Part shown: positions 1 through 64,000 of the stretch, one piece after another
Position numbering within the stretch: position 1 is the stretch's first letter
Layout: every line of letters begins with the position of its first letter
NCBI RefSeq assembly: GCF_029338255.1
Contig: NZ_CP119787.1
Span: 868,001 to 932,000 of the forward strand
DNA: 64,000 nucleotides
Reading direction: 5' to 3'
Source of the DNA: Haloarcula halobia
GTDB lineage: Archaea > Halobacteriota > Halobacteria > Halobacteriales > Haloarculaceae
Translations under genes and position numbers: made by a program
Notes under the pieces: model-generated
The model's database searches: none
What the model was told of the DNA's origin: nothing
The model's input: only the letters and a program-made list of their open reading frames with translations

Positions 1-240
1 ATCGCGCACCACGGTAGCGGCGACTTCACTGTCGGCTTCGCGAACGGGCGCGGCGATCCGGTGGCCGACAGCGACCTCACCCCGCTGTTCAGGGGCGCGA
101 TCGAGGCCACCGAGGAGGCGATATACAACTCGCTCCTGCGGGCAGAGACGACCAGCGGACTGGAGGAGACGACGATACGGGCAATTCCCGAGGACGCCGT
201 CGCCCGTGCAGTAGCAAACCGCAACGCGAGCGGTACGTAA
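1..240 (+). CDS. P1-family peptidase (DmpA/S58), C-terminal fragment
   Basis: This reading frame is open from the window edge to a TAA at 238-240 and gives the last 79 residues of a protein. The stretch HHGSGDFTVGFANG followed by a helical tail (RGAIEATEEAIYNSLLRAET) matches the C-terminal part of DmpA/BapA-type self-processing aminopeptidases (family S58). These cleave N-terminal residues from small peptides or amides. The nucleophile region lies outside the window, so activity cannot be judged. The alternative is another Ntn-fold member of the same superfamily. The next gene begins 46 bp downstream on the same strand. Confidence 0.75.
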   Translation: MAHHGSGDFTVGFANGRGDPVADSDLTPLFRGAIEATEEAIYNSLLRAETTSGLEETTIRAIPEDAVARAVANRNASGT

Positions 241-285
241 CTGGGCCATACACAACACCTATCTTCCCAAGCCCGCTACACCACG

Positions 286-1845
286 GTGATGCCACCCGAG
301 GAACTGGACATCCAGTCGGAAGCGACCGTCTCCGTGCTCTTCCTGGACGTGCGGAACTTCACGCTGTTGCTCGACAACTACGATTCCAAGGACATCACGG
401 AGATGCTCGACTTCCTTTTCAGTTCCGTCCGCGACATCGTGACCGACCACGGCGGGACGGTGGACAAGATCGTCGGCGACGGGATGATGGTCGTCTTCGA
501 GGGCGACGACCCCGGGACCGAGGCGCTCCGGGCCGCGACCGAGATCCACCAGAACACGACCGGCGAGACCGAACGGACCCAGGGCTTCGGGACCATCGAG
601 ATCGGCATCGGTATCTCGACCGGGACGGTCAACCAGGCGAGCCTCGCCGACGTCGACTCGACGGTCATCGGCCGGTGTGTCAACATCGCCGCCCGACTCG
701 AGGCGCTGTGTAAGAAGTTCGACGCCTCGATCCTCTTCGACGCGGAGACCTACCGCAGCAGTTCCGTCCGCGGCCTCACCAAGGGCTTCATCGCCCGCAA
801 GATTCCGGACCAGAACCTTCGTGGCATCCGGAAGGGTATCGACGTCTATCACCTCTGTGATACCCACAAGTTCAGCGAGGAGTACATCAGACTGTTCAAC
901 GAGGGCGTCGAGCAGTTCGTCGACCAGAACTACGAGGCGGCGCTCAGCGCGTTCACCGAGGCCTACACGCGCGACGAGCGCTACACCGACCAGGCCTTGC
1001 TCAACCACTTCACGAACAGCTGCTTAGAGCACATCAACAACGAGCGGGCCCTCTTTCGCAACCCGGACCGCTACGAAGAACACTCGACGACCCAGGAACG
1101 CCAGTCCCTGGAACTGGAGGGGTACATCGACCGCGTCACGCTGACCCGCGAGTTCGACCCCGAGTACGTCCTCGACGTCGGCTGTGGGACCGGGAAGGTG
1201 ACCCAGCGCCTCGCGAAGTCCTACCCCGACAGCACCATCGTGGGCCTGGACACCTCCCGCTCTGCCGTCGCGAAGGCCCGGACCGAACACGCCCCCGAGA
1301 GATTCGACATCGAGTACAAACACGCCGCGATAGAGAACTACTGTCCGGACGACGAACGCGGGCGCTACGAACTCATCTTCTCGAACTCGGCGATGCACTG
1401 GGTCGAAGAGCAACACCACGCTTACGCGAACCTCCGGCGGCTGATCACCGAGGACGGCCTGCTGGCCATCCACCAGGGCCACGAGGGCACGTACAAGGAG
1501 TTACACCAGGTGACCGTCGACGTCCTCGAGGACTTCGGCTACGACTCGTACTTCGAGAACCTGAGTCCGCCGCTGGACCTCATCTACTACACCGAGGAGG
1601 CGATGCGGACGCTGCTCGAACGCCACGACTTCGACCCACTCGAGTCGAAAGTCGAGGAGACCACCGCACCGGACACCATCATCGAGGACTTCGCCGAGGC
1701 GAGCCTCAACGCCTACTGTGACCGACTCGAGAACGACTCCCAGCGGACTGTCTTCCGGGAGCAGTTCAAGAAGCGCGCCAACCGGGAACTCGACACCGAC
1801 GACGTCACGGTCCGTCGGATATACGTGATTGCGACTCCAGCGTGA
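286..1845 (+). CDS. Class III nucleotidyl cyclase fused to SAM-dependent methyltransferase
   Basis: The product is 519 aa, starting at GTG 286 or ATG 289. Residues about 15-200 form a class III adenylate/guanylate cyclase homology domain: FLDVRNFT carries metal-binding D21, KIVGDGMMVVF carries the second metal Asp D65, and GRCVNIAARLEAL supplies the Asn and Arg expected to stabilise the transition state. A helical, TPR-like linker follows at about 205-270. Residues about 290-400 are a class I methyltransferase with motif I LDVGCGTG, then a trans-aconitate-methyltransferase-like C-terminus. No membrane segment is seen, so the protein is probably cytoplasmic. The visible catalytic residues suggest an active cyclase, but whether the substrate is ATP or GTP is not clear. 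The gene is tightly linked to the GNAT and phosphodiesterase genes downstream. Confidence 0.85.
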   Translation: MMPPEELDIQSEATVSVLFLDVRNFTLLLDNYDSKDITEMLDFLFSSVRDIVTDHGGTVDKIVGDGMMVVFEGDDPGTEALRAATEIHQNTTGETERTQGFGTIEIGIGISTGTVNQASLADVDSTVIGRCVNIAARLEALCKKFDASILFDAETYRSSSVRGLTKGFIARKIPDQNLRGIRKGIDVYHLCDTHKFSEEYIRLFNEGVEQFVDQNYEAALSAFTEAYTRDERYTDQALLNHFTNSCLEHINNERALFRNPDRYEEHSTTQERQSLELEGYIDRVTLTREFDPEYVLDVGCGTGKVTQRLAKSYPDSTIVGLDTSRSAVAKARTEHAPERFDIEYKHAAIENYCPDDERGRYELIFSNSAMHWVEEQHHAYANLRRLITEDGLLAIHQGHEGTYKELHQVTVDVLEDFGYDSYFENLSPPLDLIYYTEEAMRTLLERHDFDPLESKVEETTAPDTIIEDFAEASLNAYCDRLENDSQRTVFREQFKKRANRELDTDDVTVRRIYVIATPA

Positions 1846-1856
1846 GGGTGTACACG

Positions 1857-2399
1857 ATGGTCACGGTGGAATTCGTTCGCGACCCACGGCCCTACGGCAG
1901 CGAGATTCGGCGGCTCCTCGCCGAGGCAAACGACGAGTTCGTCCCGCCGCTTGCGTCCCGTGAGGGGACGACACAGACGGCTGGGCTCGACGAACAGCGA
2001 AACGACGCGCTCGAGGACTACCACGAGCAGTGCATGGACCAGTCGTTCGTGCTTGCCCACGCGGACGACGACGTCTACGGATTCCTCTCCTTTCGCCAGG
2101 ACTACGCGACCGAGGCGCTGGGGGACTACATCCCCTCGAACTACGTTTCGACGATCATCGTCGACGAGGCCCGTCGCCGCGAGGGGTACGCACGACGGAT
2201 GTACGAGACGCTCCTGACGGACCTCCCGCCGTCGGCGCGGGCGCCCTACGTCACGACCCGGACCTGGAGCACGAACGACGGGCACCTGACGCTGCTCGAG
2301 GAACTCGGGTTCGAATGCCTCGCTCGCCTCGAGGACGACAGGGGCGAGGGCATCGACACAGTCTACTACGGCATCGCCGCCGACGAGTTCGACCCGTGA
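1857..2399 (+). CDS. GNAT-family N-acetyltransferase
   Basis: The product is 180 aa from ATG 1857. A GTG at 1842 overlapping the upstream stop would add five residues, but the ATG gives the natural N-terminus MVTVEFVRDP. Central beta strands (FVLAHADDDVYGFLSF) lead into the acetyl-CoA-binding loop VDEARRREGYARRMYETLL, which fits the R/Q-x-x-G-x-G/A signature, and then ELGFECLARLEDDRGEGIDT typical of the GNAT C-terminus. It presumably transfers acetyl from acetyl-CoA to a small molecule or protein amine. The target is unknown. It lies between a nucleotide cyclase and a CpdA-like phosphodiesterase, overlapping the latter by 4 bp (GTGA), so the three genes are probably co-transcribed. Confidence 0.8.
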   Translation: MVTVEFVRDPRPYGSEIRRLLAEANDEFVPPLASREGTTQTAGLDEQRNDALEDYHEQCMDQSFVLAHADDDVYGFLSFRQDYATEALGDYIPSNYVSTIIVDEARRREGYARRMYETLLTDLPPSARAPYVTTRTWSTNDGHLTLLEELGFECLARLEDDRGEGIDTVYYGIAADEFDP

Positions 2400-3169
2400 G
2401 CGGCCCCATCGCGGTCCTCGGCGACGTCCACCTGGAACCGCGCCGGGAATCGCGACTGTTCGACGCGCTCGAGGCGACGCTCCGGGACGTCCAGTCACAC
2501 GACCCGTCGCTGCTGGTCGTGCTGGGCGACGTCGTCCAGGAGACGGCCCCCGGGACCGACCGGCGATTGCTCCGCCGGTTCGTCGACTGCCTCGAGCGTA
2601 CCGACGTCCCGTTCCGGTGTGTCCCCGGCAACCACGACCTGGCCGGCCTCTCGCCGGCGGCCTATCGCGACGTCGTCGGCCACGACCTGTGGGACATCGA
2701 CCCGTCGGCCGACTGCGTCTTCCTCGATTCGACGGCGCCCCACCTCGACGGCGGCCGGGGGGAGGTCTCCGAGGCCCAGCTGGCGCGGCTCCGGGACCTC
2801 CGTGGCGAACTGACCGACGCCGTGGCGTTCGTCCACCATCCGCTCGCCCGCCAGACCCTCGACGGCAACTACTGGCACGAGTCGGCCCCGGCCGGCGCGT
2901 ACTGTGCGAACATGGACCTCGTGTGCGACCGCCTGTCTGCCGCCGGTGTCGCGACGGTCGTCAACGGACACCTCCACTGGTGGGGGTACGTCCGGTCGGA
3001 CGACGTGGTCCACGCCACCGTCGACGCGTTCAACAAGGAACTGCATCCACGGGGCGAGACGGGGAACTACGCGCTGGTAGCGCCGGGCGACCCGGCGTCG
3101 GTCACGAAGGTGGCCGGCGACGGGACGGCCGAACGGCTCGACGGACGGTTCGACCGCTCGCCCGACTAG
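2396..3169 (+). CDS. Metallophosphoesterase, CpdA-like (possible cyclic-nucleotide phosphodiesterase)
   Basis: The product is 257 aa. The GTG at 2396 overlaps the GNAT stop (GTGA), a usual operon junction. All calcineurin-like motifs are present in order: GDVH near the N-terminus, LGDVV, PGNHD, a histidine in AFVHHPL and NGHLHWWG. This order and spacing fit the CpdA/Icc class of dinuclear-metal phosphodiesterases, some of which hydrolyse 3',5'-cAMP. Because the gene is linked to a class III cyclase, a cyclic nucleotide is a plausible substrate, but that is inference. Other phosphodiesters remain possible. No signal peptide is visible, so it is probably cytoplasmic. Confidence 0.82.
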   Translation: MSGPIAVLGDVHLEPRRESRLFDALEATLRDVQSHDPSLLVVLGDVVQETAPGTDRRLLRRFVDCLERTDVPFRCVPGNHDLAGLSPAAYRDVVGHDLWDIDPSADCVFLDSTAPHLDGGRGEVSEAQLARLRDLRGELTDAVAFVHHPLARQTLDGNYWHESAPAGAYCANMDLVCDRLSAAGVATVVNGHLHWWGYVRSDDVVHATVDAFNKELHPRGETGNYALVAPGDPASVTKVAGDGTAERLDGRFDRSPD

Positions 3170-3226
3170 GGGCGCCGACTGGTCCGCTCCCCAACACTTA
3201 CGTTCGCGTCTGCCGTCCATTCGCTC

Positions 3227-3415
3227 GTGTCGGCCGCTGCCACGTCGTTCTGGCAGGAGTGCGACCGCTACCACGACCTCGCGGAGCGGTTCGAGCGCAA
3301 TATCGAGATCACCCACCCCGACGCCCTGTCGGGGCGTAGCGGCACCTACAGCTGTGGCTGTGCCTGGTGTGCCCGTGAGGTGACCTACTACACGTACGCC
3401 GGCCCGCGACGCTGA
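3227..3415 (+). CDS. Small cysteine-containing protein of unknown function
   Basis: The product is 62 aa from GTG 3227, 57 bp after the phosphodiesterase gene. The first half is predicted helical (WQECDRYHDLAERFERNIEI). The second half holds a tight CGCAWC cluster (YSCGCAWCAREVTYY), which could bind zinc or another metal or act as a redox site. I do not recognise a named family. Codon use matches its neighbours, and the acidic/aromatic make-up supports a real gene. It may belong to the upstream transcription unit, but the gap also leaves room for its own promoter. Confidence 0.6.
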   Translation: MSAAATSFWQECDRYHDLAERFERNIEITHPDALSGRSGTYSCGCAWCAREVTYYTYAGPRR

Positions 3416-3502
3416 TGGGCGCTGGCCCCCGTCCAGTTTTGGGTGGCGGCGCAGAGACTTCACAGGCGCGGGTTTGAATACCGTCATGCCCCATGTACGG
3501 GT

Positions 3503-3700
3503 ATGGATACCGACCGACTGCTCGAGCTCGCACCCCACTACATCGCCATGCTGGCGCTGGTCTTCCTCGTCCTCGAACTCGTTACCATACTCGTTGGCGA
3601 CATCGGCTTCCTGACCGAACTGGCCATCATCGTCGTCATCGTCTTTGCCTACCGCCCCATCGTGATTCGCCTCGGCGTCGCCCCCAGCGGCTGGCAGTGA
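3503..3700 (+). CDS. Small two-helix membrane protein
   Basis: The product is 65 aa from ATG 3503; an upstream in-frame start would add an implausible Arg/His-rich leader. Two hydrophobic helices are clear: YIAMLALVFLVLELVTILVG and LTELAIIVVIVFAYRPIVI, separated by a short loop containing GDIGF. It resembles small phosphate-starvation-inducible (PsiE-like) haloarchaeal membrane proteins in size and layout, but I cannot assign a function. It converges with the cobyrinate synthase gene on the other strand, whose stop lies 85 bp away. Confidence 0.65.
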   Translation: MDTDRLLELAPHYIAMLALVFLVLELVTILVGDIGFLTELAIIVVIVFAYRPIVIRLGVAPSGWQ

Positions 3701-3785
3701 GCGAACCGGAACCCGACTGTCCGGTCCGGGCACCGTCTCTGGCGTACGGCTCGCCGCGCTCACCTCGGCCACGCACGGCGGCCGG

Positions 3786-5093
3786 TCAGCGCTCGGCCGC
3801 CCGCTCGACGAACGCGTCGAACGCACCGCTCTCGGGGTGGAGGTGGCAGTAGGTCCCCAGCGTCCGGTGCGCACAGAGGCCGTCCCGTCCGTCGAGAATC
3901 CCCGTCCCTCGCACGACGTCGAACGCGAACTGCGCGTCGCCGGCGACGTCGGCGCTGGAGTAGTGGAACTCGTGGCCGCGACGCCGGTCGGCCGCCGCCG
4001 CGGTCAGCGTCCCTCGCGTCGCCCGCAGTTCGACGTGGTCCAGCGCCTGATAGCGGTCGTGCATGCGGACCGTCGCGGGCAGCACGCCGGCCATCTCGTG
4101 GGTCTCCCCGTCCGTCGTCGTCAGCGACTCGGCGAGCGCCATCAGCCCGCCACACTCGCCCAGGACGGCCGCACCGTCGACGGCGCGGGCCGCGATGGCG
4201 TCCATCGTCGGACTCTCTGCCAGCGCCGCTGCGTGTAGTTCGGGGTATCCGCCCGGTAGGTAGACGCCGTCGCACGCCGGTAGGTCGTCGCCGGCGAGCG
4301 GCGAGAACGTGGCGACCGACGCCCGGTCGCGGAGGCATTCGAGCGTCGCCGGGTAGGTGAACCGGAACGCCGCGTCACGGGCGACGGCGATGCGGGCGTC
4401 GGTCGGGGCGCCTGTCTCGTGGGGCTCTGGACGCGGCGGGGCACGCGCGAGGTCGAGGAGCCGGTCGACGCGTATCGCGCCGGCGGCGTCGTCGAGGGCC
4501 GCCTCGTCGAGGGCCGCCTCCTCGCCCATGTGGAGGCCGAGGTGGCGGTCCGGAATCTCGAGCGCGTCGTCCGGCGGAATCCGACCGAGGTACGCCAGCT
4601 CGTCCGGCAGGGCGTCGCGGATGCCCTCCGCGTGGCGGCCGCCGTGGGCGCGCTGGGCGACGACGCCGGCGACGTCGACGTCGCGGCCGGCCCGGGACGC
4701 GTACTCGCGGAACCCGTGGGCCGTCGCGGCGACGCTCTCCATGCCGGCCGTCGCGTCGACGACCAGCACCACCGGGAGGGAGAGCGCCTCGACGACCATC
4801 GCGGTGCTGGAACAGTCGCCGTCGTACAGCCCCATCACCCCCTCGACGACACAGACGTCGCCCTCGCCCCGGTAGTAGTTTCGGCGCACGCCCGCGCTCC
4901 CTTCGAGCCACAGGTCGAGCGTCCGCGAGGGCGTCCCCGCGACGGCCGCGTGGTGGCTCGGATCGATGAAGTCCGGCCCGGCCTTCGCGGGCTGGACGTC
5001 GTGGCCCCGGCTCTGGAGGGATCGAAGGATAGCGAGCGTCGCCACGGTCTTCCCGACGCCCGACCGGGTACCGGCCACGACGAACCCCTTCAT
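3786..5093 (-). CDS. cbiA: Cobyrinate a,c-diamide synthase
   Basis: The product is 435 aa from ATG 5093; an upstream ATG at 5111 would add only MGRGGQ. The N-terminal P-loop AGTRSGVGKT belongs to the CbiA/CobB/dethiobiotin-synthetase ATPase fold. The C-terminal half is a triad-less glutamine amidotransferase domain with the nucleophile in LGECGGLMAL and a C-terminal catalytic histidine region (TYCHLHPESGAF). The enzyme amidates side chains a and c of cobyrinate (or the hydrogenobyrinate form) with glutamine and ATP in cobalamin synthesis. No other corrin gene lies in this window, so the gene stands apart from any cobalamin cluster here. Confidence 0.9.
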   Translation of the reverse strand: MKGFVVAGTRSGVGKTVATLAILRSLQSRGHDVQPAKAGPDFIDPSHHAAVAGTPSRTLDLWLEGSAGVRRNYYRGEGDVCVVEGVMGLYDGDCSSTAMVVEALSLPVVLVVDATAGMESVAATAHGFREYASRAGRDVDVAGVVAQRAHGGRHAEGIRDALPDELAYLGRIPPDDALEIPDRHLGLHMGEEAALDEAALDDAAGAIRVDRLLDLARAPPRPEPHETGAPTDARIAVARDAAFRFTYPATLECLRDRASVATFSPLAGDDLPACDGVYLPGGYPELHAAALAESPTMDAIAARAVDGAAVLGECGGLMALAESLTTTDGETHEMAGVLPATVRMHDRYQALDHVELRATRGTLTAAAADRRRGHEFHYSSADVAGDAQFAFDVVRGTGILDGRDGLCAHRTLGTYCHLHPESGAFDAFVERAAER

Positions 5094-5725
5094 CTGCCCG
5101 CCCCTCCCCACACCACGGAGGTTGCGCGGTCGTCGCTCTCACTCGCCGGTCGCGTCCCGCTGTCCACGTGTGCTGTCACGTCGTTCGTTCCGTGGGGGGC
5201 GCCGCATGAATGAGTATCGACTGGCCTCACCACGGGGTCGTCGTCCAGCGACGTCTCGAACGCTCAGGTGGTCGGGAGGAGATTCCCCCGTTCGAGCCCC
5301 GTGGACGCCCGCACCGTGACGGACGCGCTCGCCCCTCGGCACCCAGCACGGCACCGCAACTGGACCCGGCAGGCGCCGCCGGGAAGTTCCCGGTGTACCC
5401 ATCCAGTCACACGGCCGTCGCCTCACAGGACTCGTGGTCGGTGCGTCGGAAACGGTCTCACGAATCAACGTTGCCGGACTCATACAGCCGAACTCGCTAT
5501 TCGAAGTGCAGCGACCCGACTCACACTCATAAATAGTTAAATTATATATTCATATTTGCGGAATACATGAACTTAAAAGTATAATAGGGTTATAATAATG
5601 ACAAATTCTCACTTTTCACCTCCATAGTGCGAATTTATACCTTCAAAACAGCCTCTCAGGGAAGCGTATTCCCTCATACCGGGTGTAAACAGTCGTCGGT
5701 TGAGCCACTACGACGGCGGCCCGCC
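5094..5725. other. Intergenic region between cbiA and the FAH hydrolase gene
   Basis: No convincing gene is seen. The open frames here are Arg/Pro/Ser-rich shadows with no family features. From about 5528 to 5640 the sequence turns abruptly AT-rich. Such AT patches often mark promoters or horizontally acquired boundaries in GC-rich haloarchaea. The flanking genes point away from (cbiA) and toward (FAH gene, read from the other side) this stretch, so it holds the cbiA upstream region and the FAH downstream region. Confidence 0.5.
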
Positions 5726-6448
5726 TCACTCCGACGGAGCGACGACCGTGTTGCGAAGCGTCCCGACACCCTCGTAAGTAATCTCGACGGTGGCTCCGGG
5801 TTCGACGGTGCCGGGATTGGCCGGACTCCCGAAGGCGATGGCGTCGCCGGGGCGGAACGTGAACCGCTTCGAGAGGAACGAGACGATCTCGTAGGGGTTG
5901 AACAGCATCAGCTCGGTGTTGGCAGATTGGCGTGTCTCCCCGTCGATGACGGTCGTCATATCGAGATTCCGCGGGTCGAGGTCCGTCTCGATCCAGGGGC
6001 CAAGCGGGCCCGAGGTGTCGAAGGCCTTGCGGGCGGTGCGGCCCTGCTGGTCGAGGGCGTCGACGTCGTTCATGACGGTGTAGCCCCGGACCACGTCGGG
6101 GACGTCTTCCTCGGCGACGTCGTGGCACCGCTCGTCGATGACGGCGACGAGTTCGCCGGCGTAGGTCAGCTCGGCCGTCCAGTCCGGGTAGCGAATCGGA
6201 TCCTCCGGACCGACGAGGGATGCCGGGGGTTTGATGAAGAAGTCGGGCTCTTCGGGGCGTTCGTAGTCCATCTGGTCGAGCGTCTCGGCGAAGTTCCGGC
6301 CGACGCAGTAGACGGCCGACGGCGAACACGGGTAGGTCAACTGTCCGTCGCGACCGACGACGTACTCGCCGTCGTCGGCGGTGACGACGCCGTCCTCGTA
6401 ACGACCGGAGACGACACCTTCGGGGGTCTGCAGGCGTGCACGCTTCAT
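5726..6448 (-). CDS. Fumarylacetoacetate hydrolase-family protein
   Basis: The product is 240 aa, ATG at 6448. The N-terminus carries the usual VGRNF signature (YCVGRNFAETL). The fold then shows FIKPPASLVGPEDPI and AELTYAGELVAVIDE, in which the acidic metal ligands of the FAH domain sit, followed by YTVMNDVDALDQQGR, NTELMLFNPYEIVSFLS and FRPGDAIAFGSPA. Members cleave C-C bonds or isomerise and decarboxylate acyl-pyruvate-like acids; in archaea many act in sugar-acid or aromatic degradation. The exact substrate is unknown. The gene follows the FAD/Fe-S dehydrogenase on the same strand with a 47-bp gap, so the two are probably one operon for a hydroxy- or keto-acid. Confidence 0.85.
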   Translation of the reverse strand: MKRARLQTPEGVVSGRYEDGVVTADDGEYVVGRDGQLTYPCSPSAVYCVGRNFAETLDQMDYERPEEPDFFIKPPASLVGPEDPIRYPDWTAELTYAGELVAVIDERCHDVAEEDVPDVVRGYTVMNDVDALDQQGRTARKAFDTSGPLGPWIETDLDPRNLDMTTVIDGETRQSANTELMLFNPYEIVSFLSKRFTFRPGDAIAFGSPANPGTVEPGATVEITYEGVGTLRNTVVAPSE

Positions 6449-6495
6449 ACGCCTCGGTTCTCGCCCTGCTAAAAATGTCTACTGGAACGCGGCGA

Positions 6496-9400
6496 TTACA
6501 GCCGGTCTGCGACGGCCTGGATGGGGTGGGGCGGGATACCCTCGGCGCCCTCGCGGTCGCCCAGTTGCGACCGGCAGGACCCACCGGGTGCGACGACCTG
6601 TTCACCCTCGCTCTCGGCGACCGCCTCGAACAGCAGGCCCCCGATGGTCTTCGAGAGGTCGTAGTGTTCGTCGTGGTAGCCGAAACTGCCGGCCATCCCA
6701 CAGCAGGTCGTCTCCAGCGGGTCGACCTCGTAGCCGACCCGGCGGAGGACGCCGACGGCGTGGTGGTCCTTGTTCGTCGCCGTCTGGTTGCAGTGGCCGT
6801 GGTAGGAGAGCGACCCGGCGGCACCCGACGAGCGGTCGGCGGCCTCGAGTTGGTCGCCCAGACGGTTGACGTCGAGGTACTCCAGGGCGCCGTAGGCGCT
6901 TTCTGCCACGTCTCCGACGCGGTCCCCGTTCAGCAGGTCGCGGTACTCGTCCTGGAACATCACGGCGTCCGAGGGCTCGACGAAGACGACGTCCCAGCCG
7001 TCGGCCACCTGAGGTGCGAGCCGGTCGGTGTTGGTCCGTGCACGGTCACGCGCTAGGTCGAGCATTCCCGACGAGAAGGCTGCACGACCCGACGGTGCGG
7101 TGTCGTCCGGAATCGCCACGTGGACGCCCGCCGCCTCCAGCACTTCGACGGCAGCCTTGCCGGTCGCCGGATATGAGTAGTTCGTGTAGGTGTCCGGGAA
7201 CAGCAGCACCTTGTGGTCGGCCTCGACCGGGGAGACGGTCGACCCACCGCGAGCCTCGAACCAGTCTTCGAGCGTCTCCCGTCGGAACGGCGGCAGTTCG
7301 CGGTCCGGGTGGATGCCCAGCAGTTTCTGCATGGCGGCCCGGGCTCCCGGAATCTCGGTCGCCCAGTTCGAGACGGGTGCCAGCGCCGACCCCAGTTTCG
7401 AGACGGTGTCGATGTTGGCAAACAGCCGTTCGCGCAGGCTCACGCCCGCCTCCTGGTGGTGCTGGTGTTTCACCTCCGTCTTGAGCTTCGCCATGTCGAC
7501 GCCGGTCGGGCAGTCGCTCTTACAGCCCTTGCAGCCCACACAGAGGTCGAGCACCTCCTCCTGGAACCGGTCGGAGTGAATCTCGTCTTCGGGCAGGTCG
7601 CCGCTGATGGCCGATCGAAGCAGGTTCGCCCGGCCACGGGTCGTCTGGACCTCCTCCTTCGAGGCCCGGTAGGTCGGACACATCACGTCCTCGCCGGTCT
7701 GCCGGCAGGTCCCACAGCCGTTACACAGCTCGACGAGCTGGGTGAAGCCGCCCTCGTCCTCGAAGTCGAGCGCCGTCTGGGGCTCCAGCGACTGGTACTC
7801 CGCGCCGTACCGGAGGTTCTCGCGCATGTCCGCGCCGACGCCGCGGTCGGCGTCCGGGCCGACGTCCTCGGAGTCCGAGCGATAGACGACGTTGCCGGGG
7901 TGCATCCACCACTCCGGGTCGAAGGCGGTCTTGACCCGCTTGAACGCCTGCCAGAGGTCCTCGCCGTACATCTTCGGTGTGAACTCCGTGCGGGCGATGC
8001 CGTCGCCGTGTTCCCCGGAGAACGACCCGTCGTGTTGCAGCACCAGGTCGGTCACGTCCTCGGTGATGGAGTGCATGTCCTCGATGCCCCCTTCTGTCTT
8101 GAGATTGAGGATGGGGCGGATGTGGAGCGTCCCCGACCCCGCGTGGGCGAAGTACGCCGCCGACGTGTCGTGGTCCTCCAGCACCGCCTCGAACTTCGTG
8201 ACGTACTCGGCCAGCTCCTCGGGCGGGACCGTCGCGTCCTCGATGAACGGGTACGGCTTGGGGTCGCCGTCGAGGCTCATCAACAGCGGGATGGCCGCCT
8301 TCCGGAGCTTCCAGATGTCGGCCTGGTCCTCGTCACCGTAGGCCTCGACGACCTCGAAGGCCCGCCCGTTCTCGAGGAACCGCTCGTTGGTGGCGGCGAC
8401 GGCGGCCTCGAAGTCGTCGTGCAGTTCCGAGTCGTACTCCAGCATGAGCGCGGCGTCGGTCCCCTCGGGGATGGGTTCGACGTACTCCGCGTAGCCGTCG
8501 GACTCGGCCGCCAGCCTGAACACCTCGTCGTCCATCAGTTCCACGGCGCTGACCTCGTAGTCCAGCGCCACCGGGACCGCTTCCATCGCCGCGACGAGGT
8601 CCTCGAAACAGTACAGCGCCAGCGCCGTCTCCTCGGGGACGGTCACGAGCGACAGCTCGGCCTCGACGATGACGCCCAGCGTCCCCTCCGAGCCGACGAA
8701 CAGCTTCGCGAGGTTCATGACCGCCTCGCCGTCCTCGTTCTCGTAGACGACGCGGTCGAGGTTGTAGCCCGTGACCCGCCGCTTCAGGTCGGGGTAGCGC
8801 GCCTCGATCTCCTCGGCGTTGTCCTCGACGACCTCGCGAACTGTCCGGTATATCTCGGCCTCGCGGTCGTCCTTGCCCACGATGTCGTCCCACTCCTCGG
8901 AGTCGAGGACGACCTCGCGGGCGTGGAGGAGCGACCCGTCCGAGAGGACAGCCGTCACCTCGTCGGTGTAGGCGTCGGTGATGCCGTAGCGGACCGAGTG
9001 CGCGCCGGTCGAGTTGTTCCCGATGCCGCCGCCGACCGTCGCCCGGTTCGAGGAGGCGGGGTCGGGTGCGAACTTGAGTCCGTGCTCGCGCAGGCGGTCG
9101 TCGAGGTCGTCCTGGACGACGCCGGGCTGGATGCGCGCGGTCTGTCCCGCCGGGTCGACGTCGACGACGTCGTCCATGTGCCGGGACATGTCGAGGACCA
9201 CACAGCCCGGGCCGACGGTCTGGCCGGCGAGCGAGGAGCCGGCCCCCCGCGGGAGAATCGGGATCCCGTGGTCCGTGGCGACATCGACTGCGGCGCGCAC
9301 GTCCGCGACGTCGGTCGGGTAGACGACCCCGGCTGGCTCGGCGCGGTAGATGCTGCCGTCCGTCGCGTAGAGCACTTGTACGTACTCGTCGAACTCGACG

Positions 9401-9516
9401 CGGCCGGTCACGCGCTCGCGGAGGTCCGCCGCCAGCGCGCGGTACTCCGCGACGTCGGGGCGGTCCTGGTCGAGCTCGTGTGCCGACCACGTCGACCGTT
9501 CGTACTCGGTGGCCAT
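6496..9516 (-). CDS. FAD-binding and Fe-S oxidoreductase, D-lactate/glycolate dehydrogenase type
   Basis: The product is about 1006 aa; I choose ATG 9516 (MATEYERSTW) over ATG 9528. Residues about 45-270 are a PCMH-type FAD domain with the PRGAGSSLAGQTVGPGCVV loop, and about 290-560 the FAD-oxidase C domain. Next come two Fe-S motifs (CNGCGTCRQTGEDVMCPT and CVGCKGCKSDCPTG). The C-terminal cysteine-rich region has TCCGMAGSFGY, with one of the usual CCG motifs weakened to HGHCNQ. It is a GlcD-GlpC/DLD fusion, common in haloarchaea, oxidising a 2-hydroxy acid to the 2-keto acid and passing electrons to the quinone pool. It is probably co-transcribed with the FAH-family gene. Confidence 0.88.
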   Translation of the reverse strand: MATEYERSTWSAHELDQDRPDVAEYRALAADLRERVTGRVEFDEYVQVLYATDGSIYRAEPAGVVYPTDVADVRAAVDVATDHGIPILPRGAGSSLAGQTVGPGCVVLDMSRHMDDVVDVDPAGQTARIQPGVVQDDLDDRLREHGLKFAPDPASSNRATVGGGIGNNSTGAHSVRYGITDAYTDEVTAVLSDGSLLHAREVVLDSEEWDDIVGKDDREAEIYRTVREVVEDNAEEIEARYPDLKRRVTGYNLDRVVYENEDGEAVMNLAKLFVGSEGTLGVIVEAELSLVTVPEETALALYCFEDLVAAMEAVPVALDYEVSAVELMDDEVFRLAAESDGYAEYVEPIPEGTDAALMLEYDSELHDDFEAAVAATNERFLENGRAFEVVEAYGDEDQADIWKLRKAAIPLLMSLDGDPKPYPFIEDATVPPEELAEYVTKFEAVLEDHDTSAAYFAHAGSGTLHIRPILNLKTEGGIEDMHSITEDVTDLVLQHDGSFSGEHGDGIARTEFTPKMYGEDLWQAFKRVKTAFDPEWWMHPGNVVYRSDSEDVGPDADRGVGADMRENLRYGAEYQSLEPQTALDFEDEGGFTQLVELCNGCGTCRQTGEDVMCPTYRASKEEVQTTRGRANLLRSAISGDLPEDEIHSDRFQEEVLDLCVGCKGCKSDCPTGVDMAKLKTEVKHQHHQEAGVSLRERLFANIDTVSKLGSALAPVSNWATEIPGARAAMQKLLGIHPDRELPPFRRETLEDWFEARGGSTVSPVEADHKVLLFPDTYTNYSYPATGKAAVEVLEAAGVHVAIPDDTAPSGRAAFSSGMLDLARDRARTNTDRLAPQVADGWDVVFVEPSDAVMFQDEYRDLLNGDRVGDVAESAYGALEYLDVNRLGDQLEAADRSSGAAGSLSYHGHCNQTATNKDHHAVGVLRRVGYEVDPLETTCCGMAGSFGYHDEHYDLSKTIGGLLFEAVAESEGEQVVAPGGSCRSQLGDREGAEGIPPHPIQAVADRL

Positions 9517-9551
9517 GCGATACCTCATGATCGATCCGTGTTAAATCCTAT

Positions 9552-10110
9552 GCCGCGCGTTCACACTTGTTTCGGGTACTGCACTCGCGGACACACCAGC
9601 TATCTCGCTCGGGGCGAGACCGGGATCGAGACTGGAACGGCGTGGGACCGCCTCGCGCTCGGCGTCGACGACGTCGACGCCACTGCCGAACCGGTCGACC
9701 ACTACGGCGTCGCGCAGGCATCCGGCCCACAGCCCGAGGCCGGTGCCTACACGGCCCTCCTCGAGGAGCCGGAAGGCATCTGGTCGGACATGTCCGACGA
9801 GCGTATCGACGCTATCGTCGACGAGCACGGGTTGCCCGCAGAGACGGACAACACGATCACCGACCGCGAGTCCCTGTTCGACGACCTCGAGACGATCCGC
9901 GACAGAAGGGTGGCCCCCGACGAGGAGGAACGCGTCGACGGGACCGGGTGTATCGGGGTCCCCGTCGACACGGGCGACCGCCGCGAGGCCGCTATCAGCA
10001 TCACCGCCCCTCTCCACCGTCTGACTGCCGGCGACACGCAACAGCGGATCATCGAGATGGTCAAGCAGACGGCTAACGCCATCGAAGTGAACCCGGCCCA
10101 CGAGTCACGC
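9552..10110 (+). pseudogene. Decayed IclR-family regulator (C-terminal domain remnant)
   Basis: From about 9775 to 10095 one forward frame encodes a clear IclR effector domain: MSDERIDAIVDEHGLP, NTITDRESLFDDLETIRDRR, CIGVPVDTGDRREAAISITA and a final IIEMVKQTANAIEVNP. The winged-helix DNA-binding half is absent. What precedes it (from about 9552) does not resemble an IclR protein, and the frame then runs on into non-coding sequence with no natural end. I read this as the remains of an IclR regulator that once controlled the adjacent catabolic genes, with the promoter-proximal half deleted or scrambled. A short functional ligand-binding protein is possible but unlikely. Confidence 0.65.
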
Positions 10111-10720
10111 CCCCTCGAATTTACGCCCTACCAGTCCAGCGGCCGGACCTTCGAAACCGCACCGCTGGACTCCAGGTACGACGACTGGGACGGTACCTGT
10201 CCCGTCCCGGGCCGAGGTGGACCGTTTCGCGTGGCTCGGACTGAATCGACTCGTGTCGCCGACACCCGCTCCGAGGTGGGCGATTCGTGCCTCTCCTATC
10301 TGATGTACAATTGTTATTCTGTGGGTCGTGAACGCCGGATGCCCGACCGGTCTGCGCGGGGGTATCCCACAACTCGCTCTCGCATCCCGTATCCAGTCCA
10401 GGGCTCTGTGAGTGCGCCAGGCGAAGCGGTCGGGTATCCGGTGTTGCCGGGGATCAGGGTATCTGCACTCGACGGCCTCGACACGAGGTACTGGAGACCC
10501 ACAGACGAGGTACCGGTCGCGGGTAACGGACAGCAGCCGTCGGCGCCGAGTCGGACGTCGAACGGACCGTGTACTGGACGACCACTGGTCGAGTGTCCGG
10601 TCGTGCTACAGACGGACAGACCGAGCGTCGCAGACGTCCACGGAAGGCGGACTCTGAACCGAATACGACACATCAATTGCAAAGCATTTATGATGGTAAA
10701 TAACGAGACCACTACGTAGT
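10111..10720. other. Non-coding stretch between the IclR remnant and the dehydrogenase gene
   Basis: All frames give Arg/Pro/Ser-rich translations without recognisable domains, and I see no RNA gene. It is probably decayed sequence left by the same rearrangement that damaged the IclR gene, ending in the promoter of the next gene. Confidence 0.5.
10685..10692 (+). promoter_or_regulatory. Possible TATA box for the hydroxyacyl-CoA dehydrogenase gene
   Basis: CATTTATG is AT-rich against a GC-rich background and is centred about 33 bp before ATG 10721. That distance fits an archaeal TATA element with a very short leader. A purine-rich tract (AAAG) lies just upstream, where a BRE would be expected. 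Confidence 0.35.
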
Positions 10721-11671
10721 ATGCAAGAAACACACCGTGTCGGTGTCTTCGGGGCTGGCGATATGGGACACGGTCTTGCGGCGCACTTCGCCGTTCACGG
10801 TCACGACGTGACCCTGTTGGACCACCGGCAGTCGAACCTCGACGCGGCCAGAGACAGGATTCACGACGTGGTCTCGTTCCTCAACGACCAAGGAGTTACC
10901 GACCAGCCTCCGGACGCGGTCACTTCGGACATCGAGTATACGCTGGACACCGCGAGTGGGCTTTCCAGTACCGACTTCGTCATCGAATCCGTTCCGGAAG
11001 ATATCGACGTGAAACACCAGGTGTTCCGCCAGATAGTCGAGGCTGCCCCGAGCGATGCGGTCCTCGCTTCGAACACGTCCGGTCTTCCGATCACGGACAT
11101 CGCAGCGGGAATCGCCGACCACGCCGCGCGTGTCGTTGGCTGTCACTGGTGGTATCCGCCGTATCTCCTCCCGACGGTCGAGGTCATCCGGGGTGAGGAA
11201 ACCAGCGACGAAACCGTCGAGCGGGTCGAATCGCTCCTCCGATCCGTGGACCGAAAACCGGTCCTGGTCAACAAAGACGTTCCGGGATTCGTCTGGAACC
11301 GTATCCAGATGGCCATCTTCCGCGAGTCACTACACATCGTCGAGGAAGGGATCGCCTCTGCAGCGGACGTCAACAAAGCGATCCGTGACGGATACGCGCT
11401 CAGAACCGCCGCAATCGGTCCGTTCGAAACGATAGACATCGCGGGCCTCGATTTGGTCCAGACGGTTCTCGACGACCTCAGTCCGCATCTCTGTGACGAC
11501 GACGAAGCGAATCCCCTGCTCGAAGCGCACCTTTCTGCGGGGCGCGACGGAATCCGCAGCGGTAGCGGTATCTTCGAGTACGACGACTCGCCCGAAGAGA
11601 TCACGCAAGCACGCGACGAACAGGTTATGGCGATCCGCCGAGCACTCGAAGAGACCCGGGCCGACCGATGA
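10721..11671 (+). CDS. 3-hydroxyacyl-CoA dehydrogenase-family oxidoreductase
   Basis: The product is 316 aa. The N-terminal Rossmann domain opens with VGVFGAGDMGHGLAAHF (GxGxxG), and the motif SNTSGLPITDIA and GCHWWYPPYLLPTVEV occur at the expected distance. The helical C-terminal dimerisation domain includes DVPGFVWNRIQMAIFRES and RTAAIGPFETIDIAGLDL. HWW-x-PP in place of the HFFNP of classic beta-oxidation enzymes points to the L-gulonate / L-carnitine / hydroxybutyryl dehydrogenase branch, so the substrate may be a hydroxy acid rather than a CoA thioester. NAD is the likely cofactor. The gene stands alone but sits beside two hydroxy-/keto-acid genes and an IclR remnant, suggesting a shared catabolic theme. 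Confidence 0.85.
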   Translation: MQETHRVGVFGAGDMGHGLAAHFAVHGHDVTLLDHRQSNLDAARDRIHDVVSFLNDQGVTDQPPDAVTSDIEYTLDTASGLSSTDFVIESVPEDIDVKHQVFRQIVEAAPSDAVLASNTSGLPITDIAAGIADHAARVVGCHWWYPPYLLPTVEVIRGEETSDETVERVESLLRSVDRKPVLVNKDVPGFVWNRIQMAIFRESLHIVEEGIASAADVNKAIRDGYALRTAAIGPFETIDIAGLDLVQTVLDDLSPHLCDDDEANPLLEAHLSAGRDGIRSGSGIFEYDDSPEEITQARDEQVMAIRRALEETRADR

Positions 11672-11966
11672 CCATCCTCACGCACCCACAGACCGCGCTC
11701 TACCCGGAGAGAACCGAGACACGATAGACGGTCGCACGTGGCGATGTCCCGGGCGAAACCATCGTCTACTCATCGCTATCGAGGAAATAATGATATACTA
11801 CCTATATATGAATTTATACAGGAGTTATAAACCTGAATCGGGAGATACAGATGTAAAATAAGAGATATAGGGAAATTAAAGTGTAAATACAGGGAGAACT
11901 ATCCACAATACGCGAATCCAAGTTTATAATCTCTTCGTGACGAGGTAGGATACACATCGACCTGCG
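11672..11966. other. AT-rich intergenic region
   Basis: From about 11780 to 11940 the sequence is unusually AT-rich for this genome, with repeated TATA-like words (GATATACTACCTATATATG and others). No gene is visible. It may hold the promoter of the gene starting at 11967 or mark the border of the accessory region. Confidence 0.4.
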
Positions 11967-12428
11967 GTGCTCGACGAGCTGCCCGAACCCAACGTCGGTA
12001 CTCGTCGCCTCGAACTTACTCGAGTCACGCACCGAGTCAGTCTGCTGAACGAAGTCGTACGTCCCCTAGCCCGTGATACAGGGCGAGACGAGGGGGAAGG
12101 CTACCGAACCGTGAAGCGTCTCTGGACCGCTGACACTGTGCCTGGAATTTCCGGACGTATTACCGTCCGTTCACAAACAGATACCACACCACGCGGTGCG
12201 CGTCGAGTCGAGCTCGAGGTCACTGTCAACGATCAGCCCTGGGCGACGTACACAGCAACGATCAGTACGGACGACGACCGGACCAGTGTCGACGTCGAGT
12301 ACACCTCGAACCGGCGATTCGGACTGCGGCGCATTCCCCAGCAGATCGTCGCAGAACGCTACCGCAACGAGGCGCTCACAGCGCAGGGCTACACCGTCGT
12401 TGAACGTGACTCCAACTTTGGTATTTGA
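11967..12428 (+). CDS. Hypothetical protein, possible SRPBCC-like fold
   Basis: The product is 153 aa from GTG 11967; no better downstream start is obvious. The sequence alternates beta strands with polar turns (ELEVTVNDQPWATYTATIS, then DRTSVDVEYTSNRRFG) and ends in a helix (RRIPQQIVAERYRNEALTAQGY). This strand-rich core followed by a long C-terminal helix recalls SRPBCC/polyketide-cyclase-like lipid-binding proteins, but no signature residue proves it. No signal peptide is seen. The gene stands alone after an AT-rich spacer. Confidence 0.6.
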   Translation: MLDELPEPNVGTRRLELTRVTHRVSLLNEVVRPLARDTGRDEGEGYRTVKRLWTADTVPGISGRITVRSQTDTTPRGARRVELEVTVNDQPWATYTATISTDDDRTSVDVEYTSNRRFGLRRIPQQIVAERYRNEALTAQGYTVVERDSNFGI

Positions 12429-12521
12429 GATTTCTGGCTCTGTTGCATCCCTCGCCAGCAGACACTACTGACCTGACCGATACAGGGATGTAGAGACTAC
12501 TTCTGGGCGTAGAGACGCGAC

Positions 12522-12758
12522 TTACTCCCGAATGCTTCGGAGTCCGAAAATCACGAGCAGCAGTAACCCCGCGGCTACCCCCATCGCTATCTGACCACGA
12601 ATCAGTGGAAACAGGTTGTTTATGGTGATAGCAATCCCGATGAGCAAGGTCGCGATTGCCACCCATCTCGCTCTCTCCTCTAGCACAATCGAAGCGGAGT
12701 GTTCTGTCTTGGATAACTCTTTGCCGACCTGGCTGACGGAAATCGATGAGAGATCCAC
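12522..12758 (-). CDS. Small two-helix membrane protein
   Basis: The product is 78 aa. After a polar N-terminal 30 residues, two membrane helices follow: WVAIATLLIGIAITINNLF and IAMGVAAGLLLLVIFGL, ending in a short basic tail (RSIRE). This is a typical orphan haloarchaeal membrane protein. I do not recognise the family. It converges with the gene ending at 12428. Confidence 0.6.
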   Translation of the reverse strand: MDLSSISVSQVGKELSKTEHSASIVLEERARWVAIATLLIGIAITINNLFPLIRGQIAMGVAAGLLLLVIFGLRSIRE

Positions 12759-12962
12759 CGCCCCAGTGAGTAGTGGACAACAAGGTGCGTAGACGAAAGG
12801 AACGAAGCGGTCTCGCTGACTGAATCTTCGCTATTTACACGCCATTTCTGTCACCATCAGCGGATTCTGACGGAGCTGGACAATTTTCAACCGCCGTGGC
12901 GACTCCACGCACGAGTGGGGCATATCCTTAGAATTACTACCCGTGGACTCACAGCATGCCTT

Positions 12963-13433
12963 GTGCCCTCCAGACGTGACTTGCTTACGGGTGTAGCTGG
13001 CATGTTGAGCGCGACCGCGGGCTGTCTCGGTACCGAGGAGTTCATCGCTCGGTGTTCCAGTCGCGGAGTGGGTAGTGGCTCGCAACATCTCCGTGAAATT
13101 GCCCCAATCGAAGGTGACGAACGGATCGCCCTCGGGATACTGGTCTCTGAGCAGGCTGTTTCCAGTCAACTGTATCACACGGTACGGATACGAGATAGTG
13201 ACGACACTCTCGTTGCTTCGGTCCCGCTCATGAGTAATCGTGGGATGAGCAGTCTTGACCCCGAAGACTACCCGGTATTCGGATCCAGCAGTGGCGAACT
13301 TTACGCGGTACCGCTGGGTCCGCCACCGGTTCATGGTGAGTACACGGTCTCGCTGATGGGTTCGGAGGGCGAGCAGATCGCAACCACCAGGCTCCGGTTC
13401 AATTGCTACGCGGAGGACGGAACGCTCCCGTAA
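12963..13433 (+). CDS. Twin-arginine lipoprotein of unknown function
   Basis: I choose GTG 12963 because it yields a standard Tat lipoprotein leader: SRRDLLTGVAGMLSATAGC, with twin arginines and a lipobox ending in Cys about 22 residues in. The mature part (about 130 aa) is strand-rich (RIALGILVSEQAVSSQ, PVHGEYTVSLMGSEG) and has one further Cys near the C-terminus. It is presumably exported folded by Tat and anchored outside the membrane. The function is unknown. Length 156 aa. Confidence 0.65.
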   Translation: MPSRRDLLTGVAGMLSATAGCLGTEEFIARCSSRGVGSGSQHLREIAPIEGDERIALGILVSEQAVSSQLYHTVRIRDSDDTLVASVPLMSNRGMSSLDPEDYPVFGSSSGELYAVPLGPPPVHGEYTVSLMGSEGEQIATTRLRFNCYAEDGTLP

Positions 13434-13620
13434 CTGAGACCGATGGGTCGCAATGAGGTGGCTCTGTGCAGTATTCACGCCCGGTATCGGTCACGCCAGT
13501 ACCGACAGAACCCGAGTGCGATCTGCACTCGGTGCTGCATACAGCGCGCATATCACCTATTGTGATAGACTTGCAATCACAGGTGATCCTGCTGGCCGAT
13601 CCGGATCTTTACATCTGGTA

Positions 13621-14184
13621 TCAGGCGATCAACTCCTTGTCGATAACGACCGCCTGCGATGGGCTATGAACGACCTGGACCGATATCTCACTCCCCTGTG
13701 TCAATTCACAGTCCGATTTTGCTATCCGGAAAATGATGCTGTCACCAGCGGTGTACTGTCCGCCCTGTAAAAGCGCACCGCCGTTATTCACACCGTCTAC
13801 CTGATTGTCGATCGTATTCAACGACCTCTCGTCGAAAATCTCATCGCCCTCGATCTGACCGTCCGACTGGCGGATTGCGTTGTACGACCCTGCTGGAAGA
13901 TTGACGATCCGTCCCTGTCTCGTTCCTACCTCACATGCTGCCCTCACTGCGATCTCGACGTCCGAGATTGCGACGGATTCACCGGCGACATGTGTCAGTT
14001 TGACGATCCCACCGCTGTTTCCATCTTGGGGGATGAATGCGCCACTTGACTGGGCGACGTTCGGTGCAGGGTCATCGAGGTCCTCGGTGAAACCGAGGAC
14101 AAATACGGAGATTGTTGCGGCTAATATAACGACAATTGCAACCATCAGAATGACTGAAATGATAGGTGAGACGGCGCGGTCCAT
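13621..14184 (-). CDS. Archaeal type IV pilin-like protein
   Basis: I choose ATG 14184, giving MDRAVSPIISVILMVAIVVI at the N-terminus. This is the archaeal pilin N-terminal domain: a short charged leader, a prepilin-peptidase site before SPIISV, and one hydrophobic helix that packs the pilus core. Length is 187 aa. The mature domain (AISDVEIAVRAACEVG and onward) is beta-rich with two cysteines that could form a disulfide. Pilins of this class form adhesion pili in haloarchaea. No pilus-assembly ATPase is nearby, so the product would rely on machinery encoded elsewhere. A second pilin lies at 52757. Confidence 0.85.
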   Translation of the reverse strand: MDRAVSPIISVILMVAIVVILAATISVFVLGFTEDLDDPAPNVAQSSGAFIPQDGNSGGIVKLTHVAGESVAISDVEIAVRAACEVGTRQGRIVNLPAGSYNAIRQSDGQIEGDEIFDERSLNTIDNQVDGVNNGGALLQGGQYTAGDSIIFRIAKSDCELTQGSEISVQVVHSPSQAVVIDKELIA

Positions 14185-14228
14185 CCCTATAATTCGGTTT
14201 TGTGTACCGACGGAATAAAGTGTCCCTC

Positions 14229-14660
14229 TCAGTCTGCAACTCTCTGTCGAAGACACTCTCTGTACCGGTCACCCTGCGTCTGGCTGCGGTTTGAAAGCTC
14301 GTTCAGACGGAGGGACACCGAGAGCGCGAACCCCTCGCGCTGGAAGGGTTCTCTCAGCGGGGATGGCCGGTCTCGAAGGGGGTTCAAGTTCCTGGACTGT
14401 CGCTTGGAGTCGGTCAGCAGCCAGCCTCTGTGTCGCAATCGAGGTCGCGACGATCGTTGTAGGGAACCCGGACCGTCGACTCGGCGACGGGCGTTCCCTC
14501 AGCTGCTTGAACATGGGCGTCGCCTTGCTCAACACCACCGGACGGCCGAGTGCATCGCCACACGCCAGTCCGAGAAGACCGACCGCTGCGCTCTCGCTCT
14601 CGATAGTGGCGCTTCGGCCGTCGTGACAACGAGCGCGAGTGACAGTCGTCGCCAGTTCCC
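14229..14660 (-). pseudogene. Decayed ADP-ribosylglycohydrolase (DraG-like) remnant
   Basis: On the minus strand near 14560-14610 one frame reads AAVGLLGLACGDALGRPV, the signature start of ADP-ribosylglycohydrolases. The next expected blocks are not in frame. A different frame contains GWLLTDSKRQS at about 14395-14425, where the family has its TDDT metal-binding motif. I read this as a frameshifted, truncated remnant. Nothing after about 14229 is recognisable. The call rests on one strong motif and one weak one. Confidence 0.45.
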
Positions 14661-14803
14661 GGTCCGGCCAGGTTCGACGGCCGTAGACTGGCACACCGGC
14701 GTGACTGTTGATTGACTCGACGAGAACATGGGCCGGTGCATCGCCGCCAGTCGAGACGTGCTCGTTCCTGTCAAACGATGCTCGACTGACGACACGCAAG
14801 ACG

Positions 14804-17194
14804 TCAGGAGTCGAAGAACTGGTCGGGCGTCAGTCGGGAGAGTCGCAGCGCGTTCCCGGTCACGCCCAGACTCATCCCCATGTCACCGACGACGACCGCG
14901 AGCGCGACGCTCACGAAGCCGAGGGGGACGCCGAGTGCGAGCAGTGCCTTCACACCGAGACTCGACCAGATGTTCTGGCGGATCACCCCGTTGGCCTCGT
15001 GCGACAGGGCATACAGGTACGGCAGTTTGGCGATGTCGTCGCCCATCAGGGCGATGTCGGCCGTCTCCAGTGCCGTGTCCGTTCCGGCTGCCCCCATCGC
15101 GATACCGACGTCCGCCGTGGCGAGTGCGGGGGCGTCGTTGATGCCGTCGCCGACCATCGCCACCGCACCGTACGCCGCCTGCAACTCCTCTACGGCAGCC
15201 ACCTTTCCGTCCGGCAGGAGTTCGGCCCGGTACTCGTCTACGCCTACCTGCTCGGCGATGGCCCGGGCGGTCCCCTCGTTGTCGCCCGTCAGCATGACCA
15301 CGTGTTCGATACCGAGGCCGTGGAGTCGCTCGACGGCCCGTGAAGCCCCCGGACGGACCTCGTCGGCGATCGCGACGACGCCCAGCAGCTCGGACTCCGT
15401 TCCGACGAGGACGACCGACTTGCCGTCCTGCTCGAGATCGGCGAGGATGGTGCTATCGGGACCGGTGGGTGCCTCCTCCGTCACAGCACCGCCGTCGGTC
15501 GCGTGCCCAGCCCGCGACAGGTCGAAGCCCAGGTCCTCGAACAGCGCGGGCTTGCCCGCGTAGTACGTCTCGCCGTCGAGCGTGGCGCGGATCCCTTTGC
15601 CAGTCAGACTCTCGAAGTCCGACGGTGCCGGGCGGTCGGTCACGCCTGCCTCGCTGGCGTGGGCGAGGATCGCCGCCGCGATGGGGTGTTCGCTTCGCTG
15701 CTCGAGGCTGGCGGCGTACCGGAGCACGTCCGTCGCCTCGTTGTCTCCGAGCGGGACGACGTCGGTGACGGACAGTTCACCCTTCGTGAGCGTCCCCGTC
15801 TTGTCGAGGGCGACGACGTCGACCGCGCCCATCGCTTCGAGGTGGTTGCCGCCCTTGACCAGTACGCCGTTCTTTGCGGCACTCGTAATCCCGGAGACCA
15901 CGGAGACGGGCGTCGAGATGACGAACGCGCACGGACACGCGATTACGAGCAGGGTGAGCCCGCGGATGAACCACGGCTGCCAGCCTCCGGGGAGCGTGAG
16001 GACGTATCCGGCCACGTCGACGGTGACCGCGCCGTCGATGAGCAGCGGCGGGACGGCGGCAGTGAGAATCGCCAGGGCGACGACAACGGGCGTGTAGTAG
16101 CCCGCGAACCGGTCGACGAACTGCTCCTTCTCGGTCTTTTTCTCCTGGGCGCCCTGCACCATCTCGATGATCCGCGAGAGCGTCGAGTCACCAGCCGTCG
16201 ACGTGACCGCTACCTCGAGGTACCCTTCCTCGTTGATCGCGCCGGCGTACACCTCGTCGCCCTGCGATTTGTCGACAGGGATACTCTCACCGGTGATCGG
16301 GGATTCGTCGACGGCACTCCGGCCATCGACGACCGTGCCGTCGAGCGGGATCTTCTCGCCGGGACGGACGACGACAGTCTCGCCCACAGCGACGTCTTCA
16401 GCCGGGACGGTCACCTCGACGCCGTCGACGGCTTTGCCGTCTGCTCGGGGCGTCTTCGACGACCCGGTGTCGCGACGGACGGTGGCGTCGTCCGGCGAGA
16501 GTTCCATCAGCTCGCGCAGCGAGTCACGTGCCCGGTCCATCGAGTAGTCCTCGAGCAGTTCCGCGATACTGAACAGGACGGCCAGCGTGGCGGCCTCGAC
16601 GAAGTAGCCGATGCCGGTGGCCGCGATGATCGCCGTCCCCATCAGGAGGTCGATGTCGAGACTCCGGTTCCGTGCGGAGTAGTAGCCGCCACGGACGACC
16701 GGATACCCGCTGAGGGCGATCGCCACCAGGAAGAGCCCATCCGCGACGGTGAGAGGATAGTTCAGGACGCTGGCCACAGCGGGATTCAGCCCCGTGAGGA
16801 CGAATTCGAAGAGGAGTCCCAGGACGAGAAAGCCCGCGCCGACCCACGTCTTGATCGCGCGAGCGCTGGTCCAAACCTCCGACGGGGGTGCGATGTCCAC
16901 ACCGCCACTGGCCCCGTCTTCGGCATCACGCCCGTCGACGACCTCGTAGCCCGCCCCTTCGATCGCCGCGATCACATCAGCCTCCGAGATGCGGTCGGGG
17001 TCGTAGGTCACCGTGGCCGTGCCCGTGGTGGGCTGGAGCGTGGCGTCGAGGACGCCATCGACGCGTTGGAGACTGTTGTCGACCTTCTGTGCACAGGACG
17101 GACAGTCCATCTCCGGGACGACGAGCCGGACGGACAGGTCCCGTCCCTCCCCGTCGGTTCGTATCGCGCTCTCTCCCGCGCCGTCGTCGTTCAT
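14804..17194 (-). CDS. Heavy-metal P1B-type ATPase, Zn/Cd/Pb exporter type
   Basis: The product is 796 aa. An N-terminal HMA domain holds the metal site MDCPSCAQKV. A variable linker and the membrane domain follow. The ion-path motif is IACPCAFVISTPVSV, the phosphorylation motif DKTGTLTKGE, the P1B HP motif SEHPIAAAI, and the hinge MVGDGINDAPALATADVGIAMG. The CPC motif followed by STPVSVV resembles the CadA/ZntA group rather than the copper group (CPCALGLATP). It should pump Zn(II), Cd(II) or Pb(II) out of the cell at the cost of ATP. A bat-HTH regulator lies directly upstream on the same strand and may control it. Confidence 0.9.
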   Translation of the reverse strand: MNDDGAGESAIRTDGEGRDLSVRLVVPEMDCPSCAQKVDNSLQRVDGVLDATLQPTTGTATVTYDPDRISEADVIAAIEGAGYEVVDGRDAEDGASGGVDIAPPSEVWTSARAIKTWVGAGFLVLGLLFEFVLTGLNPAVASVLNYPLTVADGLFLVAIALSGYPVVRGGYYSARNRSLDIDLLMGTAIIAATGIGYFVEAATLAVLFSIAELLEDYSMDRARDSLRELMELSPDDATVRRDTGSSKTPRADGKAVDGVEVTVPAEDVAVGETVVVRPGEKIPLDGTVVDGRSAVDESPITGESIPVDKSQGDEVYAGAINEEGYLEVAVTSTAGDSTLSRIIEMVQGAQEKKTEKEQFVDRFAGYYTPVVVALAILTAAVPPLLIDGAVTVDVAGYVLTLPGGWQPWFIRGLTLLVIACPCAFVISTPVSVVSGITSAAKNGVLVKGGNHLEAMGAVDVVALDKTGTLTKGELSVTDVVPLGDNEATDVLRYAASLEQRSEHPIAAAILAHASEAGVTDRPAPSDFESLTGKGIRATLDGETYYAGKPALFEDLGFDLSRAGHATDGGAVTEEAPTGPDSTILADLEQDGKSVVLVGTESELLGVVAIADEVRPGASRAVERLHGLGIEHVVMLTGDNEGTARAIAEQVGVDEYRAELLPDGKVAAVEELQAAYGAVAMVGDGINDAPALATADVGIAMGAAGTDTALETADIALMGDDIAKLPYLYALSHEANGVIRQNIWSSLGVKALLALGVPLGFVSVALAVVVGDMGMSLGVTGNALRLSRLTPDQFFDS

Positions 17195-17260
17195 TACGTC
17201 GAGGTACGGGCGTCAACTCGATAAGCCTTGGTTGGAATATTCCAAGAACAGGGGCTCGGC

Positions 17261-18010
17261 TCACAGTGGCGTCGACGACTGCTCCGCTGACCGCTCCCGA
17301 GAGACGTGCTGTTTCGCCAGGTGTTCCTCCGCCCGCCGGAGCCGGTAGGTGAGCGTCGACCGTGGAACGTCGAGATGTGCGGCGAGTTCACCGACGTCGA
17401 CCTCTCGTGGTGTCTCGTAGTATCCGTGTTCTACGGCAGCACGGAGGGCTGCCTCCTGTTCCGGTGAGAGGGCAGTGGTCCCGTCGTCGGCCTCGTCAGT
17501 CACCACCGCAGTGTCCGCCGTTCGGAGCATCTCCGTCTGTGCGCAGTCGCCGACAGCGTCCTCGAGTTCGTCGAAGAACGCAGCGACGTCACCGCTGCCG
17601 GAGTGGATGAGCCGCCAGGTGTAATGCCGCCCCTCGTGACGCGTCTCGAACATCACGCCGTCACCGAGATAGTCGAGGGCGATGTGGGGCACTGATGCAC
17701 AGGTAGCGGTTCGCTCCCAGTACGAATAGAGGACGAGCGTGCCGTCCGTGTGGTCGAGGACCTGTGTCTCCTGCGTGGCCCCACAGTCCTGTGTCGCGAG
17801 ACAGTCCGCGTAGTAGTCGGCAGTGAGGAAGGCGTTCTCGATAGCCTCGAGGGCTGCGGGCGCGCCGGTCGCGTGGTCGACTCGCCAGAGACGCTCCGAC
17901 GTCGCGTGCAGCGAGAGCGACCGGATCCGGGCGTCAGGATGGTCGGCGAGCGTCTCAGCCACCCGGTTGCACCCAGGCTGGTATTCGAGAGCGAAGACGA
18001 GTTCGCGCAT
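17261..18010 (-). CDS. Bat-type HTH transcriptional regulator, possible metal sensor
   Basis: The product is 249 aa. The C-terminal 55 residues are a bacterio-opsin-activator HTH (HTH_10): LSPEQEAALRAAVEHGYYE, then VGELAAHLDVPRSTLTYRLR. The N-terminal 170 residues are a haloarchaeal sensor region with several cysteines (DCLATQDCGATQ and a further Cys before VPHIALDYLG) that could bind metal or sense redox state. It lies 66 bp upstream of the P1B ATPase gene on the same strand, so regulation of metal export is a reasonable inference from position. Confidence 0.82.
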   Translation of the reverse strand: MRELVFALEYQPGCNRVAETLADHPDARIRSLSLHATSERLWRVDHATGAPAALEAIENAFLTADYYADCLATQDCGATQETQVLDHTDGTLVLYSYWERTATCASVPHIALDYLGDGVMFETRHEGRHYTWRLIHSGSGDVAAFFDELEDAVGDCAQTEMLRTADTAVVTDEADDGTTALSPEQEAALRAAVEHGYYETPREVDVGELAAHLDVPRSTLTYRLRRAEEHLAKQHVSRERSAEQSSTPL

Positions 18011-18218
18011 ACGCCCACCTAGGAGTCAGCAAGTCATAACACGTGGGTCCGGACTCGCCGTGTGCCGTCGTTCGAATCACCCCGCCTTCGCGGGGGCAGG
18101 GACTCACGCCGTGCGCCGGAACCACTTCGCGAGCCCGGCACTCGTCGCCATCGTCGAAGATGCCGACAACGTCCTCACTATCGGTTAATCTCGTGTTCCT
18201 CTCCGAACAGACGCCTGT

Positions 18219-18953
18219 TCAGTCGGCGACCCGTTCGGTTTGTCCCGACTTCGCTACTTGCAGCGGATCTGTCGACGACGTCGCGGTCACCAGGCGCAGG
18301 AACTGCCCGGCGTTCGTCAGGAGTTTGTTTTCCGCTTTCCGAAGGTGTTCTTCGTACGTTGAGCGAGCGACGACCGTCTGGTCGGCCAGGTCTCGGAGCG
18401 ATGTCTTCCGGGGTTGCTCGTAGTACCCGCTTTCGAGGGCCAACCGGAGTGCCGCCATCTGTCGCTCAGTCACGTCTTCGAACAACTGATCGACCGGGGC
18501 CAACATACTGTGTGGGATCTGCTGTTCCGTGATAGCGGTCTTCGAGAGCACCTCAATGTCCCTGTCGTCCTCTAGGTCCTGCAGAAGGGCCCGAACATCG
18601 CTCTCGTCGAACGCGATGACAGTGTAGTGTTCCCACCCCTGACGATGGATCGTCGGCGGCTGGTACAGGGCGTTGAATTCCTCGAACCGTTCGATGATGG
18701 AGTCCTCTAGCGAACAGAGACAGGACTGCGTGACAACGTGGAGACCGGATCCGTCGACCGACTCGTGGAGCACCGTCCCGAGACGGTCGATTTCTTCGAG
18801 CAACTCGTCTGTCGGCGACTCGGGTGACGTGAGCTCGAGTACCTGGCAGTCGCTCAGATACCACTCGCGGATCGTGAGGTCCGGGTAGTGTTCCGAGAGT
18901 TCCCGATAGGGACACTCGTGTTTCACCCGGAACGAGGCCTCGTAGAGGCTCAT
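18219..18953 (-). CDS. Bat-type HTH transcriptional regulator
   Basis: The product is 244 aa; ATG 18953 (MSLYEASFRV) is preferred over the one 42 bp upstream because it matches the usual N-terminus of this family. Residues about 180-235 form the HTH_10 domain: VTERQMAALRLALESGYYEQ, then SLRDLADQTVVARSTYEEHL. The N-terminal part includes a HECPYRELSE motif and SCLCSLEDSI, cysteine-containing elements often found in such regulators. It is divergently placed from the MBL-fold / MFS gene pair starting at 19043, with 89 bp between the starts, and could regulate that pair, itself or both. Confidence 0.82.
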   Translation of the reverse strand: MSLYEASFRVKHECPYRELSEHYPDLTIREWYLSDCQVLELTSPESPTDELLEEIDRLGTVLHESVDGSGLHVVTQSCLCSLEDSIIERFEEFNALYQPPTIHRQGWEHYTVIAFDESDVRALLQDLEDDRDIEVLSKTAITEQQIPHSMLAPVDQLFEDVTERQMAALRLALESGYYEQPRKTSLRDLADQTVVARSTYEEHLRKAENKLLTNAGQFLRLVTATSSTDPLQVAKSGQTERVAD

Positions 18954-19042
18954 GTTCGTATGAAATACGCTGATCGAATTAAGGATGCCGGTCATGTCCG
19001 GCAGGACCTATACCTAGATACCCCGTCTATGGGAGAGCACTG

Positions 19043-19798
19043 ATGCCGGCAATCGACCCCGACCGATTCAGCGAACGTGTCCAGACCGACGGCGAGGACG
19101 TGGTCGTCCTCGACGGCCGCCACCAAGCGGCCGTCGACGACTGGCACACTCCAGACAGTGGTAACATCGATGTCTACGACGAACTCACTGACGAGCCCCA
19201 CGCGGCGAAGGGAACCGGCGGCGCGCAACTCGCCGAGCGACACGGCGTCCCCTACTATCTCCATCCGAAAGATGCGCTCGCTCTCGACGCAACTCCCATC
19301 GAGGACGGGCAAACCGTGACGGTCGGCGAACTCGAAATCGAGGTCGTCCACACGCCCGGACACAGCGAAGGGAGCGTCTCGTTCGAGGTCGACGGCGCGG
19401 CACTGATTACGGGCGATAGGCTCTTCGACGAGAGCGTGGGACGCGTCGAACTCGGCGTCGAGGCCGGGATCGAGGACTCCGACGTGGAAGCGAACGCCGC
19501 GACGCTCTACGAGAGTCTCCAGCGCCTGCTGGACCGCTCGGAGGACGCGGTCGTCCTGCCGGCACACGACTCCGGGGCACCAGAGCCGCCGGTGACCGCG
19601 ACCCTCGCTGAACTCAGTGAGCGAAACGCGGAGCTCCGGCGAGACCGTGCGGCGTTCGTCGAGACGCTCGCCGCCGACGTCCCGGACCATCCGCCGAACT
19701 TCGAACGCGTCAAGCGAACCAACGTCGGACAGGAATCAGTTCCCGACGACGAACTGGCCGAGCTCGAACTCGGACCGAACAACTGCGCCACAGGGTAA
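19043..19798 (+). CDS. Rhodanese/metallo-beta-lactamase-fold protein with internal deletion
   Basis: The product is 251 aa. The first 50 residues match the start of a rhodanese domain (VVVLDGRHQAAVDDWHTPDS, GNIDVYDEL). The sequence then jumps at about residue 52-60 straight into the middle of an MBL-fold domain: GGAQLAERHGVPYYLHPKD, HTPGHSEGSVSFEVDG, ALITGDRLF, VVLPAHDSG. Missing are the rest of the rhodanese domain, its active-site cysteine loop, and the MBL metal motif HxHxDH, whose last trace is probably PHAAKGTGG. Haloarchaeal relatives, as I recall them, are about 390 aa with both domains. The frame is intact, so a protein is made, but it lacks half of its metal ligands. It is 3 bp upstream of an MFS transporter gene. 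Confidence 0.75.
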   Translation: MPAIDPDRFSERVQTDGEDVVVLDGRHQAAVDDWHTPDSGNIDVYDELTDEPHAAKGTGGAQLAERHGVPYYLHPKDALALDATPIEDGQTVTVGELEIEVVHTPGHSEGSVSFEVDGAALITGDRLFDESVGRVELGVEAGIEDSDVEANAATLYESLQRLLDRSEDAVVLPAHDSGAPEPPVTATLAELSERNAELRRDRAAFVETLAADVPDHPPNFERVKRTNVGQESVPDDELAELELGPNNCATG

Positions 19799-19801
19799 TC
19801 A

Positions 19802-21091
19802 ATGAGTACCGCACCCAACCGCGAACAGGGGATCCGCGAACACCTCGGGCAGTTCTCGCTGCACGTCCTGCTCGTGTTCGCTACCGGACTGACGATCGGG
19901 TCAGAGCGAGCGGTCGTACCGGTCCTGGGTCGGGACGTCCTCGGCGTCACGTCGCTGTTCGTCATCGGCTCGTTCGTCGTCTCGTTCGGGCTCGTCAAAT
20001 CTATCCTCAACCTCTATGCCGGAAAGTGGGGCGAGGAGTACGGTCGCAAGCCCGTCCTCGTGCTCGGGTGGGCGACGGCACTTCCGCTCCCGCTCGTTCT
20101 GATCTTCGCTCCGAGTTGGGGCTGGATCACCGTCGGGAACATCCTGCTCGGCATCAACCAGGCCCTGACCTGGAGCATGGCGATCAACGCCAAAATCGAC
20201 CTCGCAGGTCCGGACCAGCGCGGCCTCGCAGTCGGAATCGACGAAGCGTTCGGCTACAGCGGCGTCGCTGCCGGCGCGTGGATCACGGGTCTCATCGCCG
20301 GACAGTGGAGTCTCCGGCCCGAACCGTTCTACTTCCTCGCCGCCGTCGTCGTGCTGGCGTTCCTGATCTCCATCTTCCTGATCGAGGAAACCGTCCAGTA
20401 CGCACAGGCAGAGGGGGATGCTGATCATCACGATGCGAATCTCCCGTTCAACGAGGTGCTGAAGCGCGCGACCTACGGCGACAGGACGTTGTTCGCCGCG
20501 GCACAGGCCGGTCACATCGAGAATTTCGTGGACACGCTGTTCTGGATCGCAGTGCCGCTGTATCTCACGAGCCACGGGCTCGGCATCACGGGAGTCGGCG
20601 TCGTCGTGGGCGTCCACAGCGCGATGTACTTCCTGCAGATTGCGACCGGCGGACTCGCAGACCGCATCGGTCGCCGGCCGCCAGTGGTCGCGGGGATGTT
20701 CCTCGCCGGTGCCGGTGTCCTCGGGATGGCGCTCGTCGACGGGTACCTCCCGTGGACTGTTTTGGCCGCCGTCTCCGGATTGGGAATGGCGTTGCTGTAT
20801 CCGAACCTGATGACCGTGCCTGGCGACGCCGCCCACCCGACCTGGCGGTCGGCCGGCATGGGCGTCTACCGGATGTGGCGCGACTCCGGCTACGCCATCG
20901 GGGCGATCTTGATCGGTCTCTCGATGGAGTTCGTGAACGCCGAAGCCGCTTTCTACGTGACTGGGATCCTGATGTTCCTCTCGGGATCGGTCGTATACGT
21001 GTGGATGGAAGAAACCCATCCCCAATTCGGCACCCACGAACCCCCGGCCCCTGCACCAGAGACACCGGGCCAGCCGGTAGCAGACTCCTGA
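19802..21091 (+). CDS. MFS transporter
   Basis: The product is 429 aa with about twelve hydrophobic helices. The typical MFS loop motif appears as AGKWGEEYGRKPVLVLGW in the first half and GGLADRIGRRPPVVAG in the second. A cytoplasmic acidic/His segment (EGDADHHDANLPFNEV) lies at the central loop. The substrate is not evident. The start is 3 bp after the MBL-fold gene stop, so they are one operon. The usual partners of such operons in haloarchaea are sulfur- or metal-related, but that is inference from context. Confidence 0.88.
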   Translation: MSTAPNREQGIREHLGQFSLHVLLVFATGLTIGSERAVVPVLGRDVLGVTSLFVIGSFVVSFGLVKSILNLYAGKWGEEYGRKPVLVLGWATALPLPLVLIFAPSWGWITVGNILLGINQALTWSMAINAKIDLAGPDQRGLAVGIDEAFGYSGVAAGAWITGLIAGQWSLRPEPFYFLAAVVVLAFLISIFLIEETVQYAQAEGDADHHDANLPFNEVLKRATYGDRTLFAAAQAGHIENFVDTLFWIAVPLYLTSHGLGITGVGVVVGVHSAMYFLQIATGGLADRIGRRPPVVAGMFLAGAGVLGMALVDGYLPWTVLAAVSGLGMALLYPNLMTVPGDAAHPTWRSAGMGVYRMWRDSGYAIGAILIGLSMEFVNAEAAFYVTGILMFLSGSVVYVWMEETHPQFGTHEPPAPAPETPGQPVADS

Positions 21092-21256
21092 TTCAGGATT
21101 CCGGTTCGCAGACGAAACGGAGAAGCAAGTTCCGGATCTGAAGACGCCTTCCTGTCTCGGTCTGCTAAACGCTTTGTACGATATCCCCGTATTGCAGGTC
21201 TGTCCACGACGATCACCACTCCCGGGCCGGACACGGAAGGTGCGTACTGGGCTCAC

Positions 21257-21783
21257 TCATCTTCGACCAGTTCGATGCTGGCCAGCTGGACCGTGTCCAC
21301 GGTCGGGTCCATGGCCACGTTCGACGACGGTACCGGTGTCGTCGTAAATCCCCGCTTCTTCGAACGCTCGCTCGAACGTCTCTCCCTTTCCGATACAACT
21401 CACTCCGCCATGGGCGGGCTTCCTCCGGCATCCGCCGCTCGGTCGATGATGCGAGAGGGCAGCATTGTCCGGATGGTGGCTGACCGTGCCGTGAGCGCCC
21501 CTCTCCAGCACTCACCTGGCCGCACTTTCCTCCCTACCCTGGACAGCGTGTGGGACGAAGTGGTTACTGTCGCCGTCTGATTCCAGCCGAACGTCTAGCT
21601 GTGTCTCCGGATGGCCAGGTTCGGGACCGCTCTCGTGATCGTGCTCATCGGTAGCGTCAGTAGCTCCGCCGCCATTGCCGTCGTCGGTGCCACCTGCGGG
21701 GAAATCGCCGGGAGTTACACAGCCTGCCAGGCCGGTCGCAGGTGCTCCGCCCGGAACGCGATCAGGCGTCGTCGTGTGGACAT
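21257..21783 (-). pseudogene. Broken halocyanin/plastocyanin-type blue copper protein gene
   Basis: Pieces in different minus-strand frames line up as one exported copper protein. ATG 21783 starts MSTRRRLIAF, a Tat-like leader that soon hits a stop. Another frame supplies GLAGCVTPGDFPAGG (lipobox) and LESDGDSNHFVPHAV, where the first copper His is expected. A third frame supplies GAHGTVSHHPDNAAL and ETFERAFEEAGIYDD, matching the end of the plastocyanin fold. The Cys/His/Met copper loop that should follow is gone. At least two frameshifts are therefore present, plus a damaged C-terminus. Halocyanins carry electrons at the outer membrane face, so this one is presumed inactive. Confidence 0.6.
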
Positions 21784-21794
21784 GGTACTGATGG

Positions 21795-22154
21795 CTAGTC
21801 CTCGGGTTGCGTCTGGAGTCGGCGTCGCCGGTCCTCGAATTCCTCGTCGGAGAGTTCCCCACGAGCATACGCCGTGCGGAGTTCCTCCATCGCCGGATCT
21901 TGAGTGATCTGACTGTCAGTCCCGCGCTGGACGACGAGGTAGCCACCACCGAGAAGAATGAGGAGCAAGGTGAGCGGGACGAGCATTCCGACGAACGGCC
22001 ACCACCCGCCAGCACCGCCGTACTGACCCATCATCCCGCCGTACCCCATCATCCCGCCGAATCCCATCCCCATCGTGAGCAAGGGGAGGACGATGATCGC
22101 CCCGAGGATCAGGAGGATAATGGTCGTCGTCTCGAGCTGGTTCGACGAAGACAT
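21795..22154 (-). CDS. SHOCT-domain membrane protein
   Basis: The product is 119 aa. There are two membrane helices (TTIILLILGAIIVLPLLTMG and VGMLVPLTLLLILLGGGYLV) joined by a Gly/Met-rich loop (MGFGGMMGYGGMMGQYGG). The C-terminus is a SHOCT motif: MEELRTAYARGELSDEEFED. SHOCT tails occur on many small membrane proteins and probably mediate oligomerisation. The Met-rich loop could bind copper, which is interesting next to a broken halocyanin gene, but that is speculation. The gene ends 11 bp before the halocyanin remnant begins and follows the DUF302 gene on the same strand. Confidence 0.8.
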   Translation of the reverse strand: MSSSNQLETTTIILLILGAIIVLPLLTMGMGFGGMMGYGGMMGQYGGAGGWWPFVGMLVPLTLLLILLGGGYLVVQRGTDSQITQDPAMEELRTAYARGELSDEEFEDRRRRLQTQPED

Positions 22155-22160
22155 CGAAGA

Positions 22161-22577
22161 TCAGGCCTCCGACATGGATTCCTCTTCGTCGGTGACGGCC
22201 GAGAGAACACGCTCGAACCGTTCGGTGACCTCGGTCCCGATGGAGTCGAGCGCGTCGTTGTCTGCGATGCCGACCAATTGCTGCGGATCGACGGCACTCA
22301 CGACGATATCGCCGTCATCGGTTTCGTAGACGATGACGTTACACGGGAGGAGTGCGCCGAGTTCGATCTCTTCGGTCAGTCCCTCGTACGCCAGCGAGGG
22401 GCTACAGGCCCCGAGAATGCGGTACTGGCGGAACTCTTTGCCGAGCTTCTCCTTGAGCGTCGCCTGGATGTCGATGTCACAGAGGACGCCAAATCCCTCG
22501 TCTTCAAGCGCTGCGATCGTCGTGTCGACGATGTCATCGAAATCTCCTGTTACTGACGCTTGTATTGTATAGACCAT
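22161..22577 (-). CDS. DUF302 family protein
   Basis: The product is 138 aa; ATG 22577 (MVYTIQASVTGDF) is chosen because it gives the natural DUF302 start. The family core is clear: a first strand, then IAALEDEGFGVLCDIDIQAT, LKEKLGKEFRQYRILGACSP and LLPCNVIVYETDDGDIVVSA. DUF302 proteins are small alpha/beta domains often found with SHOCT proteins, heavy-metal transporters and sulfur genes. The biochemical role is not established. The stop lies 6 bp before the SHOCT membrane gene, so both are in one operon. Confidence 0.85.
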   Translation of the reverse strand: MVYTIQASVTGDFDDIVDTTIAALEDEGFGVLCDIDIQATLKEKLGKEFRQYRILGACSPSLAYEGLTEEIELGALLPCNVIVYETDDGDIVVSAVDPQQLVGIADNDALDSIGTEVTERFERVLSAVTDEEESMSEA

Positions 22578-22649
22578 CAAATACAATACTCTTTCCACAG
22601 GATTAACGGTTGGGTACCTCGACGGCGGGCATTGGGGATAGTGTATCGG

Positions 22650-22850
22650 CTAGAACGGCGACTGTTCCGGCCATCCGGTACGTTCGAACGGTTTTCGTCG
22701 CCGATCAAATTCATCATCCGAGAGCTCACCGCGGGCATAGCGCTCACGGGGAACCGACAGCGGCTGCTCATCGGTCCCGCTGGATCCCCGGGTGCTCGGA
22801 ACACTGTCTACATCTACCGAAGGAAGGTGTATGCGTGACGTCGTCGACAC
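22650..22850 (-). pseudogene. Fragment of a second SHOCT protein
   Basis: A short minus-strand frame contains RERYARGELSDDEFDRRRKP, nearly the same as the SHOCT tail of the gene at 21795 (AYARGELSDEEFEDRRRR). No membrane helix precedes it. The residues before it are low-complexity Ser/Thr/Pro. It looks like the remaining C-terminus of a duplicated or decayed SHOCT membrane protein. A functional 66-aa protein is possible but less likely. Confidence 0.45.
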
Positions 22851-23134
22851 ACGATTGTTGACGCGGCGTAGAGCGGGCCGAGAATACGACCGACAGAGGG
22901 TCCGAGTGACCGACTACCAGCACGAGCAGCTACTAGCCGTTTTCCAGATGTCGTGCCCGCACACCGAGAGAAGGGCTTCTCCCTGAATGGCGTTCCACAC
23001 TCAGAAACGACTAGTATACGAGAAGAATGTGAAAATAGGTAGATAGCGACTGATTGCGTTCATATTATTGAGGTGATGTGAATGCCAGGTAGCTAATAGT
23101 GGGGTTAAACAACCACCGCGGAATTGAAGCAAGC

Positions 23135-23401
23135 ATGACCGCATCGGAACAGGAAGACCAGATCCGACAACAACTTCTCGAAGTGTTCGGACAGCCATCC
23201 TATCCCATCAGCGAACCATTTGAATTGATCCCCGTCTTGCCCGACGGGGCGGCGACGACGTTCGAGGCTGGTGATGTGACGATCGGGGCGATGGAACTCG
23301 GGATGGAGTATTCGGAGTATCAGGACTATCCCTACACAGACGTAGAATCGCTAGTTGAAGACCTGATGACCGGCCTCCGTGACGACGGCGTGTTTGAGTA
23401 G
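23135..23401 (+). CDS. MTH865-family protein
   Basis: The product is 88 aa from ATG 23135. The pattern is that of the MTH865/EF-hand-like archaeal family: IRQQLLEVFGQPSYPISEPF, LIPVLPDGAATTFEAGDVTI and YPYTDVESLVEDLM. These are small helical-bundle proteins of unknown function, often near redox or metal genes. The long 5' region back to 22851 contains no gene I can see. The next gene on the same strand is the PAS/GAF regulator. Confidence 0.8.
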   Translation: MTASEQEDQIRQQLLEVFGQPSYPISEPFELIPVLPDGAATTFEAGDVTIGAMELGMEYSEYQDYPYTDVESLVEDLMTGLRDDGVFE

Positions 23402-26400
23402 GTGATTCCTGCCGGTTGCACTGCTTGTGCGTCCGGAATACCGATCAGCTTGATTCATTCGTACGACCCTCATTCCCAAGATTGATTCCGAAGTCTGAAC
23501 GGACTTAAAAATGTTTCCGGTATTGTGTGATTATGTGAATAAAGATGAGATTTATCAGTCTCGATTAGGTACCACATCGCATCTGGGTGACTTAATGGGG
23601 TATTTACAGTCCATTCCTGCTACGACATCCGAGGATCTTCTCAAACTCGTTGACGTGATGGTGGTCGTACTTGACGTTGACGGGCGAGTCACACTCACAA
23701 ACCAGAAAGCCCGTGAGATCTTGGGCTACGAAGAGGGAGAACTCGTCGGGCGCGACTGGTTCGAAACGTGCGTCCCGAAACCGAACCGAACCGACGTTGC
23801 CGAGGTGTTCGATCAGTTGATGGCTGGGGAGGTCGAACCGGCCGAACGGCTTGAGAATCCAGTCATCACGAAGAACGGTGAAGAGCGAATTATCGAGTGG
23901 CACAATACCGTTCTCCGGGACGACGAGGGGGAGATCAGCGGCACGCTCAGTTCCGGGCTGGATGTCACCACCCGGAGAGAGAACGAGCAGCGACTCCGGG
24001 AAGAACGCGAGAAGTACTCGACACTCGTCGAGAACTCGAACGACGGGATCGCTATCATCCAGGACGGAACGTTCAAGTTCGTCAACGAACGGTTTGCCGC
24101 GCTCCACGAGACGACCAGAGAGGACCTCATCGGCGACTCGGTTCGAACACACGTCGATCCAGAGTATCACGATCTCATCCAGAAGCGGTACGAGCAGCGG
24201 GTAGCAGGTGAAGACCCACCGACACGGTATGAAATCGAGATACTCGATGGGAAACGGACACTGGAAATCAACACCGCATCCATCGAGTACGAGGGAACGC
24301 CCGCAGACATGGGGATTGTCAGGGACGTAACCGAGCAGAACCGTCGGGAGCGGGAACTCGAACGAAGCAGACAACGGTACCAGACACTCGTCGACCGGTT
24401 CCCGAACGGCCTCGTCACGCTGTTCGACGAGGACTATCGGTATCAGGTGGTCGGCGGAAGGGGGTTTGACGAGTTAGAGCGGTCTGTGGACGACCTCGAA
24501 GGTCGTTGCCTGGAAGAGGCGTTCTCGTCAGAAGCTGTCGACATTCTCAAACCGCTCTACCAGCAGGCACTCGATGGTGAATCCAATACGGTCGAAGTGA
24601 CGTTCCAAGACCGCGTCTTCAAGAGCCACGTTGCTCCAGTACGCGATGACGAGGGGAGCGTCTTCGCTGGCATGTCGCTGTCTCAGGATATCACTGAACA
24701 GAAACAACGCGAACGAGACCTCGAAACTGCCCGCCAGCGGTACCGGACACTCCTCAAAGCAGCGCCGGACCCGGTTTTCGTTGCCGACGTGGACACGGGC
24801 GAGATCATCGAAGCGAACAGAGCGGCAGCGGAGTTTCGCGGCCAACCGCACGAAGAGATTATTGATCTCCATCAAACAGATTTGCACCCGTCAGACGAGG
24901 TGGACAGGTACCGCGATCTTTTCGAGACGGCTATTGAAGAAGGGGAAAGGAAACGTAGATTGTCGAACGGTGACCCGATCTACGCGGTGACTGCAGACGG
25001 AGACCGAGTCCCTGTCGAAATCAGCGTCGAAACGATCGAACTCGACGAGGAGACCGTCATCTATGGAGTGTTCCGTGATATCAGCGAGCAACTCGCGTAC
25101 GAGCGGGCGTTGACTGGCCTCCACGAGACGACACCGACTCTTTTCGAAGCCGAGACACGGTCCGCTGTCTGCCAGCAGGTCGTCGAGACGGTCACGGACG
25201 TACTTGATCTGGACGGAGCCACGGTCTATCTTATCGACGAGCGCGACGGCGTACTTCGACCGGTCGCTCACGCTTCGTCATCCGACCAGGCCGATACGAT
25301 TGATCCGCCTGTCTTTGAACCGGGCGAGAGCATTGCGTGGCGCGTCTTCACACAGGGCGAGCCCGAGGTGTTCGAGAATGTTCGGATCGATGATGACGTG
25401 TATAATCCCGAGACAGTGTTTCGAAGCGAGATTATCGTGCCGCTTGGCGAGCAGGGCGTTCTCATCGTCGGGGACACGCGACCTGACGCGTTCGACCGCC
25501 AGTCAGTAGAACTGGTCGAGATACTGTGTGCGACAGCTGAAGCGGCACTTGACAGTGCTGACCGCGAAAAGCAACTCAAAACACACGAGCAGCACCTCCA
25601 ACAGCAGACCGAACAACTGGAGCAAGTCGAATCGATCAATTCCCAGATTCGGGACGTGGCTCGTGCTATCATCCAGTCGGACACACGTGAAGAGATCGAA
25701 GAGACTGTCTGCACCCATTTGGTTGAGTCAGCCCCGATCACATTCGCGTGGATCGGCGAGAGAGACCTGATAACAGAGACGCTCACTCCACGGGTCACGG
25801 CCGGTGATCATCGTGGGTATCTCGATGATTTCTCACGGTCACTTGCGGATGACGCGGCATCCGAGCCGGCAGTGGAGACCGCGCGTACAGGCGAGAGGAG
25901 GGTCATAGACAATACCGCGACAGATATCACGCGATACGACTGGCGAAGTAGTGCCGTCCAACACGGATTCCAGTCGGTCTTGAGTGTTCCGCTCACGTAT
26001 CAGGACACCATACGAGGTGTTCTTACCGTCTATTCATCAAATCGGGCAGCATTCACAGGCATGATGGAGCCCGTTTTGTCGGAACTCGGGGAATTAATCG
26101 CTCACGCGATCGAGGCCACCGAACGCAAACAGTCGCTCCTCTCGAACCAAGTGACCGAACTAGAGTTCGATATTCAGGATCGGGCATGCTTTTTCTTGCG
26201 ATTCGCTCAACGAACTAATTCTTCGCTGGAGGTCGAACGGATCGTTCCACAGACCGATGATTCGTCTCTGCTCTTCGTCCGAATCGTGGACGGGCCGGTC
26301 GAGCAGTTACTGGAGGAGGGCAAACAATCAGCGGAGGTCAGGAGTGTTCGTCTCATTGAGACAGAGAGCGATGCACTCATCCAGCTCCGGATCGAGAAAC

Positions 26401-26670
26401 CATTCATTGCCTCACGGTTAGCCGACCATGGTTTAATCGTTCAGAATATCTCGGCCGGTAGCTCTGAGTGTCGGGTAACGGTCGCAGTTCCACCGACGTT
26501 CAGCATCAACCAGGTTATTGATACGATCTCGTCAGTGTACGATGATACCGAAGTACTCGCGAAACGCAGTCAGAGACAGTATTCCGAATCGCCGGGGGAA
26601 TTCGCCGATCAAGTTCTTGAGAAACTCACGCCGCGGCAGCGCGAGGTCGCCGAGATGGCGTATCTCCGTG

Positions 26671-26685
26671 GAGCGTGTCATAGAA
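26671..26685 (+). repeat. Left terminal inverted repeat of the insertion sequence
   Basis: The 15-bp end is preceded by the target duplication CCGTG at 26666-26670. It lies 7 bp beyond the transposase stop codon. Confidence 0.9.
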
Positions 26686-26691
26686 TCCATC

Positions 26692-27684
26692 TCATAGCTT
26701 CTCACAGCCCGGTTCGTTTCCTCGGTCGTAGTTGGTGATTGCAACGACGAGCCGGAGACACAGTGCAAGGAACACTTCTGTTCGTGCGTGGACGCGGCCT
26801 CGGGCGCGGACGTGCCCGAGGCCGCAGTCCTTGACTGCGTCGTTGGTCCGTTCGACTCCTGTCCGGTGGTTGTACGTCTCGTCCAAGAGGGATTGTTTCA
26901 GCTGTACGTCCTGGCTGTGTTCCTCGATGCGGTCTTCGACCCTGTACTCGATGTCTTTCGGGTCGTCGGTGTTTCGCGGATTGTATGGGGTGATTGGCAC
27001 GACCCCTGCGGCCAGCAGGTGGTCGTGCCAGTCGAGGACGTCGTAGGCGCTGTCTCCGAGCATCCAAATTGGTGTATCGACGGCGAGCGCGTTACGCGTG
27101 ACGCGCATCGCCGTCTCCTGGTCTGCTTGCTTGGTCTGTGTGAACTCCGCTGCAATCGGTATCTTTGGACCGGTTGAGACAATCGTACAGCCGAAGCCGT
27201 AGTAGTAATCTTCGGCCGTTGGATCGTAGTTCCATGACGCCGCGTCGTTGTACTGAATCGCCTCAATGTGCGTTGAGTCGATAGAGTACGTCGAGTCGAG
27301 CAGGCCCCGACAGGCGGCCTGCTCGACGAGCCTGTCGAAGACATCGTCGATGACGTGTTCGAGGTCGGTGAGAAAGCGGTCAACCGTGTCTCTGGATGGA
27401 GGTTTGTCGAGTCCGCAGTAGTACCAGACGAGGCCGTGTTGGAGTTCTCGTGCAACCGGACGCGTTCCGTAGATGTCCTTGTAATAGCAGTGCAGAAAGC
27501 CGCAAAAGAGGTCTGGTGGCTGATGCACTCGTGTTCGCCCCCTCAAAGCGGGGGCGAACACGTCGTAATTCAGCAGAAACTCGAACTCAAGGTGCTCGAA
27601 CAGCGGGACTGTCTCGGTAGCCGCGACATTCAAGAAGTCGTCTACCGAAGCTACGTCTTGCAGGGTGCTGGCGCTCGTAGACAC
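26692..27684 (-). CDS. IS5-type (ISH11-like) DDE transposase
   Basis: The product is 330 aa and fills almost the whole element. The catalytic residues fit the DDE scheme: Asp in YSIDSTHIEAI, Asp in WMLGDSAYDVLDWHD, and Glu in TGVERTNDAVKDCGLG. The N-terminal half includes DLFCGFLHCYYKDIYGTRPV, typical of this haloarchaeal group. No frameshift or early stop is present, so it may still be active in moving the element. The family name is from memory of related sequences and should be confirmed against an IS database. Confidence 0.88.
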   Translation of the reverse strand: MSTSASTLQDVASVDDFLNVAATETVPLFEHLEFEFLLNYDVFAPALRGRTRVHQPPDLFCGFLHCYYKDIYGTRPVARELQHGLVWYYCGLDKPPSRDTVDRFLTDLEHVIDDVFDRLVEQAACRGLLDSTYSIDSTHIEAIQYNDAASWNYDPTAEDYYYGFGCTIVSTGPKIPIAAEFTQTKQADQETAMRVTRNALAVDTPIWMLGDSAYDVLDWHDHLLAAGVVPITPYNPRNTDDPKDIEYRVEDRIEEHSQDVQLKQSLLDETYNHRTGVERTNDAVKDCGLGHVRARGRVHARTEVFLALCLRLVVAITNYDRGNEPGCEKL

Positions 27685-27718
27685 AGTTCCAACACCCTGC
27701 TTCCTTCTCTGAGAACGT

Positions 27719-27733
27719 TTCTATGACACGCTC
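27719..27733 (-). repeat. Right terminal inverted repeat of the insertion sequence
   Basis: This is the perfect complement of the left end and is followed by the second CCGTG at 27734-27738. It lies upstream of the transposase start, where the transposase promoter should also sit. Confidence 0.9.
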
Positions 27734-28125
27734 CCGTGGGTATTTCGACTCGCCGAGGGAGGTGAACGGAAAAGAAGTAGCGTCCGAATTAGAGATCTCC
27801 CCATCGGCGTTTCATCGGCACATCCGAACTGCGGAGTACAAACTGTTCTACACGCTCTTCGAAAACGGAAATGGCCTTTCCGATGGCTGATCTCACGATT
27901 CACCATTCGATAATCGGTCGATAGTCTGTTCTATACGAGATAGTATCCGGATGTATGGATCTCACGACCAAGAGCTCGGTTTTGCCGACCCTGTCGTTTC
28001 GGTCGTATCTTCTATCCTTACCTGTTTTTGTACCGTTCAAATGTGACCCCTGTCCCCCTGCCAGCATCTACAAACTTTGACCCACTCGTTTGAGGGAGTA
28101 TATCTGCTATGGACCGGTGACGACC

Positions 28126-29712
28126 ATGTCACACGATAGCGATTACAAGATCACAGACGAAGACCGTCGGCAGGTCAGCGGTCAGCAACTTACGAGCGAG
28201 ATCGGGATCGACCCCGGCAAAATCAACTGGCGAAAGGACTTCACCCGGTTTGACCAGGACGACAGACAGCGGCTCGAATCGATGGACGCGACGTTTGACC
28301 GGATAGCAGATGACCTCGTCGATGAGTTCTATACGCACCTCGAATCCTATTCACAAACTGTCGATATTCTCAACTCCTCGACAAAATCGGTCGAGGCCCT
28401 CAAAAACAGTCAAGCCGAGTATCTCAGAGACCTCGGCCGTGGGCAGTACGGTACTGAGTATTTCGATCGCCGGGCAAGAATCGGGAAAATCCACGACATG
28501 CTCGATTTGGGGCCGAAAATCTACCTCGGCGCGTACTCGATATACTACGAGGGAATTCTCTCCGCGATTGCAGCGGACGTAAAACAAGAACTCACGCAGA
28601 CCGATGGAGGAGTCCCAGTCTCCCAGGAGGCAGATACTGAGACGAAACCCGATTCACAACCAACCAGTACGACACCAGCTCATTCCACCGGACCGGGCGA
28701 AATCAGCGTGACGACCGCAGAGGATGCGGTCGATACTGTCGTCGAACGCGCGCTCTCCACGCTCAAACTACTGCTTCTCGACCAGCAGGTCGCCATGGAT
28801 ACGTATATCCATTCGTACAGTCAGCAGATCGAAGCCGAACTGGAGCGACGCGACCAAGTTTCGGAGGAGGTGCAAGTTTCGATCGACGAACTCCGGGAAA
28901 CGTCCGAGGATGTCGCGGGGAGTTCCCAAGAGATCAGCGAGATCGCAGAAGACCAGGCTGACAACATGCAAGAGGTTGCCGGAGAAGTGTCCAGTCTGAG
29001 TGCGACAGTCGAAGAGATCGCTTCGACGACGGAACAGGTTACTTCGACGAGTCGGACGGCGAGACAGCTCGCTGAAGACGGGCACGAATCAGCGACTGAT
29101 GCGATCGATGCGATGGAAACCGTCGAGGGAGCAGCGACGGATGTGTCTGCAGATGTCGATCAACTTCAGGACCGTGTCGAGGAGATCGACGAAGTGGTCG
29201 ATGTTATCCACGATATCGCCGAGCAGACGAATATGCTAGCACTGAACGCGTCGATCGAAGCTGCACGAGCAGGCGAAGCAGGCGATGGGTTCGGCGTCGT
29301 CGCTGACGAGATCAAGAGTCTCGCGCAAGAGTCCCAAGATCAGGCTGGCCAGATCGAGCAGATGATCCAGCGAATCCAGACGGATACCCAGGAAACCGTC
29401 GCCAATCTCCAGGAGACGAACACGGCGATCGATCAGGGGATCGGCCAAGTCGAACAGGCGATGGAAAACCTCACCGAGATCGTCGAGGCAGTGAACGAAA
29501 CCGCCGAAGGGATCGAGGAAGTCGCTCAGGCAACGGACGACCAGGCGGCAACTACCGAAGAAGTAGCGAGTATGACCGACCAGGCGGTCGAGAAGGCCAA
29601 GGAAGTCAGCGAAGAGATCGAACAGATCGCCACCGCAAACGAGGAACAGACTGCCAAGGTCAACGAGATCAACGAGTCAGTCCAGAAACTGACAAAGACT
29701 GCTGGAGAGTGA
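28126..29712 (+). CDS. HemAT-type globin-coupled methyl-accepting transducer
   Basis: The product is 528 aa from ATG 28126. Residues about 35-165 are a globin-coupled sensor domain; the motif [20 protein letters not shown] contains H123, at the position of the heme-binding proximal histidine of HemAT. A Pro/Thr/Ser-rich linker (about 170-205) follows. A long coiled-coil signalling region comes next, with the conserved hairpin tip ([20 protein letters not shown], then [16 protein letters not shown]). No membrane helix is present, so it is a soluble transducer. It should sense oxygen through heme and signal to CheA for aerotaxis. A response regulator gene follows on the same strand. Confidence 0.92.
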
Positions 29713-29790
29713 CGCGATGCGAGGCGTTTGTATCCTCCGATCCGGACGCACTTCCCCTTCCAATCAATGCGTGGTGCTCTCACCAGACCG

Positions 29791-30405
29791 ATGTCACAAC
29801 TGAACGGACCCCGGGACCGCGAATCGGATGCCAGTGGAACAATTCTGGTCGTGGATGATGAACCCCATCTCGTGGGGATGTATGCGGCGATGCTCGAAGA
29901 TGACCATACCGTACACACGGCGACGAGTGGGGAAGCAGCGCTCGACCAGTTCGCAGCCAGTATCGATATCGTGTTGTTAGATCGCCGGATGCCTGGGCTG
30001 ACCGGTGATGAAGTACTTGAGACGATTCGCGCGGAGAGCTACGAGTGTCGAGTGGCCATGGTCACGTCTGTCGAACCCGATATGGACATCGTCGATCTCC
30101 CGTTTGACGCGTATCTCGTCAAACCGATCCGACAACGGGACCTGGTTGAGCTCGTCGATGACCTGTTACTGCGTTCTCAGTACAGTGCCGGGCTTCAAAA
30201 GCTGCTGCGTGTCTCGTCGAAACTCGCGGCGCTGGAATCACAGTTCTCTGCTGAGAAACTGGATTCACATGAAGAGTATAGAGACCTGCGCGCCCAGAAA
30301 GAGCGACTTGAAGAAGTGAATCATGAACGGCAAACAGAACTGATCGAACGCGGGGATACAGAACTCGTGTTTCGAGATGTGTTCGAGGAGGTGGAGAACG
30401 TATGA
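29791..30405 (+). CDS. HalX-domain response regulator
   Basis: The product is 204 aa from ATG 29791; an in-frame ATG at 29767 would add eight residues. The receiver domain shows the acidic pocket (LVVDDEPHLVGMYAAML), the phosphoacceptor Asp in DIVLLDRRMPGLTGDEV, the switch Thr/Ser region AMVTSVEP and the Lys in YLVKPIRQRDLVELV. A helical HalX-type C-terminus follows (AALESQFSAEKLDSHEEYRD, then LRAQKERLEEVNHERQTEL). HalX regulators have no DNA-binding domain and probably act by protein contact. The gene lies between the HemAT transducer and the LOV-type kinase, suggesting one signalling unit. Confidence 0.88.
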   Translation: MSQLNGPRDRESDASGTILVVDDEPHLVGMYAAMLEDDHTVHTATSGEAALDQFAASIDIVLLDRRMPGLTGDEVLETIRAESYECRVAMVTSVEPDMDIVDLPFDAYLVKPIRQRDLVELVDDLLLRSQYSAGLQKLLRVSSKLAALESQFSAEKLDSHEEYRDLRAQKERLEEVNHERQTELIERGDTELVFRDVFEEVENV

Positions 30406-30510
30406 CCCGTGCCGATTCGTTACGAACGGTTCTCATAGAGGTGTCGCCGTCATCGATACCGTCTCTCTCGTGTGGACAACGTATCGGGCGACATCTGGTG
30501 GTGGCATCCG

Positions 30511-33117
30511 ATGAGTGAAGCGGATACCGAAGCCCCTCATAGCGTCGAGAGTGGGGTTTTCTCGGTGGGTCGACAGTCGCCAGACGTACTCTATGTGCAA
30601 CACGGACAGGAGCGCCACACTGGGGTCACATCCGCTCTTACAGACGAACATGGCCTGACGATTCATGTAGTCTCGTCGGTTCACACGGGAGTCGATCGGT
30701 TGCAGAGCAATTCAGCAACGTTTGATTGTCTCGTCATCGATACAGGCGACGAATCACTTGAACGGTCACTTATATCGAAAGTGCAAGAACAGCGGCCCGA
30801 TCTGCCACTCATTGTGTACGCCGGAGCGGAATGTGGTTCAGCTATGTGTCAGGAATATCTCTCCGCCGGCGCTAGTGACGTTGTCTCGAAAGCAACTGAT
30901 ACTGAGACAGGCACACTCCTGGCCAATCGAATCGAACACTGTGTGGCGCTCGACCGAGAGCGTTCTCGGGCCGACCAGCTTCGGACGACGATCGACCAGA
31001 TGAAACATGGGGTGCTGATTGCTGATCCTGATGGGGAAATCAAATACGTCAATCAAGCGTTCGAAACACTAGGATACTCGCGGAAAACACTCGAAGAGTC
31101 ATCTCTTATCGAATTACGGTCCAAAGCCCACGACGAACAGGTTTGTCAGGAGTTCTGGGAGACACTCACTGCTGGAAACGCGTGGAGTGGCGAACTCACG
31201 GTGAGTGGCGGGGACGGTGAGACATATCCGGTCAACCTAACAGCAACGCCAGTTCAAGATACTGACAGCGAGATTCGACGAATCGTTGCTGTTGGTGATG
31301 AAATCACCAACCGGAAACAGTATGAACGACAACTCGAAGACACCCGGCAGAAATATCAGGCGTTGATTGATACGGCACCCGATGCGATCGTTGTCGCCGA
31401 TGCCGAGACCGGTGAAATCGTTGAAACGAACGAGACGGCCGTTGAGTTGTTTGACCGACCACGGAATGAACTTGTTGGGATGGACCAAACGAAACTCCAT
31501 CCGCCCGAACAGCGAGACCGGTACCGCGAGCTCTTCGAGCGGCACCGACGAACCGGCGAGGCGGTTTTCGACCAGTTCGATACCGGTGATCCAATCTACA
31601 TTAGTACCGCCGACGGCGATCGCATCCCAGTCGAAATTAATGCGAAAGTCGTCGAATTGGATGGTCAAACACTCGTCCAAGGGAACTTCCGTGATATAAC
31701 CGAGCGCAAAGAACGTGAGCGGAGGCTTCGGGGTTTCCGCGAGGCTGTCGAACAGGCGGGTCATGCTATCATGATCACGGACACTGACGGAACGATCGAA
31801 TACGTCAATCCAGCATTCAAGGAGGTAACTGGCTATTCGGAAACAGAGGCACTTGGCGAGCGGCCGAGTATACTCAAATCAGGGGAACACAACGAAGAGT
31901 TCTACGAAGACCTCTGGGGAATGATCACTTCTGGTGATGTCTGGCAGGGGGAACTCATCAACGAGCGAAAAGACGGTACCAGATATATAATCAACCAGAC
32001 AATATCTCCCGTGACAAATGAAGATGGTGAGATCACCGGATTCATCGGTATAAATGCAGATATCACCGAGCGCAAAGAACGCGAACACGAATTGGAGATT
32101 CTCCGGACAGCGATCGATCACGCGGAGATACCCCTGTCATTAACAGACCCATCGCAGGAGGGTAATCCGCTCGTCTACGTCAACGACGCATTCGAGAAGG
32201 TAACTGGCTACGCGGAGCCCGAAGCTATTGGCCGTAACTGCCGCTTCCTGCAAGGCGATCAGACGGACCCAGAGACTGTGGCCACGCTCCGAGAAGCGAT
32301 CGATGCTGAAGAGGAGGCCACAGTCGAGCTACGCAACTATCGGAAAGACGGAGAGATGTTCTGGAACCGGCTCACGGTCTGTCCGATCTACGATGAGGAC
32401 GGCAACTTGATCCGGTATTTCGGGTCACAACAGGACATTACGGAACAGAAAGAATTCCAGGAACAGCTCAAACGCGAGCGTGATCGGCTCGACGAGTTCG
32501 CTGGCACGGTCGCTCACGACCTTCGGAACCCGCTCACGGTCGCCCTCGGACACGTCGACCTCGCATATCAGAACCAGACGACGGACGACGTTGCGACGCT
32601 CCTTGAAACGGCTATTACGGCACTAGAGCGAATGGAGACCGTGATTGACGAAGTACTGACCCTCTCAGAACAAGGCGAGACGATCCAGGAACCGGAAGCT
32701 GTCCACCTTGGAGAGGTCGTTGATGATGCTTGGGGTCTGACCGAAACATCATCGGCAACTCTCTCACTAACCGATGACATCGATGATGGGTCGGTGCTCG
32801 CGGACGAGTCTCGCCTCTGTGAACTCTTCGAAAACCTCTTCAGGAACGCTGTCGAGCATGCTGGACCGGACGTAACTGTTCAAGTCGGGACGCTCGCGGA
32901 GAGAGATGGGTTTTTCATTGCGGATGACGGTCCAGGGTTGCCACCGAAGGATCACAACCGTATCTTCGAAAGTGGCTACACAACAAGCGATGACGGTACC
33001 GGGTTCGGGTTAGCAATCGTTAAGCAGATCGTCGAAGCTCATGGCTGGGAGATTACGGTGGCCGATGCGACAACTGAAACAGGCGGTGCGCGGTTTGAAA
33101 TAATCACAGAAACATGA
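30511..33117 (+). CDS. Hybrid multi-PAS/LOV histidine kinase
   Basis: The product is 868 aa; ATG 30511 (MSEADTEAPHSV) is chosen over an upstream GTG. An N-terminal receiver-like domain comes first (DCLVIDTGDESLER, then AGASDVVSKAT). Four PAS domains follow. The last carries GRNCRFLQGDQTD with Cys577, the flavin-adduct cysteine of LOV light sensors, and the partner NYRKDGEMFWNRL. The kinase core has the H-box VAHDLRNPLTVALGHVDLA, the N-box ENLFRNAVEHAG, and G-boxes ADDGPGLPP and GTGFGLAIVKQIVEAHGW. It should autophosphorylate on the H-box histidine. The phosphotransfer partner may be the HalX regulator upstream. It overlaps the HalOD1 gene by 4 bp. Confidence 0.9.
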   Translation: MSEADTEAPHSVESGVFSVGRQSPDVLYVQHGQERHTGVTSALTDEHGLTIHVVSSVHTGVDRLQSNSATFDCLVIDTGDESLERSLISKVQEQRPDLPLIVYAGAECGSAMCQEYLSAGASDVVSKATDTETGTLLANRIEHCVALDRERSRADQLRTTIDQMKHGVLIADPDGEIKYVNQAFETLGYSRKTLEESSLIELRSKAHDEQVCQEFWETLTAGNAWSGELTVSGGDGETYPVNLTATPVQDTDSEIRRIVAVGDEITNRKQYERQLEDTRQKYQALIDTAPDAIVVADAETGEIVETNETAVELFDRPRNELVGMDQTKLHPPEQRDRYRELFERHRRTGEAVFDQFDTGDPIYISTADGDRIPVEINAKVVELDGQTLVQGNFRDITERKERERRLRGFREAVEQAGHAIMITDTDGTIEYVNPAFKEVTGYSETEALGERPSILKSGEHNEEFYEDLWGMITSGDVWQGELINERKDGTRYIINQTISPVTNEDGEITGFIGINADITERKEREHELEILRTAIDHAEIPLSLTDPSQEGNPLVYVNDAFEKVTGYAEPEAIGRNCRFLQGDQTDPETVATLREAIDAEEEATVELRNYRKDGEMFWNRLTVCPIYDEDGNLIRYFGSQQDITEQKEFQEQLKRERDRLDEFAGTVAHDLRNPLTVALGHVDLAYQNQTTDDVATLLETAITALERMETVIDEVLTLSEQGETIQEPEAVHLGEVVDDAWGLTETSSATLSLTDDIDDGSVLADESRLCELFENLFRNAVEHAGPDVTVQVGTLAERDGFFIADDGPGLPPKDHNRIFESGYTTSDDGTGFGLAIVKQIVEAHGWEITVADATTETGGARFEIITET

Positions 33118-33404
33118 CGAAACAATCACAACTAATGAGTGGCTCTCAGCGCTGTGAGAACGGGGAGTACGATGAATATGCGGTGTGCGAATTCGAATCA
33201 CCGAGTACGAGGATTGTCTCTGCAATCGCTACGTCGACGGAGCGCAACCACGACGAATTACGGCCACTGTACGACGTGATAGACCCAGATGCGCTCGATA
33301 GGGTCGTCGATAAGTCAGCTACCAAGATGTGTGTCGAGTTCGTATACGAAGGCTGTACCGTCTGTGTGGATGATGAACGGGTTCGAGTCATCACAGATCC
33401 GTAA
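33114..33404 (+). CDS. HalOD1 output-domain protein
   Basis: The product is 96 aa. ATG 33114 overlaps the kinase stop as ATGA, so translation is coupled. The domain signature is clear: IVSAIATSTERNHDELRPLY, then DVIDPDALDRVVD and VEFVYEGCTVCVDDERVRVI. HalOD1 domains are found at the end of haloarchaeal signalling chains and as stand-alone output proteins; their mechanism is not established. Here it is probably the effector of the LOV-type kinase. Confidence 0.88.
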   Translation: MTKQSQLMSGSQRCENGEYDEYAVCEFESPSTRIVSAIATSTERNHDELRPLYDVIDPDALDRVVDKSATKMCVEFVYEGCTVCVDDERVRVITDP

Positions 33405-34054
33405 CGAACGCGCACAACGATTTTCTCCCCACATCACAAATATTTCGGTGCGACCACCACGAAAGACCGAATCAAGCGCTTGGCGGAAAAACGCCAGCCG
33501 AGGCGATCAACAACCAGACAGTGCCGTGATAAAATGTGTTGTTTTACCGTTATTTGTTTCTGGTTATCCTCTTGTGGCTATCTTCATAGTGAATCCATTG
33601 ATATTGCTAACTTTTCCGATAAGTAAAACCGATGGAGAAGTATTTTGTTCTCTTGTGATAGGCTGAGTTCGCAGGTCTACTGACCGTCTGATTCATCCAC
33701 GCCGGTGTGAAACAAACGATGGCCGACTGCTGAATATTTGCCAAATGGTATTACGTGCTCTGACCGCACGCCCGCAAAGGGACTTCTCACGAAAAAGCGT
33801 TCATCAGCCGCATCTTCCAGACTACTTCTGAAGCGCTTTACCGGACAGGATAGCGGACCACATCAATCGGCCATAGATTACAAACCTACTCTTCCTCGAC
33901 TAATCCAGGAGGCAAGATGGCAGCGGCCCCCAACCAGACGCTGGTTGGGTCACTCGGACCCCACTCAGCTAAATCAGCCACCGAACTCAGAAAATTAGGG
34001 TTAGAATCGCTCTCTGTTCCAAATCTGTTGGCTCACAGTGGGGCAGACTCTGGA
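33405..34054. other. Intergenic region between the signalling block and tRNA genes
   Basis: I find no gene. Open frames are short and lack family features. The part from about 33535 to 33665 is AT-rich. This probably marks the end of the accessory region before the conserved tRNA/cca/histone chromosome segment. Confidence 0.45.
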
Positions 34055-34129
34055 TGGGCCCTGCCGGATTTGAACCAGCGCTCAATCGGTTATGAGCCGA
34101 TCGCTTTAACCAGACTAAGCTAAGGGCCC
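34055..34129 (-). tRNA. tRNA with anticodon CAU (elongator Met or Ile2)
   Basis: The 75-nt minus-strand sequence folds into a full cloverleaf: a 7-bp acceptor stem GGGCCCT/AGGGCCC, an anticodon stem ATCGG/CCGAT around loop CTCATAA, and a T-arm GCTGG/CCGGC with loop TTCAAAT. Anticodon CAU can be elongator methionine or, if agmatidine-modified, the AUA-reading isoleucine tRNA. The gene sequence alone does not settle it. No CCA is encoded at the 3' end, so the CCA transferase gene nearby is needed for maturation. Confidence 0.9.
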
Positions 34130-34297
34130 TCGTCGTCGTATTCTTGAGTCCGCGTCTTTAGCCTGTCGGGTCACCGTCGGCAGATTCTCGCCGCAATCCG
34201 GGCTGGCAGCGATAGACGCCGGCGAGTCCACGCCCGGCCGGTGACAGGGCCGGTACTCTGAGGCGACGCTCCGCTCGCCATCGTGTTCACAGAAGAC

Positions 34298-34376
34298 GAC
34301 GCCACCGCCAGGGCTCGAACGAGTCGAGACGGTCACTCGCTTCGCTCGTGCTGCGACTCGCCGGCTCGAACCCTGG
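34298..34376 (-). repeat. Duplicated tRNA-Asn 3' end with hairpin element
   Basis: Positions 34298-34320 repeat exactly, over 23 bp, the 3' end of tRNA-Asn (34444-34466), starting at the G before the T-loop and running through the last base and beyond. Facing it at 34364-34376 is an inverted near-copy of the T-loop/T-stem (11 of 13). Between them lies a 43-nt core containing, in tRNA direction, GAGCGAAGCGAG. Sequence further downstream of both copies is also similar (CGGTACTC.GAG.CGACGCTCC), so the duplication unit is about 146 bp. The same design occurs beside tRNA-Arg (39868-39940). Confidence 0.7.
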
Positions 34377-34445
34377 TTCGGACGTCAGTCGCGAGCGGCG
34401 GTACTCGGAGACGACGCTCCTCGCGTGGTGTCGCCCGGAGAAAGA

Positions 34446-34518
34446 CGCCACCGCCAGGGCTCGAACCTGGGACAACCACGTTAACAGCGTGGTGCTCTAC
34501 CAACTGAGCTACGGCGGC
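34446..34518 (-). tRNA. tRNA-Asn (anticodon GUU)
   Basis: The 73-nt minus-strand sequence folds completely: acceptor GCCGCCG/CGGTGGC with one G-U pair, D-arm GCTC/GAGC, anticodon stem CCACG/CGTGG with loop CTGTTAA, and T-arm CCAGG/CCTGG. The discriminator base is G. No intron is seen. Its 3' end is copied again about 146 bp downstream. Confidence 0.95.
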
Positions 34519-34613
34519 TCGCTGCACTCGGGGGTAGTCGGAGTTGTCAAATAGGGCTTTCGCTTCCGCCCGGCATCGACACGCTTTCACGCACTCTGTG
34601 GAAAGGGCGGGAT

Positions 34614-36005
34614 ATGAGCGACGAGTTCGACGCGGTCGTCGACCGGGTGCGCGAGCGGGTCTCGCCCTCGCCCGACGAGCGCGAGCAGCTCCAGCGGGTC
34701 GCAGATGCGGTGATGGACCGCGCTCGGGATGCCGTCGCGGACCTCCCCGTCGAGGCGACGGTGCTCCAGGTCGGGTCGACGGCGCGGGGCACCTGGACGG
34801 CCGGGGACCGCGACATCGACGTCTTCGTGTCGTTCCCGACCGACCTGGACCGCGAGACGCTCGAGCGCTACGGGCTCGAGGTGGGCCACGCCGTCCTCCC
34901 CGACGGCCGCGAGGAGTACGCCGAACACCCGTACGTCGTCGGCGAGCGCGAGGGGTACGACGTCGACCTGGTCCCGTGTTACGACGTGGCCTCGGCGACA
35001 GACATCCGATCGGCCGTCGACCGGACTCCCTTCCACACGCGTTACCTCGAGGCCCACCTAGACGAGGAGCTGGCCGACGGGGTCAGGGTGACAAAGCAGT
35101 TCCTCAAGGGCATCGGCGTCTACGGGAGCGACCTGCGGACCAGGGGGTTCTCGGGATACCTGACGGAGCTGCTGGTGCTGGAGTACGGGGGGTTCCGCCC
35201 CCTGCTCTCGGCGGCCGCGGACTGGCACCCGCCGGTCGAACTCGACCCGGCCGGCCACGGCCAGACGTCGTTCGACGACCCGCTGGTCGTCATCGACCCG
35301 ACGGACCCCGAGCGGAACGTCGCCGCCGTCTGTTCGGCCGAGAACGTCGCCCGCTTCCAGCACTACGCCCGGGTGATGCTTTCGGACCCGAACGAGGACT
35401 ACTTCGAGGCCGCGCTGCCGACGCCCTACGGGCCCCCGGACGTCCGCGCCGCCCTCGAGCGGCGGGGGACGACGCTGGTGGCGCTGCGGTTCGACGCGCC
35501 CGACGTCGTCGAGGACCAGCTCTGGCCACAGCTGCGCAAGTCGCTGGGCGGACTCACCGACGCCCTGGACCGCCGGGGGTTCGACGTCCTGCGGTCGGCC
35601 ACCTTCGCGAGCGACGGGACCGACGCCGACTCGACACGGGCCGACCACGACGAGGCTGTCTTTTTGTTCGAACTCGCCGTGGTCGACCGTCCGGCCGTCG
35701 AGCGCCACGAGGGGCCGCCGGTCCACGTCCGCGAGCACGCGACCGGGTTCTACGAGCGCTACGCCGACGACCCGGACGTCGCGGGCCCGTACGTCGCCGG
35801 CGACCGCTACGTCGTCGAACGGCCGCGCGAGTTCACCTCGGCCGTCGCCCTCCTCCGCAGCGACGCCGTCTTCGACGTCGGTCTCGGCCCGCACGTCGAG
35901 GCGGCACTCGAGTCGGGCTACGACGTGCTCGTCGGTGCCGAACTCACAGCGCTGACGGACGACTTCGGCGTCGAGTTGGCCGGTTACTTCGAGCCAAAGC
36001 CCTGA
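34614..36005 (+). CDS. cca: CCA tRNA nucleotidyltransferase, archaeal class I
   Basis: The product is 463 aa. The nucleotidyltransferase motif GSTARGTWTAGDRDIDVFVS carries the GS and DxD signature of class I CCA-adding enzymes. YDVDLVPCYDV adds the third carboxylate. The following archaeal tRNA-binding region includes VRVTKQFLKGIGVYGSDLRT and RGFSGYLTELLVLEYGGF. The length matches archaeal Cca (about 440-460). It adds CTP, CTP and ATP to tRNA 3' ends without a template. The tRNA genes upstream here lack encoded CCA, consistent with need. Its 3' end overlaps the convergent histone deacetylase gene by 22 bp. Confidence 0.93.
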   Translation: MSDEFDAVVDRVRERVSPSPDEREQLQRVADAVMDRARDAVADLPVEATVLQVGSTARGTWTAGDRDIDVFVSFPTDLDRETLERYGLEVGHAVLPDGREEYAEHPYVVGEREGYDVDLVPCYDVASATDIRSAVDRTPFHTRYLEAHLDEELADGVRVTKQFLKGIGVYGSDLRTRGFSGYLTELLVLEYGGFRPLLSAAADWHPPVELDPAGHGQTSFDDPLVVIDPTDPERNVAAVCSAENVARFQHYARVMLSDPNEDYFEAALPTPYGPPDVRAALERRGTTLVALRFDAPDVVEDQLWPQLRKSLGGLTDALDRRGFDVLRSATFASDGTDADSTRADHDEAVFLFELAVVDRPAVERHEGPPVHVREHATGFYERYADDPDVAGPYVAGDRYVVERPREFTSAVALLRSDAVFDVGLGPHVEAALESGYDVLVGAELTALTDDFGVELAGYFEPKP

Positions 36006-36991
36006 GCGGCCAGCTCGTCCAGGACGTCGCGCGCCTCGTCGCTGACCTCGTCGTCCGGTTCCATGGGCGTGTAGCCGTCGAACACTTCGTGGACCATCGT
36101 GACCGAGTCGGCCAGCGTGTCGAGTCCGTATCCGCCCTCGAGGACGAACCCGAGGCCGGCGTCACAGTCCGCGGCGGCCTCGCGGACCCGTTCGGCCATC
36201 GCGCCGTACCCCTCCGTCGAGACGCGCATCCGCGAGATGGGGTCGTGCTCGTGGGCATCGAAACCGGCGCTGACGAGCAGGAGGTCGGGGTCGTAGTCGA
36301 CGATAGCGGGCGCGATGGCCTCGTCGATGGCCGCGAGGTAGTCGGCGGTGTCCGCGCCGGGCTGGTACTTGACGTTGAGGTTCGTCCCCGCGGCGTCGCC
36401 GGCACCCGTCTGGGCTATCGCGCCGGTCCCCGGGTAGAGCCCGTCCTCGTGGATGGAGGCGTAGAAGACGTCCTCGCGGTCGTAAAAGATGTCCTGGGTT
36501 CCGTTGCCGTGGTGGACGTCCCAGTCGAAGATGGCGACGCTGTCGGCGCCGGCCTCCAGGGCCGCCTGCGCGGCGACGGCCGCGTTGTTGATGAAGCAAA
36601 ACCCCATCGCGTCGTCCTCGACGGCGTGGTGGCCCGGCGGCCGGCCGAGCGAGAACGGCGTATCGCGAGCGACCGGCCCCTCGAGTGCCGCCTCCGCCGC
36701 CCAGACGGCCAGGCCCGCCGAGGCGAGCGCGGCCTCCCACGTCACCTCGACGGCGACGGTGTCGGCGTCCCAGTTGCCCCCGCCGTCGTCACAGAACTCG
36801 CGGAAGGACTCGACGTACTCGGGGTCGTGGACCGAGCGGACCAGGTCCAGGTCGACGTCGTCGGCGTCGACGTACTCGACCCCGTGTTTCTCCTTGAGTG
36901 CGCGCCTGACGGCGCGGAGTCGGTCGGGACTCTCTGGATGTCGCGGGCCGGTGTCGTGGTCCAGACAGACCTCGCGATAGCCGAAGTTCAT
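35984..36991 (-). CDS. Histone deacetylase-family (class II/AcuC-like) amidohydrolase
   Basis: The product is 335 aa. All zinc-hydrolase blocks are present: RPPGHHAVEDDAMGFC (paired His), IFDWDVHHGNGTQDIFYD (Asp/His zinc ligands and charge relay), SIHEDGLYPGTGA, and SAGFDAHEHDP (second zinc Asp). GGYGLDTL holds the catalytic Tyr position. Substrates in haloarchaea are uncertain; acetyl-lysine on proteins or acetylpolyamines are candidates. It starts immediately after the histone stop (0 bp gap), so they are one transcript. Its 3' end overlaps cca by 22 bp. Confidence 0.9.
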   Translation of the reverse strand: MNFGYREVCLDHDTGPRHPESPDRLRAVRRALKEKHGVEYVDADDVDLDLVRSVHDPEYVESFREFCDDGGGNWDADTVAVEVTWEAALASAGLAVWAAEAALEGPVARDTPFSLGRPPGHHAVEDDAMGFCFINNAAVAAQAALEAGADSVAIFDWDVHHGNGTQDIFYDREDVFYASIHEDGLYPGTGAIAQTGAGDAAGTNLNVKYQPGADTADYLAAIDEAIAPAIVDYDPDLLLVSAGFDAHEHDPISRMRVSTEGYGAMAERVREAAADCDAGLGFVLEGGYGLDTLADSVTMVHEVFDGYTPMEPDDEVSDEARDVLDELAAQGFGSK

Positions 36992-37429
36992 TCAGTAGTA
37001 CTGTGCGAGTTCGAAGTACATCTCGATGTCCTCTGCCTTGATGGTCCGGCGGTCGGCGTGGCGAGCGAGCGTCGCGGCCGCGGCGGCCACGTCGTCGGCG
37101 TAGGTCTCCAGCATCTCCGCGAGTGCGACCCTCGCGTCCATCGCCACCCGGTAGTCGTCGTCGATGTCGAGCCGAGCGATGCGGTCGACCGGGGCGACCG
37201 GCAGTTCCAGGTCGTCCTTGTCGGAGACCCGCGTGACGCCGAAGTCCGACGGCATCAGTGTCTTGCGGCCGTCGGCCGTCGCCTCCTCGGCGGCCGTCAC
37301 CGCTAGTGACGCCCCGTGGGACTGGATCCGACGGGCCAGTTCCTCCGCGGAGCCTGCGCTCACTCGTAACCCGTCTGCGTTGCGCCGGATGACTGCGTCC
37401 ACCGGGGCGAACGGAAGCTCGACGCTCAT
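36992..37429 (-). CDS. hstA: Archaeal histone with two fused histone folds
   Basis: The product is 145 aa. Two histone folds are seen in tandem: first LPFAPVDAVIRRNADGLRVS to KTLMPSDFGVTR, then LPVAPVDRIARLDIDDDYRV to RTIKAEDIEMYFELAQ. This end-to-end fusion is typical of haloarchaeal histones, which fold on themselves like a dimer. Its role in haloarchaea may be as a transcription factor rather than a packing protein. Upstream on the same strand lies the RPA gene (55-bp gap), downstream the deacetylase (0 bp). The symbol follows usage for the Haloferax orthologue. Confidence 0.9.
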   Translation of the reverse strand: MSVELPFAPVDAVIRRNADGLRVSAGSAEELARRIQSHGASLAVTAAEEATADGRKTLMPSDFGVTRVSDKDDLELPVAPVDRIARLDIDDDYRVAMDARVALAEMLETYADDVAAAAATLARHADRRTIKAEDIEMYFELAQYY

Positions 37430-37484
37430 ACCAACAGTCCGGAGTGTTGCGGTCTTAAGAGTTTCCGTAGCGCCGCTCTCCGTC

Positions 37485-38930
37485 TCAGAAGACGTCCTCG
37501 GCGTGGAGCCGGTCGTCGCGCAACTGCCCGCGGATCGTCACCTGCTGGCCCAGCTGGACGTGTTCGCTCGTCTCGACGGTCATCGTCTGCTCGCCGTCGT
37601 CGAGTACCACGGGGTCGCCCGTCTGGACGACGGTCCCGGTGAACTCGACCTCCTCGCCGTCGGCCGGGCCGTCCGCAGCAGCCGCGGCGCTCGCGGCACC
37701 GTCGACGCCGCTTTCGGCCTCGTTGCCGCTGTCGGCGCTCCCGTCGGCGAACGAGGAGAGGCCGGCGTGGTCGCTGTCGCCGGCCGTCGGTTCGGGCGCC
37801 GTGGCGGGCGAGGCGTCGACTCTGTCGTCGAAGACGACCACCGTCGACTGCCACCCGGCCGACGCCTCCTTGTCGTCTTGCCACCCGTCCTGTATCTCGA
37901 CGTCGGCCGCGAGCACCTCGTCGCCGGGGGTGATGTCCTCGTCGGCCTTCTCCCCCCACAGCGCCACCCGGATGTCGCCGGTGGCATCCCGGAGCCGGAC
38001 GTTCCGGACCTGCCCCTCGCTGCCGTCGTCGCGGTCGAAGGTGCGCTTCGGGTCGGCCTCCAGCACCACGCCGGCGATGTCGACCGTCTCGCCGATCTCG
38101 ACGGCCTCGATGGGGTCGGCGTCCGGTTCGAAGGCGACCTCCTCGTCGATCTCGTCGACCGCGCCCTGGTCGCCGACGTGCAGTTCGAGCGACCCGTCCC
38201 GCTCGCGGACGTAGCCGTCGATTACCTCGACGGCCGCCCCGGTGTCGAGTTCCTCGGCGCGGTCGGCCTGGTCGTCCCAGAGCGTCACGCGCACGCGGCC
38301 GGTCTCGTCGCCCAGCGTGAGGTTGGCGACCCGCCCCTCGCTGCCGTCGTCGCGGTCGAAGGTCCGAATCGAATCCGTCCCGAGGACGAGGCCACGGAGG
38401 GTGACGTCCGACTGCCCCATCGTCAGCGACTCGATGGTCGACCCGTCGCCGGGTTCGACCTCGATCGTGGCGTCCTCGTCGGGTTCGGCCTTGTCGACCG
38501 AGACCTCGAGGCCGTTGTATCCCTCCTTCGGGCGCCCCTTGATGCGCAGGACCTCGCCGACCTCGAGCGCCCCGTCGGCGATGTCGGCGGCCTGCTCGTC
38601 CCAGAACGCGAGGCGGACGTGGCCGGTCTCGTCTGCCGCTTCGACGTTGATGACCCGGCCGTCCTCGTCTTCCCCCTCGCGCTCGAAAGTCCGCAGGTCG
38701 CTGACGGCCATCACCTTCGCGAGGAACTTCACCTCGTCCATCCCCGCCTCGATGTCGGCGACGGCGTTGACCTCCCCCTCGCTGAGCTCGTGGGCGATGA
38801 GCATCGCCGCCGTCTCCTCGTCCGCGAGGCCCCCCATCTGCTCTACCTTCGCCTCGACAGCCTCGCGGAACTCTGCCTCGGAGACGTCGGCCTCGACGTC
38901 CTCCTCGTAGACATCTTCTATCGCGCCCAT
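37485..38930 (-). CDS. rpa2: Replication factor A / single-stranded DNA-binding protein, multi-OB
   Basis: The product is 481 aa. At least three OB folds repeat the same pattern, visible as RTFEREGEDEDGRVINVEAA, RTFDRDDGSEGRVANLTLGD and RTFDRDDGSEGQVRNVRLRD, each followed by VRLAFWDEQA / VRVTLWDDQA / IRVALWGEKA. An acidic Ser/Ala linker (about 395-430) precedes a small C-terminal OB-like domain. The overall layout matches the large haloarchaeal RPA subunit of about 480 aa (Rpa2-type) that coats single-stranded DNA in replication and repair. It lies upstream of the histone and deacetylase genes. Confidence 0.85.
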   Translation of the reverse strand: MGAIEDVYEEDVEADVSEAEFREAVEAKVEQMGGLADEETAAMLIAHELSEGEVNAVADIEAGMDEVKFLAKVMAVSDLRTFEREGEDEDGRVINVEAADETGHVRLAFWDEQAADIADGALEVGEVLRIKGRPKEGYNGLEVSVDKAEPDEDATIEVEPGDGSTIESLTMGQSDVTLRGLVLGTDSIRTFDRDDGSEGRVANLTLGDETGRVRVTLWDDQADRAEELDTGAAVEVIDGYVRERDGSLELHVGDQGAVDEIDEEVAFEPDADPIEAVEIGETVDIAGVVLEADPKRTFDRDDGSEGQVRNVRLRDATGDIRVALWGEKADEDITPGDEVLAADVEIQDGWQDDKEASAGWQSTVVVFDDRVDASPATAPEPTAGDSDHAGLSSFADGSADSGNEAESGVDGAASAAAAADGPADGEEVEFTGTVVQTGDPVVLDDGEQTMTVETSEHVQLGQQVTIRGQLRDDRLHAEDVF

Positions 38931-39105
38931 CTATCTATGGGAGGCAGGGATGGGCTCCGCTTAAGCGTTGTCGTTGGTCGAGCGACCCGGCGCAGTCTGT
39001 CGATCTGTGGCTGCGAGCACACGGTACGAGCACCTGGTCGCCCCCTCGGATATAAACCTCCGGACCGGCCCGGCTTCTCGCGCCAGCCCGGGCGCGAGGC
39101 CGCGA

Positions 39106-39588
39106 TCACAGCTCCGAATCGGCCACCTGCTCGGGTCCGTCTCCGTGGTCGTGCTCGACGACGACCCGGCTGGGGAGGCCCGCATCGAACGTGGCCGTCG
39201 CCGTGTACTCGATCTCGACGATGGCCTGCGTACACGCCTGGTCCTCGGTGCCCTCGCGGTCGGTCGTCCCGACGCTCACGGTCAGCGTGTTCGACTCGCG
39301 GTCGTACTCACTGCCCAGCAGCGTCGCGGTCTTGCACCCGTCGCGCCCCCAGATGACACCCTCGACGACGACGCGTGGCGCCTCGAAGCGGACCGTCGCC
39401 TCGTCGCGCTCACCCCCGCTCGTCCGGTCGTCGACGGCGAACTCGGTGTCTTCGAGCACCGGCGACTGGCTCGGTTCCGCCGGCGTCTGCTCATCCGTTG
39501 GGGACCCCTCGCCGCCGGACGACGAACACCCCGCGAGGAGTACCGCGCCGGTTGCCGCCAGCCCACCGAGAAACGTTCTCCGGTTCAT
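39106..39588 (-). CDS. Twin-arginine lipoprotein
   Basis: The product is 160 aa. The leader MNRRTFLGGLAATGAVLLAG followed by Cys is a Tat signal with lipobox. A Ser/Thr/Glu/Pro-rich spacer follows, then a beta-rich domain of about 110 residues with two cysteines (WGRDGCKTATLLG and DQACTQAIVEIEY) that could form a disulfide. It is expected to be exported and lipid-anchored at the outer face. I do not recognise the family. Confidence 0.8.
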   Translation of the reverse strand: MNRRTFLGGLAATGAVLLAGCSSSGGEGSPTDEQTPAEPSQSPVLEDTEFAVDDRTSGGERDEATVRFEAPRVVVEGVIWGRDGCKTATLLGSEYDRESNTLTVSVGTTDREGTEDQACTQAIVEIEYTATATFDAGLPSRVVVEHDHGDGPEQVADSEL

Positions 39589-39723
39589 ACATCTCCTGAC
39601 GCACTCCCGGGATACGGCGTTTGCGTTCGCTCAAACCCGGTCTTGACCGTGGTGTGTCGCCCCGTCGCGTGGCGCTCGGCGAACCGTCACCCTTTTGAGC
39701 AGCACCCACCTCCATCGATATGA

Positions 39724-39796
39724 GTCCGGATAGGGTAGTGGACTATCCTCTTGGCTTGCGGAGCCAGGGACCGGAGTTCAAATCTCCGTCCGGACG
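39724..39796 (+). tRNA. tRNA-Arg (anticodon GCG)
   Basis: The 73 nt fold into a cloverleaf: acceptor GTCCGGA/TCCGGAC, a D-arm GGGT/ATCC, an anticodon stem TTGGC/GCCAG around loop TTGCGGA, and T-arm CGGAG/CTCCG with loop TTCAAAT. The discriminator is G and no CCA is encoded. The 3' 23 nt are repeated at 39918-39940. Confidence 0.92.
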
Positions 39797-39867
39797 CTAC
39801 ATTTCCGCGAACAACTCCGCGAGCGACTGCCGTGTCGCTCGCTCTCGAGAGCGGTTATGCGGAGCCA

Positions 39868-39940
39868 CGGAGATTTGAGCAGACGAGGAACGCGCAGCGA
39901 AGCGAGCATTTCTCGGCGAGTTCAAATCTCCGTCCGGACG
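39868..39940 (+). repeat. Duplicated tRNA-Arg 3' end with hairpin element
   Basis: Positions 39918-39940 repeat exactly the last 23 nt of tRNA-Arg (39774-39796), 144 bp downstream. Positions 39868-39880 are an inverted copy of the T-loop and T-stem (12 of 13 pairs with 39920-39932). The 39-nt core between them contains GCAGCGAAGCGAG and resembles the core beside tRNA-Asn. The direct copy starts at the same point of the tRNA (the G before the T-loop, plus two chance matches) as in the Asn case. A further palindrome, CACGCTCGCTTCGCTCGCGTG, lies at 39969-39989. Confidence 0.7.
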
Positions 39941-39946
39941 TTCGAT

Positions 39947-40264
39947 TCACTCACGCCCGGACGTGCTCCACGCTCGCTTCGCTCGCGTGGGCTGGACCCA
40001 CCCGGACGCGGTGACGCCCCGGACGAACCGCTCTGCGTACCAGGCCGTCAGCACGACGGGGAACAGCAACACGGCGTCGAAGGGGGGCGTCCCCTCGACG
40101 CGCCCGACGGTCACCATGACGAACACCGCGACGATGGCCACGACCAGCAGCGTCGCGACGCGGTGGGCCGTCCCCAGGTCGAGTCCCGCCAGCGCGGCGC
40201 GAGCCGCGACGGCGAGTCCCGCCAACAACAGTACCACCGGCCCGTACCGCCCCCGTGTATTCAT
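39947..40264 (-). CDS. Small three-helix membrane protein
   Basis: The product is 105 aa from ATG 40264. Three hydrophobic segments are seen: GPVVLLLAGLAVAARAALAG, VATLLVVAIVAVFVMVTVG and FDAVLLFPVVLTAWYAERF. The C-terminal tail (PTRAKRAWSTSGRE) is encoded by the palindrome at 39969-39989 and looks unlike the rest, so the natural C-terminus may have been replaced by the repeat. The family is not recognised. It converges with tRNA-Arg. Confidence 0.65.
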   Translation of the reverse strand: MNTRGRYGPVVLLLAGLAVAARAALAGLDLGTAHRVATLLVVAIVAVFVMVTVGRVEGTPPFDAVLLFPVVLTAWYAERFVRGVTASGWVQPTRAKRAWSTSGRE

Positions 40265-40336
40265 CGGTAGTCGCACGCGCTCTCAGGCGATAAACACCAC
40301 TTGAGATCGAGTCCGTACCACTCGATAACACGCGTC

Positions 40337-41362
40337 TCAGGGCTTTTTCGGCGGCAAATAGATGGTGACGACGTTACCGTCGTCGTGGCGGTCGAACCGG
40401 AGTTCGCCGCCGAGTGACTCGACGCACCACTTCATCACGAACAGCCCCGTCCCCGACCCGTGTGCGGTGGTCGTCGTCTGTGTCAGGTCGTCGATAGCGT
40501 CGAGTTCGGTGTCCGGTATCGGCGGGGCCGTGTCGGCGACGCGGATCTCGACGCGGCCGGTGTTCGGGGAGGCCCCGACGGTGACCTCGACCGTCGGGTC
40601 GCCGTCGTCGTGCCGGATGGCGTTGTCGACGGCGTGGGTCAGGGCGTGGTCGAACGCGTCGTCGATGTGGACCCACATCTCGTCACGTTCGGTGACGGTG
40701 ACGCTGGCGTCGGGATACCGCTCCCGCAGTCGCTCGATGACTTCGGCCACCGCGTCGGTCGCGTTCTCGAGCGTCCGGTCGGCGACCGTCTCGGCCATCG
40801 CCCGGTCGATCTGCTTGACCGACTCGGTCAGGCGGGCGACCTCGCCGGCCTTGCGCCGGATGGTCGCCGCGTCGGCCTGCACCCGTCGCTCGTCGGTCTC
40901 GGTCCGGATGTTCTCGGCCCGGCCCGCGATGACGGTGACGTCGTTGCGGAGGTTGTGCCGGAGGACGCGCGAGAACAGACCGACCCGGCGCGTGGCCGCG
41001 TAGTAGTCCGTGACGTCGAACACCTCCGCGATCACGCACTCGCTCCCCCCGTACCGCGAGAGCCGTATCTCGGTCCATATCAGTTCGCCGTCGGCGCGCT
41101 TCACTCGCCACCGACACTGCTGGGGCTCGCCGGCGGCGGCCGCCCGCAGCCACTCGCGGAACTGTTCGCCACCCTCGGTCTGTGTGTTCGCGCTGTACTC
41201 GTCGACGGTCATCTCGCGCAGCGTCGCGACGTCGTAGCCGAACAGCGACTCGATTCGGCCGTTCACGTCGAGCACGGCGCCAGTCTCGGGGTCGTACAAC
41301 ACGATGCCGACGTGTAACTGCTCCAGCCGCGCCGGCAATCGCTCGTCACGCTGGACCGACAT
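40337..41362 (-). CDS. PAS-domain sensor histidine kinase
   Basis: The product is 341 aa. One PAS domain (LHVGIVLYDPETGAVLDVNG, then FREWLRAAAAG) covers about residues 15-120. A haloarchaeal-type H-box follows (FSRVLRHNLRNDVTVIAGRA), then the ATPase domain with N-box HALTHAVDNAIRHD and G-box HGSGTGLFVMKWCVESLGG. It has no membrane helix and no receiver domain. The HNLRND form of the H-box is typical of haloarchaeal kinases. The signal and partner regulator are unknown; no response regulator is adjacent. Confidence 0.88.
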   Translation of the reverse strand: MSVQRDERLPARLEQLHVGIVLYDPETGAVLDVNGRIESLFGYDVATLREMTVDEYSANTQTEGGEQFREWLRAAAAGEPQQCRWRVKRADGELIWTEIRLSRYGGSECVIAEVFDVTDYYAATRRVGLFSRVLRHNLRNDVTVIAGRAENIRTETDERRVQADAATIRRKAGEVARLTESVKQIDRAMAETVADRTLENATDAVAEVIERLRERYPDASVTVTERDEMWVHIDDAFDHALTHAVDNAIRHDDGDPTVEVTVGASPNTGRVEIRVADTAPPIPDTELDAIDDLTQTTTTAHGSGTGLFVMKWCVESLGGELRFDRHDDGNVVTIYLPPKKP

Positions 41363-41517
41363 CGGTGTAAGCTGTCGGCCTGGCCTACTACGTGGTTACT
41401 ATGACCGGTATATATCGCTCCCCTCGCCTCGGTAGGGTACCGATTCGGCGTGTGTCCGGCCGCGATGCCCGACGGTCGCGCCCGGCCGTTTTTGCCCGCC
41501 CCGTCCGTAGCACACGC

Positions 41518-42129
41518 ATGGACGCGCACCTCCGGGCCGGTATCGCCGTCTACAACGCCGGTCGCTACCACGCGGCCCACGACGCCTGGGAGGACTACTG
41601 GCTCGACCTGGAGGCGGGCGACGACGAGCGGTTCCTCCACGGGCTCATCCAGTTCACCGCCGTCGTCCACCACGCGTCCACCGGCAACTGGTCGGGTGCC
41701 CAGGGGCTGGCCGAGAGCGCCGGGACGTACCTGGCGCCGCTGCCCGAGGACTACCGGGGCGTGAACCTCGACGTGGTCCGCCCCTACCTCGCGCGGGTCG
41801 CCAGCGACCCCGAACACGCCGAACGCGTCGCGCCGCCCCCGCTCACCCACGACGGCGTCGCCGTCGACTACGAGGCGCTCGACTTCGACGCGACGGCCGT
41901 CGCCGCCGCGGTACTGGCCGAAGCCGACGGCTACGACGAGGGTGACGTCAAGCGGGCCGTCGGCTACGCGCGCGGGGAACTCGACGACCGCGGCGAGGGT
42001 ACCTTCGTCGGCTTGCTCTTCTCGTTCGTCCGCGAGGGTGAGAAACGGCCCATGGTCGCCGAGCGACTCGCTGCACACGTCGCACGAGAGCGGCAGAAAG
42101 ACGACGACGTCCGCGGTCTGTTCGACTGA
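41518..42129 (+). CDS. DUF309 family protein
   Basis: The product is 203 aa from ATG 41518; the frame extends upstream, but that part is Arg-rich and not protein-like. The family signature is near the N-terminus: YNAGRYHAAHDAWEDYW, then RFLHGLIQFTAVVHHASTGN. DUF309 proteins form a helical bundle of unknown function. The C-terminal half is an acidic helical extension usual in haloarchaea. It converges with the dehydrogenase gene: its stop at 42129 abuts that gene's stop at 42130. Confidence 0.85.
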   Translation: MDAHLRAGIAVYNAGRYHAAHDAWEDYWLDLEAGDDERFLHGLIQFTAVVHHASTGNWSGAQGLAESAGTYLAPLPEDYRGVNLDVVRPYLARVASDPEHAERVAPPPLTHDGVAVDYEALDFDATAVAAAVLAEADGYDEGDVKRAVGYARGELDDRGEGTFVGLLFSFVREGEKRPMVAERLAAHVARERQKDDDVRGLFD

Positions 42130-42903
42130 CTAGGCGTCCGGTTCGACGACGCGCTCCTCGCCGTCGAAGTAGGCGGAGTTGTCCTGTGGGTCGTAGCCAA
42201 GCACCTCTTTCGCGCGCTCGAGGGAGTAGTACTTGCGGTCGTTGTCGGAGATGCCGTAGACGATCTCGTAGTCGTAGTCGGCCTCGAGGGCACACTGGTG
42301 GATGTGGGCGCAGTCGGGGTAGGAGAGCCACATCGCCTGCCCGCGCTCGTAGTCGATCGGCGGGTGACCGCGGGTGAGGTTCCCGATGCGGATGTTACAG
42401 ACGCTGATGCCGTACTCGTCGTGGTAGTAGCGGCCCAGCACCTCGCCGGTCGCCTTCGAGACGCCGTAGAGGTTGCCCGGGCGTGGCAACTCTGTGCCGT
42501 CGAGGCGGAAGTCGTCGTGCGAGCGGTACAGCTCCGGCGTGCGCGTGTCGGTCTCGAAGGACCCGACGGCGTGGTTCGACGAGGCGAAGACGAACTTCTC
42601 GACGCCCTTCTCGACGGCGACCTCGTACATCTTCTGCGTGCCGTCGATGTTGTTCGACAGCACGGAGTCCCATGGGGCCTCGGGACGCGGGTCGCCGGCG
42701 AGGTGGATGACGGCCTTGGCGCCGTCCATCGCCTCCCTGATGTCGTCGGTGTTGCTGACGTCGCCGACGATGTACTCGTGGCCGGGGTTCTCGCCTGGCG
42801 GATTGTGGTACATCAGCCGCCAGCAGTACTCGTCCCCGATGCCCTCGAGGATGGCCTCCCCGACAGCGCCGCCGGCACCTGTGAGCAGAACCGGGTCGTC
42901 CAT
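42130..42903 (-). CDS. azf: NAD-dependent SDR, glucose-6-phosphate 1-dehydrogenase (Azf-type)
   Basis: The product is 257 aa from ATG 42903. The Rossmann motif is LLTGAGGAVGEAILEG. The extended-SDR catalytic set is FASSNHAVGSF with YGVSKATGEVLGRYY (Tyr-x-x-x-Lys), and the later region VCNIRIGNLTRGHPPIDYER completes the fold. The length and motifs agree with the haloarchaeal NAD-dependent glucose-6-phosphate dehydrogenase of the oxidative pentose phosphate pathway (Azf). That enzyme replaces the classical Zwf. Its gene lies near the rpa2/histone region in Haloferax, as I recall, which supports the call. UDP-sugar epimerase-like activity is the main alternative. Confidence 0.75.
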   Translation of the reverse strand: MDDPVLLTGAGGAVGEAILEGIGDEYCWRLMYHNPPGENPGHEYIVGDVSNTDDIREAMDGAKAVIHLAGDPRPEAPWDSVLSNNIDGTQKMYEVAVEKGVEKFVFASSNHAVGSFETDTRTPELYRSHDDFRLDGTELPRPGNLYGVSKATGEVLGRYYHDEYGISVCNIRIGNLTRGHPPIDYERGQAMWLSYPDCAHIHQCALEADYDYEIVYGISDNDRKYYSLERAKEVLGYDPQDNSAYFDGEERVVEPDA

Positions 42904-43022
42904 TCGAGTAATGGGAGGCGAGCATGCAATAGGTAACTTGCGGTTCGATTCGGCCCCGCTGCATCCGCCACCGCCACGCCCGACGGGGGCCGAACCATCA
43001 GGTTTCGACGCGCGTCCAACAG

Positions 43023-43029
43023 TATTTAT
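43023..43029 (+). promoter_or_regulatory. TATA-like box for mptD
   Basis: TATTTAT is centred about 26 bp before ATG 43052. That spacing is typical of leaderless haloarchaeal transcripts, where transcription starts at or next to the start codon. Confidence 0.5.
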
Positions 43030-43051
43030 CCGACCGCCTCGAGAGGCCCGC

Positions 43052-43399
43052 ATGGACCCCACCACGGCCCAGCGTGCCTGCTTCGAGGCGGGCATCAAGT
43101 TCGGTTCGCTGTACCACCAGTTCGCCGGGACGCCCGTCAGCCCCGCGAGCGCCGACTCGCTGGCGCGGGCGATGGAGGAGGCCATCGAGAACCAGCCCCA
43201 CTGCGAGGCGGTCACCGTCGCGTTCGACGACGCGGCGCTCAGGGCGGCCATCGACGAGGGCGGCGCGGACTACACCGAACTCACCGGACGGTTCCTCGAG
43301 GTGCGGATGGTCGTCGACTACGAGGGGACCGTCGTCGAGACGAGCATGGCGATGGTCGACGGCTACCCGCTGATGCGGGTCGACGACGTCGCCGAGTGA
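43052..43399 (+). CDS. mptD: Archaeal dihydroneopterin aldolase
   Basis: The product is 115 aa from ATG 43052. The family pattern is distinct: ACFEAGIKFGSLYHQFAGTP, then SADSLARAMEEAIENQPHCE and YTELTGRFLEVRMVVDYEGT. These are the archaeal MptD dihydroneopterin aldolases, unrelated to bacterial FolB. They release glycolaldehyde from dihydroneopterin in pterin (folate-like cofactor) synthesis. The length is normal. The gene stands alone, with its own promoter. Confidence 0.85.
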   Translation: MDPTTAQRACFEAGIKFGSLYHQFAGTPVSPASADSLARAMEEAIENQPHCEAVTVAFDDAALRAAIDEGGADYTELTGRFLEVRMVVDYEGTVVETSMAMVDGYPLMRVDDVAE

Positions 43400-43492
43400 T
43401 CCGCTCCGTCGTCGCGCCGTCCCGGTGCGTCGCGCGAAGAACCGTGTCACTCCTCCGAAAATTTTAGGCTCGCGCCCCGTGCAGCCGTCCGT

Positions 43493-44602
43493 ATGGCCCT
43501 CCACGCAGTCGGTAACATCGACGACGCGATAGACGCGACCAAGGAATTCCTCTTGCCCTTCGACCTCCGGCGGTGGTTGAAACTGGCCGTCGTCGTCTTC
43601 TTCATCGGTGGCGGCGGCACCGGCGGGATTCAGAACGCCGGCAACCTCCAGAACGTCGGGGACGGCGGCGGCCCCGGCGGCCCCGGCGGTCCGACCGGCG
43701 GGTTCTCGCTGACCGCGCCCCTGGACGTGGTGCCGGCGCCGTCGGCGGCCGTCGGACAGGTAGCGCCACCCGGTCCCGGCGTACCGTCCGACGCGGCCCA
43801 GGCCCTGGCCGGCCTCGGCCTCGTGACCGTCGTCCTCGCCGTCGTCGTCCTCCTGCTCGTGGTTATCACCTTCGCCGTCGTCGGGGCTGTCATGGAGTTC
43901 GTGTTCGCCCAGTCGCTCATGACGACGGAGGTCCACGTCCGGCGGTACTTCGGCGAACACCTCGGGAATGGTCTCCGCCTGCTCGCGTTCCGCATCGTGG
44001 TCGGCCTCGTGGCCTTGCTCATCTTCGGCGGCCTGTTGTTCGCGGTGTTCGTCCTCGCCGTGGGCGGCAACCTCGCCGACGTCGGCCCCTCGGCGATACT
44101 CGGTTCCCTCGGCCTGTTCGTCGTCGTGGTGGTCGGGATGGCGCTCGTCTTCGGGACCATCAACGGCTTCACCAACGTCTTCGTCGTGCCGCTGATGATA
44201 CAGGGCGACGATGGCGTTCTCGCCGGGTGGAGTCGGCTCTGGGCGTCCCTGACGGCCGAGCCCAAGCAGTACCTCGTGTACCTCTTCCTCTCGGTGGTGC
44301 TCGCCATCGGCGTCGGCATCGTCGGCACCCTGCTGGGTCTCGTGGCGTTCGTCGTCCTGGCCATTCCCTTCGGCATCGTCGGGGCCGTGTTCTGGTTCGG
44401 ACTCGGTGAGGGTCTCGCTGCGGGCGTCCTCGTCGGCGTCGTCGCGCTCCTGTTCGTGCTCGCCCTCCTCGTGGTCGCGAATCTCATCAAGGCACCCCTC
44501 CAGTCGTTCCTCCGGTACTACGCGATGCTCGTGCTGGGCGACATCGACGCCGACCTCGACCCCATCCCCGAGGTGCGGGCCTCGGTGCGGTCCGACGCGT
44601 AG
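43493..44602 (+). CDS. Polytopic membrane protein (DUF7544-like)
   Basis: The product is 369 aa. The start MALHAVGNIDDAIDATKEFL and the first helix RRWLKLAVVVFFIGGGG match a haloarchaeal membrane family that I recall as DUF7544. A Gly/Pro-rich outer loop follows (GDGGGPGGPGGPTGG). About six further helices come after it, including LVTVVLAVVVLLLVVITFAV and a closing region FLRYYAMLVLGDIDADLDPI. The function is unknown. It lies 93 bp after mptD and could be separately transcribed. Confidence 0.8.
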   Translation: MALHAVGNIDDAIDATKEFLLPFDLRRWLKLAVVVFFIGGGGTGGIQNAGNLQNVGDGGGPGGPGGPTGGFSLTAPLDVVPAPSAAVGQVAPPGPGVPSDAAQALAGLGLVTVVLAVVVLLLVVITFAVVGAVMEFVFAQSLMTTEVHVRRYFGEHLGNGLRLLAFRIVVGLVALLIFGGLLFAVFVLAVGGNLADVGPSAILGSLGLFVVVVVGMALVFGTINGFTNVFVVPLMIQGDDGVLAGWSRLWASLTAEPKQYLVYLFLSVVLAIGVGIVGTLLGLVAFVVLAIPFGIVGAVFWFGLGEGLAAGVLVGVVALLFVLALLVVANLIKAPLQSFLRYYAMLVLGDIDADLDPIPEVRASVRSDA

Positions 44603-44680
44603 GGGGCAGCCGGTCGTTTTCGGTTTCCCGAACCCTGGCCGACTCACGCCTGGCCATTACACTTTCACTTTCAGGCGGGC

Positions 44681-44688
44681 TTTTAATC
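44681..44688 (+). promoter_or_regulatory. TATA-like box for the DUF5790-type gene
   Basis: TTTTAATC is centred about 27 bp before ATG 44712, matching a leaderless haloarchaeal promoter. Confidence 0.45.
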
Positions 44689-44711
44689 CCTCTGGGTGTC
44701 AACTGTGAACT

Positions 44712-45155
44712 ATGACACAGACCAGTCTGGACGACGACGAACTGTTCGGCGAGGCGGCCTCGGAGATGCGCTCCGACGTCGAGGCGTCGCTCGACGAGGC
44801 CCGGGCCGCGCTCCCCGACGCCGACGCCGTCTGGGACGTCGAGGCAGACAACACGCTCGGCGTGCTCAACGCCCTGAAGACCGCGCTGGACGTCGGCGAC
44901 GCCGAGGAGCACCTGCGCGACGCCAAGAAGTGGTACACGATGGGCGAACGCGCCGACGCCTTCGAGGACGCCGAGGACCTCGCCGAGGACATCGAGACCG
45001 TCGAGGACCTCATCGCCGACGTCGCAGACGCCCGCGACCAGGTCGGCGACCTCACCGCCACGGTTCCACAGCTGCGCAGCACGTTAGAGGAGTTCGCGGC
45101 AGACGACGAACAGGCCGACGCCGACGGCGACGCCGAGGCCGAGGCGGGCGCCTGA
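44712..45155 (+). CDS. DUF5790-type acidic helical protein
   Basis: The product is 147 aa. It is highly acidic and mostly helical, with a coiled-coil feel: LDDDELFGEAASEMRSDVEA, LRDAKKWYTMGERADAFEDA and VGDLTATVPQLRSTLEEFA. The pattern is that of a conserved haloarchaeal family that I recall as DUF5790, of unknown function. No enzyme motif or membrane segment is present. The tail is a low-complexity Asp/Ala/Glu run. Its stop lies 6 bp from the convergent creatininase-family gene. Confidence 0.8.
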   Translation: MTQTSLDDDELFGEAASEMRSDVEASLDEARAALPDADAVWDVEADNTLGVLNALKTALDVGDAEEHLRDAKKWYTMGERADAFEDAEDLAEDIETVEDLIADVADARDQVGDLTATVPQLRSTLEEFAADDEQADADGDAEAEAGA

Positions 45156-45161
45156 CCCCGC

Positions 45162-45875
45162 CTACCGCTCTCGCGTCGCGACCCGTGCCAGCACCGTCGC
45201 GAGCGCCTCGCCCGCCTCGTCCAGCAGGTCTCGCCCCCGGTCGGCACTCGCCTCGCGCGGGTCCCCGACCGTCCCGTTCTCGCTGAACTCCGCCGTGTCG
45301 TAGGCCAGGTTGACGCCTTCGACCCACTCGCCCCAGCCGTCGGCACCGCCCTCGGCGGCCCCGTCCAGTCGGGTCTCGTCGACGCTGTCGGGGTCGGTGT
45401 GCCGGAGTAGACTGGTCTCGACGGGACCGCCGTGGCCCATGTCCGGCGCGTCGACGGCGTCGAACCAGGTGAACGGGACCGCGTAGGCCTCGTCGTGTCG
45501 ACTGACTGCTCCACAGACCTCCCTGAGGGCATCCACGTTGCCCCCGTGGCCGTTGACGGCGACCACCCGGTCCCAGCCGTGGTGGGCGAGACTCCCCACC
45601 GTCTCGCGGACGTAGTCCCGGAAGGTGTCCTCGCCGACCCACAGCGTCCCCGCGAAGTGGCGGTGCTCCTCGGCGACGCCGACGGGGATGGCCGGCGCGA
45701 CGACCACCTCGTCCTCGTGTGCCGCCGCGCCCGCCCTGGCGACTGCCTCGGCCGTCAGCACGTCCGTCCCCAGCGGTGCGTGCGGGCCGTGCTGTTCCGT
45801 GCTCCCGACGGGCAGGACCGCCAGGTCGGTGTCGACCGCCTCGGCGTCCGGCCACGTCGCGTCCCGTAGTTCCAT
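45162..45875 (-). CDS. Creatininase-family amidohydrolase (ArfB-like)
   Basis: The product is 237 aa from ATG 45875, which gives MELRDATWPDAEAVD. The metal-binding motifs are VLPVGSTEQHGPHAPLGTDV, EEHRHFAGTLW, VVAVNGHGGNVDAL and DMGHGGPVETSLL. Creatininase-family enzymes are amidohydrolases with two metals. In archaea one member, ArfB, deformylates the FAPy intermediate of riboflavin and F420 synthesis. This protein could be that enzyme, but no other flavin gene is adjacent, so the substrate is left open. Confidence 0.82.
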   Translation of the reverse strand: MELRDATWPDAEAVDTDLAVLPVGSTEQHGPHAPLGTDVLTAEAVARAGAAAHEDEVVVAPAIPVGVAEEHRHFAGTLWVGEDTFRDYVRETVGSLAHHGWDRVVAVNGHGGNVDALREVCGAVSRHDEAYAVPFTWFDAVDAPDMGHGGPVETSLLRHTDPDSVDETRLDGAAEGGADGWGEWVEGVNLAYDTAEFSENGTVGDPREASADRGRDLLDEAGEALATVLARVATRER

Positions 45876-45984
45876 ACGGGCGCTATGTGTCCGGGTGTAC
45901 AATAATGCCCCCAGTCGTGCGAGACTCGTTAGCCTGCGAACAGGTGACGAAAGCCATTTATCCGGACCTGTGGTACCCCGTCCC

Positions 45985-46104
45985 ATGATAGATGGGTCGA
46001 CGTGTCCGGTCTGCAGCGGCCACGTCTCGACGGACAACGGCACCGACTACGAGTGCGACGACTGCGGCGCGGAGTACGACTCCGCCGACCTCTTCCTGCC
46101 GTAG
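45985..46104 (+). CDS. Small CPxCG zinc-ribbon protein
   Basis: The product is only 39 aa from ATG 45985. Two CxxC pairs, TCPVCSGHV and ECDDCGAEY, form a compact zinc ribbon. Tiny proteins of this kind are numerous in haloarchaea and some affect biofilm, motility or growth, but this one has no assigned role. It is divergent from the ArfB-like gene, with 109 bp between the starts, enough for two promoters. Confidence 0.75.
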   Translation: MIDGSTCPVCSGHVSTDNGTDYECDDCGAEYDSADLFLP

Positions 46105-46192
46105 TGACACGGTGACACGACCCGCGATTCGGGCGATGGCGCGCCGGCTATCGAAATCCTTTTTGATACCCTCGTCATCGATTCAGGTGCGC

Positions 46193-46266
46193 GCCGCCTT
46201 AGCTCAGACTGGGAGAGCACTCGACTGAAGATCGAGCTGTCCCCGGTTCAAATCCGGGAGGCGGCA
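46193..46266 (+). tRNA. tRNA-Phe (anticodon GAA)
   Basis: The 74 nt fold into a cloverleaf: acceptor GCCGCCT/AGGCGGC with discriminator A, D-arm GCTC/GAGC, anticodon stem CTCGA/TCGAG with loop CTGAAGA, and T-arm CCCGG/CCGGG with loop TTCAAAT. No CCA is encoded. An AT-rich TTTTTGATA about 32 bp upstream could be its TATA box. Confidence 0.95.
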
Positions 46267-46324
46267 TTTCTGTCTCGAACGAACCACCGAGCGACGCGAC
46301 TTCGGCGAGCCCCGAATCACATAC

Positions 46325-47272
46325 TCACAGGTCGATTCCCGTCGTGTAGTTGACCGTCCTGTAACTTGGAATCGCGTAGGAGAACACGTCCTCCTCACGG
46401 AGGAGGCCGTCGAGGTCGCCGTAGCGGGACCGCATCGTCGAGTAGTCGATAGAGTCGCGGTCGCCGCGGATCCGGACCAGGTCCGATGGAATCTCGAACG
46501 TGTCCCAGCCCATCACGGCGCCGATGCGGTCGACGAGCGCCTGTACCTTCTTGGTCCGCGGGTCGCTGAACTCGCACTGCCATCCGTTCAGCGAGTGGTG
46601 ACTCGAGGTGGTCCCCCCGCTGGTGCCGCCGTGGGAGAAGCCGGCCGTCTCGAGGCGCGGGTAGACCTCGTCGCGGATCCGCGTCTCGAAGGCCTCCGTC
46701 TGGATCTCCTCGAGCGCGTCGACGAGCCAGTCCATCGGCAGGCAGTTCTCGACCCACTCGGAGACGTTGTCGCCGTAGTTGTGCGACTGGCCGTTGATCC
46801 ACGCCGAGTCGGCAGCGAGCAGGAGGGCCCGCTGGAGCGGCGAGAAGTCGGCCGCGCCGTGCAGCCACAGCAGGAAGTGGATCGTCCCGAGCGGGTACTT
46901 CCGCGTGAACTGCTCGCGTGACACTCCGCGGACCTCGTTGAGGTTGCAGGACCGCTCGAGGCCTGCGAGGACCTCGTCGGCCGTCCCCCGGACGATGTGG
47001 TGGCCCACGCTGCGGATCGTCGGCCGGGACACGTCCAGGTCGACCCAGACCGCGTCCCGGGCCGCCGTGCGGTCGGTGTAGTATACCTCCTGGAACCCCG
47101 TGTAGAAGCCGACGACGGTCCAGTCGAGGCGGTCGCTGAGGAACGCGGCCGAGAGGAGCGCGTCGAGGTCGCCGCCGACGACCATGTCCTGGTCCGTCGC
47201 GTCGAGAAAGGGGTACGCCGATCGCAACTCGGTTGCCGATAGCGACTCCCGTGGCTGCCGTCCCGGTGTCAT
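46325..47272 (-). CDS. Hypothetical protein with a DHH-phosphoesterase-like start
   Basis: The product is 315 aa. The N-terminal DQDMVVGGDLDALLSAAFLS recalls the DxDa(l/i)xSa start of DHH-type phosphoesterases. VWVDLDVSRPTIRSVGHHIV resembles their later Asp and paired-His block. Downstream are a Trp-rich helical region (FLLWLHGAADFSPLQRALLL) and TKKVQALVDRIGAVMGWDTF. No nuclease or integrase family is recognised. The gene is convergent with tRNA-Phe, 58 bp away. Being next to a tRNA it could be the remains of an integrated element, but no attachment repeat was seen. Confidence 0.6.
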   Translation of the reverse strand: MTPGRQPRESLSATELRSAYPFLDATDQDMVVGGDLDALLSAAFLSDRLDWTVVGFYTGFQEVYYTDRTAARDAVWVDLDVSRPTIRSVGHHIVRGTADEVLAGLERSCNLNEVRGVSREQFTRKYPLGTIHFLLWLHGAADFSPLQRALLLAADSAWINGQSHNYGDNVSEWVENCLPMDWLVDALEEIQTEAFETRIRDEVYPRLETAGFSHGGTSGGTTSSHHSLNGWQCEFSDPRTKKVQALVDRIGAVMGWDTFEIPSDLVRIRGDRDSIDYSTMRSRYGDLDGLLREEDVFSYAIPSYRTVNYTTGIDL

Positions 47273-47351
47273 GTAGTTCGTTCGGCGCTACCGGGCGCTG
47301 AAAGATAAGCCTTGACCACGGCGGGACGGCCCGATATCATCCCCAAGATGA

Positions 47352-47357
47352 TATATT
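47352..47357 (+). promoter_or_regulatory. TATA-like box before a broken lipoprotein gene
   Basis: TATATT (in GATGATATATTG) is centred about 28 bp before the ATG at 47382 and has good archaeal spacing. The gene it would serve carries an early stop codon. Confidence 0.4.
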
Positions 47358-47381
47358 GTCCGCCGGGGCGTAGACACCGGG

Positions 47382-47630
47382 ATGACACCCGGATAGACGC
47401 GGAGAGACGTCGTCCGGATGAGTGGGCTCGGTGCGGCGCTGTTGCTCGCCGGGTGTTCGGGCGGTGGCGACGCTACGAGCGAGGGTGACACGGCCGACGC
47501 AGGGAACCCGTGGTGTGGCCGGGCCATATGGTCGGAGTCGCTCGGACCGCGCGTTGGTCAGCGCCCGGGGTCAGTACTGGTAGACTGCGTTGGCGATGCC
47601 GGCCGTCTGGCCGACGTTCGTGGCGGTTAG
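47382..47630 (+). pseudogene. Broken Tat lipoprotein gene (in-frame TAG in leader)
   Basis: From ATG 47382 the frame reads MTPG, then TAG at 47394, then continues TRRDVVRMSGLGAALLLAGC and SGGGDATSEGDTADAG. That is a complete twin-arginine leader with lipobox, broken by one nonsense codon. After about 47510 the frame loses lipoprotein character and runs into the convergent membrane gene. So the gene is both interrupted and truncated. Restart at ATG 47418 would lose the twin arginines. Confidence 0.6.
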
Positions 47631-48083
47631 TCCGGCGAGCAATCCCACCCCGGAGAGACCGAGGAGCAACGTCCCGGCGTAGACGACGGCCCCCGCGACG
47701 CTCAGTATCGCGCCCACGCTGTACACCCATGGCGCCGCCGCGACGTGCTGGCCGGTGTAGGCCAGTCCAGCGGCGGGGATCAGCATCCAGGCGACGACGG
47801 TCAGCGACAGGAGCGGGTCGACCGGTGGGGTAGCCAGCAGGCCCGCGGTCCCGACGAGCGTCGCGCCGAGGCCCGCGAGCAAGACGAGCTTCCACGCACG
47901 CAACACCCCCTCGGACATCTCTCCCCAGGAGAGGGCGGTGAAGGCGACGAGGATGGCGTCCATCACGAGGTGAGCGATGAGGACGGTCCGCAGGGTCACG
48001 ACGTCGAGGTGGGCCGCCGTGGCGAAGGTCCACGCCAGGGGCACCAGGACCACGGGGCCGTTCTCGCGAGCACGGTGGAGCAT
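47571..48083 (-). CDS. Five-helix membrane protein
   Basis: The product is 170 aa, ATG at 48083. Hydrophobic helices are seen at VVLVPLAWTFATAAHL, LRTVLIAHLVMDAILVAFTA, LVLLAGLGATLVGTAGLLA, LTVVAWMLIPAAGLAYTG and VYSVGAILSVAGAVVYAGTL, with a small C-terminal tail. There is no transporter or enzyme motif I can name. It is divergent from the cold-shock genes (start codons 161 bp apart). Confidence 0.72.
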   Translation of the reverse strand: MLHRARENGPVVLVPLAWTFATAAHLDVVTLRTVLIAHLVMDAILVAFTALSWGEMSEGVLRAWKLVLLAGLGATLVGTAGLLATPPVDPLLSLTVVAWMLIPAAGLAYTGQHVAAAPWVYSVGAILSVAGAVVYAGTLLLGLSGVGLLAGLTATNVGQTAGIANAVYQY

Positions 48084-48244
48084 ACCCGACGCCTCGTCGC
48101 GGACCTACAAGAACGGTCGGGCTGTGAACTGCATGTGTGTCGTTCTCTGTCAAGATTCGGCCGCTGTCCGTCGGTTCCGTCGATCCGAGCGGCGATACGC
48201 GTACCGACACCGTTATCCGTGGTACTGGCGTCTGTTGAGTTGCA

Positions 48245-48439
48245 ATGGCGAAAGGAACGGTTGATTTCTTCAACGACACGGGCGGTTACGGTTTCATCGA
48301 GACTGAGGACGCGGACGAGGACGTTTTCTTCCACATGGAGGACGTTGGCGGCCCTGACCTCGAAGAGGGACAGGAACTCGAATTCGACATCGAGCAGGCC
48401 GACAAAGGCCCGCGCGCGACCAACGTCACCCGGCTCTAA
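48245..48439 (+). CDS. Cold-shock domain protein, first of three
   Basis: The product is 64 aa, the usual CspA length. The OB fold carries both RNA-binding motifs in haloarchaeal form: GGYGFIETE (RNP1-like) and DVFFHMEDV (RNP2-like), starting [11 protein letters not shown]. It probably binds single-stranded RNA or DNA and melts secondary structure. The next copy starts 2 bp after its stop. The first copy differs from the other two mainly at AKGT and at ADED in the loop. Confidence 0.9.
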
Positions 48440-48441
48440 CG

Positions 48442-48636
48442 ATGGCAACAGGCAAAGTAGACTTCTTCAACGACACTGGCGGTTACGGTTTCATCGAGAC
48501 CGAGGACTCCGACGAAGACGTCTTCTTCCACATGGAGGACGTCGGCGGCCCCGACCTCGAGGAAGGGCAGGAAGTCGAGTTCGACATCGAACAGGCGGAC
48601 AAGGGTCCGCGCGCGACCAACGTCACCCGGCTCTAA
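48442..48636 (+). CDS. Cold-shock domain protein, second of three
   Basis: The product is 64 aa, nearly identical to its neighbours: starts [14 protein letters not shown], loop SDED, then [20 protein letters not shown]. It is 2 bp after the first copy and 2 bp before the third, so all three are one transcript. The near identity at DNA level indicates recent tandem duplication or gene conversion. Confidence 0.9.
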
Positions 48637-48638
48637 CG

Positions 48639-48833
48639 ATGGCAACAGGCAAAGTAGACTTCTTCAACGACACTGGCGGTTACGGTTTCATCGAGACCGA
48701 GGACGAAGACGACGACGTCTTCTTCCACATGGAGGACGTCGGCGGCCCCGACCTCGAGGAAGGGCAGGACGTCGAGTTCGACATCGAGCAGGCGGACAAG
48801 GGTCCGCGCGCGACCAACCTCACGCGGCTGTAA
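48639..48833 (+). CDS. Cold-shock domain protein, third of three
   Basis: The product is 64 aa. It differs from the second copy at the loop (EDDD instead of SDED), at EGQDVE, and at the end (ATNLTRL). It closes a tandem array with a period of about 197 bp. Function is as for the first copy. The dosage, or slightly different binding loops, may matter. Confidence 0.9.
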   Translation: MATGKVDFFNDTGGYGFIETEDEDDDVFFHMEDVGGPDLEEGQDVEFDIEQADKGPRATNLTRL

Positions 48834-48897
48834 GGCGGTTTCTGCAGCCAGCAATACTCACCCACTCCCGAGCACCAGCAGTCGTCGCCGTCGCGGC

Positions 48898-49641
48898 TCA
48901 GGCGTCGACCAGCGGCGCGTCCGCACGATAGACCAGCTCCATCGGGAGGCCGCGCCGGTCGGTCGGCGGATCGGCCGGCAGGGTCCTGAGCGTTCCCGAC
49001 CCCGGCTGGGCGGTGTAGGCGAGCACCACCGCGTCGAGGACGTCCGCGACGGTCACGGCTGCCCCGTCGGTGGACTCGGCGGCCTTCTGGACGGTGGGTG
49101 CGGCGTCGCGGTCGTAGCGCGCCAGCGTCCGCATCCGCTCGGCGTAGCCCGCGGCCGTCCCCCGGGCGTACTCGAGTGGGTCGTCGGTGAAGGCCCGGAA
49201 ACACAGTTCGGGATGGGTCGACCTGACCACTGCCGCGGCCTCCGGAATCTCCTGGAGCAGTTCGTCCAGCATAGCGATGCCGTCGCTGAGTGCGAAGGCG
49301 GCCTCCGAGAGCGAGTCGCCGCTCTTTCGCTCGTGGACGCGGTTCCCCGTCGAGTAGCGGCGCTTGCGCGTGGCCTCGCGGACCGGCGGCGTCAACACGG
49401 CGACGTCGCGCGGTCCGAGTACCGACCGCGCCAGCGCGTCACACTCCCGGGTCGGGTCGCCCGACTCGACGAGGCCGACGGGCAACGAGACCAGGATGCG
49501 CCGGGCCGTCTCCTCGTAGCGGGCCCAGCACTCCCCGATGCCGTCGAAGACCTCGGCGTGATCGAAGCCCGACCTGGTAAAGCCCACGGCGAGCCACGCC
49601 CCCTCGTTCCAGACGACGCCGACGTACCGTTTCGCGGCCAT
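48898..49641 (-). CDS. DUF429 family protein
   Basis: The product is 247 aa; ATG 49641 (MAAKRYVGVVWNEGAWL) is preferred over one 27 bp upstream. The RNase-H-like DUF429 fold is indicated by the first strand with an acidic/aromatic site, by LVSLPVGLVESGDPTRECD, and by STHPELCFRAFTDDPLEYAR (the HPE motif). DUF429 proteins are predicted nuclease-fold proteins without known substrates. It converges with the cold-shock array. Confidence 0.82.
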   Translation of the reverse strand: MAAKRYVGVVWNEGAWLAVGFTRSGFDHAEVFDGIGECWARYEETARRILVSLPVGLVESGDPTRECDALARSVLGPRDVAVLTPPVREATRKRRYSTGNRVHERKSGDSLSEAAFALSDGIAMLDELLQEIPEAAAVVRSTHPELCFRAFTDDPLEYARGTAAGYAERMRTLARYDRDAAPTVQKAAESTDGAAVTVADVLDAVVLAYTAQPGSGTLRTLPADPPTDRRGLPMELVYRADAPLVDA

Positions 49642-49698
49642 CGATTGGTATCGGTCATCGGCCGACAAAAGCCTGACCCGTCGGTGGTCGTGTGCCGC

Positions 49699-49884
49699 TC
49701 AGTCCGTGCCGAACTTCGTGAGCTCCGTCAGTGGCACCAGTCGGTGCTCGATGGTCGGCTTCGTGTACCCCGCAGACTCCTCGGTGTGGCCGCTCGTGTA
49801 GACGGCGACCTTCTGCTGGAGGACGTGTGGGACCCCCTCGTTGTTGCGGATGACGTCCACCGACTGCCACGCTTCGCTCTCCAT
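49699..49884 (-). CDS. Small protein of unknown function
   Basis: The product is 61 aa from ATG 49884: SEAWQSVDVIRNNEGVPHVL, then QQKVAVYTSGHTEESAGYTK and IEHRLVPLTELTKFG. The composition is balanced and protein-like. I do not recognise a family. It starts at the end of the frameshifted zinc-finger frame, so it could be an independent small gene or the last exon-like piece of a longer broken gene. Confidence 0.5.
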   Translation of the reverse strand: MESEAWQSVDVIRNNEGVPHVLQQKVAVYTSGHTEESAGYTKPTIEHRLVPLTELTKFGTD

Positions 49885-50086
49885 GCGGTTCCGTCACACG
49901 CGCCGGGCACCTGGGTCTTTCCCCGGGCGCACCCGACGGAGACGGTCTTCGGCCGTGCGCCACAGTGCGGACAACACGGCGTCTCCCAGCGCTCCTCGCT
50001 GAGCCCCCGTACGTGCTCGAGCGGATGGCCGCCTCCGCCTGGACCGCCCGGTCACAGGTCTCACACTCGACGGACGACCGCTCCAT
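49885..50086 (-). pseudogene. Zinc-finger protein gene with frameshift
   Basis: From ATG 50086 the frame reads MERSSVECETCDRAVQAEA and then turns into Arg/Ser-rich nonsense. Shifting frame by one base near 50030 gives GHPLEHVRGLSEERWETPCC, then PHCGARPKTVSVGCARGKTQ. Together these give two Cys pairs (CETC and CPHC) of a small zinc ribbon. The frameshift is either a real mutation or a sequencing error. After about 49910 no natural end is apparent in the second frame. Confidence 0.55.
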
Positions 50087-50162
50087 GTTCGTTCCTCGGG
50101 ATTTGTGACGGAAAATTGCGTTGGCCGGCAGACCCTTCCGCCGTGCCCCTCTGGCCACCTGT

Positions 50163-50870
50163 ATGGACGGCGTGGTACTCGCGGCGGGCGAGGGCACGCG
50201 GCTGCGCCCGCTCACCGCCGAGCGACCGAAGGGACTGGTCACCGTCGCCGGACGACCCTTGCTCTCGCACTGCTTCGACGCCCTGCGGTCGGTCGGCGTC
50301 GACCGACTCGTGGTCGTCGTCGGCTACCGGGGCGACGACATCGTCGACCGCTACGGCGACGCCTACGAGGCGACGCCGCTCGCGTACGTCCGCCAGGACG
50401 AGCGCCTCGGCCTCGCCCACGCGCTCCGGCAGGCGCTCCCGGCCGTCGAGGGCACGTTCGTCGTGATGAACGGCGACAACGTCTGCCGGGCGAACCTCGG
50501 GGCCGTCCTCGACCGCCACCGCGAGACGGACGCCGCCGCGACGCTACTCGTCGAGGACGTCTCCCGCGAGGAAGCCAGCGAGACGGGCGTCGTCGAGACG
50601 GGACCCGACGGCCGCGTGACCGGCGTCGTCGAGAAACCCGACGACCCGCCCTCGACGCTCGTCAGTCGCGGCTTCTACGTCTTCGGGCCGGCCATCGAGC
50701 CCGCGTGCCAGCTCGTCACGCCCTCGGCCCGCGGCGAGTACGAGCTCCCCGACGCCATCGACCTGCTGTGTACCGCCGGCCACCACGTCGAGGCCGTCGA
50801 ACTCGACGGCTGGTGTCACAACGTGAACGAACCGGCCGACAGGGCCCGTGTCGAGGACCGGCTGGGCTGA
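50163..50870 (+). CDS. Sugar-phosphate nucleotidyltransferase
   Basis: The product is 235 aa from ATG 50163. The signature AAGEGTRLRPLTAERPKGLV binds NTP and phosphate. Next come VVGYRGDDIVDRYG, VMNGDNVCRANL (metal Asp), and TGVVEKPDDPPSTLVSRGFY. It joins a sugar-1-phosphate to a UTP, dTTP or similar nucleotide and may serve S-layer glycosylation (AglF-like) or other glycans. No left-handed beta-helix acyltransferase domain follows, so it is the short form. The flippase-like protein further downstream fits a glycan theme. Confidence 0.87.
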   Translation: MDGVVLAAGEGTRLRPLTAERPKGLVTVAGRPLLSHCFDALRSVGVDRLVVVVGYRGDDIVDRYGDAYEATPLAYVRQDERLGLAHALRQALPAVEGTFVVMNGDNVCRANLGAVLDRHRETDAAATLLVEDVSREEASETGVVETGPDGRVTGVVEKPDDPPSTLVSRGFYVFGPAIEPACQLVTPSARGEYELPDAIDLLCTAGHHVEAVELDGWCHNVNEPADRARVEDRLG

Positions 50871-50910
50871 CCGACGGAACAGCGAAGAGGCTCGCCACCG
50901 TTGGCTCTGT

Positions 50911-51591
50911 ATGGCTCTCTCGCGTCCGCGAGTCGCCACGGTGGCGCTGGCGGCCCTCGTGGCGCTGTCCGGCTGTGCCGGGCTCTTCGGCGGCGACGGC
51001 ACCACGTCCACGGCACAGCCGGTGACGCCCGCGCCGGTGCCCGAGGACGCGGGACGGACTACGCCGACCGCATCCGCCGCGACGGCCACGCCGACCCTGT
51101 CGACGTCGCCACCCAACGGGCGCGCGCTCGCCGGCGCGGTGCCGCCGCGCGACTACTGGGCCGGCATCGCCGCCGACACGAACGGGACGGCCGTCTCACA
51201 GCCCCGATACTTCTCCCTGCATCCGACCTGTGAGCGCCCGCCGGGCCAGGTCATCCACATCCAGGTGGCCGCGCTGGGCAACAACGACCCGACCACCGAC
51301 GAGGGCCTCAACACAACCTGGCGGTTCCTCGCTCCCACCTACCGGCAGTCCTTTGCCACCCCCGACGGGTTCGCCGACGCGTTCGCCGTCGGGTACCGGC
51401 CCCTGTTTACCGCCCGCGCCGTCGCATACGGCCCGCTCGACCGCGACGGCGACCTCGCCACGCAGCGGGTCAGCGTGCTGGGCCCGGACGGCACGACGAC
51501 GAGTTACACCTGGCGCGTCCAGAACCAGACGGCGGCCCCGTACGAGGGGTGCTGGATGACGACGGGCGTGACGCCGGTGACGAGTCAGTGA
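50911..51591 (+). CDS. Exported lipoprotein, possibly Sec type
   Basis: The product is 226 aa from ATG 50911. The leader MALSRPRVATVALAALVALS runs into a lipobox Cys (SGCAG) without the twin-arginine pair, so it is probably Sec-exported. A long Thr/Ala/Pro linker (about 25-75) follows, then a globular domain: DYWAGIAADTNGTAVSQPRY, VIHIQVAALGNNDPTTDEGL and RFLAPTYRQSFATPDGFADA, resembling DUF4864-like folds. Two Cys (HPTCERPP, YEGCWMT) may pair. Function is unknown. Confidence 0.78.
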   Translation: MALSRPRVATVALAALVALSGCAGLFGGDGTTSTAQPVTPAPVPEDAGRTTPTASAATATPTLSTSPPNGRALAGAVPPRDYWAGIAADTNGTAVSQPRYFSLHPTCERPPGQVIHIQVAALGNNDPTTDEGLNTTWRFLAPTYRQSFATPDGFADAFAVGYRPLFTARAVAYGPLDRDGDLATQRVSVLGPDGTTTSYTWRVQNQTAAPYEGCWMTTGVTPVTSQ

Positions 51592-51693
51592 GACCGGTCC
51601 CGGCGTGGGGCGTCCCGCAACAGAGATTCGTCCCGGCAACGCCCGCGACGTGGGCCGGGGACTACATAGCGATATATAGCCAACATAGGAACC

Positions 51694-52737
51694 ATGAAAC
51701 TGGCGTCTCCGTACGTTCCGCCAGTGACTCCCTCGAGACGCGACCTCGCCCGGTTCCTCCTGGGGACCGCCGTCGGCGTCGGCTCCCTGGGCGTCTACCT
51801 CCGGGCCGTCGGCGCCGACCAGGTCCTCGGGCGAGCGTCGACCATCGCCGGCCCCGCCCTCGCTGCCGTCGTCCTCCTCGTCGTCGCCGAGGCGTTCGCC
51901 GACGGTATCGGTGTCTGGGCGTCGGTTCGGCCGCTCGGTGACGGCCTCTCGCCGGCCCAGAGCGTCCAGTTCGCGCTCGCGGGCGACTTCTTCGATACGC
52001 TCAGCCCCGCCGGGCCGGTGAGCTCCGAACCGATCATGGCGCGGTTCATCGGCGTCACGACGGAGACGAGCTACGGCGAGGCGCTGGGCGTCCGCGGCGT
52101 CGCGAAGTACGTGAAATCGGGCGCGCAACTGGCCGTCTCGACAGTCCTGGCCGCCGTCCTCCTGCTGGGGACGCCGTCGGCGACGGTCCTGCTCACGACG
52201 CTCGGCGGCGCGCTCCTCGGCCTGCTGCTCGTCGGCGCGGTGACGGTCCGGTCCCGGCGGGTGCTCTCTGCGGCGCTAGTCCCGGTCCTGACGCCGGCGG
52301 TCGGGCTGGTCTCCTCGCTGTACCGGGAGGTCCCTCACGACCGGGCGACCGTCGTCGCCGCGGTCGACCGGTTCTGGGCCCGCATCGTCAGGTTCCGGGA
52401 CCGGCCCGGCCTGCTCGCGCTCGTCGCACTCGGCGGCGTCACGGAACAGGCACTCACCGCGGCGGCGCTGTGGGTCGCCTTCGCCGGCACCGGGACGGCG
52501 GTGCCGCTGTTGCCCATCGTCGCGCTCGTCCCGCTGCCACAGGTGGCCAGTGCCGTCCCGATTCCGGCCAGCATCGGCGCCTACGACGTGTTGCTCGCCG
52601 GCGCACTGGCCGTCGTCACCGGTGTCCCGGCCGCCGTGACGGCCACGCCCGTCCTCGTCGTCCGGACGCTGAGTATCCCGCTGGCGCTCTCGGCCGGCGG
52701 CGTCGCTGCGGCGTTCCTGCGTGGCTGGCGTCCCTGA
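51694..52737 (+). CDS. Flippase-like (LPG synthetase/UPF0104) membrane protein
   Basis: The product is 347 aa. It has about eight helices and the LPG_synthase_TM pattern (AGDFFDTLSPAGPVSSEPIM, LGVRGVAKYVKSGAQLAVST, PASIGAYDVLLAGAL). This domain occurs in archaeal AglD and in bacterial MprF flippases and is thought to move lipids or lipid-linked sugars across the membrane. An AT-rich GATATATA lies at 51671-51678, too close for the usual spacing to ATG 51694. A GTG at 51724 could be the true start. Confidence 0.82.
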   Translation: MKLASPYVPPVTPSRRDLARFLLGTAVGVGSLGVYLRAVGADQVLGRASTIAGPALAAVVLLVVAEAFADGIGVWASVRPLGDGLSPAQSVQFALAGDFFDTLSPAGPVSSEPIMARFIGVTTETSYGEALGVRGVAKYVKSGAQLAVSTVLAAVLLLGTPSATVLLTTLGGALLGLLLVGAVTVRSRRVLSAALVPVLTPAVGLVSSLYREVPHDRATVVAAVDRFWARIVRFRDRPGLLALVALGGVTEQALTAAALWVAFAGTGTAVPLLPIVALVPLPQVASAVPIPASIGAYDVLLAGALAVVTGVPAAVTATPVLVVRTLSIPLALSAGGVAAAFLRGWRP

Positions 52738-52756
52738 GCGCGGCCCGCGGGCCGTC

Positions 52757-53257
52757 CTATCGCTGACTCGGGGCCGGCCACCGGTAGATGACGTAGGTCT
52801 CGGTCTCCTCGTCGGTGTTCGCCTCCCAGACGAGTCGGAGCGTCGCCTCGCTCAGGTCCAGGTGCGCCCCGGCGCCGACGCCGCTGAAGTGGTCGGCGTG
52901 GATGGATAGCTCGGTCCCGGCCGTGATGCGCGTCGGCGCCTGTGCCCCGAGCGGGTCCCCCGTCAGCGTCGCGGCGCCGCCGTCCGAACTCCTCGCGTCG
53001 CTGACGACGAGAGTGAGGTCGGCCCGCTCGAGCGTGTCGCCGCTCTCGAAACTCAGGTTCAGGTACTCGCCGTTGCCGTCGGTTCGCTCGCTGTACTCGG
53101 CGACGATGGCGACCTGTGGGGCCTGCGTGGGTTCCTGCTCGCCGAAGGAGACGACGTACGCCCCGATGACCGCTCCGAGGACGACGACGATGGCGACCAT
53201 CAGGACGACGCCGACGACCGGACTCACACCACGGTTGGACTCCCACGGCCCGTTCAT
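52757..53257 (-). CDS. Archaeal type IV pilin-like protein
   Basis: The product is 166 aa. The N-terminus has a short leader and a prepilin-type helix: NRGVSPVVGVVLMVAIVVVL. The archaeal pilin domain (processing before GVSPVVG) is certain in type. The globular part is strand-rich (VAIVAEYSERTDGNGEYLNL, LEATLRLVW-like end). It should form or cap an adhesion pilus. It converges with the flippase-like gene (19-bp gap). No assembly genes are adjacent. Confidence 0.87.
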   Translation of the reverse strand: MNGPWESNRGVSPVVGVVLMVAIVVVLGAVIGAYVVSFGEQEPTQAPQVAIVAEYSERTDGNGEYLNLSFESGDTLERADLTLVVSDARSSDGGAATLTGDPLGAQAPTRITAGTELSIHADHFSGVGAGAHLDLSEATLRLVWEANTDEETETYVIYRWPAPSQR

Positions 53258-53322
53258 TGACGGGTGTCCGTGGCACTGTCGGATATACTCCCCGCACCCC
53301 TCTCAGGCTCAGAGAACGCCAG

Positions 53323-54441
53323 TCAGACTGTCACGACGAGGTCGGCGGGCGGTTCCCCCGGCAGGTCGTCCCGGTCGTGGGCGGCCTCGAAGTCGGGCTC
53401 GGGCCCCTTCGGGACGATGCGCTTGGGGCTGACGTCCGGGTGGGTCGTGTAGTAGTGTTCCTTGATGTGGGTCATGTTCACCGTCTCCGCCACGCCGGGC
53501 TCGCGGCTCGCTTCGTCTTCGCGGGTCGTCTCTCCCCGCTCAGACGTATCGAGGTCGCTTTGCGACCTCGCACTCCCCGTTCGCTCGCCCGTCGTCCCCT
53601 CACTCCGTTCGGCGACGCCCGTCTGATAGAGGTCGCGAAGGTACGGCCAGAGGTTGTCGTACTCCCGGATGAGTTTGTGGTTGCACATGAAGTGCGTGTG
53701 GTACACCTCGTCGAAGCGCACGAGCGTGGTGAACATACAGATGTCCGCCTCGGTCAGACGGTCGCCGGCGAGGTACCGCTGGTCCTCGAGCACCGAGTCC
53801 CAGTGGTCCAGCGCGTCGAACAGCTCCTCGACGGCGCTGTCGTAGGCGGCCTGCGAGTTGGCGAACCCACAGCGATAGACGCCGTTGTTGATCGGTTCGT
53901 AGATGCGCTCGATGACGTCGTCGACCTCGTCCCGGTACCCCGCCGGATACAGGTCGACGTCGTTGTCGGCGACCGCGTCGAACTCGGTGTCGAGCATCCG
54001 GAGGATCTCTTTCGACTCGTTGTTGACGATGGTCTCCTCTTTCGTGTCCCAGAGGACCGGGACGGTCACGCGACACGTGGCGTCGGGGTCGGCTTTCACG
54101 TACAGTTCCCGGAGGTAGTCAGAGCCGTGCAGCGAGTCCTCGGTACAGCCCGCTTTCTCGGGGGTGAACTGCCAGCCGTCCTCGGCCCGGTAGGGGTCGA
54201 CGATGTCGACGCTGATGGCGTCCTCAAGCCCCTTCAGTTTCCGGACCAGCAGCGTCCGGTGAGCCCACGGACAGGCCAGCGAGACGTACAGGTGATAGCG
54301 CCCCGGCTCCGGCTGGAACCGGGCGTCGGGGTCGTCGCGGACCCAGTTCCGGAAGGTCGTGTCTTGCCGATCGAACTCGCCGTCCTCGTTCGTGCTCTCG
54401 TAGGCGTCGGTGCGCCACTCGCCGTCGACGAGCATGTTCAT
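53323..54441 (-). CDS. Glutathionyl-hydroquinone reductase/GST-like protein with internal insert
   Basis: The product is 372 aa from ATG 54441. The N-terminal thioredoxin fold holds the active-site Cys in SLACPWAHRTLLVRKLKG. Blocks of the Xi-class GST family follow: VPVLWDTKEETIVNNESKEI, ERIYEPINNGVYRCGFANSQ, LTEADICMFTTLVRFDEVYH and YDNLWPYLRDLYQT. Haloarchaea use gamma-glutamylcysteine rather than glutathione, so that thiol may be the cofactor. After LYQTGVAE comes a low-complexity insert of about 41 residues, then PGVAETVNMTHIKEHYYTTH resumes the family sequence. The insert is DNA-repeat derived. Confidence 0.85.
   Translation of the reverse strand: MNMLVDGEWRTDAYESTNEDGEFDRQDTTFRNWVRDDPDARFQPEPGRYHLYVSLACPWAHRTLLVRKLKGLEDAISVDIVDPYRAEDGWQFTPEKAGCTEDSLHGSDYLRELYVKADPDATCRVTVPVLWDTKEETIVNNESKEILRMLDTEFDAVADNDVDLYPAGYRDEVDDVIERIYEPINNGVYRCGFANSQAAYDSAVEELFDALDHWDSVLEDQRYLAGDRLTEADICMFTTLVRFDEVYHTHFMCNHKLIREYDNLWPYLRDLYQTGVAERSEGTTGERTGSARSQSDLDTSERGETTREDEASREPGVAETVNMTHIKEHYYTTHPDVSPKRIVPKGPEPDFEAAHDRDDLPGEPPADLVVTV
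53485..53619. repeat. Palindromic in-frame insert inside the GST-like gene
   Basis: The codons for GVAE occur on both sides (53485-53496 and 53608-53619, 123 bp apart), so the insert of 41 codons keeps frame. It contains a perfect 9-bp stem with a TTT loop (53550-53570) and words like CGCTTCGTCTTCGCGGG, recalling cores next to the tRNA repeats. The two GVAE copies differ at wobble bases, so the event is not very recent or the match is partly chance. Confidence 0.55.
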
Positions 54442-54626
54442 GATACCGGACGAACGGGCTTGACGGGGATAAACACCCCAGGAAAGTAACCTCGGTGTCA
54501 CCACCCCAGGGGGACGAAACCGTCGCCGCCTCCACCCTGTGTGTGAGACACGGCCATACAGCGACTCTCCAGCGCCCTTCGAAGCGCTTATTGGGACGCT
54601 TGGCCAGGTATGACTCAAGAGTACCC

Positions 54627-55160
54627 ATGTCTGACAAACCCGCCTCGATGTATCGGGATATCGACAAACCCTCGTACACGCGCCGCGAGTACATCACGGG
54701 AATCCCGGGCTCGAAGATCGCACAGCACAAGATGGGACAGAAGCAAAAGGACGCCGACGACTACCCCGTCCAGATCAGCCTCATCGTCGAGGAGTCCTGC
54801 CAGCTGCGCCACGGGTCGCTCGAGGCCTCGCGCCTCTCGGCCAACCGCCACCTCATCAAACAGCTCGGGGAGGACGGCGACTACAAGATGACCCTGCGGA
54901 AGTTCCCCCACCAGGTCCTGCGCGAGAACAAGCAGGCGACCGGTGCCGGGGCCGACCGTGTCTCAGACGGGATGCGCCAGGCGTTCGGCAAGATCGTCGG
55001 CACCGCCGCCCGCATCCAGGCCGGCGAGCAGCTGTTCACCGCCTACTGCAGCGTCGAGGACGCCGGCCACGTCAAGGAGGCGTTCCGCCGCGCGTACAAC
55101 AAGATCACCCCCTCGTGTCGCATCAAGGTCGAACGCGGCGAAGAGCTGCTTATCGCGTAA
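54627..55160 (+). CDS. rpl10e: 50S ribosomal protein L10e (uL16)
   Basis: The product is 177 aa from ATG 54627. It begins [20 protein letters not shown] and has the L10e/L16 body: [74 protein letters not shown], ending in [18 protein letters not shown]. Length and sequence are standard for archaea. It sits near the peptidyl-transferase centre and binds tRNA. An AT-rich GCTTATT about 37 bp upstream may be its TATA box. Confidence 0.95.
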
Positions 55161-55541
55161 CCACGCTTCGACAGCCAATTCTTACGTCGTCGGATGTCCT
55201 CGCGCCGCGTAGCGGCGCTGCGGACACAGCGTGTCGGCTCTGTGGCCACGTCATTCGGTTGCGGGTCGTCGGCCCGCAACCGGCCCCCTACAAGAACGTG
55301 GGAAACCTGCCACTCGCTCACGGCGCTTTGCGCCGTTCGCTTGCGGGGATACTCCGTGAACTCGCTGTTCGCGACCGGTGAAACGGATTGCCTCGCTCGC
55401 CGTATGCTCGTTGGGGCATTTCCGCTACTCGGTCATGTTGCCCCGCTCGAGTGGTGATCCGTGCTGCTTACGGGGCGCGAATCTTCCATGGAGCTCTCCC
55501 TGTGTTTCGGGGGGCTAATCGTGGTGCTCTCGTCGCTTTCG
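55161..55541. repeat. Intergenic region with three perfect palindromes
   Basis: No gene is seen. Three strong hairpins follow one another: GCGCCGC/GCGGCGC with loop GTA at 55202-55218; GGTTGCGGG/CCCGCAACC at 55257-55281; ACGGCGC/GCGCCGT with loop TTT at 55320-55336. The TTT-looped stem matches the style of the one in the GST-like gene. The first could terminate rpl10e, but there is no T-run, and the series suggests a repeat element. Confidence 0.55.
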
Positions 55542-55973
55542 TCACGCGCCCGAAATGAAGTATACGGCCAGCATGGCGAAGAATACGCCGAGCACTTTGC
55601 GCGTGGTAAACTCCTCGCCCAAAACGAGAACCCCGATCGCCGAGGAGAAGACGAGAAACATCGCGAAGATGGGCGTGACCACGCTTACGGGGCCGAGGGA
55701 CAGCGACTGGTACAACGAAATGATTCCGATCCCCAAAAAGACGCCCGCCGCGAGCACGTACGCCAGTTTCCGTGAAGACAAATACGTGACGATGCCCTGG
55801 TCCGTGTACCACAACACGCCGAGTGCCATCACGATGAGCAGGGTGTTAGAGATGACGACGGCCACATTGCTCGGAATTGCGTCGGGACCGGTCGTCGCTA
55901 CGCGCATGAGTGGGGAAACGAGCGCGTACGCCCCCATCGCGAGAAGCGCGTAGTGTAGGTATGTCGCGTCCAT
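55542..55973 (-). CDS. Small EamA/DMT-family transporter
   Basis: The product is 143 aa from ATG 55973. It contains one EamA unit of about five helices: YLHYALLAMGAYALVSPLMR, VAVVISNTLLIVMALGVLWY, LAYVLAAGVFLGIGIISLYQ, then SLGPVSVVTPIFAMFLVFSS and VLGEEFTTRKVLGVFFAMLA. The EamA signature LGEEFTTRKVLG is clear. Half-size members work as dimers. The substrate is unknown. Confidence 0.85.
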   Translation of the reverse strand: MDATYLHYALLAMGAYALVSPLMRVATTGPDAIPSNVAVVISNTLLIVMALGVLWYTDQGIVTYLSSRKLAYVLAAGVFLGIGIISLYQSLSLGPVSVVTPIFAMFLVFSSAIGVLVLGEEFTTRKVLGVFFAMLAVYFISGA

Positions 55974-56088
55974 ACCCACGCCTTGCCCGATACAGACAAG
56001 TGTTTGACGACCTGCGGAGGTGGCGGGGCTCCCGTGTGAGGTCCCACCGGTGACACACCCGACCGAGCGTCGTCGATCACGAACAGCC

Positions 56089-57240
56089 TCAGCCACGCAG
56101 CGCGTCGACGGGACGTTCATTCGCTGCACGCCAGGCCGGATACGCCCCGGCTATGAGGCTCGTCAGTATGCCGAAGGCTGCAGCGCCGATCAGATACAGG
56201 AGCGAATCGGACGTGAACGCGAGGGGGTCGCCAAGAAATATCGCATTGGCAATCGACGCGACGGCGAAGGCGATCGTCAACCCGACGACCACGCCGATCG
56301 CTCCCAGCATAACAGCCTCGACGAGGAGAATCCGCACGATGTCGGCTTTCCCGTACCCCGTCGCCCGTAGCACGCCGATCTCTTCGCGGCGCTTGATGAC
56401 CGCCATCAGCATCGTATTCGTGATCGAGACGCCAGCGACCAAAAGCGAGATGGACCCCAGTCCCGTCAGAAACACGTTGATCCCGTTGACGATCGTCTTG
56501 AGCAGTCGGACCAGGGACGTGAGTTCGAAGACCAGCAGTCGATCCTTCCGCTCGTTGAATCGTTCCCGAAGGGCATCCGCAGTGGACTCCGCCCTGTCGA
56601 CGGACCGCGTTCGGACGCGGACCTGGTCGTACTCACGGGCGGGCGCTTGCTCGATCGGGAGGTACACATCACTCGAACCGAAACCCTGCGTCGCTGCGAG
56701 CACGGCGACGACCCGGTAGGTCGCTCCCGTGCCCTCGTCGAGCGCGAGCGTGAGTCGGCTTTCGGGGCCGAGTCCGTGTTCCCGGGCGAATTCGTTCGAG
56801 ACTACGATGCTCCGCCGCCAGTTCTCGGGTATCTCCCCGTCGTCGATGGTGTACAGCGACCGCGGATCGTTCATGTACGTGATCGAAACGGACTCGCGGC
56901 TGTCGCCCCGTCTCACCCACTCTGCCTCACCCCCTCTGGTGGCAACGACGCCTGCCGGACCGACCGTTTCCTCGATCGCTTGCACATCCTCACGATCGAA
57001 GTGGGTAGGCTCTTTGTCGATTCCCGGGGCGACGAAGACGTCCGTCGCACCCTGCTCTTGGATGGACTGGAACTGGCTCTGCTTGAACGCCGCCCCGCCT
57101 GCCCCGATCGCCCCGATCGCGACTACGCCGATGACGATTGCTGCGGCCGCGAGTGCCGATCGGGCCTTCGCACGCGAAACGTTCCGCCACGCGATGACTA
57201 CCACGGGGAATCGGCCAGTTAACCGGTAGAGTCTGCTCAT
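56089..57240 (-). CDS. MacB/FtsX-type ABC transporter permease, distal copy
   Basis: The product is 383 aa. It has the MacB layout: first helix VVVIAWRNVSRAKARSALAA to AIVIGVVAIGAIG, a large extracytoplasmic domain (residues about 50-250), and three C-terminal helices in the FtsX domain including GSISLLVAGVSITNTMLMAV, RREEIGVLRATGYGKADIVR and LIAGAYPAWRAANERPVDAL. It is the last gene of a four-gene operon and paralogous to the permease before it. The two may form a heterodimer with the ATPase. Confidence 0.88.
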   Translation of the reverse strand: MSRLYRLTGRFPVVVIAWRNVSRAKARSALAAAAIVIGVVAIGAIGAGGAAFKQSQFQSIQEQGATDVFVAPGIDKEPTHFDREDVQAIEETVGPAGVVATRGGEAEWVRRGDSRESVSITYMNDPRSLYTIDDGEIPENWRRSIVVSNEFAREHGLGPESRLTLALDEGTGATYRVVAVLAATQGFGSSDVYLPIEQAPAREYDQVRVRTRSVDRAESTADALRERFNERKDRLLVFELTSLVRLLKTIVNGINVFLTGLGSISLLVAGVSITNTMLMAVIKRREEIGVLRATGYGKADIVRILLVEAVMLGAIGVVVGLTIAFAVASIANAIFLGDPLAFTSDSLLYLIGAAAFGILTSLIAGAYPAWRAANERPVDALRG

Positions 57241-57313
57241 CCGCGCTCACCTCGCTTGCCATCCACCTCGTCCAGTGACATCGCGGTCCAGACCGCTGGA
57301 ACGGCTCTGTCCA

Positions 57314-58492
57314 TCAGTCGAACGCCTCCGCAGGTCGTTTGTTCGCGGCCTTCCACGCTGGATAGACGCCGGCGACGAGCGCGGTCGCAATCCCAACGAG
57401 GAAACCGACACCGACGTACTGCAACCCGGCCCGGGTGAACGCGAGTGGATCGCCGACGAGGAACACGTTGATCACCGCGCCGATACCGAGAGCGATCGGC
57501 ACGCCAATCACGCCCCCGATGACGCCGAGTATCGTCGCTTCGGCGACGAGCATGCGAACCACGGCGCCTCTGGTGTACCCCACCGCACGCAGGACACCGA
57601 TCTCCCCCTCACGTTCGATGACGGACATCAGCAGTGTATTGGCGATCGTGACACCCGCGACGAGCAGCGAAATAGCGCCCACGCCGATGAGGAACTGGTT
57701 GACCGTCTCGAACGACTGCTCGAACTGCTCGCGCTGTTGCTGGACCTGTTGGACGGAGACCGTCCGCCTGCGTGAATTGAATTCCGTCTCGATATCGGTA
57801 GCTGCCCCGGCGACCGAGCCCGCTGACGGGTCGACTCTCACGATCACTTCGTCGTACGTCGCGTCTTCGAACCTCGAGACGGGAACGAAGACCGACCGAT
57901 CGGCCGAAAGCGGGTCAGCAAACCCCTGTGGTCGAAGGACCGCCGCAACCGGGAATGTCCCTTCGAGTTCGTCCTCCACGATGACCGTCATCTGATCCCC
58001 GGGCTCGATGTCGTTGTCGGCGGCAATCCGCGAACCGACGATGACGCTGCGCCGCCAGTTTTCCGGGACCGACCCGTTGGCAGTCCCGTAGAACGTACCG
58101 GGGTCCGCTATCCCTTTGACCTGCGCGGTGACGACGGTCTCCCCGGCTGGAGTGCGGACGAGCGAGCCGAACGGCTGGACGACGGGGATGACCGTCGCAC
58201 CCGCTGCCGCCCGGCGCATCCGGGCGACTTCCGCCTCGGAGAAGTTACGGTTGGGGTCCTCGGCCTCTGGATACACGACGGGATGGACAGTCGCCGTCCC
58301 CCCGAACCCCTCGTACGCCGCGACCTGGTTCTGTTTGAAGGCTTCTCCCCCGATGCCGATAGCCCCGACGGCCACGACTCCGATGACGACAGCGACGACA
58401 GCCAGAGTCGACCGTGCGGTCGCCCGGGAGACGTTCCGACGCGCCAGCAAGACAGTCGGTGCGAGGGCAACGATGCGTCTGAGCCCGCTCAT
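57314..58492 (-). CDS. MacB/FtsX-type ABC transporter permease, proximal copy
   Basis: The product is 392 aa from ATG 58492. A GTG at 58528 inside the ATPase gene is an alternative. The layout is the same as the distal copy: RNVSRATARSTLAVVAVVIG, an external domain with PENWRRSVIVGSRIAADNDI, and the FtsX end GAISLLVAGVTIANTLLMSV, EGEIGVLRAVGYTRGAVVRM, VAGVYPAWKAANKRPAEAF. The gap to the distal permease is 73 bp, without an obvious promoter. It is probably co-expressed and paired with it. Confidence 0.88.
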   Translation of the reverse strand: MSGLRRIVALAPTVLLARRNVSRATARSTLAVVAVVIGVVAVGAIGIGGEAFKQNQVAAYEGFGGTATVHPVVYPEAEDPNRNFSEAEVARMRRAAAGATVIPVVQPFGSLVRTPAGETVVTAQVKGIADPGTFYGTANGSVPENWRRSVIVGSRIAADNDIEPGDQMTVIVEDELEGTFPVAAVLRPQGFADPLSADRSVFVPVSRFEDATYDEVIVRVDPSAGSVAGAATDIETEFNSRRRTVSVQQVQQQREQFEQSFETVNQFLIGVGAISLLVAGVTIANTLLMSVIEREGEIGVLRAVGYTRGAVVRMLVAEATILGVIGGVIGVPIALGIGAVINVFLVGDPLAFTRAGLQYVGVGFLVGIATALVAGVYPAWKAANKRPAEAFD

Positions 58493-58514
58493 CGACGAGC
58501 GGTCTCGATCGTCA

Positions 58515-59282
58515 CTATTCCTGCTCACGAGCCCCTCCGTCGGCGCTTGCGGCCGTGTCTGGCACACGGAGGTTGCCGTCGACTAGATTGACCACTCGGT
58601 CGGCGGCCTCCGCGACGTACTCGTCGTGAGTGACCATCACGACGGCAACCCCCTCTTCAGCGCGGAGCTCCTCGAACAGATCGAGGATCTGATCACCGGT
58701 GTCGCGGTCGAGATTTCCCGTCGGTTCGTCCGCTAGCACGAGTTCTGGGTCGTTGATCAGCGAGCGAGCGATCGCGACCCGCTGTTTCTGTCCGCCCGAG
58801 AGTTCGTCTGGTGTGTGATCTAGCCGGTCGCTCAGTCCGACTCGTTCCAGGAGTTCGATCGCTCGGTCGCGCGTCTTCCGGGGGGTCCGATCGAGCATTC
58901 GGGGCATCTCGACGTTCTCGAGCGCCGTCAGCGTGGGAATGAGGTAATAGCTCTGGAAGACGAAACCGATCGTCTGTTTTCGCTCGCGGTTGCGTTCGCT
59001 GTCCGAGAGCGTTGCGACGTCCTGATTCCTGAGGCGGATCTCGCCCGACGTGGGGACGTCCAAGAGACCCAGCAGGTTCAGGAGCGTCGACTTGCCGCTG
59101 CCGGAGGGACCGACGATAGCGACTGAGTCGGCCGTATCGATCCGGAAGTTGATCCGCTTGAGCGCGCGGATCGTCTGCCCACCGGTCTGGTACTCCTTGA
59201 CCACGTTCGTGCCACTGATGAGCGGCGTCCCCGTGAGGTCTTCCGTGCCATCGCCGTCTCCTGGTCGGTCGTCGACGGGCAC
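58515..59282 (-). CDS. ABC transporter ATP-binding protein, MacB/LolD type
   Basis: The product is 255 aa. It shows Walker [20 protein letters not shown], the Q-loop [20 protein letters not shown], the signature [20 protein letters not shown], Walker [13 protein letters not shown] and the switch His [16 protein letters not shown]. These are MacB/LolD-family markers. It energises the two downstream permeases. Its start lies 6 bp after the CARDB-like gene stop, so the operon order is CARDB protein, ATPase, permease, permease. Confidence 0.93.
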
Positions 59283-59288
59283 GATCGA

Positions 59289-60779
59289 TCACCGCCACAC
59301 GCGGTACCCGACCGCACCCAGGGCGAGTACGATGGCGAGTCCGACGACGGGCAATAGCGGGAATCCGCCCCCACTGGGCGTTCGGGTGACGACTTCGCGC
59401 TCGACGGGGACCTCGGTAACCGCACTTCGTTCGACGCCGTCGACGACGTACTGTACCTCGACCGGGACCGAGGAGACGTTCCCCTCGACGTTCGCTTGGA
59501 GGGTGAAGGAGGCGAAGTCGCTCGCCGCGATCTCGCCGATGAAGTACTCGGCGGCACCAACTCGCTGTGCATCACCGACCGAAACAACGACGGCCTCCGC
59601 TTCGGTCGACCCGACGTTACCGGCAGTTGCCGATATCTCGATCCGTCCGCCTCTCTGGACCGCATCCAGATCCGTCAGGGTCACTTCGGCGGGGTTCGGT
59701 GGAGCGGTGAACGAAGCCTGGACCGTCTGGGTCGTCCGGCGCCGCACTCCGTCCTTGGTGTATTCGAGCGTCACGTTTACTGGGAGCGTGCCAGCCTCTT
59801 CGGCGGTCGCGGGGAACGTGAACGTGGCCGTCTCGCCGGCCGACACGTTGGCACGGACGCGCTGAGTGACGTCGAACGCCGCCGCCGGTGAGGACGCAGT
59901 GACCCGCAGTTGTCGGACCTCCTCGTCGAGACCGTTCGCAACGGTGACGTTTACCGGCCTGGTTGCACCCGGAACTGCGTCACGGACCGAGAGCTCGATC
60001 TGGGGACGGTCACCGGATGCGGCGAGTCGGTCGGTCCCGACGCTCATCTGCTTCGTGACAGTCCTGGTTTGCCCACCGTCTGTGGTGTACTGGAGCGTTG
60101 CCCGTACCGTGCTCGGAGCGTCTTCGAGGAAGGTCGCGGTGTAGGTGAACGACCGTTTCGAACCGGACTTGAGGACCGCCGCGATACGCTCGGGATTCTC
60201 GACGGCTACGTTAGATCCGTTTACGAAGAGGCGGACGTCGCGGATCTCGTTCGACTCGCCGTTGGTCACGTTGACCGACACCTCTGTTTCGCCACCGACC
60301 TTCGGATTCTGTGCCCGCACGTTCAGTCCGGGACCATCGCCGCCGACGACGACGGTCAGGGGGTACTCGCGCCGGACGTAGTCGCCGTCGGGCATCCGTC
60401 CGGTAGCGAACACGCGGAGATTCTTCACGCCGGGATTGTCGAACGAGAGCGTCAGTGGGACCGTCAAACTCCGACCGCCACTCACGGTTCCGATGTTCTC
60501 CGCTCGCGCTCTGTCGTTGGCACTACCCGCCGGTCGGACGTATACGTCCGTTATCTTCACCGCTTTCGACCGGTTCGTCGAGCTTCGAACAGTCGTCCTG
60601 ATCTCTACCAGCTGGCCGGGGGCCGGCTGTTCGGCCGAGAGTGTCACGTTCGTGATGGCGATGTTGGATTCGGCCGACACCGTCCCCACAGCGATTGGGG
60701 CGACTGTGACAAGGAGTAACGTGAGGAGGACCACGGGCCAAATCGATGCCGGAGATCGCGTTCGCACTGACCCGATCAT
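59289..60779 (-). CDS. Membrane-anchored CARDB-like surface protein of the ABC operon
   Basis: The product is 496 aa. A signal peptide (IWPVVLLTLLLVTVAPIAVG) is followed by repeated Ig-like beta domains of the CARDB/NEW3 kind (ITNVTLSAEQPAPGQLVEIR, GGETEVSVNVTNGESNEIRD, RIEISATAGNVGSTEAEAVV). A C-terminal helix anchors it (FPLLPVVGLAIVLALGAVGY, then RVWR). It lies first in the operon and outside the cell, the place a MacA-like adaptor would take in bacteria, though there is no sequence likeness to MacA. It may bind substrate or bridge to the S-layer. Confidence 0.82.
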   Translation of the reverse strand: MIGSVRTRSPASIWPVVLLTLLLVTVAPIAVGTVSAESNIAITNVTLSAEQPAPGQLVEIRTTVRSSTNRSKAVKITDVYVRPAGSANDRARAENIGTVSGGRSLTVPLTLSFDNPGVKNLRVFATGRMPDGDYVRREYPLTVVVGGDGPGLNVRAQNPKVGGETEVSVNVTNGESNEIRDVRLFVNGSNVAVENPERIAAVLKSGSKRSFTYTATFLEDAPSTVRATLQYTTDGGQTRTVTKQMSVGTDRLAASGDRPQIELSVRDAVPGATRPVNVTVANGLDEEVRQLRVTASSPAAAFDVTQRVRANVSAGETATFTFPATAEEAGTLPVNVTLEYTKDGVRRRTTQTVQASFTAPPNPAEVTLTDLDAVQRGGRIEISATAGNVGSTEAEAVVVSVGDAQRVGAAEYFIGEIAASDFASFTLQANVEGNVSSVPVEVQYVVDGVERSAVTEVPVEREVVTRTPSGGGFPLLPVVGLAIVLALGAVGYRVWR

Positions 60780-61061
60780 CGATGCGATGCTAATGGAGGG
60801 GCTTGATTGGGGACCATTCCGTACCGGGTTCTCTCCAATAGATATTAATTCTGGTGATATGTAACAATCGTGTCTACTCCGTCCTGTCGCCGTACCGTCT
60901 ACACAGACACTGCAGCGACGGATGTCGGCCGTCTCACCGGTGAGGGAGTCCGCTGACGGACGTGTGACGTAACAGACTCCAACCTCGAAAAGCGAAGTAC
61001 GAGGCTGTCCGAGGCCTGAAACAATAACCTCTAAACTGTCCCGCTGCTCTTTGACAGGCGT

Positions 61062-61259
61062 ATGTCCCTGTCAAGAGACGTCCTCCTGTTCAGTATCGTC
61101 CTGATGCTGTTGGCTGTCCGGATCGAAGCTCGTGGATACGGCAGTTCGGGGGAGATCGTCCTCGTCTCGCTCGGAATCGGACTGCTCGGAATCGTCGGGA
61201 GTTTCGTCTCGTCGGTAGCCTCTATGGGTCACCGGCCTGATTCCGACCCGTCTGAGTGA
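61062..61259 (+). CDS. Small two-helix membrane protein
   Basis: The product is 65 aa. Two hydrophobic helices: DVLLFSIVLMLLAVRIEARG and IVLVSLGIGLLGIVGSFVSS, with a polar Asp/Ser tail. It has no recognisable family. The preceding 280 bp contain no gene I can see and include an AT-rich patch at about 60838-60865. Confidence 0.6.
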   Translation: MSLSRDVLLFSIVLMLLAVRIEARGYGSSGEIVLVSLGIGLLGIVGSFVSSVASMGHRPDSDPSE

Positions 61260-61403
61260 TCTGCGACCTGTGAGACCGACATTCACTCCATTGGCACTGG
61301 TTCACTAGTTCCTGCTGCTGATACCCGCTATCGTCAGCACGACGTCCGTGACGGGTGAACGAATCCCCAGATTATATGCTGATTCTTTGCATTGCTGAGA
61401 GCG

Positions 61404-61625
61404 ATGGTCCCGCTCCAGTTGCCAGGTGGCCCCGAACTGCTCGTGCTCGTGCTCGCCCTCGGTCTCAACCTACTGATTCTCGTTGGGTTCTTGGGTGGCC
61501 TCGGCTACTTCCTCCTCCGGATTCGCTCAGGCGGGAGTGTAAGCGAACGGCTGGACCGCATCGAGCGGAAAGTCAGTCGGTTGGAGGCCCAGGTCGAGCA
61601 ACTTCAGGACGACGAATCGGAGTGA
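61404..61625 (+). CDS. Small membrane protein with coiled-coil tail
   Basis: The product is 73 aa from ATG 61404 (an ATG 12 bp earlier is possible). One helix LLVLVLALGLNLLILVGFLG plus the following GLGYFLLRI spans the membrane. The tail ERLDRIERKVSRLEAQVEQL is a heptad coiled coil. This layout is common among haloarchaeal small proteins and is also reminiscent of TatA-like design, but it lacks the FG hinge of TatA. The function is unknown. Confidence 0.65.
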   Translation: MVPLQLPGGPELLVLVLALGLNLLILVGFLGGLGYFLLRIRSGGSVSERLDRIERKVSRLEAQVEQLQDDESE

Positions 61626-61901
61626 GTGGCTTACGAGATGCGCTCTCAGGAAGGGTGTGATAACGCGCGACGTACCGATGTCGCGTTGTTGACTTCCCGT
61701 GAGAGTGCCTCGAGCACAGACCCGTTGGGTCTCTCAGTAACATACCGACCTTGGGCTGCCAATTGTAGCTCGCTGTGAATAGTTGTCGTACACAACGGGC
61801 TTTTCTGACGCCGTGCCAGAGACACAGCGCGAGTGGAGCACCAACCGGAGCTCGATTACTGCGCTTGCCGACCGGTTCATCACGGAGAAAACCTGCAGGG
61901 G

Positions 61902-62408
61902 TCACTCGGAGATGGCCGGCGTGTATCTGCCGGTGTTCTCTGTGGTGACCACTACGAGCTCGACTCGACCTGAATCTCTGACAAGTGCTTGCAGATAGTT
62001 CACGTATCCCCTTTCCGGAGGGGCTGGATGGAATATCGCTTGAGACATACCATCTCTGTCTGATGTCTGCTGTCCGTCGATGGTACATTCGACTGCGTAC
62101 CAAACGGATTCCGTGAACACACCGGTATACGTCGTGGACTCCTCGGGTGGCAGTTGCTCTGTGGCGGTCAGATTCCGTTGCGGTGCTGGGATCGTTATCT
62201 CGCCCGCTACTGTTCCGGTTTCATTATCTAGGTCACTCCCGACGTCCGTCACGGCCAGTTGTATTGCATGGGGGAGAGAATCCTGGTTGGTAAATTGGAG
62301 GCTTCCAGCTGGGGGATCACCGTTCGTGACCGTGGCGCAACCGGCAAAACTGCCGATAGCGCTTACTCCGACCGCCGTCAGAAACGCACGCCGATTCAGG
62401 GAGGGCAT
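61902..62408 (-). CDS. Twin-arginine lipoprotein
   Basis: The product is 168 aa. The leader NRRAFLTAVGVSAIGSFAGC has twin arginines and a lipobox. The mature domain is beta-rich with a conserved run: SLQFTNQDSLPHAIQLAVTD, TTYTGVFTESVWYAVECTID, and a terminal VRDSGRVELVVVTTENTG. It resembles small haloarchaeal cell-surface domains of unknown function. The frame begins about 350 bp after the convergent DUF1810 gene. Confidence 0.78.
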   Translation of the reverse strand: MPSLNRRAFLTAVGVSAIGSFAGCATVTNGDPPAGSLQFTNQDSLPHAIQLAVTDVGSDLDNETGTVAGEITIPAPQRNLTATEQLPPEESTTYTGVFTESVWYAVECTIDGQQTSDRDGMSQAIFHPAPPERGYVNYLQALVRDSGRVELVVVTTENTGRYTPAISE

Positions 62409-62762
62409 GAGTCATTCCACGTGCCGCCGGAGGACTTAAACCACTTGTGAGAACTGGGACTCGGTCTACGCCCGGACCGATATTTCGTCCCTTACACCTC
62501 TCACGAATAATCTTTGGTCTCGTGCTGACTATACCCTCTGTATCTTGTACGGCGGTACTGACAGGCCCTAGCAGATTGTTGAGGCTGTGCTGCATACGGC
62601 ACGCAAGCCGGTCAGCAGCCCTCCGCCCACAGCCAGGACTGAGAATCGGTCGATACAGAGGGCTAATCTAACAGCGTCGCCGCCGTTTCGGACCGCTGAA
62701 TTATCAACGGGAACTGAGGCGTTCCTATCGGTTACACCGTAGCGCACGGTCCGATACTGGTA
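62409..62762. other. Intergenic region without visible gene
   Basis: Both flanking genes are on the minus strand, so this stretch holds the upstream region of the lipoprotein gene at 61902-62408 and the sequence after the DUF1810 stop. I see no RNA gene, repeat or conserved protein segment. Confidence 0.4.
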
Positions 62763-63197
62763 TTACTCTGAGAGAAACTCCATTGTCTTCTCATCTGTTT
62801 TATTATCATAGTACTTTTCCAGAGCCGTCCGGAACGGAGTCGGATCATCTGCGACAGCATCGAACAACGTCATCGACGAACGGAACTTCAGGTCGTCAGG
62901 TGAGCCAAATATCTCGTTCGCTGTGCGTCCTTCGATTCCGTTCGTTATTTCTGTACATCCTCGCAACCGGTGCCCTAATACAGGATGCGCAAGATACGCT
63001 TCCGCCTCTCGTCGCGACGATATTGCATACTTCCGAGCCGTCGGACTCTTGCCGAGTCCCTCGACCTGCGGGAAGATGAACCACATCCAATGACTTTGCT
63101 TGCGGCCTGATCGCAATTCCCGTTTCACCTGCTCTATTACAGGGTCCTGAGCATCGACGAATCGTTGTAAATTGTGGGGATCATCAGAACTTGTCAT
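62763..63197 (-). CDS. DUF1810 family protein
   Basis: The product is 144 aa; ATG 63197 (MTSSDDPHNLQRFVDAQDP) is the natural start. The family signature is clear: QSHWMWFIFPQVEGLGKSPT, ARKYAISSRREAEAYLAHPV and FGSPDDLKFRSSMTLFDAV. DUF1810 proteins are small helical proteins of unknown function, present in bacteria and a few archaea. A bacterial origin by transfer is likely. Codon use is less GC-rich than the core genes, which supports that. Confidence 0.88.
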   Translation of the reverse strand: MTSSDDPHNLQRFVDAQDPVIEQVKRELRSGRKQSHWMWFIFPQVEGLGKSPTARKYAISSRREAEAYLAHPVLGHRLRGCTEITNGIEGRTANEIFGSPDDLKFRSSMTLFDAVADDPTPFRTALEKYYDNKTDEKTMEFLSE

Positions 63198-63304
63198 TAC
63201 CACCACTTGGCGGCGCAGTAAGAATATAATCTTTGACGTGAGTCGGTCGGATTTCGTATCACCCACTGGAAAAGAATTAACTCACGCTCGGTAGAAGCGC
63301 GTGC

Positions 63305-63481
63305 ATGGACAGCCGACGTACCCTCTACGCCGCTGCGTCCGTTGGTGCGTCGCTATCGTACGTATTCAACGTTCTCGCGTTCACTGGTACCTTCGACGTC
63401 TTCCGTTGGTTCGTGTTCGCCGTCGTCTTTCTCGGGTTTACCTACGGATTCGAGACGTTCATTGACTGGCAGACTGGATAG
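63305..63481 (+). CDS. Small two-helix membrane protein, 58 aa
   Basis: ATG 63305 to TAG 63481 encodes 58 residues: MDSRRTLYAAASVGASLSYV, a second hydrophobic stretch WFVFAVVFLGFTYGFETF, and a short end DWQTG. It is too short for common length cut-offs. The composition, start context and AT-rich upstream (AAAAGAATTAA at 63271-63281) support a real gene. Family unknown. Confidence 0.55.
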   Translation: MDSRRTLYAAASVGASLSYVFNVLAFTGTFDVFRWFVFAVVFLGFTYGFETFIDWQTG

Positions 63482-63629
63482 TGGTGCCGCACTTGGCCCC
63501 AGTCGCAGTTCCGTGAGACTCCCCCCTCGATATTCATCACGCGGGAATTGTCAGAGAGAGGCTCAACAGAGCTCTCTCATCCCGACACCTGAGACAGGTC
63601 TTTGTACCGACCGTCCTAACCGACGAGCG

Positions 63630-64000
63630 ATGCTGACCCTCGCCGTCGCGACGAACGCCGAGACCTACGAGCGGATGGGCGATCCGCTCTCGGCCCGCGG
63701 CATCGACGTGGGCCACGTCCAGGCAAAGGAGCGGGCGATTCCCCTCACCGAGGACCCCTTCGACGACTTCGACGTGGGCTTTGTCTACCCGACGCGCATC
63801 ATGGAGGGCGCCGTCGTCGACGCCTATCTCGACGTCCCGTGGGTCAACGACCGCGAGGCCATCCTGCGCTCGCGCAACAAGGCCGACGTCCTCACCCGCC
63901 TCGGGCGGGCCGACGTGCCGGTCCCCGAGACGGTCATGGTGTCGAACCCCGCCGACGAGGCCGACCTCGTGGCGGCCTTCGAGCGCCTGGGCCCGCCCGT
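63630..64000 (+). CDS. RimK-like ATP-grasp ligase, N-terminal part
   Basis: The gene starts at ATG 63630 and runs out of the window after 123 residues. The pre-ATP-grasp domain (VATNAETYERMGDPLSARGI, FDDFDVGFVYPTRIMEGAVV) and the beginning of the ATP-grasp fold (NDREAILRSRNKADVLTRLG, VPVPETVMVSNPADEADLVA) match RimK-type enzymes. Archaeal members add glutamate to cofactors (MptN/CofF) or act in lysine synthesis (LysX). The branch cannot be told from this part. Confidence 0.8.
   Translation, partial: MLTLAVATNAETYERMGDPLSARGIDVGHVQAKERAIPLTEDPFDDFDVGFVYPTRIMEGAVVDAYLDVPWVNDREAILRSRNKADVLTRLGRADVPVPETVMVSNPADEADLVAAFERLGPP

Follow-up and report, generated by a model that had tools for sequence, protein, structure and literature searches.

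On balance, the genes at the start of the window (the whole stretch of Haloarcula halobia DNA analysed, 64,000 nucleotides in length) are best read as belonging to a rare haloarchaeal cyclic-nucleotide system, comprising a cyclase whose product is most likely cAMP, a dedicated membrane protein, a phosphoesterase and two auxiliary enzymes, a methyltransferase and a GNAT acetyltransferase. In response to an unspecified cue, the cyclase domain would synthesise a 3',5'-cyclic nucleotide, with cAMP or a closely related compound as the most likely product, and the membrane protein would respond to it as receptor or effector, a role as membrane sensor being less likely. The Rv0805-type phosphoesterase, where present, would reset the system by removing this signal, and the fused methyltransferase and the GNAT may serve as auxiliary modifiers. 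A preliminary description had proposed a cyclic-nucleotide module of cyclase, GNAT and phosphodiesterase, and this is strengthened by the conservation of the module in several halobacterial families and by the ATP-type signature of its cyclase. The membrane protein, encoded outside the window and not seen in that description, is new here as a fourth component. The features of the locus are as follows.

-1481 to -879 (G000:C1:866519-867121), minus strand: membrane partner, 201 aa, outside the window; identified by gene map and partner profile search
1 to 240, plus strand: 3' end of a P1-family (DmpA-like) peptidase gene, between the cyclase gene and the membrane-partner gene
289 to 1845, plus strand: cyclase-methyltransferase fusion gene, 518 aa from ATG 289 (519 from GTG 286)
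1857 to 2399, plus strand: GNAT acetyltransferase gene, 180 aa
2396 to 3169, plus strand: metallophosphoesterase gene, Rv0805/GpdQ fold, 257 aa; candidate cyclic-nucleotide phosphodiesterase

Gene layout and predicted activities of the gene products

The cyclase, GNAT and phosphoesterase genes are packed in the manner of an operon and abut or overlap as first described, with an 11-bp gap between cyclase and GNAT, counted from the GNAT ATG, and a GTGA overlap shared by the GNAT and phosphoesterase genes. An in-frame GTG at 1842 is an alternative GNAT start which would overlap the cyclase gene. For the cyclase, ATG 289 is likely the start in preference to GTG 286, because it is kept in a 97% identical relative. 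Values of dN/dS between close relatives were roughly 0.05-0.2 for the cyclase, GNAT, phosphoesterase and upstream membrane protein. Directly 3' of the phosphoesterase gene is a predicted small gene (3227-3412, plus strand) that encodes ~62 residues, among them a CGCxxC cysteine cluster. No tRNA was found adjoining the locus as an integration mark.

The fusion protein consists of a class III cyclase domain (approximately residues 9-190), a helical linker (~195-255) and a SAM methyltransferase (from ~256). It matched Guanylate_cyc (PF00211) with 52.1 bits against a curated Pfam cut-off of 21.9, the only PF00211 match in its genome, and Methyltransf_25 with 65.1 bits against a cut-off of 27. PDB sequence matches of the cyclase domain were to bacterial adenylate cyclases. 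With residues numbered from ATG 289, the metal-binding Asp20 and Asp64 and the transition-state Asn132 and Arg136, already recognised in the preliminary description, were invariant in 11 of 11 full-length homologues ranging down to 27-28% overall identity, as was the pair Lys60 and Thr125. The domain score and active-site residues place the domain among the class III nucleotide cyclases, and Lys60/Thr125 corresponds to the signature of class IIIb adenylate cyclases, pointing to selectivity for ATP. Thr at the second base-selecting position is the form found in class IIIb adenylate cyclases. In Ma1120 and other adenylyl cyclases, ATP is specified by the Lys (PMC4215837). Lys60 together with Phe18 would also be compatible with the clade D uridylate cyclases (PMC11224242); at positions inferred from the numbering of that study, the clade D Phe and Lys are present and the third residue is not, and the base-selecting residues of clade B and E PycC are absent.

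Bacterial class III adenylate cyclases of the Lys/Thr type, such as CyaB (3r5g), OaPAC (5x4t) and their relatives, have the catalytic domain, the Asp pair and the Lys, Thr, Asn and Arg in common with the fusion, whereas the C-terminal SAM methyltransferase is the haloarchaeal protein's own feature. Among the candidates compared from outside the haloarchaea, no full-length cyclase-methyltransferase was found, the matches being to the cyclase domain only. The fused methyltransferase is of the BioC/trans-aconitate type (Pfam, NCBIfam). Its SAM motifs are kept in the nine standard methyltransferases of the family, with small departures in Halobacteriales archaeon YIM A00013, and both members of a second, TFIIB-type, form of the cyclase have lost its SNxxxHW and HQG motifs. 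These two proteins of ~750 aa (L067:11282-13519, plus strand; L069:8514-10775, minus strand) carry an N-terminal TFIIB cyclin-repeat domain (PF00382; 46.0 and 31.4 bits, cut-off 23.6), so that the fold of a general transcription factor is joined to a second-messenger cyclase.

The GNAT can be assigned to its family by its match to Acetyltransf_1 (PF00583; 27.6 bits, curated Pfam cut-off 20.7) and by the predicted acetyl-CoA-binding motif RRxGxA, found as RRxGxAR and invariant in six homologues. The same subfamily is present in eight other genomes, with no cyclase in the flanks retrieved there.

The phosphoesterase matched Metallophos (PF00149) with 54.8 bits against a curated Pfam cut-off of 21.5, and its five metallophosphoesterase motifs (DxH, GD, GNHD, HH, GHxH) were invariant in 14 homologues. 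An AlphaFold2 model (mean pLDDT 91) gave Rv0805 as its top PDB fold match (E 5e-14), followed by GpdQ. The modelled calcineurin-like fold and all of the metal-binding motifs are shared with the class III phosphodiesterases Rv0805, CpdA and GpdQ and fit a class III cNMP phosphodiesterase (Rv0805/CpdA), making the protein a candidate for such an enzyme. Of the earlier assignment to the CpdA class, the motifs and the general fold stand, whereas identity as a CpdA equivalog was rejected, the NCBIfam CpdA score (16.2 bits) being far under the cut-off of 225.

In a phylogenetic tree, seven cyclase-linked phosphoesterases formed one side of a branch with support of 100/99, opposite nine unlinked relatives. 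Relatives without a cyclase occur near ABC transporter operons in three genomes (G223, G186 and G076; L070, L072, L075), and because of these neighbouring genes another phosphodiester substrate is plausible for the unlinked relatives and is a possibility for the module enzyme too. In the closest relative, Halomicroarcula sp. SYNS111, the phosphoesterase gene (L063:9343-10114) carries an additional G within a run of G and is read in two frames, reflecting either a sequencing error or a recent pseudogene.

Such substrates would suit a small-molecule modification operon, in which a metabolite is modified by the methyltransferase and the GNAT, the phosphoesterase is GpdQ-like and has a glycerophospho- or other diester as its substrate, and the cyclase is vestigial or regulates only the methyltransferase to which it is fused. 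We regard this as unlikely. It would accommodate the closeness of the methyltransferase to carboxyl-methylating enzymes, the presence of GpdQ among the best fold matches, the ABC transporters beside unlinked phosphoesterases and the occurrence of the GNAT subfamily without a cyclase. However, the cyclase active site shows no variation at all, in contrast to the methyltransferase motifs, which decay in the TFIIB-type variants. The phosphoesterase accompanies these variants too, and the partner that constantly goes with the cyclase is a membrane protein.

Distribution and gene order in Halobacteria

The cyclase was searched for in 392 halobacterial genomes and in family-wide cyclase-profile searches of 146, 125, 170, 9 and 26 genomes. 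Ten carriers were identified, namely the genome of the window (G000), Halomicroarcula sp. SYNS111 (G319), Halobellus limi (G512), Halobellus rarus (G513), Halobacteriales archaeon YIM A00013 (G387), Natrarchaeobius chitinivorans (G347), Actinarchaeum halophilum YIM 93972 (G227), G352, G023 and G107. The fused cyclase was found in 8 of the 392 sampled genomes (2%).

Six genomes belonging to three families (G000, G319, G352, G512, G513 and G347) have the order cyclase-GNAT-phosphoesterase on one strand with short gaps or overlaps, so the order is not unique to this strain, and cyclase identity across these families is ~40-68%. Other arrangements were seen in the remaining carriers. G023 has two cyclases, one followed by the GNAT and the second, of TFIIB type, located ~2 kb further on and convergent with the phosphoesterase; a TFIIB-type cyclase is likewise convergent with the phosphoesterase in G107. 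No GNAT was detected next to the module in G107 or G227. No phosphoesterase match was found in G387 or G227, and this component is therefore not essential to the system. In G387, GNAT and cyclase are separated by an Orc1/Cdc6-like gene (L168:8208-9485), which is missing from the syntenic position in G227.

The variable presence of GNAT and phosphoesterase is what would be expected of unrelated genes that are neighbours by chance in this strain. Nevertheless, such an explanation is highly improbable and is contradicted by the comparative data, given the order kept with short gaps or overlaps in three families at the above divergence, the phosphoesterase linkage that G023 and G107 show in a different orientation, and the exact co-occurrence of the membrane protein with the fused cyclase.

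In Halobellus limi the module genes are located on a plasmid, the only plasmid carrier found among the plasmids searched. Viral contigs gave matches to the cyclase domain only, the membrane protein being absent from them, and no convincing defence genes were found in the surroundings of relatives.

The membrane partner and the search for a receptor

The fourth component of the module is a membrane protein of ~200 residues, a constant companion of the fused cyclase. It has three predicted membrane helices, arranged as two helices, a soluble part and a C-terminal helix. In the genome of the window its gene is found on the minus strand, flanked by a racemase-like gene and the P1 peptidase gene and lying 0.9-1.5 kb upstream of the window. 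The same trio of racemase, membrane protein and peptidase occurs in three Halobellus genomes, where it shares a contig with the cyclase at a distance of 47-50 kb. Gene-neighbourhood comparison placed the partner gene near the cyclase or phosphoesterase in seven carriers, and in G023 and G107 this gene lies upstream of the phosphoesterase gene and overlaps it.

A profile search detected the partner in 8 of the 392 genomes, exactly those eight with the fused cyclase, and it was also present in both of the further carriers checked (G512 and G513). The probability of this co-occurrence by chance is 8e-17 by genome and 1e-9 by genus, values that ignore phylogeny and overstate the significance, given the small number of carriers and the relatedness of some of them. 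The membrane proteins of G387 and G227 share 88% identity and their cyclases only 35%, from which it appears that the cyclase was exchanged while the partner stayed. Rarity, plasmid location and this apparent exchange tilt the balance towards a function that is mobile and conditional.

The preliminary description had likened the locus to the cAMP-regulated acetylation of mycobacteria. In mycobacteria, the cAMP-regulated lysine acetylase is a fusion of a cNMP-binding domain to a GNAT. The likeness consists of a GNAT gene next to cyclic-nucleotide genes, whereas the GNAT here has no cNMP-binding domain detectable by Pfam, as had been noted from the outset, and PF00027 was above its cut-off in 0 of 10 carriers, of which G107 gave a single sub-threshold match, compared with 10 of 14 control genomes. 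Together with the occurrence of the GNAT subfamily without a cyclase and its absence beside the module in two carriers, this led to rejection of the analogy. The PF00027 results make it unlikely that the carriers have a receptor of the conventional CRP type or a cNMP-binding acetylase.

By exclusion and co-occurrence, the membrane protein is the best remaining receptor candidate, though it could equally be a sensor controlling the cyclase. Neither Pfam nor profile comparison found a significant relation to a known cNMP receptor, and a fold search with its model (pLDDT 69) gave no match below E 0.08. A more speculative proposal, to which we attach little credence, is that the protein represents a new class of cyclic-nucleotide receptor, that the messenger is methylated by the fused methyltransferase and perhaps acetylated by the GNAT, and that the TFIIB-fused cyclases tie it to transcription initiation.

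The membrane partner also invites comparison with the antiviral Pycsar systems (PycC and PycTM), which resemble the module in pairing a class III cyclase with a constant membrane protein of two helices, a soluble part and one helix. They differ from it in that the module has adenylate-type residues, a methyltransferase fusion and its own phosphoesterase and GNAT. In a Pycsar-like mechanism, infection would switch on the cyclase, its cyclic nucleotide would cause the membrane protein to open or oligomerise, with arrest or death of the cell as the outcome, and the phosphoesterase would damp accidental firing. This is possible, if doubtful. The rare and patchy spread, the Halobellus limi plasmid and the apparent cyclase exchange beside a nearly unchanged partner would all agree with it, as would matches of PADLOC PycC models to the cyclase and weak matches of PADLOC PycTM models to 3 of 10 partner members (best E 0.0096) and to 0 of 10 control membrane proteins. 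Against this, the partner had no match to Pfam PycTM (PF18967), and its hhalign score with a small PycTM set, the profile of which was built without L202 (frame-shifted annotated start), was reached by 9 of 60 block-shuffled controls and is not significant. The cyclase has the adenylate-type Lys/Thr instead of clade B or E PycC residues, and the neighbourhood contains no defence genes of note. Bona fide haloarchaeal Pycsar pairs, in which PycC and a PF18967 PycTM overlap or adjoin (L183:5078-6297, L187:5367-6614, L201:767-1989; some on plasmids), are clearly different from the module. Membership of Pycsar, which calls for a PycTM or PycTIR effector, was rejected on the missing Pfam match and the non-significant profile comparison, and the resemblance is kept as a working analogy.

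Cyclic nucleotides in haloarchaea

Reports of cAMP in haloarchaea date back to 1986, and in Halobacterium it oscillates with the cell cycle (PMC8646023, PMC1906763). It is present in both Haloferax and Halobacterium, and the enzymes of its synthesis and degradation are not settled (PMC8646023, PMC6741144, PMC1906763). Preliminary deletion data cast doubt on the class IV cyclase candidate in Haloferax, class III members are very few among archaeal cyclases, and no phosphodiesterase was recognised in Halobacterium (PMC8646023, PMC1906763). Haloferax volcanii lacks a cyclase of class III. No description of the combination of cyclase, GNAT and phosphoesterase was found in the open-access literature searched, in agreement with the preliminary description, which knew of no such haloarchaeal system; an earlier description elsewhere is possible.

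With carriers making up only 2% of the sampled genomes, the locus leaves cAMP in species without the module unexplained. In species that are in cultivation, Halobellus limi and Natrarchaeobius chitinivorans among them, it does bring together a candidate cyclase, a candidate phosphoesterase and their constant membrane partner, and therefore the making, breaking and sensing of a cyclic nucleotide can be tested together.

Follow-up and report, generated by a model that had tools for sequence, protein, structure and literature searches.

An in-frame insert in a haloarchaeal GST-like gene is probably a copy of a dispersed two-hairpin repeat

How does an enzyme gene come to carry, in frame and between two copies of the same four-residue word, a segment that is missing from its sister gene? 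This question is raised by a GST-like gene of Haloarcula halobia, encoding 372 aa on the minus strand (53323..54441 of the window, by which we mean the whole stretch of 64,000 nt that was analysed, positions 868,001 to 932,000 of contig NZ_CP119787.1). Both GST domains score above the Pfam cut-off in the host protein (N domain, PF13409, 49.0 bits; C domain, PF13410, 54.6 bits), and glutathionyl hydroquinone reductases and yqjG are among its nearest solved relatives. The in-frame insert spans 41 codons (residues 275-315; 53497..53619, minus strand). Its left GVAE (codons 275-278; 53619-53608, minus strand) is at the same time the left arm of a hairpin, outer hairpin 1, and the right GVAE (codons 316-319; 53496-53485, minus strand) belongs to the host; 37 codons (279-315) separate the two words, giving a net gain of 41 codons when one GVAE is counted. 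The nearest solved homologue, 6gzf_A, aligns to residues 1-274 and 316-370 and lacks the insert, and so does the product of the sister gene (L031/L242), which is 93% identical to the GST of the window. The codon positions and the homologues bear out a previous sequence-only reading of this DNA, according to which 41 extra codons lie between two GVAE copies with the frame kept. That reading had also placed the peptide at the surface, after a helix. An AlphaFold model of the GST (22 sequences), with an only moderate mean pLDDT of 64.4, agrees with this placement: pLDDT is below 50 over residues 281-315, a stretch flanked by helices 264-273 and 317-331, as would be expected of a loop following a C-terminal helix.

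On the sense (minus) strand, the insert is made of hairpins. Outer hairpin 1 (GGCGTCGCC-GA-ACGGAGT-GA-GGGGACGAC; 53591..53619) holds 7/9 of its arm pairs in the window; its left arm copies the host word GGCGTCGCC, whose inverse forms the right arm, so that the insert may have arisen once and then travelled, or several times over. Nested further in is a second two-hairpin copy (53517..53571), composed of inner hairpin 1 (53550..53570), with a perfect 9-bp stem and the 3-nt sense-strand loop AAA (TTT on the plus strand), and inner hairpin 2 (53521..53539), whose stem is GCGGG/CCCGC where most copies of A2 have ACGGG/CCCGT. The perfect TTT-loop hairpin pointed out in the sequence-only reading is real, but it makes up one half of a bigger, two-hairpin unit and is not itself the repeat. 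When up to 3 mismatches were allowed, the hairpin at 53550-53570 was found at 1 place in the window and at 0 in 100 shuffles. The RNA fold of the sense strand was 4.1 SD better than that of dinucleotide shuffles, as compared with just 1.7 SD for the opposite strand, and the window contained 5 GA-NCGNAGN-GA units, where 100 shuffles averaged 1.5 and reached 5 at most. The 126-nt insert as a whole was discarded as the repeat unit, being unique in its own genome; its parts alone recur.

A search with the corresponding insert of Natrinema limicola over 146 genomes of the order matched 91 of them, the best matches being mostly to the middle part of the insert and outside GST genes. Aligned copies define a unit of about 55-63 nt, in which two neighbouring hairpins occur on one strand: GCGAGGCGC-GA-CCGAAGG-GA-GCGCCTCG, a short linker, and then GC-GA-ACGGG-GA-loop-GA-CCCGT-GA-GC. 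The short stems are split by GA dinucleotides placed as tandem GA/GA mismatches, which would be expected to form sheared pairs. The six GA positions were invariant in 20/20 copies, and the first loop was GNA in 15/20. The structure covaries: across 20 interspersed copies, none of them from GST, 97.7% of cells were paired, and 8 pairs and 33 cells had changed on both sides, whereas slid versions of the alignment gave 0-1 such changes. No covariation beyond shuffling was seen between species in the hairpin-1 arms of the GST inserts (82/99 pairs, as compared with a mean of 81.5 for shuffled partners). Rfam gave 0 matches at the gathering score for the 12 loci submitted, including L001 and L047. 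From copies that included no GST sequence, a covariance model of 62 positions, R1, was built.

In the Haloarcula halobia genome, R1 found 44 places at E <=1 and 34 at E <0.01, and a reversed-pattern control found 4 places, as compared with 23 for the true pattern; this control and the 100-shuffle test argue against simple chance as the source of the hairpin and its pattern. What recurs in the genome, where the sequence-only reading had proposed to search for the hairpin and its flanking words, is a structured, dispersed repeat. Under stricter filters, R1 occurred in 72/79 genomes of the order, with 0-63 copies each (median 9; zero in 7). A draw of genomes from the phylum was positive in 13/13 members of the order and in 1/67 others (G218, best E 3.8e-4), the latter being an imperfect control since base composition may differ between the order and outside groups. 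Near-identical cores are dispersed to unrelated sites: within one genome, as seen for G093 and G077, the identity of cores reaches 98% with flanks at background level. In some other pairs the flanks are shared too, the copies there being part of a larger repeat.

Several other arrangements were noted around these copies. In five loci of G093 and G077 (L226, L228, L229, L114 and L221), the core sits within a larger repeat, with TTTTGCCAG on its left and GCAAAAGGTGGG on its right. At positions 271584 and 947823 of the Haloarcula halobia genome (L003 and L008), another palindrome, GGAATCGCC...GAGGTCGC-NNN-GCGACCTC...GGCGATTCC, has the inner hairpin in common, and at 621854-622103 of that genome (L006, L013 and L014) similar GA-rich words are arrayed in tandem, with a spacing of 81 nt between matches. 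The window itself holds two weak copies of the element, both on the minus strand, one of 23.0 bits at 39934..39992, downstream of tRNA-Arg (39724-39797), and one of 23.9 bits at 55316..55365. Mini-hairpin words of the type GAGCGAAGCGA occur on the minus strand at 34336-34346 and 39973-39983, near tRNA-Met/tRNA-Asn and tRNA-Arg, respectively, as expected from the tRNA-linked CGCTTCG-type words reported earlier. Linkage to tRNAs was rejected as a general rule, as no tRNA called by ARAGORN abuts the copies at L132 or L136; each of these copies lies right after a sequence resembling a tRNA 3' half, in which ARAGORN calls no tRNA. A single 76-nt query (L120:1500-1575) matched no phage and just 3 plasmid records, and a phage or plasmid origin was set aside.

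R1 also recognizes the inserts of GST genes. Over the whole unit it scored 48.2 bits in L125, 42.4 in L049, 40.5 in L032, 39.6 in L126 and 30.4 in L045, and it matched nested second copies inside the inserts of L047 (71.2 bits), L039 (69.0 bits) and the window (42.0 bits; E 3.2e-5 in its own genome). The outer copy of the window (53572-53618) scored a poor 16.1 bits; it has drifted. We consider it likely that the GST insert is a copy of the dispersed haloarchaeal two-hairpin repeat carrying a second copy nested within it, a likelihood that we attach jointly to the explanation developed below as a whole. The proposal of a repeat-derived, protein-tolerated insert akin to the Rickettsia palindromic elements (RPEs) is thereby supported, with the repeat dispersed, in frame in seven other called genes, and found across the order.

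The 30 best copies of the Haloarcula halobia genome comprised 8 in frame within genes, 12 at or near gene 3' ends and 10 intergenic ones, with a complete strand bias, as all 20 gene-associated copies were sense and 0 antisense copies lay in or at a gene (p 1.9e-6); the gene calls come from an ad hoc score, and these place and strand counts are accordingly provisional. In 6/12 of the copies at gene 3' ends, a TAG stop shares its G with the first model base. The 8 in-frame copies fall in eight different called genes, encoding the GST of the window, a DUF255/thioredoxin protein (L148), a P-type ATPase (L157), a SufB/D-like protein (L161), a MenB-like member of the enoyl-CoA hydratase family (L163), a Dna2-like nuclease-helicase (L165), argininosuccinate synthase, at its C-tail (L167), and ScpA, at its N-end (L153).

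Comparison between related genomes revealed occupied and empty sites. Indels were confirmed in two genes. In the DUF255 gene, 57 nt of the Haloarcula halobia genome, with a possible 6-nt repeat, are missing from the sister genome G156; the MenB-like gene differs between members of the genus, an 18-codon form being present in 10/15 readable same-genus genes. In a peptidase M29 gene, a 60-nt unit with TAG as its first bases occupies, in G231, the place at which G235, which has no unit, continues with GFEA and a stop. The second hairpin of this G231 unit is decayed, and identity beyond the first 12 nt downstream is low; the junction was set from the 12 nt over which the two sequences resume exactly and from the ends that they encode, as MAFFT misplaced the gap, and no target-site duplication is visible at this G231/G235 site. 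A further gene, encoding an aldo/keto reductase (L144, L273-L276), is followed by different copies after its stop in four species, and in G153 by none, the gene ending there with TAA.

The strongest rival to a spreading repeat is an RNA element under selection, whose fold would act in the transcript, through 3'-end protection, processing or translation control, and whose intragenic copies would be an accidental spread. We hold this as a tentative alternative. It would fit the uniformly sense orientation, the 12/30 copies whose start lies at a gene 3' end or close to it, with the shared TAG in 6, and the conservation of the unit as a single-strand fold, and also the presence in sister species of copies after the same two genes, with differing stems and number. 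However, copies occur in tandem and nested, their number is very unequal between genomes, and a copy can be missing after the same gene (L272 and L276), and tandem, nested, unequal or absent copies are more in keeping with a repeat that spreads than with a control element that is fixed. The two explanations are compatible, and a spreading repeat is the most likely.

It is also conceivable, though rather unlikely, that such units grow in place at short inverted words, through template switching or slippage during replication, with no mobile unit involved. The existence of tandem copies is in line with such growth, as is outer hairpin 1 of the GST, with one arm repeating a host word and the other its inverse. 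It would also fit a pair formed by a copy after a stop (L168) and a second copy (L269), which have equal 8-nt arms and one 11-nt loop in opposite orientations (GAACGGAGTGA in one, the reverse complement in the other), as though a flip had taken place between the arms. On the other hand, the presence at unrelated sites of cores with up to 98% identity requires copying between sites.

Could the insert be an ordinary, lineage-specific loop of the enzyme? Among the best 80 of 170 relatives from one scan, 11 had extra residues (7 to 42) at the same point and 69 had none, 3 of the 69 having been assigned by eye rather than by script; the alignment to uninterrupted homologues suggested by the sequence-only reading yielded 69/80. 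Ends like GVAERSEGTPDERTGS or RESGVAE are shared, wholly or partly, by 8/11 of the extended homologues (L032, L035, L039, L041, L045, L047, L049 and L079), and the segments of the remaining 3/11 (L048, L069 and L081) do not clearly resemble the element. The GST site is patchily occupied also within the genus, where 30/32 genomes have a GST match and the site is readable in 29, of which 3 carry the insert (Haloarcula halobia, G235 and G231) and 26 are insert-free. The expectation that the segment would be absent from other genera did not fully hold, as homologues there carry a similar segment with conserved residues; yet its presence is scattered and its conservation lies at the nucleotide level, so that these homologues do not make it an ordinary conserved loop.

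This is reflected in the codon positions. Across 10 GST inserts, differences at positions 1, 2 and 3 amounted to 0.163, 0.119 and 0.253, as compared with 0.071, 0.052 and 0.336 in the flank, so that positions 1 and 2 vary 2.3-fold more in the insert and position 3 varies less. In 10 MenB-like inserts the values were 0.151, 0.140 and 0.195, as compared with 0.091, 0.026 and 0.329 in the left flank and 0.011, 0.011 and 0.228 in the right. With positions 1 and 2 nearly as variable as position 3, it is the nucleic acid, rather than the peptide, that is kept; the hold on the peptide is thus loose and that on the nucleotides tighter.

We therefore find it improbable that the insert is an ancestral functional GST insertion, with its peptide under selection and with many losses since. 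The inserts of Haloarculaceae and Natrialbaceae do share protein-level ends, GVAERSEGTPDERTGS...RESGVAE. However, a gene tree of the 81 proteins with the insert cut out, whose bootstrap is not fully settled, calls for 12 changes to account for 12 carriers, and starred, well-supported branches force at least 7 of these changes, and the codon positions and the same DNA unit in unrelated genes speak against this as well. Loss by recombination between the GVAE repeats has left no footprint in the 69 empty homologues, as 0/69 have the one-residue-shorter spacing that, in our reading, a GVAE-GVAE deletion should produce. Equally poor is the standing of a non-autonomous MITE or REP-like element moved in trans by an IS200/IS605 Y1 transposase, for although the hairpin-rich single-strand structure, the exceptional stability of G-C mini-hairpins with GNA loops as DNA (described in PMC4686876) and an empty site pointing to insertion without clear duplication would suit it, Y1 counts do not correlate with copy number (Spearman 0.02), Y1 matches are missing from six genomes that hold 23-50 copies, five genomes have Y1 and zero copies, and such a transposase is thus not required. 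An autonomous Y1 partner, the mark of an IS200/IS605 MITE, did not go with the copies across genomes, and the comparison of Y1 transposases with copy number across genomes brought up no enzyme moving the element.

The explanation that we favour, with good though not full confidence, is a spreading two-hairpin repeat whose fold is kept and whose peptide is a tolerated passenger. Copies have spread to many unrelated places of the genome and would persist where harm is small. Such places would be gene 3' ends, with the copy in sense orientation and its leading TAG able to act as a stop, and surface loops, in which an in-frame copy would have its sense strand read as a hydrophilic Ser/Glu/Arg/Asp/Gly peptide. 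What stays conserved would be the nucleic-acid fold. Copies may still be moving or being copied now, by a process that probably recognizes the fold, and the peptide is presumably translated and tolerated. Against this explanation, no movement was observed and no enzyme came to light; against it also stand the poor R1 score of the outer hairpins in the window and the GST hairpin-1 arms, which lack covariation; the flanking GVAE repeat (9-12 nt), which is placed unlike a classical target-site duplication; and the segments of L048, L069 and L081, unlike the element. Selection alone, moreover, could yield the sense bias inside coding sequence. A bolder proposal, which we regard as speculative and doubtful, is that of a strand-specific hairpin element of haloarchaea that spreads by itself and is adapted to transcribed genes, with a translatable sense strand, a leading TAG that can end the gene and a capacity to insert into its own copies; gene ends and surface loops would then be rewritten again and again, order-wide, by one element, possibly via an RNA or single-strand intermediate and new machinery.

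Among known systems, the closest in kind are the protein-tolerated palindromic repeats, described as known mainly from Rickettsia and, for the RPE, as about 150 bp long (PMC10969869). By description the haloarchaeal element resembles the RPE as a kind: both are short palindromic repeats found in frame in unrelated genes (8/30 copies here) and elsewhere, with a peptide that is apparently tolerated. Unlike the RPE, the element is archaeal and order-wide, has a core of about 60 nt (R1, 62 positions) with a GA/GA two-hairpin structure, and starts with TAG in many copies. Prokaryotic MITEs, as portrayed in the same source, are small, multicopy and dispersed, and can fuse in frame with genes (PMC10969869). 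The element shares these properties with them, including those reported for Halobacterium and Haloquadratum; it differs in having two side-by-side hairpins and no whole-unit terminal inverted repeats, consistent target-site duplication or partner transposase, and is set apart from published haloarchaeal MITEs by description. REP/RAYT systems are hairpin or MITE-like repeats as well; unlike in these, the copy number of the haloarchaeal element is uncorrelated with Y1 transposase. Enterobacterial RU repeats are described as having intragenic ORFs (PMC2759123), and the likeness to both, hairpin or MITE-like repeats of which some have open frames, is again one of description. Coding palindromes are also described within nematomorph mitochondrial genes (PMC6649704); these, too, are inverted repeats within protein genes, but they are mitochondrial, perfect and up to 284 bp long. 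Searches of open-licence full texts brought up no protein-tolerated repeat in haloarchaea, consistent with the earlier remark that none had been defined there.

The finding thus describes a differently built protein-tolerated repeat family across a whole archaeal order, with up to 63 copies per genome, sitting inside genes such as those of SufB/D-like proteins, argininosuccinate synthase and a P-type ATPase. The family accounts for the GAGCGAAGCGA-like words and for Ser/Glu/Arg-rich in-frame insertions in these sequences, and it offers a countable natural record of repeats turning into protein segments and stop codons. The order has cultivable members, in which movement, RNA folding and tolerance are testable. 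The finding shows how archaeal proteins may acquire new segments from dispersed repeats.
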